A stretch of DNA of 64,000 nt from Saccharomonospora glauca K62 (lineage in GTDB: Bacteria; Actinomycetota; Actinomycetes; Mycobacteriales; Pseudonocardiaceae): contig NZ_CM001484.1 in the NCBI RefSeq assembly GCF_000243395.2, positions 1,661,568 through 1,725,567 of the forward strand, in the 5' to 3' direction. Below the pieces are notes generated by a model. That model saw only the letters and a program-made list of their open reading frames with translations. It did not search any database and was not told where the DNA came from. A program made the translations under genes and the position numbers. Below are positions 1 through 64,000 of the stretch, piece after piece; position 1 is the first letter of the stretch; each line of letters starts with the position of its first letter.

Positions 1-2
1 CC

Positions 3-1205
3 GAACGGTTCGGTGTCGGCTCCGCGGCCCTGTCCGCCTTCACCGTCCTGCAGATCGGCGTGTACGCGGCCATGCAGATCCCCACCGGGGTCCTGGTCGA
101 CAGATTCGGGCCGCGCAGGATCCTCACCTGTGCCCTGGTCTTCCTCGGACTCGGGCAGGTGCTGCTCGCGCTGGCGGACACCTACGCCGTCGCGCTTCTC
201 GCCCGCGGCGTGCTCGGGCTCGGTGACGCCCTCACGTTCGTCTCCGTCCTCCGCCTGGCCGCCAACCACTTCCCCGGCAAGCAGTACATGCTCGTCACCG
301 CGTTGACCGGCACGCTCGGTTTCATCGGAAACCTGGCCGCCACGCTGCCGTTGACGCTCCTGCTCGCCGGCCCCGGCTGGACGCCGACCTTCCTCGTGGC
401 GGGTCTCGTCACCCTGGCGTTCACGGCGGCGGTGACCGTGGCCGTGCGTGACACCCCGACCTCCCGTACGTCCTCCTCGGCCGCGGAGTCGGCCTCGGAG
501 ATCGCGGTGCAGCTCAAGGAGGCACTGCGGGTGCCGGGAACGCGACTCGGGTTCTGGACGCACTTCACCACGCCGTTCTCCCAGAACGTCATGGTGCTGC
601 TGTGGGGCGTGCCGTTCCTCGTGGAGGGCCAGGGCTACTCCGCCACGACCGCGAGTTCCCTGCTGGCGGTGTTCGTGGTCGGTGCGATGGTCGCCGGCCC
701 GGTGCTCGGCGGATTCATCGGACGCAGGCCGGAACTGCGCATGCCGCTCGTGGCCGTGTACCTCGCGGCGACCGCGGTGGCGTGGGCGGTGTTGCTCGGC
801 TGGCCGGGTCAGGTGCCCGTCCCCGTCCTCGTGGCCGCGTTCGTCGTGCTCTCCTTCGGGGGTCCGTTCTCCACGGTCGGTTTCGCCCTCGCCCGCGACT
901 ACAACCCGATGGCCCGCGTCGGCACCGCCACGGGCATCGTCAACGTCGGTGGGTTCGTCGCCACCACGGTGGCGTCCCTGCTGATCGGGGTGCTGCTGGA
1001 GGCTACCGGCGACTACCGGATCGCCCTGGTGACGATGGTGCTCGTGCTCGCCTTCGGGGCCTGGCGGATCTGCGTGTGGTGGTTGAGGGCGCGGGCGGCC
1101 GTGTTCGCCGCCGAGGACCGGGGAGACCCGGTTCCGGTGCGGTTGCGCAGGCATCGTTGGGATTCGGTCCGCACGAGCTTCGGACGCTCTCCCTCGCCGG
1201 TGTAA
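3..1205 (+). CDS. MFS transporter, 5' end cut by window
   Basis: The reading frame is open from the first bases of the window to a TAA stop, so the N-terminus lies upstream. About 400 residues remain and form alternating hydrophobic segments typical of the major facilitator superfamily. A DRFGPRR stretch near residue 35 fits the conserved MFS loop 2-3 signature (D-R-x-G-R-R), and a second half begins after a charged central loop (DTPTSRTSSS, about residue 153). The C-terminus is basic. It should be a secondary transporter in the cytoplasmic membrane, but its substrate cannot be read from the sequence. It ends 52 bp before truB, which has its own promoter-like box, so the two are probably separate transcripts. 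Confidence 0.85.
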   Translation, partial: ERFGVGSAALSAFTVLQIGVYAAMQIPTGVLVDRFGPRRILTCALVFLGLGQVLLALADTYAVALLARGVLGLGDALTFVSVLRLAANHFPGKQYMLVTALTGTLGFIGNLAATLPLTLLLAGPGWTPTFLVAGLVTLAFTAAVTVAVRDTPTSRTSSSAAESASEIAVQLKEALRVPGTRLGFWTHFTTPFSQNVMVLLWGVPFLVEGQGYSATTASSLLAVFVVGAMVAGPVLGGFIGRRPELRMPLVAVYLAATAVAWAVLLGWPGQVPVPVLVAAFVVLSFGGPFSTVGFALARDYNPMARVGTATGIVNVGGFVATTVASLLIGVLLEATGDYRIALVTMVLVLAFGAWRICVWWLRARAAVFAAEDRGDPVPVRLRRHRWDSVRTSFGRSPSPV

Positions 1206-1245
1206 ACCGCCGTGACCGCCCGGCGGGGAGCCGGACGGCGGCGGT

Positions 1246-1251
1246 TACGCT
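1246..1251 (+). promoter_or_regulatory. -10 box of truB, leaderless-type
   Basis: TACGCT lies 6 nt before the GTG start of truB and no Shine-Dalgarno sequence is present. In actinobacteria a TANNNT box this close to the start codon is the usual sign of a leaderless mRNA. No clear -35 element is seen. This is inference from spacing. Confidence 0.5.
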
Positions 1252-1257
1252 GCGGGC

Positions 1258-2148
1258 GTGCCTGTGCAAGCTCCCGGACTGCTGATCGTCGACAAGCCCG
1301 GTGGGATGACGTCCCACGACGTCGTCGCCAAGGCTCGGCGTTTCCTGCGTACCCGCAGAGTCGGGCACGCGGGGACGCTCGACCCGATGGCCACCGGGGT
1401 GCTGGTGCTGGGGGTGGAGCGGGCCACGAAACTGCTCGGCCACCTGGCACTCGACCGCAAGACCTACCTCGCCACCATCGTCCTCGGTGCCGCCACCACG
1501 ACCGACGACGCCGAGGGCGAGGTCACGTCACGGGCCGAGGCCTCCGCCGTCGCGGCCGTCTCCGACACCGACATCGCCACGGGGATCGCCGCGTTGACCG
1601 GCGAGATCCTGCAGAAGCCCAGCGCGGTGAGCGCGGTGAAGGTAAACGGCAAGCGCGCCTACGCCCTCGTGCGGGCGGGGGAGGAGGTCGACCTGCCCGC
1701 CCGTCCGGTCACCGTGCACCGGTTCGACCTGCTGGCCACGCGCAGGGAGACCGGCCGCGTCGAACTCGACGTGATGGTGGACTGCTCGTCGGGCACCTAC
1801 GTGCGGGCGCTGGCACGCGACCTCGGCGCCGCGCTCGGTGTCGGCGGTCACCTCGGAGCGTTGCGACGTACGTCCGTCGGCCCGTTCACCCTGGCGAAGG
1901 CCCGCACCCTCGACGAGGTCGAGCGGGAACCGGGGTTGTCCCTGAGCCTGTCCGAGGCCGTGGCCGCCGCCTTCCCCCGCGTCGACGTGGACGCGCCCGT
2001 CGCGGCCGCGATCCGGCACGGACAGCGGATTCCCGCGGCGGGGTTGGATCGCACCTACGGTGTGTTCGCGCCCGACGGCCACGTGCTCGCGTTGGCACGG
2101 GACACCGGGCGCACGGCCAAGCCGGTGGTCGTCCTGGACCCGGCGTAG
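1258..2148 (+). CDS. truB: tRNA pseudouridine(55) synthase TruB
   Basis: TruB converts U55 of the T-loop of nearly all tRNAs to pseudouridine in the cytoplasm. The 296-residue product opens with the conserved LLIVDKPGGMTSHD segment and carries the catalytic motif GHAGTLDPMATG, with the nucleophilic Asp at residue 42. The KTY and CSSGTYVRALARDLG motifs follow in the normal order, and there is a short C-terminal PUA-like tail. The length is normal for actinobacteria. The GTG start directly precedes the conserved N-terminus and has no Shine-Dalgarno, but a TACGCT box lies 6 nt upstream. ribF follows after 94 bp, a standard actinobacterial pairing. Confidence 0.97.
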   Translation: MPVQAPGLLIVDKPGGMTSHDVVAKARRFLRTRRVGHAGTLDPMATGVLVLGVERATKLLGHLALDRKTYLATIVLGAATTTDDAEGEVTSRAEASAVAAVSDTDIATGIAALTGEILQKPSAVSAVKVNGKRAYALVRAGEEVDLPARPVTVHRFDLLATRRETGRVELDVMVDCSSGTYVRALARDLGAALGVGGHLGALRRTSVGPFTLAKARTLDEVEREPGLSLSLSEAVAAAFPRVDVDAPVAAAIRHGQRIPAAGLDRTYGVFAPDGHVLALARDTGRTAKPVVVLDPA

Positions 2149-2229
2149 CCGGTGGGACCCGAGGGCGCGTCTCGCTCCCGATCGGGGTCGGTGACCGGCC
2201 CACCGGCCGGGTGGAGGGGCCGGGAGGAC

Positions 2230-2235
2230 TACGCT
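2230..2235 (+). promoter_or_regulatory. -10 box of ribF, leaderless-type
   Basis: TACGCT, the same hexamer as before truB, ends 7 nt before the ribF GTG start. No Shine-Dalgarno sequence is present, so ribF is probably also made from a leaderless transcript. Inferred from spacing only. Confidence 0.5.
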
Positions 2236-2242
2236 GCACCAC

Positions 2243-3205
2243 GTGCAGCGATGGCGTGGTGTGACGGACCTGCCCGGCGACTGGGGCCGGTGCGTGGTCA
2301 CGATCGGAGTGTTCGACGGTGTCCACAAAGGTCACCAGGCGCTGATCTCCCGGACCGTGGAAACGGCGCGGCAGCGGGGACTGCCGAGCGTGGTCCTGAC
2401 CTTCGATCCACACCCGATGGAGGTCGTCCGTCCGGGAAGTCACCCCGCGCAGCTCACGACGCTCACCCGCAAGGCCGAGTTGGTGGAACGGTTGGGGGTC
2501 GACGTCTTCGCGGTCCTGCCCTTCACCCCGGAGCTGTCCCGGCTGAGCGCCGAGGAGTTCGTGCACGAGATCCTCGTCGACCGGCTGCACGTCGCCACCG
2601 TCATCGTGGGGGAGAATTTCCGCTTCGGGCACAAGGCCGCCGGCACGGTGGAGACGCTGAAGACGCTGGGACGACGGTTCGGGTTCACGGCGCACGAGGC
2701 CCGGCTGCAGGGGCTTTCCTCCTCCGAGGACGGCGAGCCCACCGAGATCACGTACTCGTCCACCTATGTGCGGTCGTGCATCGACGCCGGTGACGTGGTG
2801 GCGGCGGCCGAGGCCCTCGGCAGGCCGCACCGGCTGGAAGGCATCGTGGTGCGGGGCGAGGGGCGGGGCCGCCACCTCGGCTACCCCACGGCCAACCTGT
2901 CGCTGCCCCGTTTCGCCGCCGTGCCCGCCGACGGGGTCTACGCGTGCTGGTTCGTCCGGCAGTGGCGGGGGGAGGAGCAGCGACTGCCCGCCGCCGTGTC
3001 GGTGGGCACCAACCCCACTTTCTCGGGCCGGGAACGCACCGTGGAGGCCTTCGTCCTGGACTTCGACGACGATCTCTACGGCCAGCACGTGGCTCTCGAC
3101 TTCGTGCGGCGACTGCGGGGGCAGATCGCCTTCGACACCCCCGAGGCCCTCGTCGAGCAGATCGACGACGACGTGGTGCGCACCCGCCGCGTTCTGGAAC
3201 GGTAA
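2243..3205 (+). CDS. ribF: bifunctional riboflavin kinase / FAD synthetase RibF
   Basis: RibF phosphorylates riboflavin to FMN and adenylylates FMN to FAD. The 320-residue protein has the two expected domains. The N-terminal nucleotidyltransferase carries GVFDGVHKGH at residues 22-31 and a later YSSTYVRSCI segment (ISSTxIR equivalent). The C-terminal flavokinase domain starts near residue 200 with GRHLGYPTANL, the PTAN motif that binds Mg-ATP. The start is a GTG preceded by a leaderless-type -10 box. The gene lies between truB and the rpsO region, as in many actinobacteria. Confidence 0.96.
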   Translation: MQRWRGVTDLPGDWGRCVVTIGVFDGVHKGHQALISRTVETARQRGLPSVVLTFDPHPMEVVRPGSHPAQLTTLTRKAELVERLGVDVFAVLPFTPELSRLSAEEFVHEILVDRLHVATVIVGENFRFGHKAAGTVETLKTLGRRFGFTAHEARLQGLSSSEDGEPTEITYSSTYVRSCIDAGDVVAAAEALGRPHRLEGIVVRGEGRGRHLGYPTANLSLPRFAAVPADGVYACWFVRQWRGEEQRLPAAVSVGTNPTFSGRERTVEAFVLDFDDDLYGQHVALDFVRRLRGQIAFDTPEALVEQIDDDVVRTRRVLER

Positions 3206-3332
3206 GGGGCCGCTGACCTGGTGCGAATGCGAATACCGGGGGCTTTTCGTACCTGAACGGGTGTCGTGCGTGACAAGATGTGCCTGACCGGCGCGTCCCG
3301 GTCGACGTCATGGAGGGGAGCAGGACTGAGCC

Positions 3333-3812
3333 GTGGATGACCACAAGATCGTCCAGCGGAACATCGCGTTGCAGCGGGAGTGGTACGGCGAGCCACTCGG
3401 AGATCGCGTACGGAGGCTTGTGGTCGCCTTCAACGTCTCACAGGCATACCTCGCCGAGGTTCTGGGTATCAGCGCTCCCATGCTCAGCCAGGTGATGAGC
3501 GGCCGACGCGCCAAGATCGGTAACCCCGTGGTGCTCGCCCGGCTCATCATGCTCGAACGCAAGGTGCTCGACCCGGAGGTCGCGGCGGGCAGCAAGGAGG
3601 CCATCCGCGCCGCGCTGGAGGACGTCAAGGCGTCCCGACCGACGGTGAACCGGGACAACTTCCCCGTGGGGGTGGGGCCCGACGAGACGGCCGTGATCGC
3701 GGCTCTGCGGGAGATCGCCGAGGAGGAGAACCTACTGGAGGCCGCCGAGCGGCTCGACGAGGACTTCCCCGCCATCGCCGACCTGCTGCGCAGGGCGGGA
3801 AAGGCCCAATAG
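3333..3812 (+). CDS. XRE-type helix-turn-helix protein
   Basis: A 159-residue protein with an HTH of the Cro/C1 type at about residues 25-62 (VSQAYLAEVLGISAPMLSQVMSGRR). This is followed by a helical, acidic C-terminal half without a recognisable ligand-binding domain. The GTG start has an AGGA-containing Shine-Dalgarno (CAGGA, 7 nt upstream). It sits between ribF and the ThpR-like gene, and its stop is 10 bp before that gene's start, so the two are probably co-transcribed. It is presumably a transcription factor. Its targets are unknown, and I do not recognise it as a named regulator. Confidence 0.8.
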   Translation: MDDHKIVQRNIALQREWYGEPLGDRVRRLVVAFNVSQAYLAEVLGISAPMLSQVMSGRRAKIGNPVVLARLIMLERKVLDPEVAAGSKEAIRAALEDVKASRPTVNRDNFPVGVGPDETAVIAALREIAEEENLLEAAERLDEDFPAIADLLRRAGKAQ

Positions 3813-3822
3813 GAAGGCGGGC

Positions 3823-4380
3823 GTGGCCGAACGGGCCCGGTTGTTCAGCGCGGTGGTGCCTCCTTCCTCGGCGCTTCTCGCCCTTCGCCGCCAACTGCGG
3901 GAAGCCGGGGAGATCCGAGCACCGGGACTGCGGTGGACCACGGTGGAGCAGTGGCACGTCACCCTGGGTTTCTACGGAATGGACGACCCGGTGGCGCGGG
4001 CCGCGTGGCTGCGGGAACGGCTGACCGGACTCGCCGCACCGGTGGTGCGGATTGAGGGTTCGGGAGCGTTTCGCGGGGTACTCTGGGCCGGGGTCCACGG
4101 CAGCGGGCTCGCCGAAGTGGCGGAGGCTGCGCGAGCCGAGGGCGAGGAACGCCCGTACGTCGCCCACCTCACCCTGGCGCGGGCCCGACGCGGAACGCGG
4201 GCGCCGCAGCGTCTTGTTCAGGCGGCCATCGAGCGCTGGCGGCGGGCGCTCGCCGACCTCGAGAGCCCGGAGTGGACCGCCACCGAGGTAGTGCTGATGC
4301 GCAGTGATCCGGCCGGGGAGCCCGGAGCCGGGCCGCGGTACGGCGTGGTCGACCGGTTCCCACTCGACGCGCCGGGTTGA
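3823..4380 (+). CDS. thpR: RNA 2',3'-cyclic phosphodiesterase, ThpR/LigT family
   Basis: Members of the 2H phosphoesterase family hydrolyse 2',3'-cyclic phosphates on RNA, and early members were named 2'-5' RNA ligases. The 185-residue product shows both H-x-T/S motifs of the fold: HVTLGFYG near residue 47 and HLTLARAR near residue 112. The length is normal for the family. The start is a GTG with a GGAAGG Shine-Dalgarno. It is tightly linked downstream of the HTH gene, while 123 bp separate it from rpsO. The physiological substrate in actinobacteria is not established. Confidence 0.85.
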   Translation: MAERARLFSAVVPPSSALLALRRQLREAGEIRAPGLRWTTVEQWHVTLGFYGMDDPVARAAWLRERLTGLAAPVVRIEGSGAFRGVLWAGVHGSGLAEVAEAARAEGEERPYVAHLTLARARRGTRAPQRLVQAAIERWRRALADLESPEWTATEVVLMRSDPAGEPGAGPRYGVVDRFPLDAPG

Positions 4381-4503
4381 CGTGCGTGCGAACGTCGTCC
4401 CGTTGGTGAGCTGATAGTCTCGACAGTTGAGTCCGGCTGCGGTCCGTGGTGGCCGGTACTCGCACGATCCGATACACACGGCACAAGTTCGAGGAGTGAA
4501 CGC

Positions 4504-4773
4504 GTGGCTCTGACCACCGAGGAGAAGAAGGCGATCCTGGCGGAGTACGGACTGCACGAGTCCGACACGGGTTCGCCCGAGGCGCAGGTGGCGCTTCTGA
4601 CGAAGCGGATCACCGGCCTCACCGAGCACCTGAAGGTGCACAAGCAGGATCACCACTCGCGTCGTGGCTTGTTGCTGCTGGTCGGTCGTCGTCGCCGGCT
4701 GCTGAACTACCTGATGCGAGTGGACATCGAACGTTACCGTTCGCTGATTCAGCGACTCGGTCTGCGTCGATGA
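4504..4773 (+). CDS. rpsO: 30S ribosomal protein S15
   Basis: S15 binds the central domain of 16S rRNA early in 30S assembly. The 89-residue length and the motifs [27 protein letters not shown] and NYLMR match the family throughout. The GTG start is preceded by GAGGAG within a typical distance. It is followed by a long hairpin and then pnp, the classic rpsO-pnp arrangement in which PNPase levels are often set by RNA processing between the two genes. Confidence 0.98.
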
Positions 4774-4779
4774 CAGGCT

Positions 4780-4818
4780 CCGAGGGGGCGTGACCCGGAC
4801 GGGGTCGCGCCCCCTCGG
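4780..4818 (+). terminator. long hairpin between rpsO and pnp
   Basis: CCGAGGGGGCG (4780-4790) pairs perfectly with CGCCCCCTCGG (4808-4818), and the loop contains a further GACCC/GGGTC pairing. There is no U-tract. In Escherichia coli and in Streptomyces the rpsO-pnp intergenic hairpin is an RNase III processing site involved in PNPase autoregulation. By analogy this may be a processing or attenuation site rather than a simple terminator. Confidence 0.65.
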
Positions 4819-4997
4819 TACAAGAGAGCGATAACTGTGGGCGAGCGCAGAAGCGCACGAGGACGCCGCAGCCGGTCCTCGGTAGTGGCTGCCGGGGGCC
4901 TTCCCCGTCGGCTTCGATCGATGACCGGCCTCGTACCTCGCGCGCACCCCGAGGAGTGGGGAGGCGTCCGCCCGGATGTACGAGGAGTAACCAAGGA

Positions 4998-7418
4998 ATG
5001 ACTGACGTCAGCGGCACCGCCGCACCGGCCGTCCACGAGACGGAAGCCGTGATCGACAACGGGCGGTTCGGCCGCCGTACGGTCCGGTTCGAGACCGGAC
5101 GACTCGCCCGGCAGGCCGCCGGGGCCGTGGTGGCCTACCTGGACGACGAGACGATGGTGCTCTCGGCCACCACCGCGTCCAAACAGCCGAAGGACCAGTT
5201 CGACTTCTTCCCGCTCACAGTGGACGTCGAGGAACGGATGTACGCGGCGGGGCGGATCCCCGGAGCGTTCTTCCGTCGGGAGGGTCGGCCGTCCACCGAC
5301 GCCATCCTGACCTGCCGACTGATCGACCGGCCGCTGCGGCCGTCGTTCGCCGACGGCCTGCGTAACGAGATTCAGATCGTCGTCACCGTGCAGAGCCTGC
5401 ACCCCGACGACCCCTACGACGTGTTGGCGATCAACGCCGCGTCGGCCTCCACCCAGATCGGCGGGCTGCCGTTCTCGGGCCCCATCGGTGGGGTGCGCGT
5501 CGCGCTGATCGAGGACCAGTGGGTGGCGTTCCCCACCTGGTCGCAGTTGGAGCGCGCCACGTTCAACATGGTCGTGGCCGGCCGCATCGTGGGTGAAGCG
5601 CCCGAGGACGTCGCGATCATGATGGTCGAGGCCGAGGGCACCGAGAACACGCTCGCCCTGATCGCCGAGGGGGCCACGGCTCCCACGGAGGAGACGGTGG
5701 CGCAGGGGCTCGACGCCGCGAAGCCGTTCATCCGCGTGCTGTGCGAGGCGCAGCAGCGGCTGGCGGACGCCGCCGCGAAGCCGGTCGGGGAGTTCCCTCT
5801 GTTCCCCGCCTACGAGACCGACGCCTACGACGCGGTGGCGGCTATCGCGACCGAGGACCTCGGCAAGGCGCTCACCATCGCGGGCAAACAGGAGCGCGAG
5901 AACGCCATCGACGAGGTCAAGAACATGGTGCTCGAGCGCGTCGGCATCGGCGAGGGCGAGGCCTTCGAAGGGCGTGAGAAGGAGATCGGCGCCGCGTTCC
6001 GGGCCCTGACCAAGAAGCTGGTCCGGCAGCGCATCCTGCGGGACAAGGTGCGGATCGACGGCCGAGGCGTCACCGACATCCGGCAGCTTTCCGCCGAGGT
6101 GTCCGTGGTGCCCAGGGCGCACGGTTCGGCGCTGTTTGAGCGCGGCGAGACCCAGATCCTGGGCGTCACCACGCTCAACATGCTCCGCATGGAGCAGCAG
6201 CTGGACACGCTGTCGCCGGAGACGACGAAGCGTTACCTGCACCACTACAACTTCCCGCCGTACTCCACCGGTGAGACCGGCCGGGTCGGGACGCCGAAGC
6301 GGCGCGAGATCGGCCACGGCATGCTGGCCGAGCGTGCGCTCGTGCCCGTGGTGCCGAAGCGTGAGGAGTTCCCCTACGCCATCCGTCAGGTGTCCGAGGC
6401 CCTCGGGTCCAACGGTTCCACCTCGATGGGGTCGGTGTGCGCCTCGACGATGAGCCTGCTCAACGCCGGTGTGCCGCTCAAGGCTCCGGTGGCGGGCATC
6501 GCGATGGGGCTTGTGTCCGACGAGGTCGACGGCGAGACGCAGTACGTCGCGCTCACCGACATCCTCGGAGCCGAGGACGCCTTCGGCGACATGGACTTCA
6601 AGGTGGCGGGCACCAGGGACATCATCACAGCGCTCCAGCTCGACACCAAGCTCGACGGCATTCCGTCGGACGTGCTGGCCGCGGCTCTCAAGCAGGCTCG
6701 CGACGCCCGCCTCACGATCCTGGACGTCATGGCCGAGGCCATCGATGGGCCGGACGAGATGAGCCCGTACGCGCCGCGCGTGACGAGCCTGAAGGTGCCG
6801 GTGGACAAGATCGGCGAGGTCATCGGGCCGAAGGGCAAGATGATCAACTCGATCACGGAGGAGACCGGCGCCGACATCTCCATCGAGGACGACGGCACGA
6901 TCTACGTGGGCGCCGCCGACGGCCCCTCGGCCGCGGCCGCCATCGACAAGATCAACGCCATCGCCAACCCGCAGCTTCCGAAGGTCGGTGAGCGCTTCCT
7001 GGGCACCGTCGTCAAGACGGCGGCGTTCGGCGCGTTCGTCTCGCTGCTGCCCGGCAAGGACGGTCTCGTCCACATCTCCAAGCTGGGTAACGGCAAACGC
7101 ATCGACAAGGTCGAGGACGTGGTGAACGTCGGCGACAAGCTCCGCGTGGAGATCGCCGACATCGACAGCCGCGGCAAGATCAGCCTGGTCGTCGTCCGTG
7201 ACGAGGACGAGCAGGCCGAGGGCTCGCAGGCCGAGTCCTCCTCGGCGGAGTCGGAGAAGGGCAAGCAGGCGAAGCCGGAGAAGGAGCGGAGCTCGCGGCC
7301 GAGGCAGCGCACCCGTCGTGGGCGGAACCGCGGTGGCGACAAGGGCGGTGACAAGGGGGACCGCGCCGAGAAGGTCAACAAGCAGGCCGGTGAGGGCGGA
7401 CCGGCCGACGTCGAGTAA
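4998..7418 (+). CDS. pnp: polyribonucleotide nucleotidyltransferase (PNPase)
   Basis: PNPase degrades RNA 3'-5' phosphorolytically and can also add tails. In actinobacteria the enzyme has in addition been called guanosine pentaphosphate synthetase. The 806-residue protein has two RNase PH-like halves, a KH domain from about residue 597 with the GxxG loop IGPKGKM, and an S1 domain from about 663 ([21 protein letters not shown]). The last 65 residues form a low-complexity Arg/Gly/Lys-rich tail. I chose ATG 4998, with AAGGA immediately upstream, over an in-frame start 42 bp earlier that would add non-conserved residues. It lies downstream of rpsO across a strong hairpin. Confidence 0.97.
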
Positions 7419-7457
7419 CGGCCACCCACGAAAACCCCATCCACGAACGAACGACCT

Positions 7458-7501
7458 CGAACGGCCCGTCGCCGACGACACCGGCGGTGACGGGCCGTTC
7501 G
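7458..7501 (+). terminator. hairpin between pnp and pepR
   Basis: A perfect 13-bp inverted repeat, CGAACGGCCCGTC (7458-7470) with GACGGGCCGTTCG (7489-7501), encloses a smaller GCCG/CGGC pairing. It lies 40 bp after the pnp stop and 23 bp before the next start. No U-run follows, so it may act as an mRNA 3' stabiliser or as a U-less terminator, both common in high-GC actinobacteria. Confidence 0.6.
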
Positions 7502-7523
7502 GGTGAGGTGAGTCGACGAAGTC

Positions 7524-10119
<2,596 letters not shown>

Positions 10120-10126
10120 CGAGTTT

Positions 10127-10651
10127 TCAGAACCGCAGCAGACTCGCGAACACCGCCGGAGCCGCCGCCAGGGCGCTGAACCGCACGAACCGCCCGAGGA
10201 ACCCGAGTACCACGAACAGCGACGGCCGCATCCGCGCGATGCCGGCGAGCACGGCCGTGGCCATGTACGGGGGGAGTCCGATCAGCGAGCTCACCCCGTA
10301 GGTGGTGGTCATCCAGTGTGGGTGTCGGCGGCAGCGTTCGCGCACCGTCTCCAGGAACGCGCGCAGCCTCTTGGTGCGCTCCCGCCAGCGTTGCCGGAGC
10401 GGGGAGAGCGGCCGATCCTCGTGCCGGAGCTTTGCGTGCAGGAGCGGGGGCAGCTCGATGGTGCCGCGAGCGGCCAGGTAGTAGAGCAGCTTGCCCAGGA
10501 CCTGCCCCAGCGCGACGGCCGCGCCGATGCCGATCCACGGCAGGGACGGTTCGCTGGTGACAAGCCCCACCACGAACAACTCGATGCTCACGACCGGCAG
10601 CACGGACGCGCCGAAGGCGACACAGAGCGAAAGGCACAGCCAGGCGAGCAC
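10127..10651 (-). CDS. VTT/YqaA-type small membrane protein
   Basis: A 174-residue protein with four to five hydrophobic segments and a basic cytosolic loop in the middle (RQRWRERTKRLR). The glycine/proline pattern (GQVLGKLLYYLAARG ... YGVSSLIGLPPYMATAVLAG) resembles the SNARE-associated/VTT (DedA-like, YqaA-like) family, which includes lipid scramblase or transporter proteins. The match is by pattern only. The start is a minus-strand codon at 10651, with GAAAGG upstream. It is a single gene converging on the dapB operon. Confidence 0.65.
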   Translation of the reverse strand: MLAWLCLSLCVAFGASVLPVVSIELFVVGLVTSEPSLPWIGIGAAVALGQVLGKLLYYLAARGTIELPPLLHAKLRHEDRPLSPLRQRWRERTKRLRAFLETVRERCRRHPHWMTTTYGVSSLIGLPPYMATAVLAGIARMRPSLFVVLGFLGRFVRFSALAAAPAVFASLLRF

Positions 10652-10752
10652 CGGAGACCCTTTCGAGGGACGAGCGGGGTGACGCTCACCTTAGCGATCT
10701 CTCGGTGCTCGCGGAGGCGGATCGGCCAATTCCGGCGAAAACGGAGCCGAGG

Positions 10753-11949
10753 TCAGGACTTGACCGTTTCGGTGGACGTGGACTTCGCCGGGGACTTGAG
10801 GAACAGGTTGGTCACCGGCTCCACGACACGCGCCGCGATCGGACCGAAGATCGCCATGAGCAGCACGTACGTGGCGGCGAGTGCGGCGAGTTCACCGTCG
10901 ACGGCGCCCGCCGACACGGCGAACCCGGCGATGACGATGGAGAACTCACCGCGCGAGACCAGGGCCGCACCGGCCCTCGCGCGGGCCATCCGTCCCAGCC
11001 CGGAGCGGCCGGCCGCCCACCAACCGGTGAGGACCTTCGTGGCCGTGGTGACCACGGCGAGGACGACGGCCCACAACAGCACCGGCGGGATGCTCCGCGG
11101 ATCGGTGTTGAGCCCGAAGACGACGAAGAAGACGGCCGCGAACAGATCCCGCAGCGGTTCGAGCAGCTTCGTGGCGTTCTCCGCCGTCGAACCCGAGATC
11201 GCGATGCCGAGCAGGAACGCGCCCACCGCGGCCGAGACCTGCATGGCCGACGCCAGCCCCGCCACCAGCAACGCGGCCCCGAGGACCTTCAGCAGGAAGA
11301 CCTCACGGTCGGGGCTGTCGACGACCGCCGAGACGTAACGGCCGTACTTCAGGGCCACGAGCATGACCACGGACACCACGGCGAGCGAGATGCCCACGGC
11401 CTTCAGCCCGCCGATGAGGCTCACCCCGGCCAGCACGGCGGTGAGGATCGGCAGGTAGATCGCCATCACGAGGTCCTCGAACACGAGGATGGACAGCACG
11501 ACCGGGGTCTCCCGGTTACCCAGTCTTCCGAGGTCGCCGAGGACCTTGGCGATGATGCCCGACGAGGAGATGTAGGTGACACCACCGAGCGCGAGCGCGC
11601 CGAGCGGGCCCCAGCCGAGAATCAGGGCGACGGCGACGCCCGGCGCCGCGTTCAGCACGAGGTCGAGCAGACCGGCCATCCAGGACTGGCGCAGACCGGT
11701 GAACAGTTCGTCGGCGGTGTACTCCAGCCCCAGGGTGAGCAGCAGGAGCACCACGCCGATCTCGCTGGCGAGCGAGGTGAAGCCACTGATGTCGCCGAGG
11801 GGGAAGACTCCACCCTCACCGAAGGCGAGACCACCCAGCAGATATAGGGGGATCGGTGACATGCCGATCTTGCCCGCGAGCCGGCCCAATACGCCCAGCC
11901 CGAAGAACACAGCGCCTAGTTCGAGTAGTGACAGTGCTGTGTGGTCCAC
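10753..11949 (-). CDS. KhtU-like CPA2 cation:proton antiporter
   Basis: A 398-residue integral membrane protein with about twelve hydrophobic segments and the CPA2 signature (LLLLTLGLEYTADELFTGLRQSW; GVTYISSSGIIAKVLGDLG; SRGEFSIVIAGF). It lacks a C-terminal RCK domain. That domain is supplied in trans by the gene immediately upstream, as in Bacillus KhtTU, where KhtU exports K+ in exchange for H+ under control of KhtT. The GTG start is 11 bp after the stop of the upstream gene, so they form an operon. K+ as substrate is inferred from this pairing. Confidence 0.85.
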   Translation of the reverse strand: MDHTALSLLELGAVFFGLGVLGRLAGKIGMSPIPLYLLGGLAFGEGGVFPLGDISGFTSLASEIGVVLLLLTLGLEYTADELFTGLRQSWMAGLLDLVLNAAPGVAVALILGWGPLGALALGGVTYISSSGIIAKVLGDLGRLGNRETPVVLSILVFEDLVMAIYLPILTAVLAGVSLIGGLKAVGISLAVVSVVMLVALKYGRYVSAVVDSPDREVFLLKVLGAALLVAGLASAMQVSAAVGAFLLGIAISGSTAENATKLLEPLRDLFAAVFFVVFGLNTDPRSIPPVLLWAVVLAVVTTATKVLTGWWAAGRSGLGRMARARAGAALVSRGEFSIVIAGFAVSAGAVDGELAALAATYVLLMAIFGPIAARVVEPVTNLFLKSPAKSTSTETVKS

Positions 11950-11960
11950 GCGTGTTTGCC

Positions 11961-12461
11961 TCAGCCTTGCTTGAGAATCCTGGCAGTTTCTTCGAGCCCC
12001 TCGGGCGTGCCGACGACCATGAGTACGTCACCAGCGGTGAACAGAAAGTCGGGAGTGGGGGAGGGATGAACCTGGCCGGCGCGCATGACCGCGACGACGG
12101 ACACGCCCGTGCGACTACGCAGGGCCGCGTCACCGAGGGTGTGACCGTCGTACGGGGACCCGGGCTTGATCGACATCGGCTTCGTACTGATGCCGGGAAG
12201 CTCCCGTTGCTCCTCGATCAGCTGCGCGACCAACTGCGGAGCGCCGAGCAGGTTGGCGAGTGTGCCCGCTTCCTCCGCGGTGAGCTGAAGCGAAGCCAGG
12301 CACGCGTCGGGGTCCTCCGCCTTGGACACGATGAGTTCGATCATGCCGTCGCGATGCGTGATGACACCCACACGGCGGCCGTTGTTCAACGCGAAGTCCT
12401 TACGGACGCCGATTCCCGGCAAGGGGGTTACGTCGACGTTCACGGGTCCACGGTAGCGCAT
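11961..12461 (-). CDS. KhtT-like TrkA-C (RCK_C) regulatory subunit
   Basis: A 166-residue soluble protein whose C-terminal half, from about residue 85 (SPYDGHTLGDAALRSRTGVSVVAVMR ... FTAGDVLMVVGTPEGL), is a TrkA-C/RCK_C domain. The N-terminal part resembles KhtT. Such subunits gate the partner antiporter in response to nucleotides or pH. It is co-transcribed with the antiporter gene downstream. The ATG at 12461 has no clear Shine-Dalgarno. The gene diverges from the mrp operon across about 300 bp. Confidence 0.82.
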   Translation of the reverse strand: MRYRGPVNVDVTPLPGIGVRKDFALNNGRRVGVITHRDGMIELIVSKAEDPDACLASLQLTAEEAGTLANLLGAPQLVAQLIEEQRELPGISTKPMSIKPGSPYDGHTLGDAALRSRTGVSVVAVMRAGQVHPSPTPDFLFTAGDVLMVVGTPEGLEETARILKQG

Positions 12462-12761
12462 GGAGGGGGCGTGTCTTTCGGAGGTCGGTTCGAAAGAACG
12501 GAGGTCGGGATCGGATGCCGAGGCGACGGCTCGGGGGTCTCGATCGGGGACGGCGTTCCGGATCTCAATTCATGGATTCTACTATGAAATCGGCGTCGAG
12601 AAACTGAGAAGATCATCACGCCTTGCAATGGGCTGCGCTTACTGTGATCGGGAAAGGTTGTCCCGTAAGATGGGACCGCGGGGTTCTTGACGATCAGTAC
12701 GCTGTATGCGCTGACTGTCCCCCGTCGAGCCCGATGACAATGTTTCCGATCCGAGACGGCG
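12462..12761. other. 300-bp divergent gap between khtT-like and mrpA genes
   Basis: No gene is supported here. The segment is clearly less GC-rich than its surroundings around 12550-12660 (for example ATTCATGGATTCTACTATG). It must hold the divergent promoters for the two cation-antiporter operons. I could not pick a convincing -35/-10 pair. Open frames crossing it are shadows of mrpA in other frames. Confidence 0.5.
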
Positions 12762-15185
12762 GTGGAACGTATGCTTGTGGCGATTCTCGCCCATTTCGCC
12801 GTCGCGGCGCTGCTGCCCGCGGTCGCGCGCAGGTGGGGGAGGGTCGCCTTCGTCGTCGGGGGTGTGCTGTCCGCCGCTACTCTCGCCATATTACTCCTTT
12901 TCCACTCCGGCGGAGCTTTCGGCGATCCCGGCGATGCCGTGGAACAGACGGTGGCGTGGGCGCCGTCCATCGATTTGGAAATCACGCTCCGAATCGATTC
13001 CCTTTCGGTGCTCATGTCGTTGCTCGTCTCCGGAATCGGCGCGCTGGTTCTTTTCTACTACGCGTGCTACGCGAAACCCGGTGACAAGAACATCGGCCGG
13101 AATTCCACGCTGTTGGTGACGTTCGCGGGGGCGATGCTGGGGCTCGTTCTCGTCGACGACGTCTTCTCCCTGTACCTGTTCTGGGAACTGACGACCGTGT
13201 GCTCGTTCCTGCTCGTCGGCGGGGACGGCACGACGAAGCGCTCGCGCCGGTCCGCCACGCAGGCGTTGCTGGTCACCGCCGCCGGCGGGCTGTCGATGCT
13301 GCTGGGGTTGATCCTGCTCGCGACGGCGGCCGGGACGGTCCGCGTGTCGGAGATCGTGGCCGACCCGCCGTCCCCGGGGCCGATGGTCAGCGTCGCGGTA
13401 GTGCTCGTGCTCGCGGGCGCCTTCACGAAGTCCGCCCAGTTCCCGTTCCACTTCTGGCTGCCCGCCGCGATGGTCGCGCCCACGCCGGTGAGCGCCTACC
13501 TGCACGCCGCGGCCATGGTGAAGGCCGGGGTCTACCTCGTCGCGCGCTTCGCTCCGGGGTTCTCCGCGATGCCGGCCTGGTGGGTCCCGGTGGTGGTGCT
13601 CGGGCTGTGGACCATGCTCCTCGGCGCCGTGCGAGCGCTGCGGCAGAACGACCTCAAGACGCTGCTCGCGTTTGGTACCGTGAGCCAATTGGGATTTTTG
13701 ATGGTTTTGGTCGGTTCGGGCGGTTTTGTGTCCGCCCTGGCCGGCGCCACGCTTATTCTCGCGCACGGGTTGTTCAAATCGACACTTTTTCTCGTCACCG
13801 GCGTTATCGACAAACGCGCCGGAACGCGAGACCTGAGGCATTTGTCCGGTCTGGGTCGCCGGTGGCCCCTGCTGGCCGGGGTGGCGGCACTCGCGGCGGC
13901 GTCGATGGCGGGGGTGCCGCCGCTGCTGGGCTTCGTCGGCAAGGAGACGGTGCTGGAGGCGTTCCTGCACGGGGACGTCCTCGGGCGTGGCGTGAGCACG
14001 ATCGTCCTGGTGGGACTGGTGATCGGCTCGGCGCTCACCGCGGCGTACAGCCTCCGGTTCCTGGTGGGGGCATTCGGAACCCGGCCGGACGTCGAGCCGA
14101 CCGCGGTCGACCGGCCGGGAGCGCTGTTCGTGGCCCCGATCCTCGTGCCCGCCACGGCGAGTCTCGTGCTCGGCCTCGTCCCGTCCTGGGTGGAGGTCCT
14201 CGCGGGACGCTACGCCGAGGCCTATCCCCTCGGTGAGGAGCGCTATCACCTCGCGTTGTGGCACGGGGTGAACGTGCCCCTCCTCCTGTCGGCGGCCATC
14301 CTGGTGGCCGGTTACGGCGCCTACAAGGCCACCTGGGTGCTCCGCCGGTTCGCGGGCCGGCTGCCCAGGGCGTTGCAGGCGGAACCGTCGTATCAGGCCA
14401 CGATGGGCGCGCTCGACCGGAGCGCCCGGTGGCTCACCGGTCGGTTGCAGGTCGGTTCGCTGCCGGTCTACCTCGGCGTGATCATCGTGACGATGTCGCT
14501 GGCGCCCACGTTGGGTCTGCTGGGCGGCGTCGGTGAGCAGACCGCCCTGCGTTTCGCCGACTCGTGGATCCAACCGGTGCTGGTGGTGGTGATGCTCGCC
14601 GCGGCGGGCGCCGTCGTGCTCACGCGTCGCCGACTGACGGCCGTGCTGCTGACCGGGTTGGTCGGCTACAGCATCGGTGCGCTCTTCGTGGTCGAAGGTG
14701 GCGTGGACCTCGCGCTGGCACAGTTCCTCGTGGAGTCGCTCACGCTCGTCGTGTTCGTGTTCGTGCTGCGCCGCTTCCCGGCCCGGTTCGGACAGGACCG
14801 GCCGCGTCCTCGGGGAGTGCGCTGGATCAAGGCGACCATCGCCGCCGTCGGTGGCACCGTCGTGGCGGTCCTCGCGGTGATCGTCTCCGGAGCGCGCAGC
14901 GGCCTGCCCGAGACCAGCCGGGAGTACATCGCCCGCGCCGAGCCCGAGGCCGGGGCCTCGAACGTCGTGAACGCGATCATCGTCGATTTCCGGGCCTTCG
15001 ACACCTTGGGAGAGGTCACGGTGCTGGCCGTGGCCGCGATCGGGGCGGCGAGCCTCATCCTCGCCGCTCACCGTCAGCGTCGGCGGCCGAGCGACGTGGT
15101 CGAGAACACGGACGCCGCCGCGGAGGAGTCCGTGCCCGAGCGGACGGACGACGAATCCAGGCCCAAGGAAGGGGCGCCCTCGTGA
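12762..15185 (+). CDS. mrpA: Na+/H+ antiporter subunit A (MrpA/MnhA)
   Basis: The largest subunit of the multisubunit Mrp Na+/H+ antiporter, homologous to the complex I subunit NuoL. The 807-residue product has the NuoL-type proton channel core (LILAHGLFKSTLFLVTGVIDKRAGTRD) and a C-terminal MrpA-specific part resembling MrpB (GYSIGALFVVEGGVDLALAQF), then an acidic tail. It could start at GTG 12762 or ATG 12771. Codon use is patchy: about 12880-13040 and 13665-13820 use many A/T-ending codons, unlike the rest of the gene. The stop overlaps the mrpB start (GTGA). Confidence 0.93.
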   Translation: MERMLVAILAHFAVAALLPAVARRWGRVAFVVGGVLSAATLAILLLFHSGGAFGDPGDAVEQTVAWAPSIDLEITLRIDSLSVLMSLLVSGIGALVLFYYACYAKPGDKNIGRNSTLLVTFAGAMLGLVLVDDVFSLYLFWELTTVCSFLLVGGDGTTKRSRRSATQALLVTAAGGLSMLLGLILLATAAGTVRVSEIVADPPSPGPMVSVAVVLVLAGAFTKSAQFPFHFWLPAAMVAPTPVSAYLHAAAMVKAGVYLVARFAPGFSAMPAWWVPVVVLGLWTMLLGAVRALRQNDLKTLLAFGTVSQLGFLMVLVGSGGFVSALAGATLILAHGLFKSTLFLVTGVIDKRAGTRDLRHLSGLGRRWPLLAGVAALAAASMAGVPPLLGFVGKETVLEAFLHGDVLGRGVSTIVLVGLVIGSALTAAYSLRFLVGAFGTRPDVEPTAVDRPGALFVAPILVPATASLVLGLVPSWVEVLAGRYAEAYPLGEERYHLALWHGVNVPLLLSAAILVAGYGAYKATWVLRRFAGRLPRALQAEPSYQATMGALDRSARWLTGRLQVGSLPVYLGVIIVTMSLAPTLGLLGGVGEQTALRFADSWIQPVLVVVMLAAAGAVVLTRRRLTAVLLTGLVGYSIGALFVVEGGVDLALAQFLVESLTLVVFVFVLRRFPARFGQDRPRPRGVRWIKATIAAVGGTVVAVLAVIVSGARSGLPETSREYIARAEPEAGASNVVNAIIVDFRAFDTLGEVTVLAVAAIGAASLILAAHRQRRRPSDVVENTDAAAEESVPERTDDESRPKEGAPS

Positions 15186-15757
15186 CCGCATCTCGTACCG
15201 ACGCCGTCGCGAACCTGTGGTGGGACACCTGTGACCGCCCCCGCGAGCACTGGCTGATGCGGGAAAGTGAACAGACCCGCTGGCCTCGGTCGCTGCTGCT
15301 CGAAGTGTGTCTGCGCATCGTCTTCCCGACGGTGCTGCTCGTGGCGGTCTACCTGTTGTTCGCGGGTCACACGCGGGCGGGCGGCGGATTCAGCGCCGGG
15401 CTCGTGGCCGGGCTGGCGTTCGTCCTGCGATACGTCGCGGGTGGCTCGCTGACGGGACTTCGCCGTCCCTGGGTGCAACCGCCCGTGATCATGGGGTTCG
15501 GCCTGATCGTGGTGGTCGCGAGCGCGATCGTGCCGGTCTTCTTCGACCTTCCCCTGCTGTCCAGTGCCGTGTGGAAGGTCGACGTCCCGGTGCTGGGGTC
15601 GTTGAAGATCGCGACGAGCCTCGGGTTCGACACCGGCGTCTTCCTGCTCATCATCGGCGTCGTCCTGAACCTGCTGCGAACGCTCGGAGAAGGAATCCAA
15701 CGGGGGGAACTGGAGAACGAACTGAACGACCAGCAGCCGGGGGACGCGAGCACGTGA
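15182..15757 (+). CDS. mrpB: Na+/H+ antiporter subunit B (MrpB/MnhB)
   Basis: A 191-residue membrane protein with four hydrophobic segments and the MnhB hallmark AGHTRAGGGFSAGLVAG near residue 60. It forms part of the seven-subunit Mrp complex in the cytoplasmic membrane. The GTG start overlaps the mrpA stop by four bases, and the stop overlaps the mrpC start in the same way. The first 25 residues are polar, so a later ATG at 15257 is a possible alternative start. Confidence 0.9.
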   Translation: MTASRTDAVANLWWDTCDRPREHWLMRESEQTRWPRSLLLEVCLRIVFPTVLLVAVYLLFAGHTRAGGGFSAGLVAGLAFVLRYVAGGSLTGLRRPWVQPPVIMGFGLIVVVASAIVPVFFDLPLLSSAVWKVDVPVLGSLKIATSLGFDTGVFLLIIGVVLNLLRTLGEGIQRGELENELNDQQPGDAST

Positions 15758-16221
15758 CGATCAATCTGACCATGGCGGTGGCCCTCGCCGGGCTCTACAC
15801 CGTGGGGTTCTACCTGCTCATGCAACGATCGCTGATGCGCGTGGTCATCGGCATCGCGATCCTCGGCCACGGGGCGAACCTGTTCCTCCAGGTCGCGGGT
15901 GGCCCACCCGGTGAGCCCTCCTTCGTCGGGGAGGCCGTCGCCGAGCTCATGGTGGACCCGCTGCCCCAGGCGCTCGCACTCACGGCGATCGTCATCACGT
16001 TCGCCCTCACCACGTTCCTGCTGGCGCTGGCGTTCCGCTCGTGGGTCCTGCTCGGCCATGACGAGGTGCAGGACGACGTCGAGGACCGCCAAGTGGCCGT
16101 CCGTCAGGCTCGCGCCGTGGAGGAGAGCTCGTCGCCGGACGTCACCGACTCCGACACCACCGCCGAGGCGGAGGAAGCGTCGGAGGACGCTCCCGAGACC
16201 CCGAGGGAGGTCCGCCGATGA
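15754..16221 (+). CDS. mrpC: Na+/H+ antiporter subunit C (MrpC/MnhC)
   Basis: A 155-residue NuoK-like subunit with three hydrophobic segments (YTVGFYLLMQRSLMRVVIGIAILGHGANL; a third near residues 70-95). It is followed by a 50-residue acidic cytoplasmic tail rich in Glu and Asp, longer than the typical MrpC end. GTGA overlap with mrpB and ATGA overlap with mrpD point to translational coupling along the operon. Confidence 0.92.
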   Translation: MTINLTMAVALAGLYTVGFYLLMQRSLMRVVIGIAILGHGANLFLQVAGGPPGEPSFVGEAVAELMVDPLPQALALTAIVITFALTTFLLALAFRSWVLLGHDEVQDDVEDRQVAVRQARAVEESSSPDVTDSDTTAEAEEASEDAPETPREVRR

Positions 16222-17750
16222 CCGTGCTGCTCGCCCTTCCCGTCCTGCTGCCGCTGCTCGGCGCGGCGCTGTCTTTGCTCCTCGGCACTCGGCCCGATCT
16301 GCAACGCGTGATCGGCATGACCGTCCTCAGCGCCGTCGTCGTCATCGCGTCGGTGCTGGTGTACGCCACCGACACCGAGGGACCGGTGGTGCTGCAACTC
16401 GGCGGTTACGCCGCGCCGTTCGGCATCACCCTGATCGCGGATCGGCTCGCCTCGTTGCTGCTGCTCGTGTCGGCGGTGGTGACGTTGGCGGTGCTGGTGT
16501 TCTCCATCGGACAGCGCATCACCGACTACGGCCGGGAGATCGCGTCCACGACGTTCCAGCCCGCGTATCTGGTGCTGTGCGCGGGTGTCTCGCTGGCCTA
16601 CATCACCGGCGACCTGTTCAACCTGTTCGTGGCGTTCGAGATCATGCTCTCGGCGTCGTACGTGCTCATCACACGCCGTACCAGCGCCCGACGGGTGCGG
16701 GCGGGGATGACGTACGTGATCGTGAGTCTCACGTCGTCGCTGCTGTTCCTGACGATGATCGGGCTGGTGTACGCGGCGACGGGCACCATCAACCTCGCCG
16801 ACCTGTCGGTAGCGTTCCGGGACCTGTCGCCGGGCGTGCAGACGAGCATCGCGTTGCTCGCCACCGTTGTGTTCGGCATCAAGAGCGCGCTGGTCCCGTT
16901 GCACTTCTGGCTCCCGGACAGCTATCCGACGGCACCGGCGCCCATCACGGCCGTGTTCGCGGGCCTGCTCACGAAGGTCGGCGTGTACGCGCTGATCCGC
17001 ACGCACACGCTGGTGTTCCAGAACGATGTCGTGTGGAACGTGCTGCTGGTGGTGGCGATCCTGACCATGATCGTCGGTGCCCTCGGGGCCATCGCCCAGG
17101 AGGACATCAACCGGTTGCTGTCGTTCCTGTTGGTCAGCCACATCGGCTTCATGTTGTTCGGGCTGGGCATGGCCACCGTCGTCGGCGTGACCGGCGCGAT
17201 CCTCTACGTCGTCCACCACATCACCGTGCAGGCGGCGTTGTTCCTGGTCAGCGGCCTGCTGACCAGGCGAACGGGAACGGTGTCGCTGCGGGAGATGTCC
17301 GGTGTCGCCAAGAGCGCGCCGTTGATCGCGGCCCTGTTCGCGGTGCCCGCGCTCAACCTCGCAGGGATCCCGCCGTTCTCCGGCTTCATCGCCAAGATCA
17401 CGCTGTTCCGCGCCGGGGCCGAGAGCACTACGGTGCTCGCGTACACGGCCACGGCCGCCGCGGTGCTGACGAGCTTCCTCACCTTGTACGCCATGACCCG
17501 CGTGTGGGTCGGCGCGTTCTGGGGCGCGAAACGCGAGCCGTTCCCCGACGACGACCCCACCGACGAACTCACCGTGGGGACGGGGCTCACCAACCGGCCG
17601 ATGGTGTTCGCCACGAGCGTGCTGGTGGCGGCGGGCGTGGTCATCGCGCTCGCCGCGGGGCCGCTGTCGGCGATGAGCGAACGGGCCGCGGAGGACCTCA
17701 TGGGCGGCGACCAGTACCGCGGCGTGGTGCTCACCGAAGGGAGGGGCTGA
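16218..17750 (+). CDS. mrpD: Na+/H+ antiporter subunit D (MrpD/MnhD)
   Basis: A 510-residue NuoM/NuoN-like proton-translocating subunit with about fourteen hydrophobic segments. Diagnostic stretches include FNLFVAFEIMLSASYVLI, KSALVPLHFWLPDSYPTAP (with the lysine and HFWLP conserved in complex I antiporter-like subunits), and NLAGIPPFSGFIAK. It overlaps mrpC by four bases and is followed by mrpE one base after its stop. Confidence 0.94.
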   Translation: MTVLLALPVLLPLLGAALSLLLGTRPDLQRVIGMTVLSAVVVIASVLVYATDTEGPVVLQLGGYAAPFGITLIADRLASLLLLVSAVVTLAVLVFSIGQRITDYGREIASTTFQPAYLVLCAGVSLAYITGDLFNLFVAFEIMLSASYVLITRRTSARRVRAGMTYVIVSLTSSLLFLTMIGLVYAATGTINLADLSVAFRDLSPGVQTSIALLATVVFGIKSALVPLHFWLPDSYPTAPAPITAVFAGLLTKVGVYALIRTHTLVFQNDVVWNVLLVVAILTMIVGALGAIAQEDINRLLSFLLVSHIGFMLFGLGMATVVGVTGAILYVVHHITVQAALFLVSGLLTRRTGTVSLREMSGVAKSAPLIAALFAVPALNLAGIPPFSGFIAKITLFRAGAESTTVLAYTATAAAVLTSFLTLYAMTRVWVGAFWGAKREPFPDDDPTDELTVGTGLTNRPMVFATSVLVAAGVVIALAAGPLSAMSERAAEDLMGGDQYRGVVLTEGRG

Positions 17751-17751
17751 C

Positions 17752-18324
17752 ATGCAGAACGGAATGCGTCGGTTCTCCCCGCTGCTCGCCCCGTGGCTCC
17801 TGCTGGTGTGGGTGCTGCTGTGGCGTTCGGTCGAACCGCTCGTGCTGGTCTCCGGCGTGATCGTCACGGCCGCGGTGTTGCTGATGTTCCCCTTCAGCCC
17901 CGTGCGGTCACCGCTGCTGCTCCGTCCTCACCGGCTCCTCGGTCTCGCGGCGTATTTGGTGTGGGACCTGGTCAGCTCGGGTGTGCGGGTCGGATGGGAC
18001 GCCGCGCGGTACGGCCCCCGCACCAAGGCGGTCATCGTCGAGGTGCCGATCCTCGTGGACCGTGACTTCCTGGTGGTCTCGGCGGCCAACCTGGTGTCCC
18101 TGGCTCCGGGAACGTTCGTGCTGCACATCGACCGGCCCAGGGGTTGTTTCTACATCTACGCGCTGGGCGTGTACTCGCCCGATGTGGAGCCGCACGTCCA
18201 CAGTGCCATGAGGATGCAGGTCAGGGTGGCCAAGGCGTTCGGCACCGCCGACGAGATCCGCACCGCGGTCGAACGTGCGCGGAGCTTCGGCGCCGAGGCG
18301 AGCCGGACGGAGGTCGCCGCGTGA
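17752..18324 (+). CDS. mrpE: Na+/H+ antiporter subunit E (MrpE/MnhE)
   Basis: A 190-residue subunit with two N-terminal hydrophobic segments followed by a soluble domain containing the MrpE pattern (LVSLAPGTFVLHIDRPRGCFYIYAL). It has ATG start 17752 directly after mrpD. Its C-terminus is basic and alanine-rich. A 43-bp gap to mrpF is the largest inside the operon. Confidence 0.9.
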   Translation: MQNGMRRFSPLLAPWLLLVWVLLWRSVEPLVLVSGVIVTAAVLLMFPFSPVRSPLLLRPHRLLGLAAYLVWDLVSSGVRVGWDAARYGPRTKAVIVEVPILVDRDFLVVSAANLVSLAPGTFVLHIDRPRGCFYIYALGVYSPDVEPHVHSAMRMQVRVAKAFGTADEIRTAVERARSFGAEASRTEVAA

Positions 18325-18367
18325 GCCACCCGAACACCGCCCCCGAGCCGACTTGTGAGGAAAAGCA

Positions 18368-18634
18368 GTGACCGTCGTCTACATCGCCACCCTGGCCATT
18401 CTCGCCGTGGCCGGACTGCTCACCCTGATCCGCCTGATCAAGGGGCCGTGGATCCTCGACCGCGCTATGGCCCTCGACGTGCTCGTCGTTCTCATCGTCG
18501 CGGGATTCGCCGTGAACATGGCGATGACCGACTCCGTGCTCTCGCTGCCGATCCTGGTGTGCACGGCGTTGCTGGGCTTCGTCGGCACGCTCAGCGTCGT
18601 CAGGCTCACCGAGGGCCGGAAGGAGCACCGCTGA
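18368..18634 (+). CDS. mrpF: Na+/H+ antiporter subunit F (MrpF/MnhF)
   Basis: An 88-residue subunit with three hydrophobic segments and the conserved charged pair in the first two (RLIKGPWILDRAMALDVL). That Arg/Asp-containing stretch is typical of MrpF. The GTG start follows GAGGAAAAGC. Its TGA stop shares a base with the ATG of mrpG (TGATG). Confidence 0.9.
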   Translation: MTVVYIATLAILAVAGLLTLIRLIKGPWILDRAMALDVLVVLIVAGFAVNMAMTDSVLSLPILVCTALLGFVGTLSVVRLTEGRKEHR

Positions 18635-19002
18635 TGTGGATCGACGTCGTCTCCAGCGTCCTCCTGCTCCTCGGAGCCCTGTTCTGCGCGGTGGGCGCGT
18701 TCGGGCTGCTGCGGTTCCCCGACCTGCTCAGCCGGTTGCAGGCCGCGACGAAGCCCCAGACCGTGGGGCTGATCATGGTGCTGCTCGGCGCGGCGCTCCA
18801 GCTTCAGATCGTGGACGCCTTCGGCCTGGTCCTCGTGGCGCTGTTGCAGGTGGTGACGGCCCCCGTCCTGTCGCAGCTCGTCGGCAGGGCCGCCTACCGG
18901 ATCGGTGCCGTGGAGAGGTCCTCCCTCGTGCGGGACCACCTGGGCGACCGCCTGCGCCGGGAAGGCTTTCCCACCCCGGAGGGGCGTCCGGGGGACCGGT
19001 GA
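18634..19002 (+). CDS. mrpG: Na+/H+ antiporter subunit G (MrpG/MnhG)
   Basis: A 122-residue last subunit of the Mrp complex, with three hydrophobic segments and the MnhG motif GLLRFPDLLSRLQAATKPQT around residues 27-47. The C-terminal 30 residues are soluble and charged. The ATG shares a base with the mrpF stop. The operon ends here. A 12-bp palindrome (GAGACGAGTCTC, 19001-19012) straddles the stop codon. Confidence 0.92.
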   Translation: MWIDVVSSVLLLLGALFCAVGAFGLLRFPDLLSRLQAATKPQTVGLIMVLLGAALQLQIVDAFGLVLVALLQVVTAPVLSQLVGRAAYRIGAVERSSLVRDHLGDRLRREGFPTPEGRPGDR

Positions 19003-19115
19003 GACGAGTCTCATCACACCACCGGGCACAATGAGACCCGCACGCGCGGCCGCCCTCCGGGGCGTGACCGGCGGACGAACACGAGACGATCATGAAGTGG
19101 CGAGGAGTGGGCCCG

Positions 19116-19841
19116 GTGGCTCAAGCGCTGTGTGGCGTGGTGGCATTGGACGGTCCGTCGGGAACCGGCAAGACGACGGCGGCGCGGAGGCTGGCCACCG
19201 AACTGAACGCCGGGTACCTGGACACCGGGGCCATGTATCGCGTGGCCACGCTGGCGGTGCTGCGGGCCGGGGTCGATCCCACCGACGCGGAGGCCGTCGT
19301 GGCGGTGGTGCGGCGGACGCGGATCGACGTGGCCACCGATCCGAGCGCGCCGAGGGCGCTGTTGGACGGAACGGACGTCAGCGTCGAGATCCGCACGGAG
19401 GAGGTCAACCGAGCCGTCTCCCCGGTTTCGGCGGTGCCGGAGGTCCGGGAGCTCCTCGTGAGCGAGCAGCGTCGAGCCATCCGCGAGGCCGTCGACAACG
19501 GCGGCGGCATCGTGGTCGACGGCCGGGACATCGGAACGGTGGTCGTCCCGGACGCGCCGCTCAAGGTCTTCCTCACCGCGTCGGCCGACGTGCGGGCGCG
19601 GCGGCGCAGCGCCCAGGACATGGCGGCGGGCCGGGCCTCCTCCTTCGAGGAGGCGAAGGCCTCCGTGCAGCGCCGCGACCACCTGGACTCGACGCGGGCG
19701 ACCTCGCCGCTGCGGGCCGCCGACGACGCCGTGCTGCTCGACACCTCCGACCTGACGATCGACGAGGTCACCGCGAAGCTCACCGAACTCGTGGAGGGTC
19801 GGGGGCTGCTCGGCGACGAGGTCGCGGGAACGCGCCGGTGA
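19116..19841 (+). CDS. cmk: (d)CMP kinase
   Basis: Cytidylate kinase phosphorylates CMP and dCMP to diphosphates. The 241-residue protein starts with the P-loop GPSGTGKTT at residues 13-21 and contains [20 protein letters not shown] and the lid-type [15 protein letters not shown] chose GTG 19116, which has AGGAG 8 nt upstream and puts the P-loop at the usual distance. An ATG at 19092 would add eight residues and lacks a ribosome site. It forms an operon with the PlsC-like gene (GTGA overlap) and der. Confidence 0.95.
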
Positions 19842-20512
19842 CTCCCGTGACCCGAGCGGACGGACAGGGCCTGCCGCCCGGAGCGATACCGTGGCTGCAC
19901 GATCTGGGCAGGCTCATCGCCCGCCTGCTCTACCGGCCCGCGTACCGGCTGCGGGTCCGGGGCATGGAGCGGGTGCCGCGCACCGGTCCCGTCGTGCTCG
20001 TCGCCAACCACAGCACGATGCTGGAACCGCAGCTCATCTTCGGAATGTTGCCGCGGCGCTCGGTGTTCCTCGTCAAGAAGGAGATGTTCACCGGCGCGGT
20101 CGGGTGGGGGCTGCGCCGTATCGGACAGGTACCGGTACGGCGCGGTTCCCCGGATCGCACCGCGCTGCTGACTGTCACCGACGTGCTGCGGGACGGCGGA
20201 CTGGTGGGCGTGTTCCCCGAGGGCACTCGCGGCGCGGGGGACGTGAGCCAAGCACAGCGGGGAGCGGCGTGGCTGGTGCGAGCGACCGGTGCCGTGGTGC
20301 TCCCGGTGGCGGTGCGGGGGACACTACGACCCCGGAGGACGTGGCGACGCCCGCGTCCGGTGATCGACGTGGTGGTCGGTGACCCGTTCACCCTCGACGT
20401 CGGCAAGGGACGAGCCGGTCTCGTCCGGGCCACCGACCGGCTTCGGGAGACCCTCGCCGCGCTCGTGCGCGCCGTTGACGACGAGCGTGCCCGCCGAGAC
20501 CGCGAGAACTGA
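19838..20512 (+). CDS. PlsC-like lysophospholipid acyltransferase
   Basis: A 224-residue acyltransferase of the PlsC/LPLAT family, expected to acylate a lysophospholipid or glycerolipid intermediate at the membrane. The family FPEGTRG motif (block III) is present near residue 126. Block I reads NHSTMLEP at 57-64, so the catalytic His58 is followed by x4 and Glu rather than the usual Asp. It overlaps cmk by four bases and precedes der, an arrangement common in actinobacteria. The substrate cannot be told from sequence. Confidence 0.82.
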
Positions 20513-20567
20513 CGATTCCGGGGGAGCGCCCCCGGCAGGACAGGCAGAACGAGGGAAGAGACGACGC

Positions 20568-21983
20568 ATGACCGAACTGGACGGAACCTGGTCCGACGAG
20601 GCGGAGTTCCTCCGACTCGACGCTGCCGCCGCCGAGGAAACGTACCCGGAGGCGGGCGAACCGCCGCAGCCCGTGGTGGCCGTCGTCGGCAGGCCGAACG
20701 TCGGCAAGTCCACGCTGGTGAACCGCATCCTGGGCCGTCGGGAGGCGGTCGTTCAGGACACGCCGGGCGTGACGAGGGACCGCATCGCCTACGACGCTTC
20801 CTGGCGCGGCCGCCGCTTCACGCTGGTGGACACCGGTGGCTGGGAGCCGGGCGCGTCGGGCCTGCAGGCCTCGGTCGCGGCCCAGGCCGAGCTGGCGATG
20901 TCCACGGCCGACGTGGTGCTGCTCGTGGTGGACGCCTCCGTGGGAGCCACCGCGACCGACGAGGCCGTGGCCAAGGTCCTGCGCCGCTCGAAGCGGCCCG
21001 TGATCCTCGCGGCGAACAAGGTCGACGACGAGCGGCTCCTGGCCGAGGCGGCGTCGTTGTGGTCCCTCGGGCTGGGCGAGCCGAGGCCGGTGAGCGCGCT
21101 GCACGGGCGCAGCTCCGGTGACCTGCTCGACGCCGTCGTGGAGGCCCTGCCGGACGCCCCCCGCGAAACCGACCGGGCCACCGCGGGGCCGAGGCGGGTG
21201 GCTCTGGTGGGCAAGCCCAACGTCGGCAAGTCGAGTCTGCTGAACAAGCTGACGGGCGAGCAGCGCGCCGTGGTCGACTCCGTGGCGGGCACCACGGTGG
21301 ACCCGGTGGACTCGCTGGTCGAACTCGACGGCCAGCTCTGGCGTTTCGTGGACACCGCGGGGCTGCGCAAGCGGGTGCAGACGGCGAGCGGCACCGAGTA
21401 CTACGCCTCCCTGCGCACCAAGACCGCCATCGACGCGGCGGAGGTGGCCATCGTGCTGCTCGACGCCAGCGAGCCGCTGTCGGAGCAGGACCTGCGCATC
21501 GTCACCACCGTCGCGGACGCGGGACGGGCGCTGGTGCTCGCGTTCAACAAGTGGGACCTCGTGGACGAGGACCGCCGCCACCAGCTCGAACGAGAGGTCG
21601 ATCGAGGGTTGGTGCGCGTGCCGTGGGCGGAGCGGGTGAACGTGTCGGCCCTGACCGGACGAGCCGTGCGCAAACTCGCCCCCGCTCTCCGAACCGCCTT
21701 GGCGTCGTGGGAGCAGCGCGTGCCCACCGGACAGCTCAACAGTTGGCTGTCCGACCTCATCGCCGCCACTCCGCCCCCGGTGCGTGGCGGCAAGCAGCCG
21801 AAGGTGCTCTTCGCCACGCAGGCGGGGGTGCGGCCGCCCACGCTGGTGCTGTTCACCACGGGCTTCCTGGAGGCGGGCTACCGCCGGTTCATCGAGCGCA
21901 AGTTCCGCGAGCGCTTCGGGTTCACGGGCACCCCGGTCCGGATCAACGTCCGAGTGCGGGAGAAGAAGCCCAGGAAGAAGTGA
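20568..21983 (+). CDS. der: ribosome-assembly GTPase Der (EngA)
   Basis: Der has two tandem GTPase domains and acts in 50S subunit maturation. The 471-residue protein shows the first G1 motif GRPNVGKST at 41-49 and the second GKPNVGKSS near 215, with [28 protein letters not shown] and NKWDLV. It ends in a KH-like domain with a basic tail (REKKPRKK). The ATG at 20568 is preceded by GAGGGAAGAG. An upstream in-frame extension is unlikely, since it overlaps the acyltransferase. The ROK gene converges 11 bp downstream. Confidence 0.97.
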
Positions 21984-21994
21984 CGTGCGCGGGC

Positions 21995-23326
21995 TCAGAG
22001 CACGGGCTCGCGCAGCGGCACCGTGACGAGTGAGGGGTCGCCCGCCGGGCTGCCCCTGTCCACCCACCGGGCGAGGCGCTCGGGGGTGAACAACTCGTCG
22101 ATGACCATGAACGCCGCACCGACGAGCCCCGCTCGGTTGCTGAGCGTGGAGCGCGTAATGCGCAGTTCCCGTGTCGCGAGCGGCAGTGATCGCCGGTAGA
22201 CGGTCTCCCGCACGGCGGCCAGCAGCAGGTCGCCCGCTCGCGACACTCCGCCACCGATGACCACGAGGGCGGGGTTGTAGAAGCTGACGAGCGTCGCCAG
22301 CAAGCTGCCGATGAGCCGTCCGGCGCGGGTCAGCAGCTCCACCGACGTGCGGTCGCCGCTTTGCGCCGCGCGGGAGACGTCGGCCGCCGTCACCGTACCG
22401 GTGGAGGCGAGCACCTCGGCGAGGAACGGGCTGCGGCCCTGCTTCGCCGCGGCCAGCCCGTCGCGGGCCAGTGCCGCGCCGCCCGCGTACGCCTCCAGGC
22501 ACCCCGTGTTGCCGCACCGGCACACGACGTCGTCCTCGTCGGAGGCCGCCGCGTGCCCGATGTCGCCCGCGCAGCCCTGGCTGCCCCGGTGCAACGTGCC
22601 ACCGGACACCAGGCCCGCACCGATACCGGTGCCGATCTTCACGTAGAGGATGTCCCGCTGACCCCTCGCCGAGCCGGCCCGCAGCTCGCCGAGCGCCATG
22701 GTGTTCACCTCGTTGTCCACCCAGACCGGGGTGTCGTAGCGGCGCGCGAGACGTTCGCGCACCGGGTAGCCGTCCCAGCCGGGCATGATCGGTGGCGCGC
22801 TCGGCCGTCCCGTGGCGAACTCCACCGGACCGGGAAGGCCGATGCCCACTCCCCACACCGCGAGGTCCGGGGCGGCGAGTTCGGTACGCACCTGGTCGAG
22901 CAGTTCGTCGAAGATCTGCTCGACGCGGTCCAGCACGGGGTCCGGTCCCGCCGCGATGTCGTGCCCCTCGGTGTGCTCGGCCAGCACCGTTCCGGTGAGG
23001 TCGGTGACTCCGACGCTGATGCCGGTGGCACCGAGTTCCGCGGCGAGGATCACTCCCGCTTGCGCGCGAAACCGGAGCTCACGGGGCGCTCGCCCGCCAC
23101 TGGAGGGCCCGAGGGCTCCTTCCTCCAGCAAACCACACGCCGTGAGTTGGTTCACTCGCTGTGTGACGACGGTGCGGCCGAGGCCCGAACGCCGGCCGAT
23201 CTCCGGCCGGGTCCTCGCGGTACCCGAACGCACGAGATCGAGCACGGTGGCCAGGCTGTCGACGTGATCACCGACCGGCATCGTCGGGATTGTTGGTCCG
23301 GATTGAGACACCTGCACCCGCTCCAT
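21995..23326 (-). CDS. ROK family transcriptional regulator
   Basis: A 443-residue protein with an N-terminal winged-HTH (about residues 25-85, RPEIGRRSGLGRTVVTQRVNQL) fused to a ROK sugar-kinase fold. It has the ATP-type site VGIGLPGPV, the DNEVNTMALGE segment and the ROK zinc motif CRCGNTGCLE. Such proteins are usually repressors of sugar uptake or catabolism (NagC/XylR-like). No sugar genes adjoin it, so its targets are elsewhere. The start at 23326 is uncertain, and a second in-frame ATG lies at 23281. It diverges from the PAC2 gene. Confidence 0.88.
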   Translation of the reverse strand: MERVQVSQSGPTIPTMPVGDHVDSLATVLDLVRSGTARTRPEIGRRSGLGRTVVTQRVNQLTACGLLEEGALGPSSGGRAPRELRFRAQAGVILAAELGATGISVGVTDLTGTVLAEHTEGHDIAAGPDPVLDRVEQIFDELLDQVRTELAAPDLAVWGVGIGLPGPVEFATGRPSAPPIMPGWDGYPVRERLARRYDTPVWVDNEVNTMALGELRAGSARGQRDILYVKIGTGIGAGLVSGGTLHRGSQGCAGDIGHAAASDEDDVVCRCGNTGCLEAYAGGAALARDGLAAAKQGRSPFLAEVLASTGTVTAADVSRAAQSGDRTSVELLTRAGRLIGSLLATLVSFYNPALVVIGGGVSRAGDLLLAAVRETVYRRSLPLATRELRITRSTLSNRAGLVGAAFMVIDELFTPERLARWVDRGSPAGDPSLVTVPLREPVL

Positions 23327-23439
23327 CTTTCCATCATGGGCCGCCTCGAAATGGCACCCTCGGGTGGTGTGGTGGGATTGAACGGGCGTCAGCAGGCGTT
23401 ACCCCTGTGAGGCAGACGTGGTGAGGTCAGGAGGTTGAC

Positions 23440-24363
23440 GTGGATCGCAATCCGGAGCAGCTGTACGACCTGGACTCCGGGGTCTTCGTGCCGGAAGAGG
23501 CGGTGCTGCTCTACCACTTCGACGGATTCGTCGACGCGGGCTCGGCAGGGAGGACCCTCGTTGACCACCTGCGGTCGGAATTCGACGGACCCGTGGTGGC
23601 GCGGTTCGACGTCGACCGGCTGCTCGACTACCGCTCGCGGCGGCCCGTGATGACGTTCGCCGCCGACCACTGGGCCGACTACGACGAACCGGAGCTGGTC
23701 GTGCGCCTGTTGCACGACTCCGACGGAACACCCCTGCTGCTGTTCACCGGCCCGGAGCCCGACACGCAGTGGGAGACGTTCATCGCCGCCGTGCGCGGCC
23801 TGGTGCAGCGCTGGCGGGTGCGGCTGTCGGTCACCGCGCACGGCATCCCGATGGGCGTGCCGCACACCAGGCCGCTGGGCATCACCGCCCACGCGACCCG
23901 CCCCGAACTCACGCGCAGCCACCGGGCCACCTTCAACCACGTGCAGGTGCCGGGCAGCGCCGGGGCGTTGTTGCAGTACCGGCTCGGCCAGGCGGGGCAC
24001 GACGTGGTGGGGTTCGCCGTCCACGTCCCGCACTATCTCGCGCAGTCGCGGTACCCGGCCGCGGCGCTGCGGCTGAGCGACGCGGTGTCCGAGGCGACCG
24101 GCTTGCGCATCCCTCAGGCTGGTCTGCGGGAAGCCGCGCACGCCGCGAACCTGGAGGTCGACCGTCAGGTCCGGGAGAGCGCCGAGGTCGCGGACGTGGT
24201 CGCCGCGCTGGAACGGCAGTACGACGCCTTCACCGAGGCGAGCCCGGAGAGCAACCTGCTCGCCGACACCGAGGAGATGCCCAGCGGCGACGAGTTGGCC
24301 GCGCACTTCGAGCGCTTCCTCGCCGAGCAGCAGCAGGGCCGCTCCGAACCGGGGGAGAATTGA
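23440..24363 (+). CDS. PAC2 family protein
   Basis: A 307-residue protein of the PAC2 (proteasome assembly chaperone 2-like) family, with the typical opening FDGFVDAGSAG and the central GIPMGVPHTRP / ITAHATRPEL segment. Actinobacteria keep PAC2 homologues, and many also have proteasomes, but a chaperone role in bacteria has not been settled. No proteasome genes lie nearby. The GTG start has a near-perfect AGGAGG Shine-Dalgarno. It appears to be monocistronic. Confidence 0.85.
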   Translation: MDRNPEQLYDLDSGVFVPEEAVLLYHFDGFVDAGSAGRTLVDHLRSEFDGPVVARFDVDRLLDYRSRRPVMTFAADHWADYDEPELVVRLLHDSDGTPLLLFTGPEPDTQWETFIAAVRGLVQRWRVRLSVTAHGIPMGVPHTRPLGITAHATRPELTRSHRATFNHVQVPGSAGALLQYRLGQAGHDVVGFAVHVPHYLAQSRYPAAALRLSDAVSEATGLRIPQAGLREAAHAANLEVDRQVRESAEVADVVAALERQYDAFTEASPESNLLADTEEMPSGDELAAHFERFLAEQQQGRSEPGEN

Positions 24364-24620
24364 CGACCGGGCCGCCCCTCGTTCGGGTTCGCGGGGTGAG
24401 GAAGGCAGCGTGACGCGGCGGACACGACCGCCGATCGCGCTGCCATTCGTTTCTCCACCGGCTCGTGGCGTCGACCGGGGTCCTCGGCGCCCGTGCCGAG
24501 CCCTTCGTCCGTGTCGGTGGGTTTCGGGGCGCACACGCCCGGTGGAAGGCCGGAGATCCCGTGTCGAATGTCCTACCGGGTCCCACGTGAAGGGGAGGGG
24601 GCGGTCCTTCGGTCCGTCGA
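24364..24620. other. gap between the PAC2 gene and the tRNA terminator
   Basis: No gene is supported. The longer open frames here run into tRNA sequence on the opposite strand and lack ribosome sites. I see no repeats or clear promoter. Confidence 0.5.
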
Positions 24621-24659
24621 CAAAAGACAAACCCCGCCCCGGAGCTTTCCGGGACGGGG
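24621..24659 (-). terminator. intrinsic terminator of the tRNA-Gly-Cys-Val unit
   Basis: Read on the minus strand, CCCCGTCCCGG and CCGGGGCGGGG form an 11-bp stem (one mismatch) around AAAGCT. A T-rich run (TTTGTCTTTT) follows, a classical Rho-independent terminator just after tRNA-Val. Confidence 0.85.
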
Positions 24660-24663
24660 CTGG

Positions 24664-24738
24664 TGGTGCGCGATACTGGGATCGAACCAGTGACCTCTAC
24701 CGTGTCAAGGTAGCGCTCTCCCGCTGAGCTAATCGCGC
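24664..24738 (-). tRNA. tRNA-Val (anticodon GAC)
   Basis: Minus-strand cloverleaf with acceptor GCGCGAT/ATCGCGC, D-arm AGCTCAGCGGGAGAGC, anticodon stem CTACC/GGTAG with loop TTGACAC, and T-arm CTGGTTCGATCCCAG. CCA is encoded (24664-24666). It reads GUC/GUU codons. The tRNA-Cys 3' end is one base upstream, so both are processed from one precursor. Confidence 0.97.
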
Positions 24739-24739
24739 G

Positions 24740-24811
24740 AGGCGGAGACGGGAATCGAACCCGTGTACAGGGCTTTGCAGGCCCTTGCCTGAACCACTCG
24801 GCCACTCCGCC
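24740..24811 (-). tRNA. tRNA-Cys (anticodon GCA)
   Basis: Minus-strand cloverleaf with acceptor GGCGGAG/CTCCGCC, anticodon stem AGGGC/GCCCT around CTGCAAA, and T-arm CGGGTTCGATTCCCG. The discriminator base is U, the canonical identity element of tRNA-Cys. CCA is not encoded. It is the middle gene of the Gly-Cys-Val unit. Confidence 0.97.
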
Positions 24812-24865
24812 GTGTGTGTGGATCAAGCGCGAGCTCGATCCAACTGCGGAATGCCGCCGCAGTCG

Positions 24866-24938
24866 AGCGGACGACGGGACTCGAACCCGCGACCCTCACC
24901 TTGGCAAGGTGATGCGCTACCAACTGCGCTACGTCCGC
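24866..24938 (-). tRNA. tRNA-Gly (anticodon GCC)
   Basis: Minus-strand cloverleaf with acceptor GCGGACG/CGTCCGC, D-arm AGCGCAGTTGGTAGCGC, anticodon stem TCACC/GGTGA with loop TTGCCAA, and T-arm GCGGGTTCGAGTCCCGT. The discriminator is U and CCA is not encoded. First gene of the three-tRNA unit, reading GGC/GGU, the main glycine codons in this genome. Confidence 0.97.
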
Positions 24939-25002
24939 AATCTCCGACTCCGTGTCACTCGGCCTCTCGGTCGGTGACCCGTCGTCGTCGTGTGGAAAGA
25001 AC

Positions 25003-25032
25003 TTTATCCGATGCCCTTCCGGCCGTTTTCAC
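25003..25032 (-). promoter_or_regulatory. possible promoter of the tRNA-Gly-Cys-Val unit
   Basis: On the minus strand GTGAAA and GATAAA are separated by 18 bp, and the -10-like box lies about 65 bp before tRNA-Gly. It is the best -35/-10 pair upstream of the tRNAs, but it is not a strong consensus. Confidence 0.35.
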
Positions 25033-25065
25033 CGGGGGTGGTCATGTTCTCGCGCAAGCCTCTGA

Positions 25066-25491
25066 TCAGCCAAGATCATGCGGAATCAGCCTCGTGAGCG
25101 CGTCGTCGACGTCGACCCACAGGTGTTCGTTGCCGGGCAGCACGACGTCGTAGGTCTGGTCGAGGAAGTCGGCCAGCTCCTGGGCGGAGGCTTCGAACAT
25201 CGCGTGACCGGAAGGCGAGTTCAGTTCGACGAAGACGGAGTCGGGGTCCTCGATCGACGGCTTGATGCGCACGTCGCCGTCGCCCGCCTCGCCGAGCAGG
25301 CCGTCGGCCAGGAGGTCGCGGGCGAAGACCCACTCGACCCAACCGGCGCGTCCCGTGCGGAACGCCGCCACGACCGCGTACGGATCGCGGGTGTCGTACC
25401 GCAGTTCCACCTTCACCGGAACCGGAGGCGTTCGCGGCGCGAGAAGGTCGAAGACCGCCGTGGACCGGAGCGTGACGTGATCGTTTCGCAT
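25066..25491 (-). CDS. SsgB-like sporulation/cell-division regulator (SsgA family)
   Basis: A 141-residue SsgA-like protein. In Streptomyces, SsgB recruits FtsZ to future septum sites during sporulation. Members occur only in morphologically complex actinomycetes. Family features are visible: DPYAVVAAFRTGRAGWVEWVFARDLL, a GDGDVRIKP strand and LNSPSGHAMFEA. I chose ATG 25491, which has AAGGG 8 nt upstream, over an in-frame start 102 bp earlier that adds a non-conserved basic stretch. The gene lies between the tRNA-Val(GAC) unit and tRNA-Val(CAC). Calling it SsgB specifically rests on overall likeness. Confidence 0.85.
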   Translation of the reverse strand: MRNDHVTLRSTAVFDLLAPRTPPVPVKVELRYDTRDPYAVVAAFRTGRAGWVEWVFARDLLADGLLGEAGDGDVRIKPSIEDPDSVFVELNSPSGHAMFEASAQELADFLDQTYDVVLPGNEHLWVDVDDALTRLIPHDLG

Positions 25492-25782
25492 GTCGTTACC
25501 CTTCTGCTCCCTTCCGGCCGGCTTCGGCCGTGTCCTACGGGTGTGACGCACTCCGGCGCCGGCTCGATCACCTTGAGTCCGAACATCACCCAAACGTGTG
25601 CGTCGCGTGGGAGGCCCCGGTACATCCTGCTTGCTTGCCGGGGCGAAGGACAGACAAGTCGCGCGAATGTTGCAGCGGACACCCGGCGGGTGCCGGACCG
25701 CCGTGCGTCCTCGTTTCGGGCTCGCATCGACCTGTCACCAGTGGAAACGGCTCTCGGTGCTCCCGCCGCGATCCCGTTGCCG

Positions 25783-25809
25783 CCCCAAAAGGGGACCCCG
25801 CTTTCGGGG
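25783..25809. other. two adjacent short hairpins upstream of tRNA-Val(CAC)
   Basis: CCCC-AAAA-GGGG (25783-25794) is followed directly by CCCCG-CTTT-CGGGG (25796-25809). They lie 40 bp before the tRNA. They could form the end of an upstream transcript or be chance in GC-rich DNA. Confidence 0.35.
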
Positions 25810-25825
25810 CGCGATCAGCCTCCGC

Positions 25826-25831
25826 TACAGT
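25826..25831 (+). promoter_or_regulatory. -10 box for tRNA-Val(CAC)
   Basis: TACAGT is 18 bp before the first base of the mature tRNA, a sensible distance for a short 5' leader. No good -35 box is seen. Confidence 0.4.
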
Positions 25832-25849
25832 TGTTCCCACAACAGCACA

Positions 25850-25924
25850 GGGCGATTAGCTCAGCGGGAGAGCGCTTCGTTCACACCGAAGAGGTCACTG
25901 GTTCGATCCCAGTATCGCCCACCA
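25850..25924 (+). tRNA. tRNA-Val (anticodon CAC)
   Basis: Plus-strand cloverleaf with acceptor GGGCGAT/ATCGCCC, anticodon stem CTTCG/CGAAG around TTCACAC, T-arm CTGGTTCGATCCCAG, discriminator A, and encoded CCA (25922-25924). It reads GUG, a favoured valine codon here. Outside the anticodon arm and the acceptor ends it is nearly identical to the oppositely oriented tRNA-Val(GAC) 1.1 kb away. Confidence 0.97.
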
Positions 25925-25952
25925 CGACGATTCAGTTGTTTTCCTTGCAGGG

Positions 25953-25976
25953 CCCGGCATTCGCCGGGTCTTTCTC
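25953..25976 (+). terminator. terminator after tRNA-Val(CAC)
   Basis: CCCGGC-ATTC-GCCGGG followed by TCTTTCT, 29 bp after the tRNA CCA. A short but well-formed intrinsic terminator. Confidence 0.75.
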
Positions 25977-26384
25977 ATGTTCCCGTGGTCATTGGTTCCA
26001 ACCAGCCGCGACGGGCACACACCCCGGCCCGAGTGAACAGTTCGGACACGGTGTGCTGCTGATTTCACGGCGTCGGCCGGGTAACGGCCACGAGGTCCAC
26101 CCACCACGGCGGGTGTTCGCTCACTCACGGCGACAAGCGATGTCTTCCGACGTGCCACGACGTCTGCTCGACGTCACGATCTCGCGAGGTCGCCGGGATG
26201 AACTTGGTCGGGGCCGGGAACAACCGTTCTCGGTGCCTCCCACGGTAGTGGGCGACCCGGGGATTGTGACGTTCCTGTTACCACGACCACCTTGTGCTCG
26301 ACATCACAGCGGGGCCGGGTGTGAGTGTGGTCTCCTGGGAGGCTTGTCCGCGTGACCCGAGGTCGGGGCGGCCGATGTGAGGGC
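25977..26384. other. gap upstream of thrS without a supported gene
   Basis: About 400 bp between the tRNA terminator and the thrS promoter. Open frames across it have no ribosome site and no recognisable product. I looked for a T-box leader, expected before some aminoacyl-tRNA synthetase genes, and found neither the T-box sequence nor a following terminator. Confidence 0.5.
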
Positions 26385-26390
26385 TAGCAT
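26385..26390 (+). promoter_or_regulatory. -10 box of thrS
   Basis: TAGCAT lies 40 bp before the thrS GTG, which would give a leader of about 34 nt carrying the AAGGGAG ribosome site. No clear -35 box. Confidence 0.4.
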
Positions 26391-26430
26391 CGTGCGTGCA
26401 CGTCAAACCACTTTCGCAAGGGAGTTCCCC

Positions 26431-28509
26431 GTGTCGCAGTCGTCGTCCGCCGCAGTCTCGTCCGCCTCGCGCGTGGTGGTGCGAGCAGGCACTACGGCGG
26501 GTGCCGCGGTACGTGAGGCGGGTTACCCCAGCAAGGGTGCCGAGGCCATCGTCGTCGTGCGTGACCCCTCCGGGGCCCTTCGAGACCTCGCGTGGACGCC
26601 GGACGCCGACGTCGAGGTGGAGCCGGTCGCGGCCAACACCGAGGACGGCAGGAGTGTGATCCGGCACTCGGCCGCGCACGTGCTCGCGCAGGCCGTGCAG
26701 CAGCAGTTCCCCGAGGCCAAGCTGGGTATCGGGCCGCCCATCAAGGATGGCTTCTACTACGACTTCGCGGTCGACCGGCCGTTCACCCCCGAGGACCTCG
26801 AAGCGCTCGAGAAGCGCATGAAGCAGATCATCAAGGGCGCCCAGCAGTTCTCGCGTCGCGTGGTGCCCTCGGTGGAGGACGCCAAGGCCGAACTCGCCGA
26901 CGAGCCGTTCAAGCTCGAACTGGTGGACCTCAAGTCGGGCGGCGACGCCGACGCCGTCGACACCTCCGAGGTGATGGAGGTCGGCGCGGGCGAGTTGACC
27001 ATCTACGACAACCTCGATCCGCGGACCAAGGAGCGGGTGTGGGGCGATCTGTGCCGGGGTCCGCACGTGCCCACCACCAAGTACATCCCCGCGTTCAAGC
27101 TCACCCGTGTCGCGGCGGCCTACTGGCGCGGTGACGAGAAGAACCCGCAGCTGCAGCGCATCTACGGCACCGCGTGGGAGTCGAAGGAAGCGCAAGAGGC
27201 CTACCTGGAGATGCTGGCCGAGGCCGAGCGGCGCGACCACCGCAAGCTCGGCGCGGAGCTCGACCTGTTCTCGTTCCCGGACGAGATCGGGTCGGGGCTG
27301 CCCGTGTTCCACCCCAAGGGGGGTGTGATCCGCAAGGAGCTGGAGGACTACTCGCGGCGTCGCCACGAGGAGGCGGGCTACCAGTTCGTCAACACGCCCC
27401 ACATCACCAAGGGGCAGTTGTTCGAGACCTCGGGGCACCTGCACTGGTACCGCGAGGGCATGTATCCGGGCATGCACCTCGACGCGGAGTACAACGACGA
27501 CGGCAGTGTGCGCAAGCCCGGCCAGGAGTACTTCCTGAAGCCGATGAACTGCCCCATGCACAACCTCATCTACCGCTCGCGAGGGCGCAGCTACCGTGAG
27601 CTGCCGTTGCGGTTGTTCGAGTTCGGCACCGTGTACCGCTACGAGAAGTCCGGTGTCGTGCACGGCCTCACGCGGGCGCGGGGCTTTACTCAGGACGACG
27701 CGCACATCTACTGCACCGTCGACCAGATGCACGACGAGATCAAGTCGCTGCTGCAGTTCGTGCTCGACCTGCTGCGCGACTACGGTCTCGACGACTTCTA
27801 CCTGGAACTGTCCACACGAGACCCGGAGAAGTCCATCGGCAGCGACGAGGAGTGGGAGCGGGCCACGAACGCGCTGCGCGAGGCGGCCGAGGCCAGTGGG
27901 CTGGACCTGGTGCTCGATCCGGGTGGCGCGGCCTTCTACGCGCCGAAGATCAGCGTTCAGGTCAAGGACGCCATCGGCCGGAGCTGGCAGATGTCCACCA
28001 TCCAGGTGGACCTCATGGAGCCGGAACTGTTCGAGCTGGAGTACCAGGCCGCCGACGGGTCGCGGCAGCGCCCGGTGATGATCCACCGCGCCCTGTTCGG
28101 GTCGATGGAACGGTTCTTCGGCGTGCTCACGGAGCACTACGCGGGCGCGTTCCCCGCGTGGCTGTCGCCGATCCAGGTGGTGGGCATCCCCGTCGCCGAC
28201 GCGCACGTGGAGCACCTCCGGGGCGTCGAGAAGGCGTTGCGTGAGCGGGGAATCCGGGTCGAGGTGGACGCCGGCGACGACCGCATGCAGAAGAAGATCC
28301 GCACCCACACCACGCAGAAGGTGCCGTTCCTGCTGATCGCGGGTGGCAAGGACGTGGAGGCGGATGCCGTGTCGTTCCGCTTCCGCGACGGCAGCCAGAT
28401 CAACGGGGTTCCCGTGGCGACGGCCGTGGATGCCGTGGCCGACTGGATCGCGCGCCGGGAGAACGCGTCGCCGACCGCGGAGACGATGGGAGCCCTCGTT
28501 GGCCGGTGA
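26431..28509 (+). CDS. thrS: threonyl-tRNA synthetase
   Basis: ThrRS charges tRNA-Thr with threonine and edits mischarged serine. The 692-residue product has an N-terminal TGS domain, the editing-domain zinc-like HxxxH (HSAAH, about residue 74), and a class II catalytic core with [12 protein letters not shown] (zinc Cys), [15 protein letters not shown] (motif 2) and [14 protein letters not shown] (motif 3). It ends in the anticodon-binding domain. GTG 26431 has AAGGGAG in front and is preferred over a start 54 bp upstream. The HIT gene overlaps its end by 11 bp. Confidence 0.97.
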
Positions 28510-29053
28510 GCGGGGCGAGGACCGGACGTTCGTGGAACAGGACGGGGTGGGGGTCCCCGACCAGCTTCAGCGGTTGTGGACCCCTCACCGGATGGCCTAC
28601 ATCCGGGGAGAGAACAAGCCCGACGGCGACGGTGAGAGCGGGTGCCCGTTCTGTCGACTGGCCGGTTTGGACGACGAGACGGCGCTGATCCTCGCGCGCG
28701 GTGAGACCGTCTTCGCGGTGCTCAACCTCTACCCGTACAACCCCGGACACCTCATGGTGGTGCCGTACCGGCACGTGGCCGACTACACGGACCTCACGGC
28801 CGAGGAGACGGCCGAGGTGGCCGACTTCACCAAGCGGGCGATGCGGGTGATCAGGACGGTGTCGCAGGCCCACGGGTTCAACATCGGACTGAACCAGGGG
28901 GTCGCGGCGGGAGCGGGAATCGCCGCCCACCTGCACCAGCACGTGGTGCCGAGGTGGGGCGGCGACTCCAACTTCATGCCGGTCATCGGTCACACGAAGG
29001 TGCTGCCGCAACTGCTCGGGGAGACTCGGAAGTTGCTCGCCGAGGCGTGGTGA
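28499..29053 (+). CDS. HIT family protein, Ap4A phosphorylase-like
   Basis: A 184-residue histidine-triad protein with [17 protein letters not shown] and the catalytic H-x-H-x-H stretch [10 protein letters not shown]. It closely resembles the mycobacterial protein of the thrS-pgsA locus (Rv2613c), characterised as a diadenosine tetraphosphate phosphorylase. I infer the same role, removal of Ap4A that synthetases make. The TTG start at 28499 has GGGAG 6 nt upstream and matches the mycobacterial N-terminus. A GTG at 28532 is the alternative. It overlaps thrS by 11 bp. Confidence 0.88.
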
Positions 29054-29057
29054 GGTC

Positions 29058-29606
29058 TCAGTCCCGGAGCCCGGCCTCGATGTCGAGTTCGATGATGACC
29101 TTGTCGCTGACGACCGCCGAGGGGATGCCCGCGCCGACCCCGAAGTCCGAGCGCTTGATCTCCGTGCGGGCCGCCACGCCGATCACCTTGCTGCCCTCGG
29201 TCAGGCCGGGGCCGAAGCCGCCGAGCTCGGCGGTCAGCGTCACGGGCTTGGTGACGCCGCGCACGGTCAGCTCGCCGTCGATGAGGTAGTCCTCGCCGTC
29301 GACGCGGATGCCCGTGGAGCGGAAGCTCAGCGTGGGGTGGTTCTCGACGTCGAGGAAGTCGGCGCCGCGCACGTGGTCGTCGCGCTGCTGGTTGGTGGTG
29401 TCGATGCTCGCGGCCCGCATGGTGGCCGTCACCGAGGAGTCGGTGATGTTCTCCGCGGTGACGATCTCGCCGCTGACGTCGGTGAACCGGCCGCGCAGGC
29501 GCGTGACACCGAGGTGCCGCACGACGAAGCTCACGTTGGAGTGCACCGGGTCGATCGTCCAGGTACCGGTGAGGTAGCCGGGGATCTCGGTCGTACTGGT
29601 GGTCAT
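29058..29606 (-). CDS. YceI family protein
   Basis: A 182-residue lipocalin-like YceI protein. The family binds isoprenoid lipids, and members are often induced by stress or pH. Visible family features are the start GTWTIDPVHSNVSFVVRHLGV, the TNQQRDDHVRGADFLDVENHPTLSF block and the ELTVRGVTKPV strand. It has no signal peptide, so it should be cytoplasmic, unlike the E. coli member. It has a GAGGAG ribosome site and is transcribed divergently from the MarR gene through a shared pair of operators. It converges on the HIT gene with a 4-bp gap. Confidence 0.9.
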   Translation of the reverse strand: MTTSTTEIPGYLTGTWTIDPVHSNVSFVVRHLGVTRLRGRFTDVSGEIVTAENITDSSVTATMRAASIDTTNQQRDDHVRGADFLDVENHPTLSFRSTGIRVDGEDYLIDGELTVRGVTKPVTLTAELGGFGPGLTEGSKVIGVAARTEIKRSDFGVGAGIPSAVVSDKVIIELDIEAGLRD

Positions 29607-29628
29607 GGAACTCCTCGCATCAGTGTGG

Positions 29629-29640
29629 TTGAGCGTTCAA
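29629..29640. promoter_or_regulatory. MarR-type operator site 1
   Basis: TTGAGCGTTCAA, one mismatch from a perfect palindrome, in the yceI/marR divergent gap. It matches site 2 at 11 of 12 positions. The pair are 33 bp apart, about three helical turns, so two dimers would sit on the same face. Confidence 0.7.
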
Positions 29641-29648
29641 GCAAAATG

Positions 29649-29677
29649 ATAATAGAGTTGATTGAGCGCTCAACCAA
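29649..29677 (-). promoter_or_regulatory. possible yceI promoter overlapping operator 2
   Basis: On the minus strand TTGGTT (29672-29677) and TATTAT (29649-29654) are 17 bp apart. Operator 2 fills most of the spacer, so binding would block RNA polymerase. Inference from spacing and composition. Confidence 0.45.
29662..29673. promoter_or_regulatory. MarR-type operator site 2
   Basis: TTGAGCGCTCAA, a perfect 12-bp palindrome 22 bp before the marR start. It is probably bound by the adjacent MarR protein, giving autoregulation and joint control of yceI. Confidence 0.75.
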
Positions 29678-29695
29678 GTGGTCCGTGAGGTTAGA

Positions 29696-30244
29696 ATGGA
29701 CGTCATGTCGGCACCTCGATGGCTCACGTCGGAAGAACAGCGCGTGTGGCGCGACTTCTCGGCCGCCATCGACATGCTCCGAGCCCACCTCGAAACGCAA
29801 CTGCAACGCGACGCGGGCATGCCGACTACTTACTACTCCGTCCTGGTCGCCCTCTCGGAGGCCCCCGGCCGAGTGCTCAGGATGAGCGATCTCGCGCTCG
29901 CCACGCGTTCCTCCCGGAGCAGACTGTCGCACGCCGTCGCCCGTATGGAGGCCAACGGCTGGATCCGCAGGGAGACGTGTCCCACGGACAAACGGGGCGC
30001 GTTCGCCCACCTCACCGACGCCGGGCTCCGAGCCATTCGCGACGCCGCCCCCGGACACGTCGAGGCGGTGCGCGAGGCCCTGTTCGACGCGCTCACCCCG
30101 GAACAGGTCCGTCAGCTCGGTGAGATCAGCAAGGCGATCACCGACCGATTGACCCCGGCCTGCGCCCGCGCCCAGGCGGCCGAGTCGGAGACGGCCACGG
30201 GCTCCCACGGCACCGTGGAACCGGCCGCCGACAGTCGTCTGTGA
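29696..30244 (+). CDS. MarR family transcriptional regulator
   Basis: A 182-residue winged-helix protein. The MarR core shows SVLVALSEAPGRVLRMSDLALATRSSRSRLSHAVARMEANGWIRRE, with the wing region TDKRGAFAHLTDAGL (DxRxxxxxLT pattern). The ATG at 29696 has GAGG 5 nt upstream. A GTG at 29678 lacks a ribosome site and would overlap the operator flank. It most likely represses itself and the divergent yceI through two TTGAGCGYTCAA palindromes. The inducing ligand is unknown. Confidence 0.9.
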   Translation: MDVMSAPRWLTSEEQRVWRDFSAAIDMLRAHLETQLQRDAGMPTTYYSVLVALSEAPGRVLRMSDLALATRSSRSRLSHAVARMEANGWIRRETCPTDKRGAFAHLTDAGLRAIRDAAPGHVEAVREALFDALTPEQVRQLGEISKAITDRLTPACARAQAAESETATGSHGTVEPAADSRL

Positions 30245-30343
30245 CACGCGGTGTAGGGGCGAAAGACGCTGGAGTGATGGTGGCTCGATAGGGTTTGCTT
30301 GCCGAGTTGATCCGCACTCGCCAGCAAGCACCCGTAGGATGAG

Positions 30344-30958
30344 ATGCTCAACATCTTCGCGCGCGCGTCCGTGTCTCGCGTTACCGACCCGATCGGTGCC
30401 GCCTTGGTGCGCGTCGGGCTGACCCCGAACGCGATGACTCTCATTGGCACCGCGGGTGCCATCGCGGGAGCCCTGGCGTTCTTCCCGACCGGGATGCTGC
30501 TCGCGGGCACCTTCGTGGTGTGGGGCTTCGTCATGCTCGACCTGCTCGATGGAGCGATGGCGAGGGCGAAGGGGAGCACGCCGTTCGGAGCGGTGCTCGA
30601 CGCCACGTGCGACCGGTTGGTGGACGGTGCGGTGTTCGCGGCCATCGCCTGGTGGGCGTTCGTCGTGGCGGACAATCCCAGGGTGGCCGCGGCCGCGTTG
30701 CTGTCCCTCGTGCTCGCGCAGGTCATCTCCTACGTCAAGGCGAGAGCGGAGGCCTCCGGGTTCGGTGACGCGGCCAACGGAGGACTCGTCGAACGTGCCG
30801 AGCGACTGATCATCGCACTCGTGGGGACGGGATTGCAGGGGCTGGGAGTGCCGTACGCCATCGAGGGATCGCAGTGGCTGCTCGCCGTGCTCTCGGTGGT
30901 CACTCTGGGCCAGCGCGTCACGGCTGTGGCCATGGCGGCGAGGAAGGCGCGACTGTGA
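30344..30958 (+). CDS. pgsA: phosphatidylinositol phosphate synthase (CDP-alcohol phosphotransferase)
   Basis: This membrane enzyme transfers the phosphatidyl group of CDP-diacylglycerol to inositol phosphate, the first step to phosphatidylinositol and PIMs. The 204-residue protein has the CDP-alcohol phosphotransferase signature DLLDGAMARAKG...GAVLDATCDRLVD around residues 65-93 and about six hydrophobic segments. It heads an operon with patA and pimA (GTGA overlap at its stop), which fixes its role as PI phosphate synthase rather than phosphatidylglycerophosphate synthase. ATG 30344 is preceded by AGGATGAG. Confidence 0.92.
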   Translation: MLNIFARASVSRVTDPIGAALVRVGLTPNAMTLIGTAGAIAGALAFFPTGMLLAGTFVVWGFVMLDLLDGAMARAKGSTPFGAVLDATCDRLVDGAVFAAIAWWAFVVADNPRVAAAALLSLVLAQVISYVKARAEASGFGDAANGGLVERAERLIIALVGTGLQGLGVPYAIEGSQWLLAVLSVVTLGQRVTAVAMAARKARL

Positions 30959-31872
30959 GCAAGCAGCGGCTCGTGGAATGGGGTTATGCCACGGCGTGGC
31001 GCTTGGTGCCGAAACTGCCGGAGACGTTCGTCACCGCGATGTTCGCCCTGGGGGCCGACATCGCCGCCCGGCGGGATCGGGGTGGCGCCGCGAGACTGCG
31101 CCGCAACCTCGCCAGAGTGGTGCCGCAGGCGGGTCCCGTGGAGCTGGAGGACCTCACCCGCCGGGCCATGCGCTCGTATGCCCGCTACTGGCAGGAGGCG
31201 TTCTGTCTGCCGTCGATGGACGCCGAGGCCGTGCGCGGCCGGGTGGACGTCACGGGGATCGAGTACCTCGACGCGGCCCTCGAGGAGGGCAACGGGGCGG
31301 TGCTCGCGCTGCCGCACACGGGCAACTGGGACGTCGCGGGCGTGTGGCTGGTGGGACACTCCGGCAACTTCACCACGGTGGCGGAGCGCCTGCGGCCGGA
31401 GTCGCTGTACGAGCGGTTCGTCGCCTACCGCGAGTCGCTCGGGTTCGAGGTCGTTCCCGCCGACGGGAGCGTGTCCTTCCGGCTGTTGCTGCGGCGGCTC
31501 CGAGAGAACAAGGTGGTGTGCCTGGTCGGCGATCGCGATCTCACCGGCTCGGGTGTGCCGGTGACGTTCTTCGGGGAGAAGGCGACGTTCCCCGCGGGTC
31601 CCGCGAGGCTGGCCTTGAGCACCGGGGCCGCGCTGTTGCCGGTGGGATGCTGGTTCACCGACGGCGGCTGGGCGCTGCGGGTGCATCCCCGCATTCGGGT
31701 CAACACCCGCGAGGAGGTGCCCGCCGCGACGCAGGCGCTCGCCGACGTCTTCGCTGGGGACATCGCGGCACACCCCACGGACTGGCACATGCTCCAGCCG
31801 TTCTGGCTCACCGACCACGAGAACGACACCGACGACGAGGCGGCCCGGTCGGACGAACGGAGCGCGTCATGA
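30955..31872 (+). CDS. patA: phosphatidylinositol mannoside acyltransferase
   Basis: PatA acylates the 2-linked mannose of PIM1/PIM2 on the inner face of the membrane. The 305-residue protein belongs to the LpxL/HtrB acyltransferase family. It has HTGNWD (H-x4-D) near residue 119 and the GDRDLTGSGVPVTFFGEKATFPAGPARLA block. It overlaps pgsA by four bases at the 5' end and pimA by four bases at the 3' end, so the three genes are translationally coupled. The same order occurs in mycobacteria (Rv2612c-Rv2610c). Confidence 0.93.
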   Translation: MSKQRLVEWGYATAWRLVPKLPETFVTAMFALGADIAARRDRGGAARLRRNLARVVPQAGPVELEDLTRRAMRSYARYWQEAFCLPSMDAEAVRGRVDVTGIEYLDAALEEGNGAVLALPHTGNWDVAGVWLVGHSGNFTTVAERLRPESLYERFVAYRESLGFEVVPADGSVSFRLLLRRLRENKVVCLVGDRDLTGSGVPVTFFGEKATFPAGPARLALSTGAALLPVGCWFTDGGWALRVHPRIRVNTREEVPAATQALADVFAGDIAAHPTDWHMLQPFWLTDHENDTDDEAARSDERSAS

Positions 31873-33014
31873 AGGTCGGCATCGTGTGCCCGTACTCCTT
31901 CGACGTGCCCGGCGGAGTGCAGGGGCACGTCGTGGACCTCGCCAAGGAGTTGCGTTCGCTCGGGCACACCGTGTCGGTGCTCGCCCCCGGTGACGACGAG
32001 AGCGCGCACCTTCCCGACTTCGTCCAACCCGCGGGCCGCGCGGTCGGCATTCCGTACAACGGTTCGGTGGCACGACTGCAGTTCGGCCCCGTCTCGTACG
32101 CGCGGGTGCGGCGCTGGCTGCGTGACCACGACTTCGACGTGCTGCATCTGCACGAACCGACGGCGCCGAGCCTGTCGTTGTTGGCGTTGACGGTGGCCGA
32201 GGGCCCCATCGTCGCCACGTTCCATACCTCCACCCCCCGGTCCCGCACGCTGGCGGCCTTCGAGCCGGTGTTGCGTCCGCTGATGGAGAAGGTGACCGCG
32301 CGTATCGCGGTGTCGGCGCTGGCCCGGCGGGTTCAGGTGGAACACCTCGGTGGGGACGCCGTGGAGATCCCCAACGGGGTGGACACCGCCTTCTTCTCCG
32401 GCGCCGAACCGCTGGAGGGGTATCCGCGTCCGGGTGGCACGATCGGATTCGTCGGCCGGTACACCGAGCCCCGGAAAGGGATGGGGGTGCTGCTCGAAGC
32501 GCTCCGGCTGCTGGCGCCCGAGTTGCCGGAGCTGCGGCTGCTGGTCGTCGGACGCGGGGAGGCCGAGACGCTGTACCGGGAGGCGGGGCCCGAACTCGCG
32601 GCGCGGTTGGACCTGCTCGGACAGGTGGACGACGAGACCAAGGCGCGGGCGCTGCGCAGCGTGGACGTCTACTGCGCTCCCAACACCGGTGGGGAGAGTT
32701 TCGGGATGATCCTCACCGAGGCCATGGCGGCGGGCACCCCCGTGGTGGCCAGCGCGCTCGATTCGTTCCGCCGCGTGCTCGACGACGGCAACGCCGGGGT
32801 GCTGGTGCCCACCGGCGACGCCGAGGCCTTGGCGAGCGCGCTGCGGGAGTTGATCGCCGACCCGGTGCGCCGGGCCTCCCTGGCGGACGCGGCCAGCCGT
32901 CACGTCGCGCGCTACGACTGGGGCACGGTCGTGAAACAGGTCGTCCGCGTGTACGAGACGGCGATCGCGGCCGACCCCCGCAAGGTCGGTGCCGAGAGTG
33001 GCGTTCTGCGATGA
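31869..33014 (+). CDS. pimA: phosphatidylinositol alpha-mannosyltransferase
   Basis: PimA adds the first mannose from GDP-mannose to phosphatidylinositol. The 381-residue GT-B enzyme of family GT4 begins MKVGIVCPYSFDVPGGVQGHV, the GGVQxH loop that contacts the acceptor, and carries the C-terminal NTGGESFGMILTEAMAAGTPVV with the E-x7-E motif that binds the donor. Length and order match mycobacterial PimA. It overlaps patA and the following LemA-like gene by four bases each. Confidence 0.95.
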   Translation: MKVGIVCPYSFDVPGGVQGHVVDLAKELRSLGHTVSVLAPGDDESAHLPDFVQPAGRAVGIPYNGSVARLQFGPVSYARVRRWLRDHDFDVLHLHEPTAPSLSLLALTVAEGPIVATFHTSTPRSRTLAAFEPVLRPLMEKVTARIAVSALARRVQVEHLGGDAVEIPNGVDTAFFSGAEPLEGYPRPGGTIGFVGRYTEPRKGMGVLLEALRLLAPELPELRLLVVGRGEAETLYREAGPELAARLDLLGQVDDETKARALRSVDVYCAPNTGGESFGMILTEAMAAGTPVVASALDSFRRVLDDGNAGVLVPTGDAEALASALRELIADPVRRASLADAASRHVARYDWGTVVKQVVRVYETAIAADPRKVGAESGVLR

Positions 33015-33523
33015 CGACCTGGCTGGTGGTGCTCGCGCTCGTCGTGGCGCTGGTGGTGGCGAGTGCGCTGTGGCTGGTCGCCACCGCGAACCGACTCGAC
33101 CGGCTGCACGTGCGCATGGACGCGGGCTGGGCCGCCCTCGACGCCGCGCTCGCGCGTCGGGCGGTGGTGGCCAGGACGGTGGCGGCGAGCGCGCTGAGTG
33201 GGGAGGACGCCGAGGAGCTCAAGTCCGCGGCCGACCGGGCCGAACGCGCGCCTCGTCCGGAGCGGGAGTCCGCGGAGAACGAACTCACGCTCCGGCTCGC
33301 CGAGGTCGACCGACGGAGGTTGCCCGCCGGGCTCAACGACGAGCTGGCCGACGCGGAGGAGCGCGTGGTCATCGCCCGCCGGGTCTACAACGACGCGGTG
33401 CGCGACACGTTGGCACTGCGGCGCCGCCGGCGGGTGCGGTACTTCCGGCTCGCGGGAACGGCCCGGCGTCCGGAGTACTTCGAGATCGCCGAGCCCGACC
33501 TCGTGGCACCCCCGAACTCCTGA
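33011..33523 (+). CDS. LemA-like membrane protein
   Basis: A 170-residue protein with one N-terminal transmembrane segment (about residues 4-27), then NRLDRLHVRMDAGWAALDAALARRAVVA and a later VYNDAVRDTLALR. These resemble the LemA-type coiled helical domain (asparagine-anchored, YN..V). It is shorter than standard LemA. It is the last gene of the pgsA-patA-pimA operon, at the position of the mycobacterial membrane protein Rv2609c, which suggests a role linked to PIM assembly. No activity is known. Confidence 0.75.
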   Translation: MTTWLVVLALVVALVVASALWLVATANRLDRLHVRMDAGWAALDAALARRAVVARTVAASALSGEDAEELKSAADRAERAPRPERESAENELTLRLAEVDRRRLPAGLNDELADAEERVVIARRVYNDAVRDTLALRRRRRVRYFRLAGTARRPEYFEIAEPDLVAPPNS

Positions 33524-33531
33524 GAGCCGAA

Positions 33532-35670
33532 TCAGGCTCGGGCCTTGGCGGGGTCTCGCGCCGGGAGTTTCTGCGGGGCGACTTCGTAGCGGGCGTGGTG
33601 CCGGGTGAAGCTTGCCCGACCGGAGGTGAGCGAGCGGAGGTCCACGGGGTAGCGCACCAGCTCGGCCGACGGCACCTCGGCACGGATGAGGGTGTGTCCG
33701 CCCTCCAACGACTCGGTGCCCAGCACCCGGCCCCGTCGGGAGGACAGATCACCCAGCACGGCGCCGAGGTAACTGTCGGGCAGCCGGACGACGACCTCGT
33801 CGAGCGGTTCGAGCGTCACGAGCCCGGCCTTGGCCGCCGCGTCCTTCACCGCGAGTGCCCCGGCGGTCTGGAACGCGGCATCGGAGGAGTCCACACTGTG
33901 GGCCTTGCCGTCGAACAGGGTGACGCGCACGTCCACCACGGGATCGTCGCCGCCGATGCCCTCGCGCAACTGCGCGCGTACCCCTTTCTCCACGCTGGGA
34001 ATGAACTGGTGGGGAATCACGCCGCCGACGATGCGGTCGACGAATTCCACCCCCTCGCCGCGGGGAAGGGGCTCCACCGACACGTCGCACACCGCGTACT
34101 GCCCGTGGCCACCGGACTGTTTGACGTGGCGGCCGTGGCCCTCGGCGGACCGGGCGAACGTGGCGCGGCGGCTGGTGCGCACGGGCTCGGTGGTCACCTC
34201 CGCGCCCCCGGCCCGGAGCATGGACAGCACGACGTCCGCGTGCGCCTCGCCCATGCACCACAACACCAGTTGTCCGGTCTCCGCGTTGTGCTCCAGCCGT
34301 AGCGTCGGGTCGCCCGCGACGAGTCTCGACAGGTTGCGGGCGAGGGTGTCCTCGTCACTGCGGGTCTGGGCGACGACGGCGACGGGCAGCAACGGCTCGG
34401 GCATCTCCCACGGCGCGATGAGCAGGGGATCGTCGGTGCCCGACACGGTGTCGCCGGTCTCGGCGGAGGTGAGTTTCGTCAGCGCGCACACGTCGCCCGC
34501 CACGCAGTGGGGCACTTCCCGGAGAGCGGCTCCGAGTGGGGAGTACAGGTGCGCCACCCGCTCGTCGGCGTCGTGTTCGTCGTGGCCTCGGTCGGTGAGG
34601 CCGTGGCCGCTGACGTGGATCGTCCGTTCGGGACGGAGCGTTCCCGAGAACACCCTGACGAGCGACACCCGGCCCACGTAGGAGTCGACGGAGGTGTGCA
34701 CGACCTCGGCGGCGAGCGGACCGTCGGGATCGGGGGCCAGCCGGGGATGGGGGATGCCCTCCGGCGTGGTGGCCGTCGGCGGTGCGTGCTCCAGCGGGGA
34801 GGGAAACGCGCGGGCGATGCCGTCGAGGATCTCGGCCGTCCCCACGCCCGTCTGCGCGCACGCGGGGATCACCGGATGAAACGTGCCCCGAGCGACGGCC
34901 TGCTCCAGGTCGGTGATCAGGGTGTCCTCGGAGATCGGCTCCCCGGCGAGGTAGCGGTCCATGAGGGTCTCGTCCTCGCTCTCGGCGATGATGCCCTCGA
35001 TCAGCGCGTCACGGGCCTCCGACAGGCGTTCGGCGTCCTCCGACCCGACGTCGTCGAGCCGCGGGGGATGGCCGTTCGAGTAGTCGTAACGGCGTTGTGT
35101 CACCAGTCCGACCAGGGCCGGGTCGCCGTCTCCCGTCGGGAGGTACAGCGGGAGGACTCCCGCGCCGAACGCCTCCCGGCAGGCCGCGATCGTCGCGTCG
35201 ACGTTGGCGCGAGCGTGGTCGAGACGCGACACGACGACGGCGCGCGGCAGGCCCGCGGCGGCGCATTCCTCCCACAGCGAGACGGTCGCGGGGTCGATGC
35301 CGTGGCCCGCGCTCACGACGAACAACACGGCGTCGGCGGCGCGGAGTCCGGCCCGGACCTCGCCCACGAAGTCGGCGTAGCCCGGCGTGTCGATGAGGTT
35401 GATCTTGATGTCGCCGTGGACGACGGGAGCGACGGCGAGACCGACGGAACGCTGCTGCCGGATGGCGGCTTGATCATGGTCACACACGGTGGTGCCCTCG
35501 ACCACGGACCCGGCCCTGTTGAGGGTCTTCGCGGCGACGAGCAGGGCCTCGGTGAGGGTGGTCTTCCCGGAACCGGAGGGGCCGACGAGTGCGACGTTGC
35601 GTACCCTGCCGGGATCCTCCACGGCGACCGCGGTCGCCGAGCCGCTGGTTTTGACGTTCTTCTCGGCCAT
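33532..35670 (-). CDS. fusA2: elongation factor G-like protein (EF-G2)
   Basis: A 712-residue translational GTPase of the EF-G2 branch. It has a P-loop GPSGSGKTTL near residue 31, DTPGYADF (switch II) and all five EF-G domains, including GGVIPHQFIPSVEKGVRAQLREG in domain IV and a normal C-terminus. The G4 motif reads SRLD in place of NKxD, and the N-terminal AHIDAGKTT of true EF-G is absent. Paralogues of this type bind ribosomes but lack clear translocation activity in mycobacteria. ATG 35670 has AGGAGG in front. It is divergent from pdxS. Confidence 0.9.
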   Translation of the reverse strand: MAEKNVKTSGSATAVAVEDPGRVRNVALVGPSGSGKTTLTEALLVAAKTLNRAGSVVEGTTVCDHDQAAIRQQRSVGLAVAPVVHGDIKINLIDTPGYADFVGEVRAGLRAADAVLFVVSAGHGIDPATVSLWEECAAAGLPRAVVVSRLDHARANVDATIAACREAFGAGVLPLYLPTGDGDPALVGLVTQRRYDYSNGHPPRLDDVGSEDAERLSEARDALIEGIIAESEDETLMDRYLAGEPISEDTLITDLEQAVARGTFHPVIPACAQTGVGTAEILDGIARAFPSPLEHAPPTATTPEGIPHPRLAPDPDGPLAAEVVHTSVDSYVGRVSLVRVFSGTLRPERTIHVSGHGLTDRGHDEHDADERVAHLYSPLGAALREVPHCVAGDVCALTKLTSAETGDTVSGTDDPLLIAPWEMPEPLLPVAVVAQTRSDEDTLARNLSRLVAGDPTLRLEHNAETGQLVLWCMGEAHADVVLSMLRAGGAEVTTEPVRTSRRATFARSAEGHGRHVKQSGGHGQYAVCDVSVEPLPRGEGVEFVDRIVGGVIPHQFIPSVEKGVRAQLREGIGGDDPVVDVRVTLFDGKAHSVDSSDAAFQTAGALAVKDAAAKAGLVTLEPLDEVVVRLPDSYLGAVLGDLSSRRGRVLGTESLEGGHTLIRAEVPSAELVRYPVDLRSLTSGRASFTRHHARYEVAPQKLPARDPAKARA

Positions 35671-35824
35671 CACGGCCTCCTGCGACGCTGGCGGATGCTG
35701 TGCTTTCGAGCACACACCCGATCGGGGCGCCTGGCAAGACGGGCGGGCACGGGGCGGCTGCCACCCCGAAGTGGACTTCCGAAATAGGTGTGTAATGGCC
35801 ATCTTCGACAGTCCACATCCGTCC

Positions 35825-35830
35825 TACGGT
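35825..35830 (+). promoter_or_regulatory. -10 box of pdxS
   Basis: TACGGT lies 26 bp before GTG 35857, leaving a short leader with the AGAGGA ribosome site. No convincing -35 box. Confidence 0.4.
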
Positions 35831-35856
35831 GGTGCCGTCAGGCCGAGAGGAAACCG

Positions 35857-36780
35857 GTGAAAGGTACTGCTGTGTCGAACGTTGCGCCCAGTGACGAGTC
35901 CCGGAACGGCACCGCGCGGGTCAGGCGCGGAATGGCCGAGCGGTTCAAGGGCGGAGTGATCATGGACGTCGTCACTCCCGAACAGGCCCGGATCGCCGAG
36001 GACGCCGGGGCGGTCGCCGTGATGGCTCTGGAGCGGGTGCCCGCCGACATCCGCGCCCACGGTGGCGTCGCTCGCATGAGCGACCCCGACCTCATCGAGA
36101 GCATCATCTCCGCCGTGTCGATCCCGGTGATGGCCAAGGCGCGCATCGGCCACTTCGTCGAGGCGCAGATCCTGCAGGCGCTCGGCGTGGACTACATCGA
36201 CGAGTCCGAGGTGCTCACCCCCGCCGACCACGACCACCACATCGACAAGTGGGCGTTCACGGTGCCGTTCGTGTGCGGGGCGACCAACCTGGGCGAGGCG
36301 CTGCGCCGCATAGGCGAGGGTGCCGCGATGATCCGGTCCAAGGGAGAGGCGGGCACCGGGGACGTGTCCAACGCGACCACCCACATGCGCCGTATCCGTA
36401 GCGAGATCCGCGCGTTGACGGCGCTTCCCGAGGACGAGCTCCACGCGGTGGCGAAGGAGCTGCGAGCCCCCTACGACCTGGTGAGGGAGGTCGCGGAGAC
36501 CGGAAGGCTGCCCGTGGCATTGTTCACGGCGGGTGGCATCGCCACGCCCGCCGACGCGGCGATGATGAGGCAGCTCGGTGCCGAGGGAGTCTTCGTCGGC
36601 TCGGGCATCTTCAAGTCGGGCGACCCCGCCCGGCGGGCGGCGGCGATCGTCAAGGCCACCGCCTCCTACGACGACCCGGACGTTCTCGCGAAGGTCTCAC
36701 GAGGGCTCGGGGAAGCGATGGTGGGTATCAACGTCGCCGAGGTGCCCGCGCCGCAGCGGTTCGCCGACCGCGGGTGGTGA
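35857..36780 (+). CDS. pdxS: pyridoxal 5'-phosphate synthase lyase subunit PdxS
   Basis: PdxS condenses ribose 5-phosphate, glyceraldehyde 3-phosphate and ammonia into PLP. The ammonia normally comes from the glutaminase PdxT. The 307-residue (beta/alpha)8 barrel has [19 protein letters not shown], the Schiff-base lysine in [10 protein letters not shown], and the phosphate-binding [13 protein letters not shown]. Start GTG 35857 has AGAGGA at good spacing. GTG 35872 is an alternative, giving MSNVAPSD. pdxT, usually close by, is not found in this window, and the XRE-cupin and azl genes occupy the interval to yebC. Confidence 0.95.
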
Positions 36781-36904
36781 GGGCCCGAGCGCGTACGAGG
36801 GCGGAACTTTCGGGATGCTCCGGGAACCTCGTGGGGGAGAGGGCGCCGACGTCCGACCGTCCCGCCGCCGTGCGCGGAGTCCACGGTGGGAGTGGGCGGG
36901 GCCG

Positions 36905-37471
36905 TCAGGACTGCTCGGAGACGAGCACGGCCATGGTCCGAGGCTCCAACGCTCTGAACACGTGCGGCAGATCGCCGGGATAGGAGATGTAGTCGCCCGG
37001 CCCCAGCTCCACCGGATCGTCGAGGAGTCCGACGAGCGCGCGCCCGCTGCTCAACACGACGTGTTCCACGGTGCCGGGCGTGTGCGGCTCGGACTCCCTC
37101 GGCCGGCCGGGCTCGGCCTGAACGAGGTAGACGTCGCGGCGGGCGTGCGGGGGAGCGGGGGACAGCAGGGTGGTGACGTAGTCCGCGCTCTCCGCGGCGA
37201 ATCGCGGCCCTTCCCCCGCTCGCACCACGCGGACGCGGGGCCTGACCGGTTCGACGAGCTGACTGAACGAGACGCCGAGGGCGGTGCTGAGCGCCCAGAT
37301 CGTCTCGACGCTGGGGTTTCCGGTGCCGGACTCCAGCTGGGACAAGGTCGATTTCGCGATACCTGCCCTGCGGGCGAGTTCGGTGAGTGACAGGCCCGCC
37401 TTCTGCCGCTCTCGCTGCAGCGCGGCCGCGATGGCCACGAGTGGGGCTCCGTTGTCCCTGCTCTCCGTCAT
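36905..37471 (-). CDS. XRE-family regulator with cupin domain
   Basis: A 188-residue protein with an N-terminal HTH (about residues 12-65, LSLTELARRAGIAKSTLSQLESGTGNPSVETIW) and a C-terminal cupin barrel (GTVEHVVLSSG ... LGPGDYISYPGDLPHVFRAL). This is the SutR/PuuR-like architecture, where the cupin senses a small molecule. I chose ATG 37471 rather than an in-frame start 42 bp upstream because it has GGAG in front and leaves the operator free. It is divergent from azlCD and most likely controls it. Confidence 0.9.
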   Translation of the reverse strand: MTESRDNGAPLVAIAAALQRERQKAGLSLTELARRAGIAKSTLSQLESGTGNPSVETIWALSTALGVSFSQLVEPVRPRVRVVRAGEGPRFAAESADYVTTLLSPAPPHARRDVYLVQAEPGRPRESEPHTPGTVEHVVLSSGRALVGLLDDPVELGPGDYISYPGDLPHVFRALEPRTMAVLVSEQS

Positions 37472-37495
37472 ACTGTTCGCTCCATGAGTCCGATC

Positions 37496-37511
37496 GTTCG
37501 TCTTGACGAAC
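37496..37511. promoter_or_regulatory. inverted-repeat operator site 1 for the XRE-cupin regulator
   Basis: GTTCG-TCTTGA-CGAAC, a 5+5 palindrome with 6-bp spacer, 25 bp upstream of the regulator start and just before azlC. Confidence 0.65.
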
Positions 37512-37521
37512 ACGGTCCGTT

Positions 37522-38292
37522 GTGTTCAGCATAGAAGGCGTGCGTTCGATATGGCGAACCCTCGGCCCCGACCTCGCGCGAGACATCGCGCTGGTCTGCC
37601 TCGCCGACTCCCTGGTCGGTCTCTCCTTCGGGGCCATCACCCTCACGTCGGGACTGCCGTTGTGGCTGCCCGTGCTGTTGTCGGTGGTGGTCTTCGCCGG
37701 TGCCGCCCAGTTCATGTTCGTGGGACTGGTCACCTCCGGCGGTAATCCGATCGCGGCCATCGTCGCCGCCCTGCTCCTCAACGCGCGTTACGTGCCCTTC
37801 GGTTTCACGGTCGCCGACCTGCTCGGCGGGAGGTGGGCGAGCCGGCTGTTCGGCACCCACCTGGCGATCGACGAGACGGTCGCGTTCGCGCTGGCCCAGT
37901 CGGACCGCGAGCGGCGCAGAGCCGCGTACTGGGTCTGCGGGGTGGGCCTGTTCGTCACCTGGAACCTCGGCGTGATCGCCGGCGCCGCCGTGGGCACGGC
38001 GGTAGGCGACACCGCCGTGCTGGGGCTCGACGCCGTGCTCCCGGCCGTGCTGCTCGCGCTGGTGCTGCCCTCGTTGCGGAACGCGGACACCCGACGAGCC
38101 GTGCTGATCGGTGTCGTCGTCGCATTGGGGGCGGCCCCCTTCGTCCCGGCCGGTCTGCCGATGCTCCTCGGGCTCGTCGGGGTCGTCGCGACCCTGCGCC
38201 GGGGCGGCGCCGAGAGCGCGGAGGAACGGGGACCGGTCCCGACCGACCAGGCACCGGCCCTGACCGACCAGGAGGACGGGACGCCGTGTTGA
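37522..38292 (+). CDS. azlC: AzlC family branched-chain amino acid exporter subunit
   Basis: A 256-residue membrane protein with seven to eight hydrophobic segments and the AzlC pattern (LVGLSFGAITLTSGLP; FAGAAQFMFVGLVTSGG; LLLNARYVPFGFTVADLL). With AzlD it forms a branched-chain amino acid (or related) exporter. The GTG at 37522 has no Shine-Dalgarno. GTG 37540 is possible but its AAGG is too close. It is followed by azlD with a few bases of overlap, and preceded by the operator for the divergent regulator. Confidence 0.88.
   Translation: MFSIEGVRSIWRTLGPDLARDIALVCLADSLVGLSFGAITLTSGLPLWLPVLLSVVVFAGAAQFMFVGLVTSGGNPIAAIVAALLLNARYVPFGFTVADLLGGRWASRLFGTHLAIDETVAFALAQSDRERRRAAYWVCGVGLFVTWNLGVIAGAAVGTAVGDTAVLGLDAVLPAVLLALVLPSLRNADTRRAVLIGVVVALGAAPFVPAGLPMLLGLVGVVATLRRGGAESAEERGPVPTDQAPALTDQEDGTPC
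37544..37559. promoter_or_regulatory. inverted-repeat operator site 2 for the XRE-cupin regulator
   Basis: GTTCG-ATATGG-CGAAC, the same 5-N6-5 palindrome as site 1, centred 48 bp away and lying inside the first codons of azlC. Confidence 0.6.
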
Positions 38293-38609
38293 CCGCCACC
38301 ACACTCCTCGTGTCCACCGCCGTGCTGTGCGTGGGCACCTTCGCGCTCCGGTCAGTCGGGCCCGTCCTGAAGTCCCGTGTCCGGCTGTCGCCGAGGGCGG
38401 AGCGATCGTTCGCCGTCTCGGCCGTCGTGTTGCTGGCCTGCCTGGTCGCGACGTCGGCGCTGCTGGAGGGCGCGGAGTTCGCGGGCTGGGCCCGTCCGGC
38501 CGGCGTCGTCGTGGGCGGGGTGCTGGCCTGGAAGCGGGCGCCGTTCGTGGTCGTCGTGGTGGCCGCCGGGGTCACCGCGGCGGGCCTGCGGTTGCTCGGC
38601 GTGCCCTGA
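38286..38609 (+). CDS. azlD: AzlD family branched-chain amino acid exporter subunit
   Basis: A 107-residue protein with four hydrophobic segments, the small partner of AzlC. The GTG start overlaps the azlC stop by 7 bp, with GGAGG 10 nt upstream. A TTG at 38289 is an alternative. The central RLSPRAERSFAVSAVVLLACL and the final KRAPFVVVVVAAGVTAAGLRLLG are typical of AzlD. Confidence 0.88.
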   Translation: MLTATTLLVSTAVLCVGTFALRSVGPVLKSRVRLSPRAERSFAVSAVVLLACLVATSALLEGAEFAGWARPAGVVVGGVLAWKRAPFVVVVVAAGVTAAGLRLLGVP

Positions 38610-38937
38610 GCGCCACTCACCTCCCTCGGCCCACTAGGCTTGACCAGCAGTGATCGCGGAGGCGTCCCGCGTACCGTGGCAAGCGAGGTCGAGGGCGGGC
38701 GTTCACGCCGTAGCTGACCGGGCGCTTTGCGTGCGGACGAGGCGAGAGCGCGATGCTCGTCGCGGTGGGCGATGCCACAACCTCCGGTGCGGCTGTCGAT
38801 AGGATCGTGGCCGTCCGGCGGGGAAGGGTGCCAGCCACCGCGTTCATCCGAGCTGACCGGCCGTCCGCGGAGCGACGCTTCCGTCCGTTCGCACCGTGTC
38901 CGAGGTCGCGTAGACGCGAAAGAGAGTTGGAGGAGAG
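38610..38937. other. 328-bp gap before yebC
   Basis: No gene is supported. It contains a TAGGAT hexamer at 38800-38805 that may be a -10 box for yebC, and the GGAGGAGAG ribosome site at its end. In mycobacteria pdxT lies between pdxS and yebC, but no trace of it is seen here. Confidence 0.45.
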
Positions 38938-39687
38938 ATGAGCGGCCACTCGAAGTGGGCCACCACCAAGCACAAGAAGGCCGCCCTCGACGCCAAGCGT
39001 GGCAAGCTGTTCGCGAAACTCATCAAGAACATCGAGGTCGCCGCGCGCACCGGCGGGGGTGATCCCGAAGGCAACCCCACCCTGTACGACGCCATCCAGA
39101 AGGCGAAGAAGAACTCCGTCCCGCAGGACAACATCGAGCGGGCGCGCAAGCGCGGCGCCGGTGAGGAAGCCGGTGGCGCGGACTGGCAGACCATCACGTA
39201 CGAGGGCTACGCCCCCGGCGGCGTCGCGGTGCTCATCGAGTGCCTCACCGACAACAAGAACCGGGCGGCCTCCGAGGTGCGCACCGCCCTGAGCCGCAAC
39301 GGCGGCTCGCTCGCCGACCCCGGTTCGGTGGCGTACCTGTTCAACCGCAAGGGCGTCGTCGTCATGCCGAAGAACGACCTGTCCGAGGACGACGTGCTCA
39401 TGGCCGTGCTCGACGCGGGCGCGGAGGAGGTCAACGACCTCGGCGAGAACTACGAGATCATCTCCGAACCCGGCGACCTGGTGGCCGTGCGGACCGCGTT
39501 GCAGGAGGCGGGATACGACTACGAGTCGGCCGACATGAACTTCCTGCCGTCGGTCCAGGTGCCGCTGGACGCCGAGACCGCGCGCAAGGTGTTCCGGCTG
39601 ATCGACGCGTTGGAGGACTGCGACGACGTGCAGAACGTCTACTCCAACTTCGACGTCAGCGACGAGATCCTCGCCGAGGTCGGCTGA
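38938..39687 (+). CDS. yebC: YebC/PmpR family protein
   Basis: A 249-residue protein matching the YebC family from end to end ([55 protein letters not shown]). Family members were described as DNA-binding regulators, and more recent work links them to translation through difficult proline stretches. The ATG has an AGGAGAG ribosome site. It stands upstream of ruvCAB, as in many bacteria, with a DUF4262 gene inserted between. Confidence 0.95.
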
Positions 39688-39747
39688 GCCGAGGACTTCG
39701 GGACGGCACGGCGCGCCTGTACCGGATGCGTCCGGTGATACGGCACA

Positions 39748-40287
39748 ATGTCGGCCGTGACTGTGGAGACCACCTTCGACAACGGCCACGAACTCGATTC
39801 CGATCAGCAGCTGCGGGAATGGATCGTCGAGCAGGCCGAACAACGCGGTAACGCGGTGGTCTCGGTCCCTCCCGACGATCGGGGAGCGGGATACGCGTTC
39901 ACGGTGTGCGCCTGGGCCATGCACGGCATCCCGGAGGCGGTCGTCGTGGGGCTGCCGCAGGAGATGTCCACGGTGCTGCTGGACGCCTATGTGGACCGTG
40001 CGGCCACCGGCGAGCGATTCGAGTTCGGCGGGCTCTACGACGACTTCTTCGAAGGCGTGCCCGTGACGTTCGAGAAGGTGGCGCCGGCACACTATCCGGA
40101 GTTCTTCGGCAGCGCGTTCCTCGTCTACCCCGAGGGCGATTTCCCCGCCGTGCAGATCATCGTGCCGACGACGGACGGCTTCTGGCCGTGGAGCGAGGAC
40201 TCCCCCGAGGGCTTCGCCCAGTGGCAGCCCGTGCTGACGGCCAGCGGCCGGCCCGAGAGCTGGACGCCCGGCGTCGACGGCCCCTGA
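39748..40287 (+). CDS. DUF4262 domain protein
   Basis: A 179-residue soluble, acidic protein. The core ([43 protein letters not shown]) fits DUF4262, where the opening F/YxYT pattern and G-x-PE are characteristic. The family has no known function. It lies between yebC and ruvC, 60 bp after the yebC stop and 164 bp before ruvC. The ATG start has no Shine-Dalgarno sequence. Confidence 0.8.
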
Positions 40288-40451
40288 CCGGCCCGCGCAT
40301 CCGCCCTCCGTGCTCTCGCCCCCGCGTACGCTGGTTCGCAGTCGTCCGCGTGTCCGCACGCACCTCGCCGGGACAGCGTGTTCCACGCGGTGTGGTGACG
40401 CGACGCGGTAGCCTTCGACTCGAACTGGTGTTCGTGGAAAGGACTGGCCTC

Positions 40452-41042
40452 GTGCGCGTGCTGGGTGTGGACCCCGGACTGACCCGGTGCGGGCTCGGGG
40501 TCGTCGACGGTGGTGCCGGGCGGTCCGTGTCGTGCGTGGCCGTGGGTGTGGTGCGCACGCCCGTCGACGCCGAGCTTCCGTCGCGGCTGTTGCAGGTCAG
40601 CGAGGCGGTGGACGACTGGCTCGACACCCACCGGCCGGACGTGGTCGCCGTCGAACGTGTCTTCAGTCAGCACAACGTCCGCACCGTGATGGGAACGGCG
40701 CAGGTCAGCGGTGTGGTGGCGGTGTGTGCCGCGCGTCGTGGCCTTCCGGTGTCCTTTCACACGCCCAGCGAGGTGAAAGCCGCCGTCACCGGTTCCGGCC
40801 GTGCCGACAAGGCACAGGTGACCGCGATGGTGACCCGCGTGCTGCGCCTGCGGAAGGCTCCCAGCCCGGCCGACGCCGCCGACGCGCTCGCGCTCGCGAT
40901 CTGTCACCTGTGGAGGGAACCGATACGGGCACGGCTCGCGGAGGCCGAGGCGAAGGCGGCCGAACTGGCCCGTGTCCACAGGGCTCGGCTGGCCGAGGCG
41001 GCGAAGCGGCGTGAGAACAGGACAGGGACGGGATTGACATGA
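40452..41042 (+). CDS. ruvC: Holliday junction endonuclease RuvC
   Basis: RuvC cuts Holliday junctions bound by RuvAB. The 196-residue protein has the RNase H-like fold with catalytic acids visible: Asp7 in [10 protein letters not shown], Glu in VAVERVF (about residue 68) and the acidic pair in DAADALALA (about 140). The GTG start 40452 has AAAGGA 8 nt upstream. A C-terminal basic helical extension is longer than in E. coli. It overlaps ruvA by four bases (ATGA). Confidence 0.95.
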
Positions 41043-41638
41043 TCTCCTCGGTACGCGGTGAGGTGCTGTCGGTGGGGCTCGATCACGCGGTGATCGAGGT
41101 CGGCGGTGTCGGACTCGCCGTCCAGGCGACTCCGGGCACGCTCGCGACGTTGCGCAGGGGCGGCCAGGCCCACCTCTACACGACGTTGGTGGTGCGAGAG
41201 GACGCGCTGACGCTGTTCGGATTCGCCGACGCGGACTCGCGGGAATTGTTCGGGCTGCTGCAGACGGTGTCGGGGATCGGCCCTCGACTCGCGCTCGCGG
41301 CCCTGGCCGTGCTGGAGCCGGAGAAGCTGCGGCGTGCCCTGACGGAGGGCAACATCACGGTGCTCACCCAGGTACCCGGCATCGGTCGTAAGGGAGCCGA
41401 GCGGCTGATCATCGAGCTGCGCGACAAGGTGGCGGCGCTCGCGCCGGCCGACGCCGAGGGCGTGCGTGCCGAGGCCGTGAGCAGCGCGGTGCGGGCCGAC
41501 GTGATCGACGCGCTGGTGGGTCTGGGCTTCTCGGCGAAACAGGCCGAACAGGCCGTGGAGCAGGTGGCGGGCGACGTGCCCGACGACACGTCGCGGATGC
41601 TGCGGGCGGCCCTCGCCGTGCTCGGCAAGAAGAAGTGA
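41039..41638 (+). CDS. ruvA: Holliday junction branch migration protein RuvA
   Basis: RuvA tetramers bind the four-way junction and load RuvB. The 199-residue protein has the N-terminal OB domain ([25 protein letters not shown]), the helix-hairpin-helix [17 protein letters not shown] and [19 protein letters not shown], and the mobile C-terminal domain III from about residue 150 ([20 protein letters not shown]). It overlaps ruvC by four bases. ruvB follows after 10 bp. Confidence 0.96.
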
Positions 41639-41648
41639 GGCGACGGAC

Positions 41649-42734
41649 GTGCACGACGACATGATCGAACCGTCCGGAGAGGTGAGGCGGGCTCCCGGCG
41701 AGACACCGCTGTCCGCGACGGCCCAGACGGGCGAGCGGGAAGTGGAGACGGCACTACGGCCGCGCCGGTTGGCGGAGTTCGTGGGCCAGCCGCGGGTCCG
41801 GGAACAGCTCGAACTCGTCCTGGAGAGCGCGCGCAAGCGCGGGGTGGCGCCGGACCACGTGCTGCTGTCGGGGCCGCCCGGTCTCGGGAAGACGAGCCTC
41901 GCCATGATCATCGCTTCCGAGCTCAACGCCGCCATCCGCATCACCTCCGGCCCCGCGCTGGAGAAGGCGGGCGATCTCGCGGCGATCCTGTCCAACCTGG
42001 CCGAGGGGGACGTGCTCTTCATCGACGAGATCCACCGCATCGCCCGGCCCGCGGAGGAGATGCTGTACCTCGCGATGGAGGACTTCCGCGTCGACGTGGT
42101 GGTGGGCAAGGGGCCCGGTGCCACGAGCATCCCGCTGGAGATCCCGCCGTTCACCCTGGTCGGTGCGACGACCAGGTCGGGGGCGCTCACCGGCCCGCTG
42201 CGCGACCGATTCGGCTTCACCGGGCAGATGGAGTTCTACAGCCCCGCCGAGTTGGAGCAGGTGCTCCGGCGGTCGGCGTCGATCCTCGGCATCGACATCG
42301 ACGCGGAGGGGCGAGCCGAGATCGCCCGGAGGTCGCGCGGCACCCCCCGTATCGCCAACCGGCTGCTGCGCCGGGTTCGCGATTACGCTGAGGTGCGTGC
42401 CGACGGCGTGGCCACACTCCCCGTAGTGAGGGCCGCGCTGGAGGTGTACGACGTGGACGAGCTGGGGCTCGACCGGCTCGACCGCGAGGTGTTGGAAGCG
42501 CTCGTGCGGTCGTTCAACGGTGGGCCGGTCGGGGTGTCCACACTCGCGGTGGCCGTGGGTGAGGAGCCCAGTACGGTCGAAGAGGTGTGTGAGCCGTATC
42601 TCGTTCGGGCGGGTATGCTCGCGCGGACGCCACGGGGCCGGGTCGCCACCGGGTTGGCGTGGGAACACCTCGGGCTGCGGCCCCCCGACGACGCGGGAGG
42701 CCTTGACTCCACGTCATCGTCCCTGTTCGACTGA
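41649..42734 (+). CDS. ruvB: Holliday junction branch migration helicase RuvB
   Basis: RuvB is the AAA+ motor of the RuvAB complex. The 361-residue protein shows [12 protein letters not shown], Walker [10 protein letters not shown] near residue 76, Walker [11 protein letters not shown], sensor 1 VGATTRSG, the arginine-finger region RDRFGF, and a C-terminal winged helix ([12 protein letters not shown]). The GTG start has GAGG 8 nt upstream. An in-frame ATG at 41661 is the alternative. It ends the ruvCAB operon. Confidence 0.96.
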
Positions 42735-42862
42735 GGGAACACCGAGGTCTCTGCCACCGGCGTTCGATTTCTCGACAGCACCTGGCACACTCGAAAAAAG
42801 CACATCCGGACACAACTCGGACGTCACGCTCCACCACAGGCGGCGTCTGCGAATGGAGAACC

Positions 42863-43252
42863 ATGGAAGGCCTTATCCTGCCGCTGCTGTTGATGCTCGT
42901 CGTCGCGCTGCCGCTCGTCCTGAGCACGCGTAAGCAGAAGAAGCTCATAGCCGAGCAGCAGGAGATGCAGAACAGCCTGACCGAAGGTGACCGCGTGATG
43001 ACCACCTCGGGTCTGTACGCGACAGTCGCCGACGCCAGCGACGACACCACCATCGACCTGGAGATCGCCGAAGGCGTGGTGACGACCTGGCTGCGCCAGG
43101 CCGTGCGTGAGCGCATCGTGCCGTCCTCCGAGGTGGACGACGCGGAGGAGACCACCACGGCCTCCGAGATCGAGGCCGAGGACGCGAAGGGCGAGGCTGA
43201 CACGAGCGACGAGAACGCGCCGGTCGCCTCCGCCGAGCAGAGCAAGAAGTAA
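42863..43252 (+). CDS. yajC: preprotein translocase subunit YajC
   Basis: YajC is the small accessory subunit of the SecDF complex. The 129-residue product has a single N-terminal transmembrane segment (about residues 4-20), the conserved RKQKKLIAEQQEMQNSL, and LTEGDRVMTTSGLYATV, followed by a long acidic tail from about residue 85. It stands upstream of secD, as in most bacteria. The gap to secD is about 170 bp. Confidence 0.93.
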   Translation: MEGLILPLLLMLVVALPLVLSTRKQKKLIAEQQEMQNSLTEGDRVMTTSGLYATVADASDDTTIDLEIAEGVVTTWLRQAVRERIVPSSEVDDAEETTTASEIEAEDAKGEADTSDENAPVASAEQSKK

Positions 43253-43425
43253 CGACTGGTCGTTACGGCACCGCGGCACCGGTGGACCCGCCGGTGTGGG
43301 TGGTCTGTTGCGCATGCCCAGCGCCGAGTAAGGTCTCGGTGCTGGGCGCGTTCGCTACCTCGCGGTGAGTGATCCGCCTGCCGACTCGTCAAGCCGTCGA
43401 ACCAGTTCGAGGAGAGCGACCGACC

Positions 43426-45228
43426 GTGGCACCTCCCGCCGGGCAGATCCGCCCTGGCCGCTACTTCGCGTTTTTCGTCGTGATCGTGGCCGCGTTGTAT
43501 TCGCTGGTGTTCTTCACCGGTGACGGCAGTCCGACACCCAAACTCGGAATCGACCTCAAGGGCGGCACACGGGTCACCCTGACGGCGAGGACGCCGGACG
43601 GTTCCGAGCCGTCGCGCGAGCAACTTCAGCAGGCCCGACAGATCATCGAGAACCGCGTCAACGGCATCGGTGTCAGCGGCGCCGAGGTCGTGCTCGACGG
43701 TAGCAACGTCGTCATCACGGTTCCCGGCGACGAGGGTGAGCAGGCGAAGACGCTGGGACAGACGGCCAAGCTGGCCTTCCGACAGGTTCTTGCGGCGGTC
43801 CCGGCGGGGCAGTCGGCGCCGCAGCAGCCGGAGTCCGGCGCCGACGCCGGTGACACCGATGGGAACAGCGGCGGTGACGAGGGCTCCCAAGGGGAGAACT
43901 CCCGTGACACCGACGCCGACACGAAGTCCGGTGAGGACTCCGACGGCACCGACGATGACGACGCCTCCGGCAACGGGGGCGGCGGCAGCCCGCTCGGCTC
44001 CGCTCCCGCCCAGCAGCCCGACGGCGACGGCGACGACAACGACGGCCGGGGCGGCGACGACGACCAGACCCTCCAGGAGAAGGCCGCCGAGCAGATCCGC
44101 CGGGCCAAGGAGTGGCGACAGGACCCGGCGCTCGCGCCCTCCGATCCGTCCCAGATGGAGCAGGCGCAGCAGGTGCAGCAGCAGGCACTGGCGCGGCTGA
44201 CCTGCGACCCGAACGAACTCGACCCCTTGGCCGGCAACGACGACCCGAAGTTGCCGCTGGTGACGTGCAACCAGGACGGCACCGAGAAGTACGTCCTGTC
44301 GCCGGTGTTCCTGGAGGGCACGGCCATCTCCGACGCCTCGTCCGTCTACAACACCCAGGAGGGCGGCTGGGTCGTCAACCTGTCGTTCACGGCGGAGGGC
44401 TCGGACACGTGGGCGGACTTCACCGCGCAGAACGTCGGGCAGCGTGCGGCCTTCGTGCTCGACACCCAGGTGGTGTCCGCGCCGACGATCAACCAGGCCA
44501 TCGCCGGTGGTGACACGCAGATCACCGGTCAGTTCACGCAGTCCGAGGCGAAGAACCTGGCGGACGTGCTCAAGTACGGCTCGCTGCCGTTGTCGTTCGA
44601 GTCCTCCGACGCCACCACCGTGTCGGCCACGCTGGGACTCGCCACTTTGGAGGCCGGACTGATCGCGGGAGCCGTCGGCCTCGCGCTGGTGTTCGTGTAC
44701 TGCCTGTTCTACTACCGCATCCTCGGCGTGCTGACGATCCTGTCGCTCGCTCTGTCCTCTCTGATCGTCTACGCGGTACTGGTCCTGCTCGGCCGGTGGA
44801 TCGGCTACACCCTCGACATCGCGGGCGTGGTCGGCTTCATCGTCGGTGTGGGTGTCACCGCCGACTCGTTCGTCGTCTACTTCGAACGGTTGAAGGACGA
44901 GATGCGGGAAGGCCGGACCTTCCGCTCGGCCGTGCCGCGTGGTTGGCAGAAGGCGCGGCGCACGATTCTCGCCTCGGACGCCATCATGTTCCTCGCGGCG
45001 GGTGCGCTGTACGTGCTCGCGGTGGGCGAGGTGAAGGGCTTCGCCTTCACCTTGGGTATGTCCACGGTGCTCGACCTGATCGTCGTGTTCCTGGTGACGC
45101 ACCCGCTGGTGGCGCTGGTGTCCCGATCGAAGAAGCTTTCGAGCCCCAAGCTTTCCGGCCTCGGTGCGGTGCAACGCATCGGTGAAGGCCGCCGAGCCGC
45201 GGCTCGCGCTGCTGTGAAGGAGGCGTGA
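43426..45228 (+). CDS. secD: protein translocase subunit SecD
   Basis: SecD with SecF uses the proton gradient to finish export of Sec substrates. The 600-residue protein has six hydrophobic segments (one N-terminal, five C-terminal) and the P1 domain start KLGIDLKGGTRVTL. The C-terminal ATAD-type region reads GVGVTADSFVVYFERLKDE. A striking insert at about residues 128-220 is dominated by Asp, Gly, Ser and Asn. GTG 43426 follows GAGGAG and gives the same N-terminus as mycobacterial SecD. A start 57 bp upstream has no ribosome site. Confidence 0.95.
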   Translation: MAPPAGQIRPGRYFAFFVVIVAALYSLVFFTGDGSPTPKLGIDLKGGTRVTLTARTPDGSEPSREQLQQARQIIENRVNGIGVSGAEVVLDGSNVVITVPGDEGEQAKTLGQTAKLAFRQVLAAVPAGQSAPQQPESGADAGDTDGNSGGDEGSQGENSRDTDADTKSGEDSDGTDDDDASGNGGGGSPLGSAPAQQPDGDGDDNDGRGGDDDQTLQEKAAEQIRRAKEWRQDPALAPSDPSQMEQAQQVQQQALARLTCDPNELDPLAGNDDPKLPLVTCNQDGTEKYVLSPVFLEGTAISDASSVYNTQEGGWVVNLSFTAEGSDTWADFTAQNVGQRAAFVLDTQVVSAPTINQAIAGGDTQITGQFTQSEAKNLADVLKYGSLPLSFESSDATTVSATLGLATLEAGLIAGAVGLALVFVYCLFYYRILGVLTILSLALSSLIVYAVLVLLGRWIGYTLDIAGVVGFIVGVGVTADSFVVYFERLKDEMREGRTFRSAVPRGWQKARRTILASDAIMFLAAGALYVLAVGEVKGFAFTLGMSTVLDLIVVFLVTHPLVALVSRSKKLSSPKLSGLGAVQRIGEGRRAAARAAVKEA

Positions 45229-45229
45229 C

Positions 45230-46465
45230 GTGGCGAAGTCAGACTCGGCCACCACGAACGCAACGACCGACACGCCCGCGAAGGGCTCGGTCTTCCAGCG
45301 CCTCTACACCGGTACCGGGGCGTTCGACATCGTCGGCCACCGCAGGAAGTGGTTCGTCTTCTTCGGCGCGCTCCTGATCGCCTGCATCGCAGCGATCGGC
45401 ATCCGAGGCTTCAACCTCGGCATCGAGTTCGAGGGCGGGACGCAGATCCAGCTTCCCGCGGTGGGCGCCGACGGGCCGATCACTACCGAGGAGGCGAGTG
45501 ACGCCTTCGCCGACGTCATGGGCTCAAACCCCGCCCAGACGCAGCAGGTCGGTGTCGGTGAGGCCGCGACCATCCAGATCCGATCGGAGACGCTGGAGCC
45601 CGACGAGGTCCAGCAGGTCAAGCGAGCCCTGTTCGAGCAGCTCCAACCGCTTGACGACTCCGGTGAGCCCAGTGAGCAGGTCATCAGCGACAGCCGGGTC
45701 AGCGCCACGTGGGGCGGCGAGATCTCCCGGCAGGCGCTCATCGCCCTGGCGGTATTCCTGGTCCTGGTGGCGGTCTTCCTCGTCATCTACTTCGAGACGT
45801 GGATGGCGGTCTCCGCCCTTATCGCGCTGTTGCACGACATCGTGGTCACCGCGGGTGTCTACGCGTTGGTGGGCTTCGAGGTGACTCCCGCGACGGCCAT
45901 CGGGTTGCTCACGATCCTCGGGTACTCGCTGTACGACACCGTGGTGGTGTTCGACAAGGTCAAGGAGAACACCCGAGGCATCCTCAACCTGACCCGCCGC
46001 ACCTACGCCGAGGCCGCGAACCTGGCGCTCAACCAGACGTTGATGCGCTCCATCAATACCTCCGTCATCGCCCTGCTGCCGGTGCTCGGCCTGCTGATCA
46101 TCGGCAACCTTCTGCTCGGTTCCGGAACGCTCCAGGACCTGGCGCTGGTGCTGCTCACCGGTATGCTCGCCGGCACGCTCTCGTCGGTCTGCCTCGCGAC
46201 GCCGCTGCTGGTGGCGTTCAAGATGCGTGACCCGAGGTACCGGAAGCAGGCGGAGAAGGTGCGGGCCCGCAGGGAGAAGAAGCGCGGCGTCGAGAACGGG
46301 ACGGCTCCGGCCGACGACGACTTCAACCCCGCCGACGACGAGCAACTCGCCGCCGAACTGCGTCGCGAGAAGGCGTACGCCGCCGCGGCGAGCGTTCCCG
46401 CCCGGCACCCGAAGGCGGTTCAGCAGCGGCGCGCGGGCCGCCCGACCGGGAAGCGGAAGCGGTGA
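45230..46465 (+). CDS. secF: protein translocase subunit SecF
   Basis: SecF, 411 residues, has the family opening RRKWFVFFGALLIACIAAIGIRGFNLGIEFEGGTQI (read in parts), six hydrophobic segments and the GYSLYDTVVVFDKVKENTR motif. The cytosolic N-terminus is polar and threonine-rich. The C-terminus is basic. The GTG start lies one base after the secD stop, with AAGGAGG in front, and the stop overlaps the apt start, so secD-secF-apt are one unit. Confidence 0.96.
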   Translation: MAKSDSATTNATTDTPAKGSVFQRLYTGTGAFDIVGHRRKWFVFFGALLIACIAAIGIRGFNLGIEFEGGTQIQLPAVGADGPITTEEASDAFADVMGSNPAQTQQVGVGEAATIQIRSETLEPDEVQQVKRALFEQLQPLDDSGEPSEQVISDSRVSATWGGEISRQALIALAVFLVLVAVFLVIYFETWMAVSALIALLHDIVVTAGVYALVGFEVTPATAIGLLTILGYSLYDTVVVFDKVKENTRGILNLTRRTYAEAANLALNQTLMRSINTSVIALLPVLGLLIIGNLLLGSGTLQDLALVLLTGMLAGTLSSVCLATPLLVAFKMRDPRYRKQAEKVRARREKKRGVENGTAPADDDFNPADDEQLAAELRREKAYAAAASVPARHPKAVQQRRAGRPTGKRKR

Positions 46466-46989
46466 GCGGAACTCAGCTCGACCGGGCGTTGGACCTCATC
46501 ACCGAGATCCCCGACTTCCCGGAGCCCGGTGTCCTGTTCCGTGACCTGAGCCCGCTCTTCGGCGACGCCACCGCGTTCGCCAGCGTGATCGAGGCATTGG
46601 GCGAGGCCATCGGCGACGGGGTCGACCGCCTTGCCGCCGTGGAGGCCCGTGGCTTCGTGCTGGCGGCTGCTCTCGGCTACGCCAGGCGACTCGGGGTGGC
46701 CCTGGTCCGCAAACCGGGCAAGCTGCCCAACGTCGCCGGCCGGGTCGACTACGAGCTGGAGTACGGCAAGGCGAGCCTGGAACTGCCGATGGGGTCGGTC
46801 AACGCCGGTGAGCGCGTCGCGATCGTGGATGACGTGCTGGCCACGGGCGGCACCGTGGCGGCGACCGCCGAGCTGATCCGCAGCGCGGGGGCCGAGGTCA
46901 CCGGGGTCGCCGTGGTGCTGGAACTGGCCGAACTCGGGGGTCGCTCCCGGCTCGACGGGCTGCCCGTGCATGCCCTGCGCACGGTCTGA
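46462..46989 (+). CDS. apt: adenine phosphoribosyltransferase
   Basis: Apt salvages adenine to AMP with PRPP. The 175-residue protein has the Apt opening IPDFPEPGVLFRDLSPLF, the EARGFVLAAALGYARRLG and VRKPGKLP segments, and the PRPP-binding VAIVDDVLATGGT near residue 119. The GTG start overlaps the secF stop (GTGA). The order secF-apt-rel is typical of actinobacteria. Confidence 0.95.
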   Translation: MSGTQLDRALDLITEIPDFPEPGVLFRDLSPLFGDATAFASVIEALGEAIGDGVDRLAAVEARGFVLAAALGYARRLGVALVRKPGKLPNVAGRVDYELEYGKASLELPMGSVNAGERVAIVDDVLATGGTVAATAELIRSAGAEVTGVAVVLELAELGGRSRLDGLPVHALRTV

Positions 46990-47097
46990 GCGCAGGGGCC
47001 GGGTCGGCCCGAGAATCGGATGCGCCCGCAGGCATAGCGTGCGCTCTCAGCGCGTTACGCTTGACGACATCAGTCGCGTGACGAGCTGGAGGTACGG

Positions 47098-49443
47098 GTG
47101 AGCCGGGAGCTGGATTCCGTGGTCACTGCCCGTTCGGAGGCCGGCACGCCTTCCCGAGCCGGCCAGGACAGCACGTCCGGAGCCACCGTTCGCGCGCCGT
47201 CGGCCACTCGCCGGGTGCGGGCCAGGCTGGCCCGGCGGATCACCGCGCAGCGTCCCACGCCGGTCAAGCAGGTCCTGGAACCGTTGGCGGCCATCCACCG
47301 GGAACTCCACCCGAGCGCCGACCTGGCACTGCTGCAGCGCGCCTACGACGTCGCGGAGGAACTGCACCGCGACCAGCGTCGTAAGTCCGGTGATCCCTAC
47401 ATCACGCACCCGCTCGCGGTCGCCACGATCCTCGCCGAGCTGGGAATGGACACCACGACGCTGGTGGCCGCGTTGCTGCACGACACCGTCGAGGACACCG
47501 GTTACTCGGTGGAGCAGCTCACCGAGGACTTCGGGGAGAAGGTCGCGCAGCTCGTCGACGGCGTCACGAAGCTCGACAAGGTCAAGCTCGGTACGGCGGC
47601 GGAGGCCGAGACCATCCGCAAGATGGTCATCGCGATGGCGCGGGACCCGAGGGTGCTGGTCATCAAGCTCGCCGACCGCCTGCACAACATGCGCACCATG
47701 CGCTTTCTGCCGCCGGAGAAGCAGGCCCGCAAGGCGAAGGAGACGCTCGAGGTCCTGGCGCCGCTGGCGCACCGGTTGGGCATGGCCACCGTCAAATGGG
47801 AGCTGGAGGACCTCGCCTTCGCGATCCTGCAGCCGAAGAAGTACGACGAGATCGTGCGGCTGGTGGCCGACCGCGCGCCGTCGCGGGACACCTACCTGCG
47901 GTGGGTCATTGGGGAGCTGACGAAGCAGCTCGAAGAGTCGCGGATCAACGCCAAGGTCGAGGGGCGACCCAAGCACTACTACTCGATCCATCAGAAGATG
48001 ATCGTCCGTGGTCGCGACCTCGACGACATCCACGACCTCGTGGGCGTGCGCATCCTGGTTGACGAGGTTCGCGACTGCTATGCCGCCATGGGCGTCGTGC
48101 ACGCGTTGTGGCAGCCGATGCCGGGCCGGTTCAAGGACTACATCGCGCAGCCGCGCTACGGCGTGTACCAGTCGTTGCACACGACCGTGATCGGCCCCGA
48201 CGGCAAGCCGCTGGAAGTGCAGATCCGTACTCACGAGATGCACCGCACCGCCGAGTACGGCATCGCCGCCCACTGGCGGTACAAGGAGACCAAGGGCACC
48301 CACCGCGGCAACGCCGTGGACATCGACGAGATGGCGTGGATGCGCCAGCTCCTCGACTGGCAGCGAGAGGCGGCCGATCCCGGCGAGTTCCTCGAATCGC
48401 TGCGCTACGACCTCGCCACCCGCGAGATCTTCGTCTTCACGCCCAAGGGCGACGTGATCACGTTGCCGGTGGGGTCCACGCCGGTGGACTTCGCCTACGC
48501 CGTGCACACCGAAGTCGGGCACCGCTGCATCGGCGCGAGGGTCAACGGCAGGCTCGTCGCGCTGGAACGCCAGCTCGACAACGGCGAGGTCGTGGAGATC
48601 TTCACCTCGAAGGCCGAGGGCTCGGGCCCGAGCCACGACTGGTTGTCGTTCGTGGCGTCCCCGAAGGCCAAGGCGAAGATCCGCCAGTGGTTCGCCAAGG
48701 AGCGGCGTGACGAGGCCATCGAGGCGGGCAAGGAGGCCATCGCCAAGGAGGTCCGCAAGGTCGGCCTGCCACTGCAACGGCTGGTGTCCGCCACCACGAT
48801 GGGCGCGGTCGCCAAGGAGCTGCGGCACTCCGACATCAGCTCGCTCTACGCGGCGGTGGGGGAGCACCAGGTCGGCGCCAAGCACGTCGTGCAGCGTCTG
48901 GTGGCGCTCATCGGCGGGGTGGAGGAAGCCGAGGAGGAACTCGCCGAGCGAGCCACGCCCTCCACGGTCACGCGCCGGCGCGGGGCCGGTGACGTCGGTG
49001 TGGTGGTCAAGGGCCAGACCGACATCTGGACCAAGCTCGCGCGTTGCTGCACCCCCGTGCCGGGCGACGAGATCCTCGGTTTCGTCACCCGCGGCGGCGG
49101 GGTGAGCGTGCACCGCACGGACTGCACCAACGCCAACGAACTCCGCAAGCAGCCCGAGCGGCTGCTGGAGGTCGAGTGGGCGCCCACCGAGTCGTCGGTG
49201 TTCCTCGTGGCGATCCAGGTGGAGGCGCTCGACCGGCACCGGCTGCTGTCCGACATCACCAAGGTGCTCGCCGACGAGCGGGTCAACATCCTCTCGGCGT
49301 CGGTCACGACCTCGCGGGACCGCGTGGCGGTCAGCCGGTTCACGTTCGAGATGGGCGATCCCAAACACCTGGGCCACGTGCTCAAGGTGGTTCGCAACGT
49401 CGAGGGCGTCTACGACGTCTACCGCGTGACCTCGACCTCGTAA
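47098..49443 (+). CDS. relA: bifunctional (p)ppGpp synthetase/hydrolase (RSH)
   Basis: The long RelA/SpoT homologue controls the stringent response. The 781-residue protein has an intact HD hydrolase domain ([22 protein letters not shown]), the synthetase domain ([42 protein letters not shown]), TGS ([13 protein letters not shown]), a CC/zinc-finger segment with [14 protein letters not shown], and a C-terminal ACT domain. Both activities should be functional. The GTG start has GGAGG upstream, and a TACGCT -10-like box lies about 40 bp before it. Confidence 0.97.
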
Positions 49444-49469
49444 CGATCCGGCCGGGGTCCTCGGCGTCG

Positions 49470-49475
49470 TACTGT
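49470..49475 (+). promoter_or_regulatory. -10 box of the enoyl-CoA hydratase gene, leaderless-type
   Basis: TACTGT is 8 nt before the ATG and there is no Shine-Dalgarno sequence. A leaderless transcript is likely. It also implies a promoter separate from rel, whose stop is only 40 bp upstream of the ATG. Confidence 0.45.
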
Positions 49476-49483
49476 GCCTGATC

Positions 49484-50257
49484 ATGAACAAGGGGCTCGA
49501 ATTCCGCACCGACGCCGAGATCGCCAAGCTGACGTTCGCGCGGCCGGAGAAGATGAACGCCATCAGCCACGAGATGTGGTCGGCGATTCCCGACGTGGTC
49601 GCCGAGGTCGAGGCCGACCCGACCGTGAAGGTCCTCGTGGTGACCGGGACGGGTGGTCAGTTCTCGGCGGGGGCCGACATCGGCGAGTTTCGTACCCTAC
49701 GGTCCACCGCCGAGGGGGCGGCGGCCTACGACCGGGCGGTGACGGCGGCGGTGCGGGCGCTCACCACCATGCGCAAGCCGAGCATCGCGATGATCCACGG
49801 CAACTGCATCGGCGGTGGGTGTCAGCTCGCGGTGGCGTGCGACTTCCGGTTCGTGGCGACGGACGCGACGCTCGGTATCACGCCGGCCAAACTCGGCATC
49901 GTCTACGACTTCACGTCGACACGGCAGCTCGTCACGCTCGTCGGACCGGCCCACGCGCGGTACCTGTTGCTGTCGGCGCGGCTCGTGGACGCGCGGCGGG
50001 CCGCGGAAATGGGCCTGGTCAACGAGGTGTTCGACCCGGATGAGCTGGAGAAGACCACGATGGAGTTCGCGCGTACCCTCTGCGAGCGCTCCCAGGTGTC
50101 GATCCGGGGAATGAACGAGATCATCGAGCGCATTCTCGAAGGACAGCGGGAGTCCGATGCGGAGGTGGAACGCATCCGCAGCGAGGCCGTCCGCAGCGCC
50201 GACTACGCGGAGGGCGTCGCCGCCTTCCTGGAACGCCGCCCGCCCCGCTTCAACTGA
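49484..50257 (+). CDS. enoyl-CoA hydratase/isomerase family protein
   Basis: A 257-residue crotonase-fold protein. The oxyanion-hole elements are visible as FSAGADIGEF (about residue 65) and HGNCIGGGCQLAVACDFRF (about 105), with KLGIVYDFTSTRQLVTLVG where catalytic acids are usually placed. It ends normally. It probably acts on a CoA ester in fatty acid or branched-chain catabolism, with no neighbouring pathway genes to narrow it down. It stops three bases before the 21-bp repeat array. Confidence 0.85.
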   Translation: MNKGLEFRTDAEIAKLTFARPEKMNAISHEMWSAIPDVVAEVEADPTVKVLVVTGTGGQFSAGADIGEFRTLRSTAEGAAAYDRAVTAAVRALTTMRKPSIAMIHGNCIGGGCQLAVACDFRFVATDATLGITPAKLGIVYDFTSTRQLVTLVGPAHARYLLLSARLVDARRAAEMGLVNEVFDPDELEKTTMEFARTLCERSQVSIRGMNEIIERILEGQRESDAEVERIRSEAVRSADYAEGVAAFLERRPPRFN

Positions 50258-50259
50258 GC

Positions 50260-50413
50260 CGTGTCCGCAGCTTGTGCACGCGTGTCCGCAGTTCAGGTAC
50301 GCGTGTCCGCACCCGGTGCACACGTGTTCGCCTCCCACGCTGCGAACACCCGTACACAGGCTGCGGACACGCGTACGCCAGGTGCGGACACGCGTACGCC
50401 AGGTGCGGACACG
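50260..50413. repeat. mirror-symmetric array of eight 21-bp repeats
   Basis: Four direct copies of CGTGTCCGCA (last one CGTGTTCGC) begin at 50260, 50281, 50302 and 50323. Four inverted copies (TGCGAACAC, then TGCGGACACG three times) begin at 50341, 50362, 50383 and 50404. The pitch is exactly 21 bp in both halves, and every direct copy is equidistant from the centre at 50336.5 with one inverted copy. The 11-bp linkers vary but often end GTACG or GCACG. The array fills the gap between two convergent genes, so RNA from either side could fold into a long interrupted hairpin. Confidence 0.9.
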
Positions 50414-50420
50414 CCGGCGG

Positions 50421-51302
50421 TCAGGACTCGACGGTCACGTCGGTGAACTTCACCTCGGTGTTGGGCTTGCCGCCGCCGGGGGACGGGTCGAACCTGCCGT
50501 CGTGGCCCGCGCGAGCGACCTCGTCGAGTACCTCGAGCCCCTCGTCGTCGATGGTGCCGAACACCGTGTAGCTGGGCGGCAGCGGCGCGTCGCCGTAGAC
50601 CATGAAGAACTGGCTGCCGTTGGTGTCCGGGCCGCTGTTGGCCATCGCGAGGATGCCGCGACCGTAGGTGAGGGAGTCGAAGGTCTCGTCCGCGAACATG
50701 TAGCCGGGGCCGCCCATGCCCTCACCGGTCGGGTCGCCGCACTGGAGCATCTGGAGGCCCTCGGTGCCGATCCGGTGGCAACTCGTGTCGGTGTAGAAGC
50801 CTTCCTCCGCCAGGTGCACGAAGCTGTTGACCGTGCACGGGGCCAGCGACCTGTCGAGGTCGAGCCCGATGTCGCCGACGTTGGTGTGCAGCGTGACCTT
50901 CACGGTGCCCTCGGACGGGACGTTCTCGCCGTCGGGGAGGGAGACCTCCTTGGCGGGCTCGCCCGACTTCCGGTACTCGCACGACGTCGGGTTGGGCAGC
51001 GCCTCGGGACGGGAGGCGGGTTCGACGCGCTCGGTGGGGATCTCGATGTCTTCCGATCCGGAGGCCGAGTCCGACGCTCCGGGCGTCGCGTCCGACGAGC
51101 TGGCGGGATCGTCGATGCCCTCCGCCGCGCTGTCACCGCCCCGCGTGCCCAGGAACACGACGAGGCCCGCGACGGCCACCACGGCTCCCACCGTGACGGC
51201 GACTCCGACGATCCTGCGTCGCCTCTCCCGCTCGGCACGACGGGCGAGCTGTCGTTCCAGCTTGCGTTTCGCGGCCTCGCGGCGTTGCTGGTTGGTCGCC
51301 AC
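50421..51302 (-). CDS. membrane-anchored cyclophilin-type peptidyl-prolyl isomerase
   Basis: A 293-residue protein with a basic coiled N-terminus, one transmembrane segment at about residues 33-55, a Ser/Asp/Glu-rich linker, and a cyclophilin domain facing outside (SFVHLAEEGFYTDTSCHRI; GPGYMFADE; MANSGPDTNGSQFFMVYG). It resembles the mycobacterial Rv2582 (PpiB) found next to relA. It probably assists folding of exported proteins. The GTG start 51302 has GAGGAGG upstream and excludes a spurious long N-terminal extension. Its stop lies 8 bp from the repeat array. Confidence 0.9.
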   Translation of the reverse strand: MATNQQRREAAKRKLERQLARRAERERRRRIVGVAVTVGAVVAVAGLVVFLGTRGGDSAAEGIDDPASSSDATPGASDSASGSEDIEIPTERVEPASRPEALPNPTSCEYRKSGEPAKEVSLPDGENVPSEGTVKVTLHTNVGDIGLDLDRSLAPCTVNSFVHLAEEGFYTDTSCHRIGTEGLQMLQCGDPTGEGMGGPGYMFADETFDSLTYGRGILAMANSGPDTNGSQFFMVYGDAPLPPSYTVFGTIDDEGLEVLDEVARAGHDGRFDPSPGGGKPNTEVKFTDVTVES

Positions 51303-51425
51303 CTGACCTCCTCGGAGTCTTCGACACACCCGCTGCGGTTGGCGGCAGTCTATGGGCACTGTCTGTGAGGACCTTGTGTAGGGGCGGCTAGGGTGAGACC
51401 GATCCCAGATCCGGAGGTGCTCGCC

Positions 51426-52076
51426 GTGCTCGTCGTCGGATTCCCGGCAGGAGCGTTCCGCGCGAACTGCTACCTCGTCGCCGCCGGGCCCGGAGGCGAG
51501 TGTGTCGTCGTCGACCCCGGCGAGGGGGCCGAAGAGGGGATCGAGCGGGCATTGCGGGAGCACGAGTTGACCCCGGCCGCCGTGCTCGCCACCCACGGCC
51601 ACTACGACCACGTCGCCTCGGCCGCGGCCGTGGCCGACACGCACGGCGTCGCCGTCCACATCCGACCGGAGGACCGGCACCTGCTGACCGACCCGCTCGC
51701 CGGGCTCGGACCGGAGCTGGGCGCCGTGGTCGGCACGGTGACCCTGCCCGAACCCGCGGCGGTCGAGCCCTTGTCCGAGGGACCGCTCGATCTCGCCGGG
51801 CTACGGATCGAGGTGCTCCACACGCCGGGCCACACCCCGGGGTCGGTGGTGTTCGGGCTGCGCACCGAGGAAGGCGGCAGGGTGGCGCTGACCGGCGACA
51901 CGTTGTTCGCGGGCTCGGTGGGCCGCACCGATCTGCCGGGCGGCGACCCGGCCGCCCTGGCCACCTCGCTGCGGACCACGGTGCTCTCGTTGGCCGACGA
52001 CACGGTGGTCCTGCCCGGACATGGGGGCAGCACCACGATCGGCCGGGAACGGGCGGGCAACCCGTTTCTCACCTGA
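51426..52076 (+). CDS. MBL-fold hydrolase, glyoxalase II-like
   Basis: A 216-residue metallo-beta-lactamase-fold protein with the zinc motif THGHYDH at residues 56-62, HTPGHTPGSVV, the metal-bridging Asp in TGDTLF, and LPGHGGSTTIG near the end. It matches the mycobacterial glyoxalase II-like protein Rv2581c from the N-terminus on, which supports GTG 51426 with GGAGG 8 nt upstream. It probably hydrolyses a thioester. In mycobacteria hisS follows, but here it does not. Confidence 0.88.
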   Translation: MLVVGFPAGAFRANCYLVAAGPGGECVVVDPGEGAEEGIERALREHELTPAAVLATHGHYDHVASAAAVADTHGVAVHIRPEDRHLLTDPLAGLGPELGAVVGTVTLPEPAAVEPLSEGPLDLAGLRIEVLHTPGHTPGSVVFGLRTEEGGRVALTGDTLFAGSVGRTDLPGGDPAALATSLRTTVLSLADDTVVLPGHGGSTTIGRERAGNPFLT

Positions 52077-52114
52077 CGGCAGCGACGACCAGTGAAGGTA
52101 TCGAAGGCGCGGAA

Positions 52115-52783
52115 ATGAGCGAACAGGAGCCGACCTCGGGTACCTCCCCGAGGGAACCCGAGCGGATTCCCCTTTCCGGCGACGACCGGACGGCACGCCG
52201 GAAGCGGACGACATCGGGGCTGATCGCCGTGGCACTGCTCGCCGCGGCGTTCGGCGGGGTGGCCGGGCTCATCGGTGGCCAGGTCACCGGGCTGGTGGTG
52301 GCGGCGGTCGTCGCGGTGCCGTTGTTGCTGCTGGTGCTGTCCGGCGCGCGGCGTCGGATGTGGTTGGAGGGCACCACGGTCGTCGTGCGCACGTGGGGTT
52401 CGCGCCGGGTGGATCTGGCCACCGCCTCGCGCATCGACCTGCTGCTGACCGATGTGCGGGGCATGAGGACGGTGAGCTTCCTGGTGACCGGCGCGCAACG
52501 GTCGGCCGTCAAGATCGACCTCGCCGTGTACGCGGGCACCGGCGGGCGGGAGCTCGGCATCCTGCCGCTGCGCAGACTCGCCGACGCGATGGTGAACAAC
52601 ATGGACGCGGGCGGTCTCGTGTTCTCGCAACTGCTCGTGGCCCAGTTGCGCGCCGAGGCGCGGGGCGACGCCGCGGCCGACCGGCCGCTCTACCGCCTCG
52701 CCTCGGCCGCGCCTTCGGGCAAACTCGCGCAGCGTTTCAGCATGGAAGCCGTCAGCCGCTTCGTGGCGACGCTGGAGAACTGA
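52115..52783 (+). CDS. membrane protein of unknown function
   Basis: A 222-residue protein with a polar N-terminus, two closely spaced hydrophobic segments (about residues 36-77) and a soluble C-terminal half (RRRMWLEGTTVVVRTWGSRRVDLATASRIDLL) that looks like a small beta-domain of the PH-like type seen in bacterial membrane proteins. No function can be given. The ATG lies 38 bp after the glyoxalase-like stop, so the two may be co-transcribed. Its last 32 bp overlap the end of the convergent YibE/F gene. Confidence 0.7.
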   Translation: MSEQEPTSGTSPREPERIPLSGDDRTARRKRTTSGLIAVALLAAAFGGVAGLIGGQVTGLVVAAVVAVPLLLLVLSGARRRMWLEGTTVVVRTWGSRRVDLATASRIDLLLTDVRGMRTVSFLVTGAQRSAVKIDLAVYAGTGGRELGILPLRRLADAMVNNMDAGGLVFSQLLVAQLRAEARGDAAADRPLYRLASAAPSGKLAQRFSMEAVSRFVATLEN

Positions 52784-54341
52784 CCTCCTCGTCGGCGTCC
52801 TCGGCCGCTTTCTCCGTCTCGGGAGGGTCGTCGCGCACGGCGACGACGGCGGCCAGCACCGTGGTCAGGGGCACGGCGGCGATGATGCCGATGCTGCCCG
52901 TGAGCGTGCGCACGATCTCCTGCGCCACGTCCTGGGACTGCAGGATCGGCGACAGTCCCACATCCGCCAGCGAGGAGAGCAGCAGCAGGGGCAGCGCCGC
53001 GCCCGCGTAGGCGAGGACGAGCGTGTTCACGGCCGAACCGACGTGGGCACGTCCGATTCGCAGCCCCGCCGCGTACAGTTCGCGCCACGTGAGCGCGGGA
53101 TTGGCCCGGCGCAGCTCCCACACCGCGCTCGCCTGGGCCACGGTCACGTCGTCGAGGACACCGAGCGCGCCGATCACGATGCCGGCGAGTAGTAGGCCAC
53201 GGGCGTCCACGTTCCCCCCGAGCGCGCCGATGAGCGTGCTCGTGTCGGTGTCGAGTCCCGTCAGATTGGCCGCCGCCGAGAACACGGCCGACAGCACGCC
53301 GATCAGGGTGAGGCTGACCATTGTGCCGAGCACGGCGACCGACGTGCGGGCGGAGAACCCGTGGGTCAGGTATAGCGCGACGAACATGATCAGGCCCGCC
53401 GCGGCGATCGCCACCGGGAGAGGACTGCGTCCGGCGAGGATCGCGGGAAGCACGAAGACGATGATGACGGCGAAGCTGATGCCCAGGGCCGCGAGCGACG
53501 CCAGCCCCTGCCAGCGCCCGAGCAGCAGGACCGCGGCCGCGAACAGCGTCCCCAGCACCAGCAGCGGCACGCCTCGTTGGAAGTCGCGCAGCTGGTACGA
53601 CGCCGGGTCCGTGGCCTCGGCGCCGCTGTAGGCCAGCACCACCTCGTCGCCCACGGCGAAGCGGGGACTGCTGGGTTCGAGAGGAAGGATCTTGGTGATC
53701 GTCGTGCCCGCCGCCGGACCGTCCTCCAGCGACACCTCGACCGACAGACACCGCCGGTCGTCCGGATCGGGTTCTCCCACCCGTACTTCCCCCGGCGCGA
53801 GGCAGGGACCGGCCGTGGCGGCCGTTACCACGCCGTCGACGGGGGTGCCTCCCGAGTTCTCGTACTGCTCGGGGCCGCCTTCCCAGGGATACAGCACGCC
53901 CACGGCGATCAGCGTCGCCGCCGCGATCGGGGCCAGCAGGACCAGCAGCAGACGTCGCACCCGCCGGGACGCCGGGGCCGCGGGCTCGTGGCCGTGTCCG
54001 TGCCCATGACCATGCCCGTGGTCGACGTCCTTCCGCGCGGCCGGGGAAGAGGCCGGGCGGGGACGAGTCGACGCCGAGCGCTCGGGAGTGCCCCGTGGGG
54101 ACGGTTTGTCGGAAGCGCCGGTTTCCTTCCGCGCGGGGCGGGTTGTCTCGGGAGCGCGGCGGCGAGGCGGGGCGGGGCGCGTTCCGGAAGCGGTGGCACC
54201 GCGGTCCCGGCTCCGCCGAGGCGGGGCGTCGGCGGGGGCGCCCTCACCCGCCCGGCGTCGCTGGCGAACCGGACGCGGGGGAGCCACGGGTCTCACCCGC
54301 GGCAGGCGCTCGGTCGGATCGTCGGAGTAGTCGGAAGGCAC
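52752..54341 (-). CDS. YibE/F-like membrane protein with His-rich N-terminal region
   Basis: A 529-residue protein of the YibE/F family, with about eight hydrophobic segments. Family features include AVGDEVVLAYSGAE, LSAVFSAAANLTG and GALGVLDDVTVAQASAVWELR. The first 125 residues are unusual: Arg/Pro-rich and disordered, ending in a run of alternating His and Gly (six His between 108 and 118) just before the first membrane segment. The family is thought to be membrane transport-related, but the substrate is unknown. GTG start 54341 has no strong ribosome site. Confidence 0.85.
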   Translation of the reverse strand: MPSDYSDDPTERLPRVRPVAPPRPVRQRRRAGEGAPADAPPRRSRDRGATASGTRPAPPRRRAPETTRPARKETGASDKPSPRGTPERSASTRPRPASSPAARKDVDHGHGHGHGHGHEPAAPASRRVRRLLLVLLAPIAAATLIAVGVLYPWEGGPEQYENSGGTPVDGVVTAATAGPCLAPGEVRVGEPDPDDRRCLSVEVSLEDGPAAGTTITKILPLEPSSPRFAVGDEVVLAYSGAEATDPASYQLRDFQRGVPLLVLGTLFAAAVLLLGRWQGLASLAALGISFAVIIVFVLPAILAGRSPLPVAIAAAGLIMFVALYLTHGFSARTSVAVLGTMVSLTLIGVLSAVFSAAANLTGLDTDTSTLIGALGGNVDARGLLLAGIVIGALGVLDDVTVAQASAVWELRRANPALTWRELYAAGLRIGRAHVGSAVNTLVLAYAGAALPLLLLSSLADVGLSPILQSQDVAQEIVRTLTGSIGIIAAVPLTTVLAAVVAVRDDPPETEKAAEDADEEVSSPASPRSG

Positions 54342-54659
54342 CCGGTCATCTTGCCCGGTGGAACACCCGGCTCCGCCGCAGGTGGGACGCGTGTCCGAGG
54401 CTTCGCGCGAGACGCCGAAAATTGAGTGGAACCGAGGGCGGGGGCATCACGTCACAGTGAGTGAGAACGCGCAGTGGCGGCGTGCCGCTCGCTGAAGGCG
54501 TCGCGCACGCCCGGCTGGGGGTCGGACGTGCGGGCCCCGGCACGCCGCCCCCGTTCTCCCCTTCCCCGATGTTCCGACCGCCGAAACGACGGCGTTGCGT
54601 TCTCGCCCCGTTACGAGCGAGGCTGCTCGGGGACCGACACGGGAAGGAACAGACCGACT

Positions 54660-56411
54660 GTGGGCTCCGACGAGACCTCTCCCCAGACAGCCGCCACCGG
54701 CTACACCACCAGCAAAGCGTTCCTCGAGGCGCTCGCCGAAGGCGGCGTCCGGTACGTCTTCGCCAACCTCGGCAGTGATCACCCCGGCATCCTGGAGGCC
54801 TACGCGCAGGCGCGCGTCGAAGGCCGCGAGCACGCTTTCCCCGAGCTGGTGATCTGCCCGCACGAAAGCGTGGCGATGGCGGCGGCCCTCGGTTACGCGC
54901 AGGTCACCGGGGTCCCCCAGGCGGTCATGGTGCACGTCGAGTGCGGGACGCAGAACATCGGCGGCATGCTCCACAACGCCGCCAAGGGCCGCATCGGCGT
55001 CCTGATGTACGCCGGGGCCTCGCCCTTCACGCAGGAGGGCGAGCTGTTCGGCAGCCGAAACGAGTTCATCCAGTGGATCCAGGACGTCCACGACCAGCGC
55101 GGCATCGTGCGGGGCTACACCAAGTACGACAACGAGATCCGCACCGGTGCCAACGTCAAACAGCTCGTGCACCGGGCGTTGCAGATCGCGCGCAGCGCTC
55201 CCGCCGGGCCGGTGTATCTCGTGGGGCCGCGCGAGGTGATGGAGTCGGAGGCGCCGACTCGGCAGGCCGACGCGGCTCACTTCCCGCCCGTGGCGCCCGC
55301 CGCGCTGGCCCCCGACGTCGTGGACCGCGTGGCGAGCGCGCTCGCCGAGGCGCGTCGACCCGTGGTCGTGACCTCCTACCTGGGCCGCGACCGCGAGGCG
55401 GTGCCCGCGCTCGTGGAGTTGTGCGAGGCGGCGGGCGCCGGGGTCCTGGAGTCGGTGCCCTCCTACGTCAACTTCCCCGCCGACCATCCGCTGCACTGGG
55501 GCTTCCAGTGGAACGACCAGCACCACAACCCGTTGCTGGAAGAGGCCGACGTGGTGCTGGTGCTGGGCAGCGACGTGCCGTGGATCCCGACGAAGAACCG
55601 CCCGAACGCGGAGGCTCGGGTGTTCGTCGTCGACGAGGACCCGCTGAAGGACCAGATGCCGTTGTGGCACGTGCCCGCGGAGCTGTTCGCCAGGGCCGAC
55701 CTCGGCACCGCGGTGCGGCAGTTGCACCACCGGGTCGCCGAGCTGGCCGACCCGGCGGTCGTCGCGCGTCGCCGGGAGCTCGCCGCGGCCGAGCACGAGC
55801 GGCTGTGGGCGGAGCGGGCGAGGCGGGAGACGCCCGTCGGTGAGACGATCACGCCGGAGTACCTCGTCGCCTGCGTGCGGGACGCCATCGACGACGACAC
55901 CCTCGTGCTGACGGAGGCGATCACGCACTACCCGACGGTGAGCTGGCACCTGCACCGCACCGTGCCGGGATCGCTGCTCGGCTCCGGCGCCGGATCGCTC
56001 GGGTGGGCCATCGGCGCCGCCGTCGGCGCCAAGCTCGCCGAGCCGGAGCGCACGGTTGTGTCGCTGGTGGGGGACGGCTCGTACCTCTTCGGGGTGCCGT
56101 CCTCGGTGTTCTGGATGGCCCGCCGTTACGGTGCGCCCTCGTTGACCGTCGTGTTCGACAACAAGGGGTGGAACGCGCCCAAGGCGTCCACGTTGGGAGT
56201 GCACCCGAAAGGCACGGCGGCGCAACGCGATGACTTCGGCGTCCACTTCACCGACCGGCCCGACCTGCCCGGTATCGCCGAAGCGGCGGGCGGGGCATGG
56301 GGAAGGACCGTCGAGGCGGCGAGCGAGTTGAAGGATGCCCTGGCCGAGGCCCTGGCCGCGGTGAGGGCGGGTCGGCCCGCGGTCCTCGCCGTGCGGGTGC
56401 CCGAGATGTGA
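54660..56411 (+). CDS. thiamine diphosphate-dependent enzyme of unknown substrate
   Basis: A 583-residue enzyme of the acetolactate synthase/benzoylformate decarboxylase superfamily. The N-terminal PYR domain carries the catalytic Glu69 in ICPHESVAMAAALGYA. A central domain follows, then the PP domain with GDGSYLFGVPSS near residue 472 and the N-x-G segment FDNKGWNAP that completes the ThDP/Mg2+ motif. I recognise the family (HVECGTQNIGGMLHNAAKGRIGVLMYAG, QEGELFGSRNEFIQWIQD) but no characterised member. The GTG start has GAAGGA 11 nt upstream. An IclR regulator follows 60 bp downstream. Confidence 0.85.
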   Translation: MGSDETSPQTAATGYTTSKAFLEALAEGGVRYVFANLGSDHPGILEAYAQARVEGREHAFPELVICPHESVAMAAALGYAQVTGVPQAVMVHVECGTQNIGGMLHNAAKGRIGVLMYAGASPFTQEGELFGSRNEFIQWIQDVHDQRGIVRGYTKYDNEIRTGANVKQLVHRALQIARSAPAGPVYLVGPREVMESEAPTRQADAAHFPPVAPAALAPDVVDRVASALAEARRPVVVTSYLGRDREAVPALVELCEAAGAGVLESVPSYVNFPADHPLHWGFQWNDQHHNPLLEEADVVLVLGSDVPWIPTKNRPNAEARVFVVDEDPLKDQMPLWHVPAELFARADLGTAVRQLHHRVAELADPAVVARRRELAAAEHERLWAERARRETPVGETITPEYLVACVRDAIDDDTLVLTEAITHYPTVSWHLHRTVPGSLLGSGAGSLGWAIGAAVGAKLAEPERTVVSLVGDGSYLFGVPSSVFWMARRYGAPSLTVVFDNKGWNAPKASTLGVHPKGTAAQRDDFGVHFTDRPDLPGIAEAAGGAWGRTVEAASELKDALAEALAAVRAGRPAVLAVRVPEM

Positions 56412-56457
56412 TGACGGATCGTTGCCCGAAACCCGCCTCACCTCGCCGGGGGCCTCG

Positions 56458-56463
56458 TACCAT
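56458..56463 (+). promoter_or_regulatory. -10 box of the IclR gene, leaderless-type
   Basis: TACCAT is 8 nt before the GTG start and no Shine-Dalgarno is present. This suggests the regulator can be transcribed independently of the upstream enzyme gene as a leaderless mRNA. Confidence 0.45.
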
Positions 56464-56471
56464 GAGCCCCC

Positions 56472-57245
56472 GTGAATGGGGAGACGAGGCAGTTCGCGAC
56501 GCCGCGGTCTCGGTCGGTACTCGCTCGTGGGCTGTCCCTGTTGGACGCGTTCAGCACGGGTGAGCCGGAGCTGACCCTCGCCGAGATCGCCAAGCGGACC
56601 GGGTTGCCCAAGCCCACGGCTCACCGGTTGCTCGGCGACCTCGTGGAGTGGGGCGCGGTCGAGAAGTCGGGTCCCGGCAGCTACCGGTTGGCCACCAAGC
56701 TGTTCTGGCTCGGTCAGCTCGTGCCCCTGCACCGGGTGCTGCGCGAGGCGGCCCTGCCGCACCTGGAACGCCTGCACGAGGTCAGCGGGGAGAACGTGAA
56801 CCTCGCCGTGCCGGACAGCGTCTACTCGCTGTTCGTCGAGCGCGTGACCGGGCGCGACGCCATGCCCTTGCGGGTCCGGGTCGGCGCGCGGATGCCGGCG
56901 CACTGCGCGGCGACGGGCAAGGTCTTCCTCGCCTGGGGCGGGCGGGAACGGCTCCGGCAGCTCGTGAGCGTCGGGCTGACTCGGTACACGCCGAGGACCA
57001 TCGTGCTTCCGGGACTGCTCCACCGCGATCTCGAACGGGTGAAGGAGCGCGGGGTCGCCTTCACCTACGAGGAGGCGGAGCCGGGGGTCGCCGCCGTCGC
57101 GGCACCCGTGTACGGGCGGGGAGGCCGGGTCGTGGCCGCGCTGTCGGTGACGGGGCGGGCCCAGACGCTCGACCTCGACCGCTTCGGGCACGCGGTGCGA
57201 GCGGCGGCCACGGCGGTGTCGGAGGCCCTGCCGTCCAGCGTGTGA
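56472..57245 (+). CDS. IclR family transcriptional regulator
   Basis: A 257-residue protein with an N-terminal winged helix (ELTLAEIAKRTGLPKPTAHRLLGDLVEWGAVEKSG, about residues 33-66) and a C-terminal IclR effector domain (VGARMPAHCAATGKVFLAW; GVAFTYEEAEPGVAAVAAPVYG). IclR proteins bind small acids and control catabolic genes nearby. The most likely target is the adjacent ThDP enzyme gene on the same strand. The start is a GTG with a leaderless-type -10 box. Confidence 0.9.
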   Translation: MNGETRQFATPRSRSVLARGLSLLDAFSTGEPELTLAEIAKRTGLPKPTAHRLLGDLVEWGAVEKSGPGSYRLATKLFWLGQLVPLHRVLREAALPHLERLHEVSGENVNLAVPDSVYSLFVERVTGRDAMPLRVRVGARMPAHCAATGKVFLAWGGRERLRQLVSVGLTRYTPRTIVLPGLLHRDLERVKERGVAFTYEEAEPGVAAVAAPVYGRGGRVVAALSVTGRAQTLDLDRFGHAVRAAATAVSEALPSSV

Positions 57246-57424
57246 CCCCGAACCCGTTCACCCGGCGGGAGTATGGAGTGAGCACGCGCGGGAAACCTGG
57301 TGGCGACGGCATCGGTTGCGTTGGCTAACCTGTGCTGTCGGCGGCCAACGCATCCGGTCACGGTGTGTCATGGTCCGTCCGGAACTCACTGTCGTTCGAA
57401 CACCACTTGAGAGGATCCCGCGAA

Positions 57425-59197
57425 GTGCTCCGCACTCACGACGCCGGCACGCTGCGTGCCGAGCACGTTGGCCAGACAGTCACCCTCACCGGATGGGTGG
57501 CCCGGCGGCGCGATCACGGTGGTGTGATCTTCATCGATCTCCGGGACGCGAGCGGCGTGGCCCAGGTGGTCTTCCGCGAGGGCGAGATGGCCGAGCGTGC
57601 CCACGCGCTGCGTTCCGAGTACTGCCTGAAGGTCACCGGTGAGGTGTCGCGGCGGCCGGAGGGCAACGAGAACCCGGACATCCCCACCGGTGACATCGAG
57701 GTGCTGGTCACCGATCTGGAGGTGCTGTCGGAATCGGCCGCGCTGCCGTTCCCGATCGACGAGCGGCTGGAGGTGGGGGAGGAGACCCGCCTGCGCTACC
57801 GCTACCTCGACCTGCGCCGCTCCGGCCCGGCGCGGATCATGCGCCTGCGCAGCGAGGTCAACCGCGTCGCCCGCGAGGTGCTGCACCGGCACGGCTTCCT
57901 CGAGATCGAGACGCCGACCATGACCCGCTCGACTCCCGAGGGCGCGCGCGACTTCCTGGTGCCCGCTCGCCTGAAGCCGGGCTCCTGGTACGCGCTGCCG
58001 CAGTCGCCCCAGCTGTTCAAGCAGCTGCTGATGGTCGGCGGGCTGGAGCGCTACTACCAGATCGCGCGCTGCTACCGCGACGAGGACTTCCGTGCCGACC
58101 GGCAGCCCGAGTTCACCCAGCTCGACATCGAGATGAGCTTCGTCGAGCAGGACGACGTCATCGCCCTGGCGGAGGACGTCCTGGCGGCGCTGTGGAAGCT
58201 CGTCGGGGTCGAGGTCACCACGCCGTTCCGGCGGATGACCTACGCGGAGGCGATGAGCAAGTACGGCACCGACAAGCCGGACCTGCGCTTCGGACTCGAA
58301 CTGGTCGAACTCACCGACTTCTTCGCCGAGACGCCGTTTCGCGTCTTCCAGGCTCCCTACGTCGGGGCCGTGGTCATGCCCGGTGGGGCCGACCAGCCGC
58401 GCCGCACGCTCGACGCCTGGCAGGAATGGGCCAGGCAGCGTGGCCACAAGGGACTGGCCTACGTGCTCGTGGGCGAGGACGGCACGCTCGGCGGTCCGGT
58501 CGCCAAGAACCTGTCGGAGACCGAGCGCGAGAACCTCGTGGACGCCGCGGGCGCCAAGCCGGGCGACTGCATCTTCTTCGCCGCGGGCAAGCCCAAGGAC
58601 GCGCGTCAGCTGCTCGGCATGGCTCGGGTGGAGATCGCCCACCGACTCGGCCTGATCGACGAGAACTCCTGGTCGTTCGTGTGGGTGGTGGACTTCCCGA
58701 TGTTCGAGCCGGCCGAGGACAGCGACGACGTCAGCGTCGGCGGCGGCAAGTGGACCGCGCTGCACCACGCGTTCACCTCCCCGACCCCCGAGTGGATCGA
58801 CAAGTTCGAGTCCGATCCGGGCAACGCCCTGGCCTACGCCTACGACATCGTCTGCAACGGCAACGAGATCGGCGGCGGTTCGATCCGTATCCACCGCGCC
58901 GACGTGCAGAAGCGCGTGTTCGAGGTCATGGGCCTTTCCCAGGAGGAGGCGCAGGAGAAGTTCGGCTTCCTGCTCGACGCCTTCCAGTACGGGCCGCCGC
59001 CGCACGGCGGTATCGCGTTCGGCTGGGACCGCATCGTGATGCTGCTCTCCGGAGCCGAGTCGCTCCGCGAGGTGATCGCCTTCCCGAAGACAGGTGGCGG
59101 TTACGACCCGCTCACCGGTGCGCCGGCGCCGATCACCGCGCAGCAGCGCAAGGAGGCGGGCGTCGACGCCAAGCCGACGGCGACTCCGCAACGCTGA
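57425..59197 (+). CDS. aspS: aspartyl-tRNA synthetase
   Basis: AspRS, 590 residues, is a class IIb enzyme of the bacterial type. It has an N-terminal OB anticodon-binding domain ([26 protein letters not shown], in parts), motif 2 around [20 protein letters not shown], a GAD insertion domain, and motif 3 [16 protein letters not shown]. The start GTG 57425 has GAGAGGA in front. An in-frame codon 93 bp upstream would add unrelated residues. Whether it also charges tRNA-Asn cannot be decided here. Confidence 0.97.
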
Positions 59198-59283
59198 AGG
59201 TCACCTCGCCCATGACACCGTGAGTGGAGTCGCGCCCCCGAGTGTCAGCCGATTGCCTGTGGTGGCGCCCGCTCGTCGACTAG

Positions 59284-59289
59284 TAGGGT
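59284..59289 (+). promoter_or_regulatory. -10 box of the APH-fold kinase gene, leaderless-type
   Basis: TAGGGT is 8 nt before the ATG and no Shine-Dalgarno is present, as for several other genes in the window. Confidence 0.45.
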
Positions 59290-59297
59290 CGAACACG

Positions 59298-60503
59298 ATG
59301 ATTCTGGATGCCTCCTCCACCGACGGGTCGTCAATCGGTGCGGGAGCCGAACCGTCCCCGGTCGCGCACGCCGTGGCGACCGCGGAGGCCGTCCTCGCCC
59401 AGCGTTTCGGCAGCGCGATACCGCTCGCGGAACCGGAGGACCTCGCGGGTAGCGGCCCGGCCGTGGTGGTCAGGGCCAGGGTGGCGTCGTCGGCGTTCGC
59501 GCTACCGCGCACGTTGGTGATCAAGCATTACCCGGACGAGTCGACGAGCGGTGCGTTCGCCCGTGAGGCGGCGAGCTACCAGTTGTTCACGGCATTGCCT
59601 CCCGAGGACCGCGTGTGTCCCGAGCTGCTCGCCCACGACGGCGACCGGCGCATCCTCGTGATCGAGGACCTGGGACGCGCTCCCACGTTGGAGGACAAGC
59701 TGCGGGGCTCGGACAGCCGGGCCGCCGAGACGGCGTTGTTGTCGTGGGCGCGGTCCCTCGGCCGCATGCATGCCACCACCGCGAGCCGGGAGGCCGACTT
59801 CCACGCGCTGCTACGGCGGCTCAGCGGGAAATCGCGGGGCGACGAGGAGGCCGGGTACCTCGACGGCGAGGAACTGGTGCCGCTCGCGGCGGTGGCGGAG
59901 CTCCCCGCGCTTCTGCACGACTCGTTCGGGGTGACCACGTCGGAGGCGGTGCTCGACGCCGTGGAGCGGGCCGCGGACAACGCCCGCTCGGTGTCGTACC
60001 GGGCGTTCTCCCCCGTGGATCTGTGGCCGGACAACAACCTGATCACCGGCGCCGGAGTACGGTTCCTCGACTTCGAGCACGGCCGCATCCGCAGCGCGCT
60101 CACCGACGTCGCCCACCTTCGGGTGCCGTTTGCCTCCAGCCGGCAGCCGCTGGCACTGCCCGCGGGGCTGAGCGAGGCGATGACCGCCGCGTGGCGCGCG
60201 GAGGTCATCGAGTTGTGGCCCGCGCTCGGCGAAGACGAGCTGCTGTCGGCCTATCTCCTGGGCGCACAGTTGGTGCTCGTGTGGTTGTCGACGTGGCGGG
60301 AGCTGCCGCGCCTGGCCGACACGAGGAAGGCCGGTCCCACCAGTCGGGCCGCCGCCCTGGTCACGTGGTGGCGCGACCTGTCGGCGCGAGCCGACCACGG
60401 TGGTGACTCCGCCGTCGCCGAACACGCCGCGGCCGTGGCCGCCGCCTTCGAGGCACGCTTCGAGCCGGACCTCGACCTGGCGCTGTACCCCGCGTTCCGC
60501 TGA
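59298..60503 (+). CDS. aminoglycoside phosphotransferase-fold protein
   Basis: A 401-residue protein with the APH/choline-kinase fold: a lysine in [26 protein letters not shown] as hinge, a catalytic loop reading [10 protein letters not shown] near residue 237, and FLDFEHGRI as the metal-binding Asp motif. The loop keeps Asp and the Asn five positions later but lacks the usual His of H-G-D. It is probably a small-molecule kinase. There is no reason to call it a resistance gene. It stands alone between aspS and rarA, with a leaderless-type promoter. Confidence 0.8.
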
Positions 60504-60564
60504 CCGGGCGGTGAGAGCCACCGGGCGGGGCGGCGGCGGGAGGAGCACCGTCCGTCCCGGCGGC

Positions 60565-60570
60565 TACGGT
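60565..60570 (+). promoter_or_regulatory. -10 box of rarA, leaderless-type
   Basis: TACGGT is 6 nt before the GTG start. The GAGGG between them is too close to the start to act as a ribosome site. Confidence 0.45.
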
Positions 60571-60576
60571 CGAGGG

Positions 60577-61950
60577 GTGCACCAGGACGAACTCTTCAGG
60601 GTGAATCCGGACGTCGCCGAGCGGCCGTCTCCGTCGGAGGGACGGCGTGAACACTCCGCGCCGCCGAACGCGCCCCTCGCGGCGCGGATGCGGCCCCGCT
60701 CGCTCGACGAGGTCGTCGGCCAGCGGCACCTGCTGGGGGAGGGCGCGCCGTTGCGCAGGCTCGTGGAGGGCGCCACCCCGGCCTCGGTGCTGCTGTACGG
60801 CCCACCGGGCACGGGCAAGACCACGCTCGCCAACCTCGTCTCCACGGCCACCGGGCGGCGGTTCGTGGCGCTGTCGGCCCTGTCTGCGGGGGTGAAGGAG
60901 GTCAGGGGCGTCATCGAGGAGGCCCGGCGTCGCCGTGCCTACGCCGCCGAGGACACGGTGCTCTTCATCGACGAGGTGCATCGGTTCTCCAAGACCCAGC
61001 AGGACGCGTTGCTGGGCGCGGTGGAGGACCGCACCGTCCTGCTGGTGGCGGCCACCACGGAGAACCCGTCGTTCTCGGTGGTCGCGCCGTTGCTGTCGCG
61101 TTCGCTCGTGCTCCAGCTGCGGCCGCTGACCGACGAGGACATCGCCGAGCTCGTCCGTCGTGCCGTCGCCGACGAGCGCGGTCTCGCCGGGGCCGTGGAG
61201 GTCACCGACGACGCCGTGCGGCACCTCGTGCGACTCGCGGCGGGGGACGCGCGCCGGGCCCTGACGGCGCTGGAGGCGGCGGCCGAGGCCGCCACGGCCA
61301 CGGGGAGCTCCACCGTGGACCTCGCCACCGTGGAGTCCACGGTGGACAAGGCCGCCGTCCGCTACGACCGGGACGGTGATCAGCACTACGACGTCGTCAG
61401 CGCGTTCATCAAGTCGATTCGGGGCTCCGACGTCGACGCCGCCCTGCACTACCTCGCCCGCATGATCGAGGCGGGGGAGGACCCCCGGTTCATCGCCCGC
61501 AGGCTCGTGGTGCACGCGAGCGAGGACATCGGGATGGCCGACCCCACCGCCCTGCAGACGGCCGTCGCCGCCGCCCACGCCGTCCAGTTCATCGGCATGC
61601 CCGAAGGACGTCTCGCGCTCGCCCAGGCGACCGTGCACCTTGCCACGGCACCCAAGTCGAACGCCATCATCACGGCCATCGACGCCGCCCTCGCCGACGT
61701 GCGTTCCGGCGGGGTGGGTACGGTTCCTCCGCATCTGCGGGACGGTCACTACGCCGGTGCGGCCGCGCTCGGCAACGCCAGGGGCTACCGCTACCCGCAC
61801 GATGTGCCCGAGGGCGTGCTCGCCCAGCAGTACCCGCCCGACGAGCTGGTCGGGCGGGACTACTACCGGCCCAGTCGGCACGGCGCCGAGCGGACCCTGT
61901 ACGAACGTGTCCCCAAGTTGCGCCGCACGATTCGGGGAGGCGGTCGGTAG
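60577..61950 (+). CDS. rarA: replication-associated recombination protein RarA (MgsA)
   Basis: RarA is an AAA+ ATPase that acts at stalled forks and gaps. The 457-residue protein has the N-terminal [20 protein letters not shown], Walker [10 protein letters not shown] at 75-83, Walker [12 protein letters not shown], sensor [11 protein letters not shown], and a C-terminal oligomerisation domain with [31 protein letters not shown] (in parts). The GTG 60577 start follows a -10 box. It lies upstream of the DUF948-alaS group, a conserved actinobacterial order. Confidence 0.94.
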
Positions 61951-62017
61951 CGGCTGACGACGCGCGGTAGCCTGACGGCCAATCCTGGTGGTCACACAAT
62001 AGTTTTGAGGAGGGCAC

Positions 62018-62422
62018 GTGTCGGCAGGGCAGATCGCCGCGTTGATCGCCGCAGGCGCCTTCGTGCTGCTGGTGTTGTTCCTGGCGATCGCGTTGGTCAA
62101 GCTCGGCCGCACGCTGGACGAGGCCACGATCGCGATCCGGAAGGCGCACGAGAACACCGACCCGATCCTCACCGGGGCGAACGAGACGATCACTCACGTC
62201 AACACGCAGTTGGAGCGAGTGGACGGCATCACGGCCAACGCGCAGGCGGTCTCCGGGAACGTCTCGGCCCTGACGTCGCTGTTCACGGCCACGCTCGGCG
62301 GCCCGCTGGTCAAGGCAGCAGCACTGTCCTACGGCATCAGCAAGGCGTTGCGCTCGCGGCGTCGCAAGGCCGAGGAGGGCAAGCACTCCCGCCGCGGACG
62401 GAGGAAGGGCGGTAGGCGATGA
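62018..62422 (+). CDS. DUF948 membrane protein
   Basis: A 134-residue protein with one N-terminal transmembrane segment (about residues 7-30), a helical middle (TLDEATIAIRKAHENTDPILTGANETITHVN) and a strongly basic end. This is the DUF948 pattern. The GTG start has GAGGAGG 4 nt upstream. Its ATGA overlap with the next gene implies coupling. Such proteins stand before alaS in many actinobacteria, with unknown function. Confidence 0.85.
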   Translation: MSAGQIAALIAAGAFVLLVLFLAIALVKLGRTLDEATIAIRKAHENTDPILTGANETITHVNTQLERVDGITANAQAVSGNVSALTSLFTATLGGPLVKAAALSYGISKALRSRRRKAEEGKHSRRGRRKGGRR

Positions 62423-62757
62423 GGCGACTGTTCTGGCTCGGGGTCGGAGTCATCGCCGGTGTGAGTCTGGCCCGTAAGGCGAGCGAGACGGCTCGTCAGG
62501 CGACTCCCGCCGGGTTAGCCTCGAACCTGGGTGACGCGGTGCGGGAGTTGGCCGGCGCGATCGGAGCGTTCGGCGCGGACGTCCGTGCCGGAATGAGCGA
62601 GCGGGAGCAGGAGCTGAACGACATCGTGGAACGGCGCTCGGGCCTGCCTCGGCAGAGCCGAGCGGGGCAGGCTTCACGGGGCAAGGGAGACCACCCGTAC
62701 GGCAGGCACGCCGCGGCCGAGCCCCGGACGCGGCGAGCGCGTCGGGCGGAGTTCTGA
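62419..62757 (+). CDS. small DUF6167-like protein upstream of alaS
   Basis: A 112-residue protein with an N-terminal hydrophobic stretch (RLFWLGVGVIAGVSLARKA), a helical middle (AGAIGAFGADVRAGMSEREQELND) and a basic tail. By position, between DUF948 and alaS, and by this pattern, it fits the small DUF6167-type proteins of actinobacteria. Function unknown. It overlaps the previous gene by four bases and ends 105 bp before alaS. Confidence 0.75.
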   Translation: MRRLFWLGVGVIAGVSLARKASETARQATPAGLASNLGDAVRELAGAIGAFGADVRAGMSEREQELNDIVERRSGLPRQSRAGQASRGKGDHPYGRHAAAEPRTRRARRAEF

Positions 62758-62862
62758 CGCGGCCCTCGTCGGCAGCCGTGGGAGCTCCGCCGCCTTCGTT
62801 CCCATCCATTCCGACCGTTCGCGCGACACCGCGCCGGGACGGCATCACGCCAAGGACGACCA

Positions 62863-64000
62863 GTGGAAACTCACGAAATCAACAAGCGGTTCCTCGACTA
62901 CTTCGAAAAGCGCGGTCACACCAAGGTCCCCAGCGCCTCGCTGATCCTGGACGACCCGACGTTGCTGTTCGTCAACGCGGGAATGGTGCAGTTCAAGCCG
63001 TACTTCCTCGGCGAGGTCCCGGCTCCCTACCCGCGTGCCACGAGCGTGCAGAAGTGCGTGCGCACCGGTGACATCGACGAGGTCGGCAAGACCACCCGCC
63101 ACAACACGTTCTTCCAGATGGCGGGCAACTTCTCGTTCGGCGACTACTTCAAGCAGGGCGCCATCGAGCGGGCGTGGGAGCTGCTCACGACCTCGCAGGA
63201 CGACGGCGGCCTGGGGTTCGACCCGGACCGGCTGTGGGTCACGGTGTACGAGCACGACGCCGAGACCGCGGCGATGTGGCGGGAGATCGCGGGTCTGCCG
63301 TCGGAGCGCATCCAGTTCCGCGGCGCCGACGACAACTACTGGGACATGGGCGTTCCCGGTCCGTGCGGCCCGTGCTCGGAGATCTACTACGACCGGGGTC
63401 CCGAGTACGGTCGGGAAGGCGGCCCCGTGGTGGACGAGGACCGCTACCTCGAAATCTGGAACCTCGTGTTCATGCAGGAGATCCGCGGTGAGCTGAGCCC
63501 GAAGAAGGGACATCCGCCCATCGGGGAACTGCCGCAGAAGAACATCGACACGGGCATGGGCGTCGAGCGCGTCGCCTACCTGCTGCAGGGCGTGGAGAAC
63601 GTCTACGAGACCGACCTGGTGCGTCCGGTGATCAAGCGCGCCGAGGAGTTCTCCGGCCGCCGCTACGGCGCCGACCACGCCGACGACGTCCGCTTCCGGG
63701 TGATCGCCGACCACGCGCGTTCGGGCGTCATGTTGATCGCCGACGGCGTCACGCCCGGCAACGAGGCTCGCGGCTACGTGCTGCGTCGCCTGCTGCGGCG
63801 CATCGTGCGTTCGGTGCGGCTGCTCGGGGTGCACGAGCCCGTGCTGCCGGAGTTCGCCGCCGTGGTGCGTGACGCGATGTCGCCCTCCTACCCGGAGGTG
63901 GCGCGGGAGTTCGACCGCATCAGCGACGTGATGCGGGTGGAGGAGGAGACCTTCCTCGCCACGCTGACCAGCGGGTCGCGCATCTTCGACCTGGCCGCGC
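62863..64000 (+). CDS. alaS: alanyl-tRNA synthetase, 3' end cut by window
   Basis: The first 379 codons of AlaRS. Class II motifs are visible: [16 protein letters not shown] (motif 1 region), [19 protein letters not shown] (motif 2), the [13 protein letters not shown] loop, WNLVFMQ, and [14 protein letters not shown] (motif 3). The GTG 62863 start has AAGGA 7-8 nt upstream. The editing and C-Ala domains lie beyond the window edge. Confidence 0.96.

Follow-up and report, generated by a model that had tools for sequence, protein, structure and literature searches.

What is a mirror-symmetric row of 21-bp repeats doing between two genes that run toward each other? In Saccharomonospora glauca K62, the gap that separates a crotonase gene from a cyclophilin gene (50258–50420 of the window, by which we mean the whole 64,000-nucleotide stretch of DNA analyzed) is entirely occupied by four plus-strand and four minus-strand units of this length. 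The features of the locus are as follows.

49484–50257, plus strand: crotonase (enoyl-CoA hydratase/isomerase) gene, an open reading frame matching Pfam ECH_1 (E = 1.7e-51), with the plus arm at its 3′ end
50260–50280, plus strand: plus-arm unit 1, exact CGTGTCCGCA core, then an 11-bp linker
50281–50301, plus strand: plus-arm unit 2, exact core, then linker
50302–50322, plus strand: plus-arm unit 3, exact core, then linker
50323–50332, plus strand: plus-arm unit 4, core without linker, two mismatches
50333–50340, no strand: center between the arms, 8 bp; core start to core start is 18 bp, which fits a 10.5-bp lattice
50341–50350, minus strand: minus-arm unit 4, core without linker, two mismatches
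50351–50371, minus strand: minus-arm unit 3, exact core at 50362–50371, plus linker
50372–50392, minus strand: minus-arm unit 2, exact core at 50383–50392, plus linker
50393–50413, minus strand: minus-arm unit 1, exact core at 50404–50413, plus linker
50421–51302, minus strand: cyclophilin-type peptidyl-prolyl isomerase gene (Pfam Pro_isomerase, E = 1.4e-27), with the minus arm at its 3′ end

The preliminary description of this structure was accurate in its geometry. Every unit start was placed correctly (plus cores at 50260, 50281, 50302 and 50323; minus cores at 50341, 50362, 50383 and 50404), and both the 21-bp pitch and the mirror axis at 50336.5 were reproduced. Two minus units, 50362–50382 and 50383–50403, are the same over all 21 bp. 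The array does fill the space between the stops, since it starts 2 bp after the crotonase stop (TGA, 50255–50257) and leaves 7 bp before that of cyclophilin (TCA, 50421–50423).

Twenty-one base pairs equal seven codons and open frames span the array, but a coding role was rejected because the arms begin past the stop codons and vary freely. The gap holds no run of three T, so the combination of GC-rich hairpin and T tract that defines an intrinsic (Rho-independent) terminator is not present. Rfam gave no match above the gathering score at 50260–50413 and five elsewhere in the window; the Actino-pnp RNA and four tRNA genes at 4871–4929 and 24667–25921 are ordinary features. Single cores with at most one mismatch number 13 in the window against 15.6 expected, which is no excess over chance. 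What goes beyond chance is their tandem arrangement.

That arrangement is repeated throughout the genome (4,564,108 bases, two contigs). Two cores of the unit CGTGTCCGCA-N11 at 21-bp pitch, allowing up to three mismatches, match 129 times on the plus strand and 184 times on the minus strand (313 in all), against 2 and 0 for the reversed control. Since the unit is genome-wide and relatives keep arrays at this very gap, the structure is not the local chance expansion that had been considered at the outset. We mapped 97 arms forming 63 arrays in about 1 Mb in total, from stretches partly chosen for arrays and partly not; the unchosen part comprises the window and 35 stretches of 20 kb, or 764 kb. 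Two-armed arrays number 34, with the arms facing each other in all 34 and lengths of 111–259 bp (median 154), and the other 29 of the 63 have one arm only. Across 84 arms, the unit is oriented, with the consensus CGTGTCCGCA followed loosely by SNYYRYGYACG. Within the linker, positions 12 and 15 vary almost without restraint, and others retain no more than a class of base. Core positions 1–7 of the first unit show no variation in the 84 arms of at least three units, an invariance partly favored by finding the arms via their core; a C6-to-T change is common in third units (43%).

At about 1620–1660 of stretch L018 (near 616,200 of the genome), two tandem TTGTCCACA boxes directly adjoin a two-arm array, and TTGTCCACA is the actinobacterial DnaA-box consensus. 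The core itself resembles that consensus at TGTCC, but the idea of DnaA box clusters was dropped because the cores of other genera (CGTGTCAGCA, ACGCGAGTTACG and GCGAGTTGCCC) do not.

The arrays lie at gene ends. According to our own codon-score gene-calling script, which gave a coding density of 0.87 over the first 464 kb, 34 of the 63 arrays occupy convergent gaps, 24 co-directional gaps, and five gaps called divergent, with some error in these neighbor labels, including the five divergent calls. The earlier emphasis on convergent genes is right for this locus but too restrictive for the family, given the 24 co-directional arrays. In the 764 kb not chosen for arrays, and counting gaps of at least 60 bp, arrays occupy 5 of the 48 convergent gaps, 7 of the 222 co-directional gaps, and 1 of the 99 divergent gaps (convergent versus other long gaps, Fisher p = 0.017); the 295 shorter gaps carry none. 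Because only 5 of 48 long convergent gaps have one, the array cannot be a general terminator. Where arrays do occur, they sit close to stop codons. The nearest stop is at most 15 nt away for 32 of the 34 arrays in convergent gaps, and 12 of the 17 two-arm convergent arrays lie within that distance of both stops. In co-directional gaps, the upstream stop is at most 11 nt away for 19 of 24 arrays, with the next start 19–334 bp off. Direction relative to transcription follows no strict rule, since the one-armed arrays in co-directional gaps are split between five co-oriented and five opposed; on these numbers, we dropped the idea that every arm is strictly directed away from the gene it adjoins.

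The genes in front of the arrays look functionally unrelated, with no common class seen in the 20 of 81 that were scanned. Their codon score is slightly above that of other convergent genes (p = 0.03). Genes beside arrays in divergent gaps offered nothing telling as a candidate binder. A GroEL-type chaperonin gene (Cpn60; L165, 5049–6677) is followed by a one-arm array 56 bp past its stop. By a simple scan, tailed hairpins look scarce at convergent gene ends (17 of 128); they were found at 9 of 60 ends with arrays versus 8 of 68 without, so that a role of the arrays as substitutes for tailed hairpins is unsupported within this genome.

Of 60 spacings of up to 90 bp between cores on the same strand, 58 are whole multiples of 21. 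The distance from the innermost plus core to the innermost minus core is 16–19 modulo 21 in 28 two-arm arrays and 6–8 modulo 21 in the other six, which accounts for all 34. When periods between 5 and 40 bp were compared, 10.5 bp fitted best (R = 0.915), against a maximum R of 0.49 in 3000 control sets whose distances were jittered by up to 10 bp. This quantization of arm distance at 10.5 bp in 34 of 34 arrays is the decisive evidence for a phased array. We rejected an alternative in which the six distances of 6–8 modulo 21 go back to one other founder. A random draw places six such distances in some three-residue window with p = 0.0005, and half-turn spacings recur elsewhere: in G001 (48 and 49), in G151 (90), and in the Amycolatopsis-type set (33).

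The same register is found beyond S. glauca. In five other genomes of the genus, 12 pairs of facing arms gave R = 0.795 and the same phase (7.08 versus 7.13), with 11 in register and a single 13-bp pair in G001 as the exception. Arm distances at six loci of three other genera are 38, 39, 39, 39, 39, and 90 bp, where L225 contributes no inward pair and L211 repeats L203. Amycolatopsis-type arrays with a readable direction have inward distances of 28, 48, 49, 70, 71, and 111 and outward distances of 23, 33, 43, 44, and 44; for one of those kept, the 48 of L139, the pattern matches the right arm in the opposite direction as well. The eleven distances form two narrow phase classes, 6–8 and 1–2 modulo 10.5, but they use another anchor and so their absolute phase is not comparable with ours. 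Palindromic GTGT-type motifs, which match in both directions, were set aside from this set, and the gaps across their centers would be 47, 58, 60, 61, and 61 (phases 5.0–8.5). Outward-facing GAGT-type arms in 10.5-bp register occur in L273, L275, and L285–L287 (genus g16, of Amycolatopsis type), and G151 (L225) also has outward-facing arms.

A register held across unconserved spacers favors proteins bound along one side of the double helix. Whole-turn spacing is present both in the 21-bp pitch and in the 10.5-bp steps between arms. The suggestion that every core would look toward the same side of the helix is supported and extends to the facing arm. Of the three options first raised for the array (a terminator or RNase III hairpin, a protein-binding array, and a mobile repeat family), the second is the one that this register across differing spacers supports.

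It is useful to contrast this with a reading at the level of RNA, in which facing arms fold into one long hairpin that terminates transcription, stabilizes the 3′ end, or serves as an RNase III substrate. Two-arm arrays do fold much more stably than shuffled sequence (mean z −9.1, n = 34), as inverted repeats inevitably will, and opposing third units are not below chance in likeness (5.83 versus 5.49 of 11). However, the partner arm is missing in 29 of 63 arrays, and single arms fold weakly on both strands (mean z −1.2 sense and −1.0 antisense, n = 84). The opposing linkers are less alike than expected by chance, with 0.595 versus 0.632 in the best register, a value undercut by 0.25% of shuffles. 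When arms were shuffled between arrays, about 2% of shuffles were lower for first units, and about as many for second units. It is as if near-perfect palindromes had been purged. Moreover, a 10.5-bp register is unexpected for RNA, and a period of 11.0 fits worse (R = 0.77). One-armed arrays and poorly matching linkers led us to abandon the long hairpin and also disfavor the RNase III proposal; we regard an RNA element of any of these kinds as very improbable. Stems within single units fared no better. Column-pair statistics over the 84 arms picked out mostly neighboring linker columns and no clear stem, and stems drawn by eye fail in relatives whose linkers end in TAGC rather than CACG. By eye, those same linkers also break the alternating purine–pyrimidine pattern that Z-DNA would call for.

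Comparison with relatives separates core from linker. Fifteen orthologous gene ends, compared across five relatives, show a core identity of 94%, a figure favored by finding arms via the core, versus 60% for linkers and 54% for unrelated linkers (40 unit pairs); for one gene pair, in G002 and L047, the linkers are identical as well. Cores kept while spacers drift are the expected signature of a protein-site array, with the caveat that arms were detected by core. The claim that core and spacing look selected gains further weight from the invariance of positions 1–7. Linkers can also turn over as a species-wide change: in G006, G009, and G010, those listed mostly end in TAGC, TAGT, CAGC, or TCGC, not CACG. 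The proximity of arms to stops is less regular in some relatives, where fewer arms begin between −5 and 20 nt of a stop on their own strand (6 of 15 in G001, 3 of 8 in G006).

At this locus, the history of the neighboring genes is instructive. The cyclophilin gene is present in all 12 genomes of the genus, and G002, G001, and G008 keep facing arrays in the crotonase/cyclophilin gap, preceded by a hairpin in G001 and G008. In G006 and G011 (by gene calls) and in G009 and G010 (by eye), a further gene follows cyclophilin. In G011, five units form an array immediately past that further gene, and the crotonase end shows one exact core with degenerate neighbors, below the strength required by the arm finder. 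In S. piscinae (L062, the species of G006), crotonase retains a three-unit arm with other genes in between. Arrays thus appear to mark the ends of transcription units. G003, G004, G005, and G007 are without this core; three of them are 82–83% complete and two read N in the gap. The assemblies of S. iraqiensis and its subspecies paurometabolica (L066, L067, L239, and L240) have N behind cyclophilin, as if a repeat there could not be assembled.

These comparisons bear on another option, a family of selfish or mobile repeats (REP-, DUS-, or satellite-like) that colonizes gene ends and has no host function. Hundreds of copies and genus-specific sequence variants are what such a family would produce. 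Adjacent linkers, moreover, are identical in 11% of pairs versus 0.6% at random, which indicates local duplication, and the degenerate units at this locus in G008 and G011 include, at the G011 crotonase end, what may be decay. Against this, a two-unit weight matrix trained on the arms of the S. glauca genome and run on the 764 kb gave 49 matches above 14 bits, of which 47 exceed 25 bits, and none on the reversed sequence. This genome thus has no graveyard of decaying copies in the 764 kb. Of 129 orthologous gene ends, 118 match in having or lacking an array (it is in both genomes at 21, in neither at 97, in the relative only at 7, and in S. glauca only at 4), although both samples were partly chosen for arrays; nine array-bearing genes of relatives have their ortholog in the unchosen part of our genome, and an array is there in three. 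Cores outlive linkers, as described above. Finally, the Y1/RAYT transposase family (PF01797) occurs in G001, G005, G006, and G008 and is absent from the other 8 of 12 genus genomes, among them the array-bearing G000 (the S. glauca genome itself), G002, G009, G010, and G011. On this evidence, a mobile family is quite improbable.

The search of related Pseudonocardiaceae, with at most one mismatch, recovered the core pattern in 8 of 12 genomes of the genus; across the family it appeared in 16 of 249, of which three had one match each. A looser pattern matched 434 times in G168 (control 2), where 13 of 20 arms begin between −5 and 20 nt of a stop on their own strand, and 190 times in G020 (control 5). 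A shared sub-motif, ACGCGWGT, occurs at 21-bp pitch in 38 of the 249 family genomes, 24 of them with at least five matches and a maximum of 178. Its reversed control, TGWGCGCA, was mostly at 0 but reached 32 matches in G051 (genus g41), a genome without ACGCGWGT matches that possibly has another 21-bp repeat family. In a sample of 397 genomes of the order, the sub-motif was found in 24, with just three single matches among the 318 genomes outside the family. Altered cores at the unchanged pitch stand behind stop codons in other genera, as with CGTGTCAGCA, ACGCGAGTTACG, and GCGAGTTGCCC, and within the genus S. saliphila (L074) has 21-bp GCGAGTTGCCC arrays 3 and 5 nt from gene ends. Arrays lie 4–17 nt past a stop in Amycolatopsis L117, L128, L129, L130, L137, and L139 and 6 nt past one in A. 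taiwanensis L097; genus g16 is presumably Amycolatopsis, judging by the motif common to the named records. By eye, distant relatives can have an ordinary T-tailed hairpin in the same gap, as in Kutzneria L104. Prauserella and Haloechinothrix (L065, L069, L077, and L089) carry other repeat-like inverted sequences behind cyclophilin, for example GAGCGAATGCCGCATTCGCTCC in P. muralis L077, which are perhaps further gene-end families.

At the level of sequence, then, the family, its placement at gene ends, the conservation of its core, and its helical phasing are supported. We propose, with moderate confidence, that the feature is a site array for a putative sequence-specific DNA-binding protein, whose most likely action would be that of a roadblock or insulator at the ends of transcription units. 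The protein would bind the 10-bp core of each unit and leave the 11-bp linker loosely constrained. Because 21 bp are two helical turns, bound molecules would lie side by side on one DNA face in a fixed direction, and neighbors would probably touch each other at this spacing. As facing arms are in the same helical register whatever the spacer, both rows could form one nucleoprotein assembly. Such an assembly may halt RNA polymerase as it leaves the gene and so insulate the neighbor, above all a convergent one. The binder, its oligomerization, and the stop to transcription are what we infer from the arrangement, and stopping or buffering RNA polymerase appears to be the most economical role for it.

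The same phased array could instead serve chromosome organization, as a nucleoid or segregation anchor or as a topological barrier tolerated at free gene ends. Phasing and core conservation fit this equally, and both the lack of strict polarity of co-directional arms (five versus five) and the presence of arrays at a minority of gene ends would be natural for it. Against it, 19 of 24 co-directional arrays lie within 11 nt of the upstream stop despite having 19–334 bp to the next start, arrays are all but absent from long divergent gaps (1 of 99), and the array of G011 sits at the end of an altered transcription unit. We consider this role unlikely, though far from negligible.

Another possibility is that the arrays are hard-wired sites for DNA gyrase, with two phased arms wrapping the enzyme downstream of transcription, in the manner of BIME elements in E. 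coli. The length wrapped by gyrase is near that of two-arm arrays, and the slightly higher codon score of array genes points the same way. In E. coli, the motif published for gyrase sites is an extended one whose G/C content varies in phase every 10 bp; the sites follow operons with high transcription and are enriched in BIME-2 (PMC6379681). A 10-bp phased G/C pattern, however, was not found in our arrays: in 317 units of the S. glauca genome, A+T hardly oscillates within the unit, with 4% of variance at 10.5 bp. Many arrays have one arm only (29 of 63), and cores that differ between genera would be odd for the target of a conserved enzyme. Gyrase sites are therefore improbable.

To place a protein-bound roadblock among known systems, several comparisons are informative. 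REP/BIME elements, linked to RAYT transposases, are described as high-copy intergenic repeats, mostly downstream of coding regions in convergent or co-directional gaps and often in facing pairs (PMC3733652); BIME-2 are reported to be cut by gyrase (PMC6379681). Our arrays share the copy number, the setting past genes, and the facing pairs, but they consist of a nonpalindromic, oriented core in tandem at 21 bp, with arm distances that are helically phased, and five array-bearing genomes have no Y1 transposase. The unit is not palindromic by its consensus or by the weak folding of single arms, and 8 of 12 genus genomes are without PF01797. The words Saccharomonospora, Amycolatopsis, and Actinobacteria are all absent from the main text of PMC3733652. 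Uptake-signal dyads of Pasteurellaceae, according to the sections of PMC5217627 available, act as terminators that pair as hairpins; they resemble the arrays as a genome-wide short motif, often in facing pairs at gene 3′ ends, but those sections describe no 21-bp tandem rows. Here, hairpin pairing is not the rule (29 of 63 arrays are one-armed and linkers are less alike than shuffles), although the cores on their own are able to pair. In molecular terms, the best match is BldC of actinomycetes, whose cooperative head-to-tail binding to oriented direct repeats of variable number is reported in PMC5859096. The elements described there are 9 bp with an AT-rich part and lie at promoters, whereas ours have GC-rich cores, 21-bp spacing, and a place at gene ends. 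The consulted parts of PMC6749651 and PMC12306157 contain nothing on these arrays. No published description was found in the open-access literature covered by the searches. In function, the nearest parallels are the Sal-box/TTF-I terminators of rRNA genes and the Tus–Ter fork traps, in which proteins bind directional sites past genes or halt a moving machine from one side; the polarity of the arrays here is not strict. We know of no protein-array terminator that serves many unrelated bacterial genes.

A broader form of the proposal is that, in many Pseudonocardiaceae, a dedicated protein polymerizes on phased, fast-diversifying 21-bp sites and thereby provides a hairpin-free, genome-wide roadblock terminator or insulator, similar to TTF-I and its Sal boxes, with a recognition code rewritten several times between genera. 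We advance this extension only tentatively, as a possibility about which we remain doubtful. Its implications would nonetheless be of several kinds. First, how transcription ends in high-GC actinomycetes is a question for which phased gene-end arrays supply a concrete, testable candidate. Second, the core, the pitch, and the register may constitute a parts kit for insulators in antibiotic producers. Finally, a core rewritten between genera on a fixed 21-bp architecture would be a natural experiment in which a DNA-binding protein co-evolves with hundreds of its sites.
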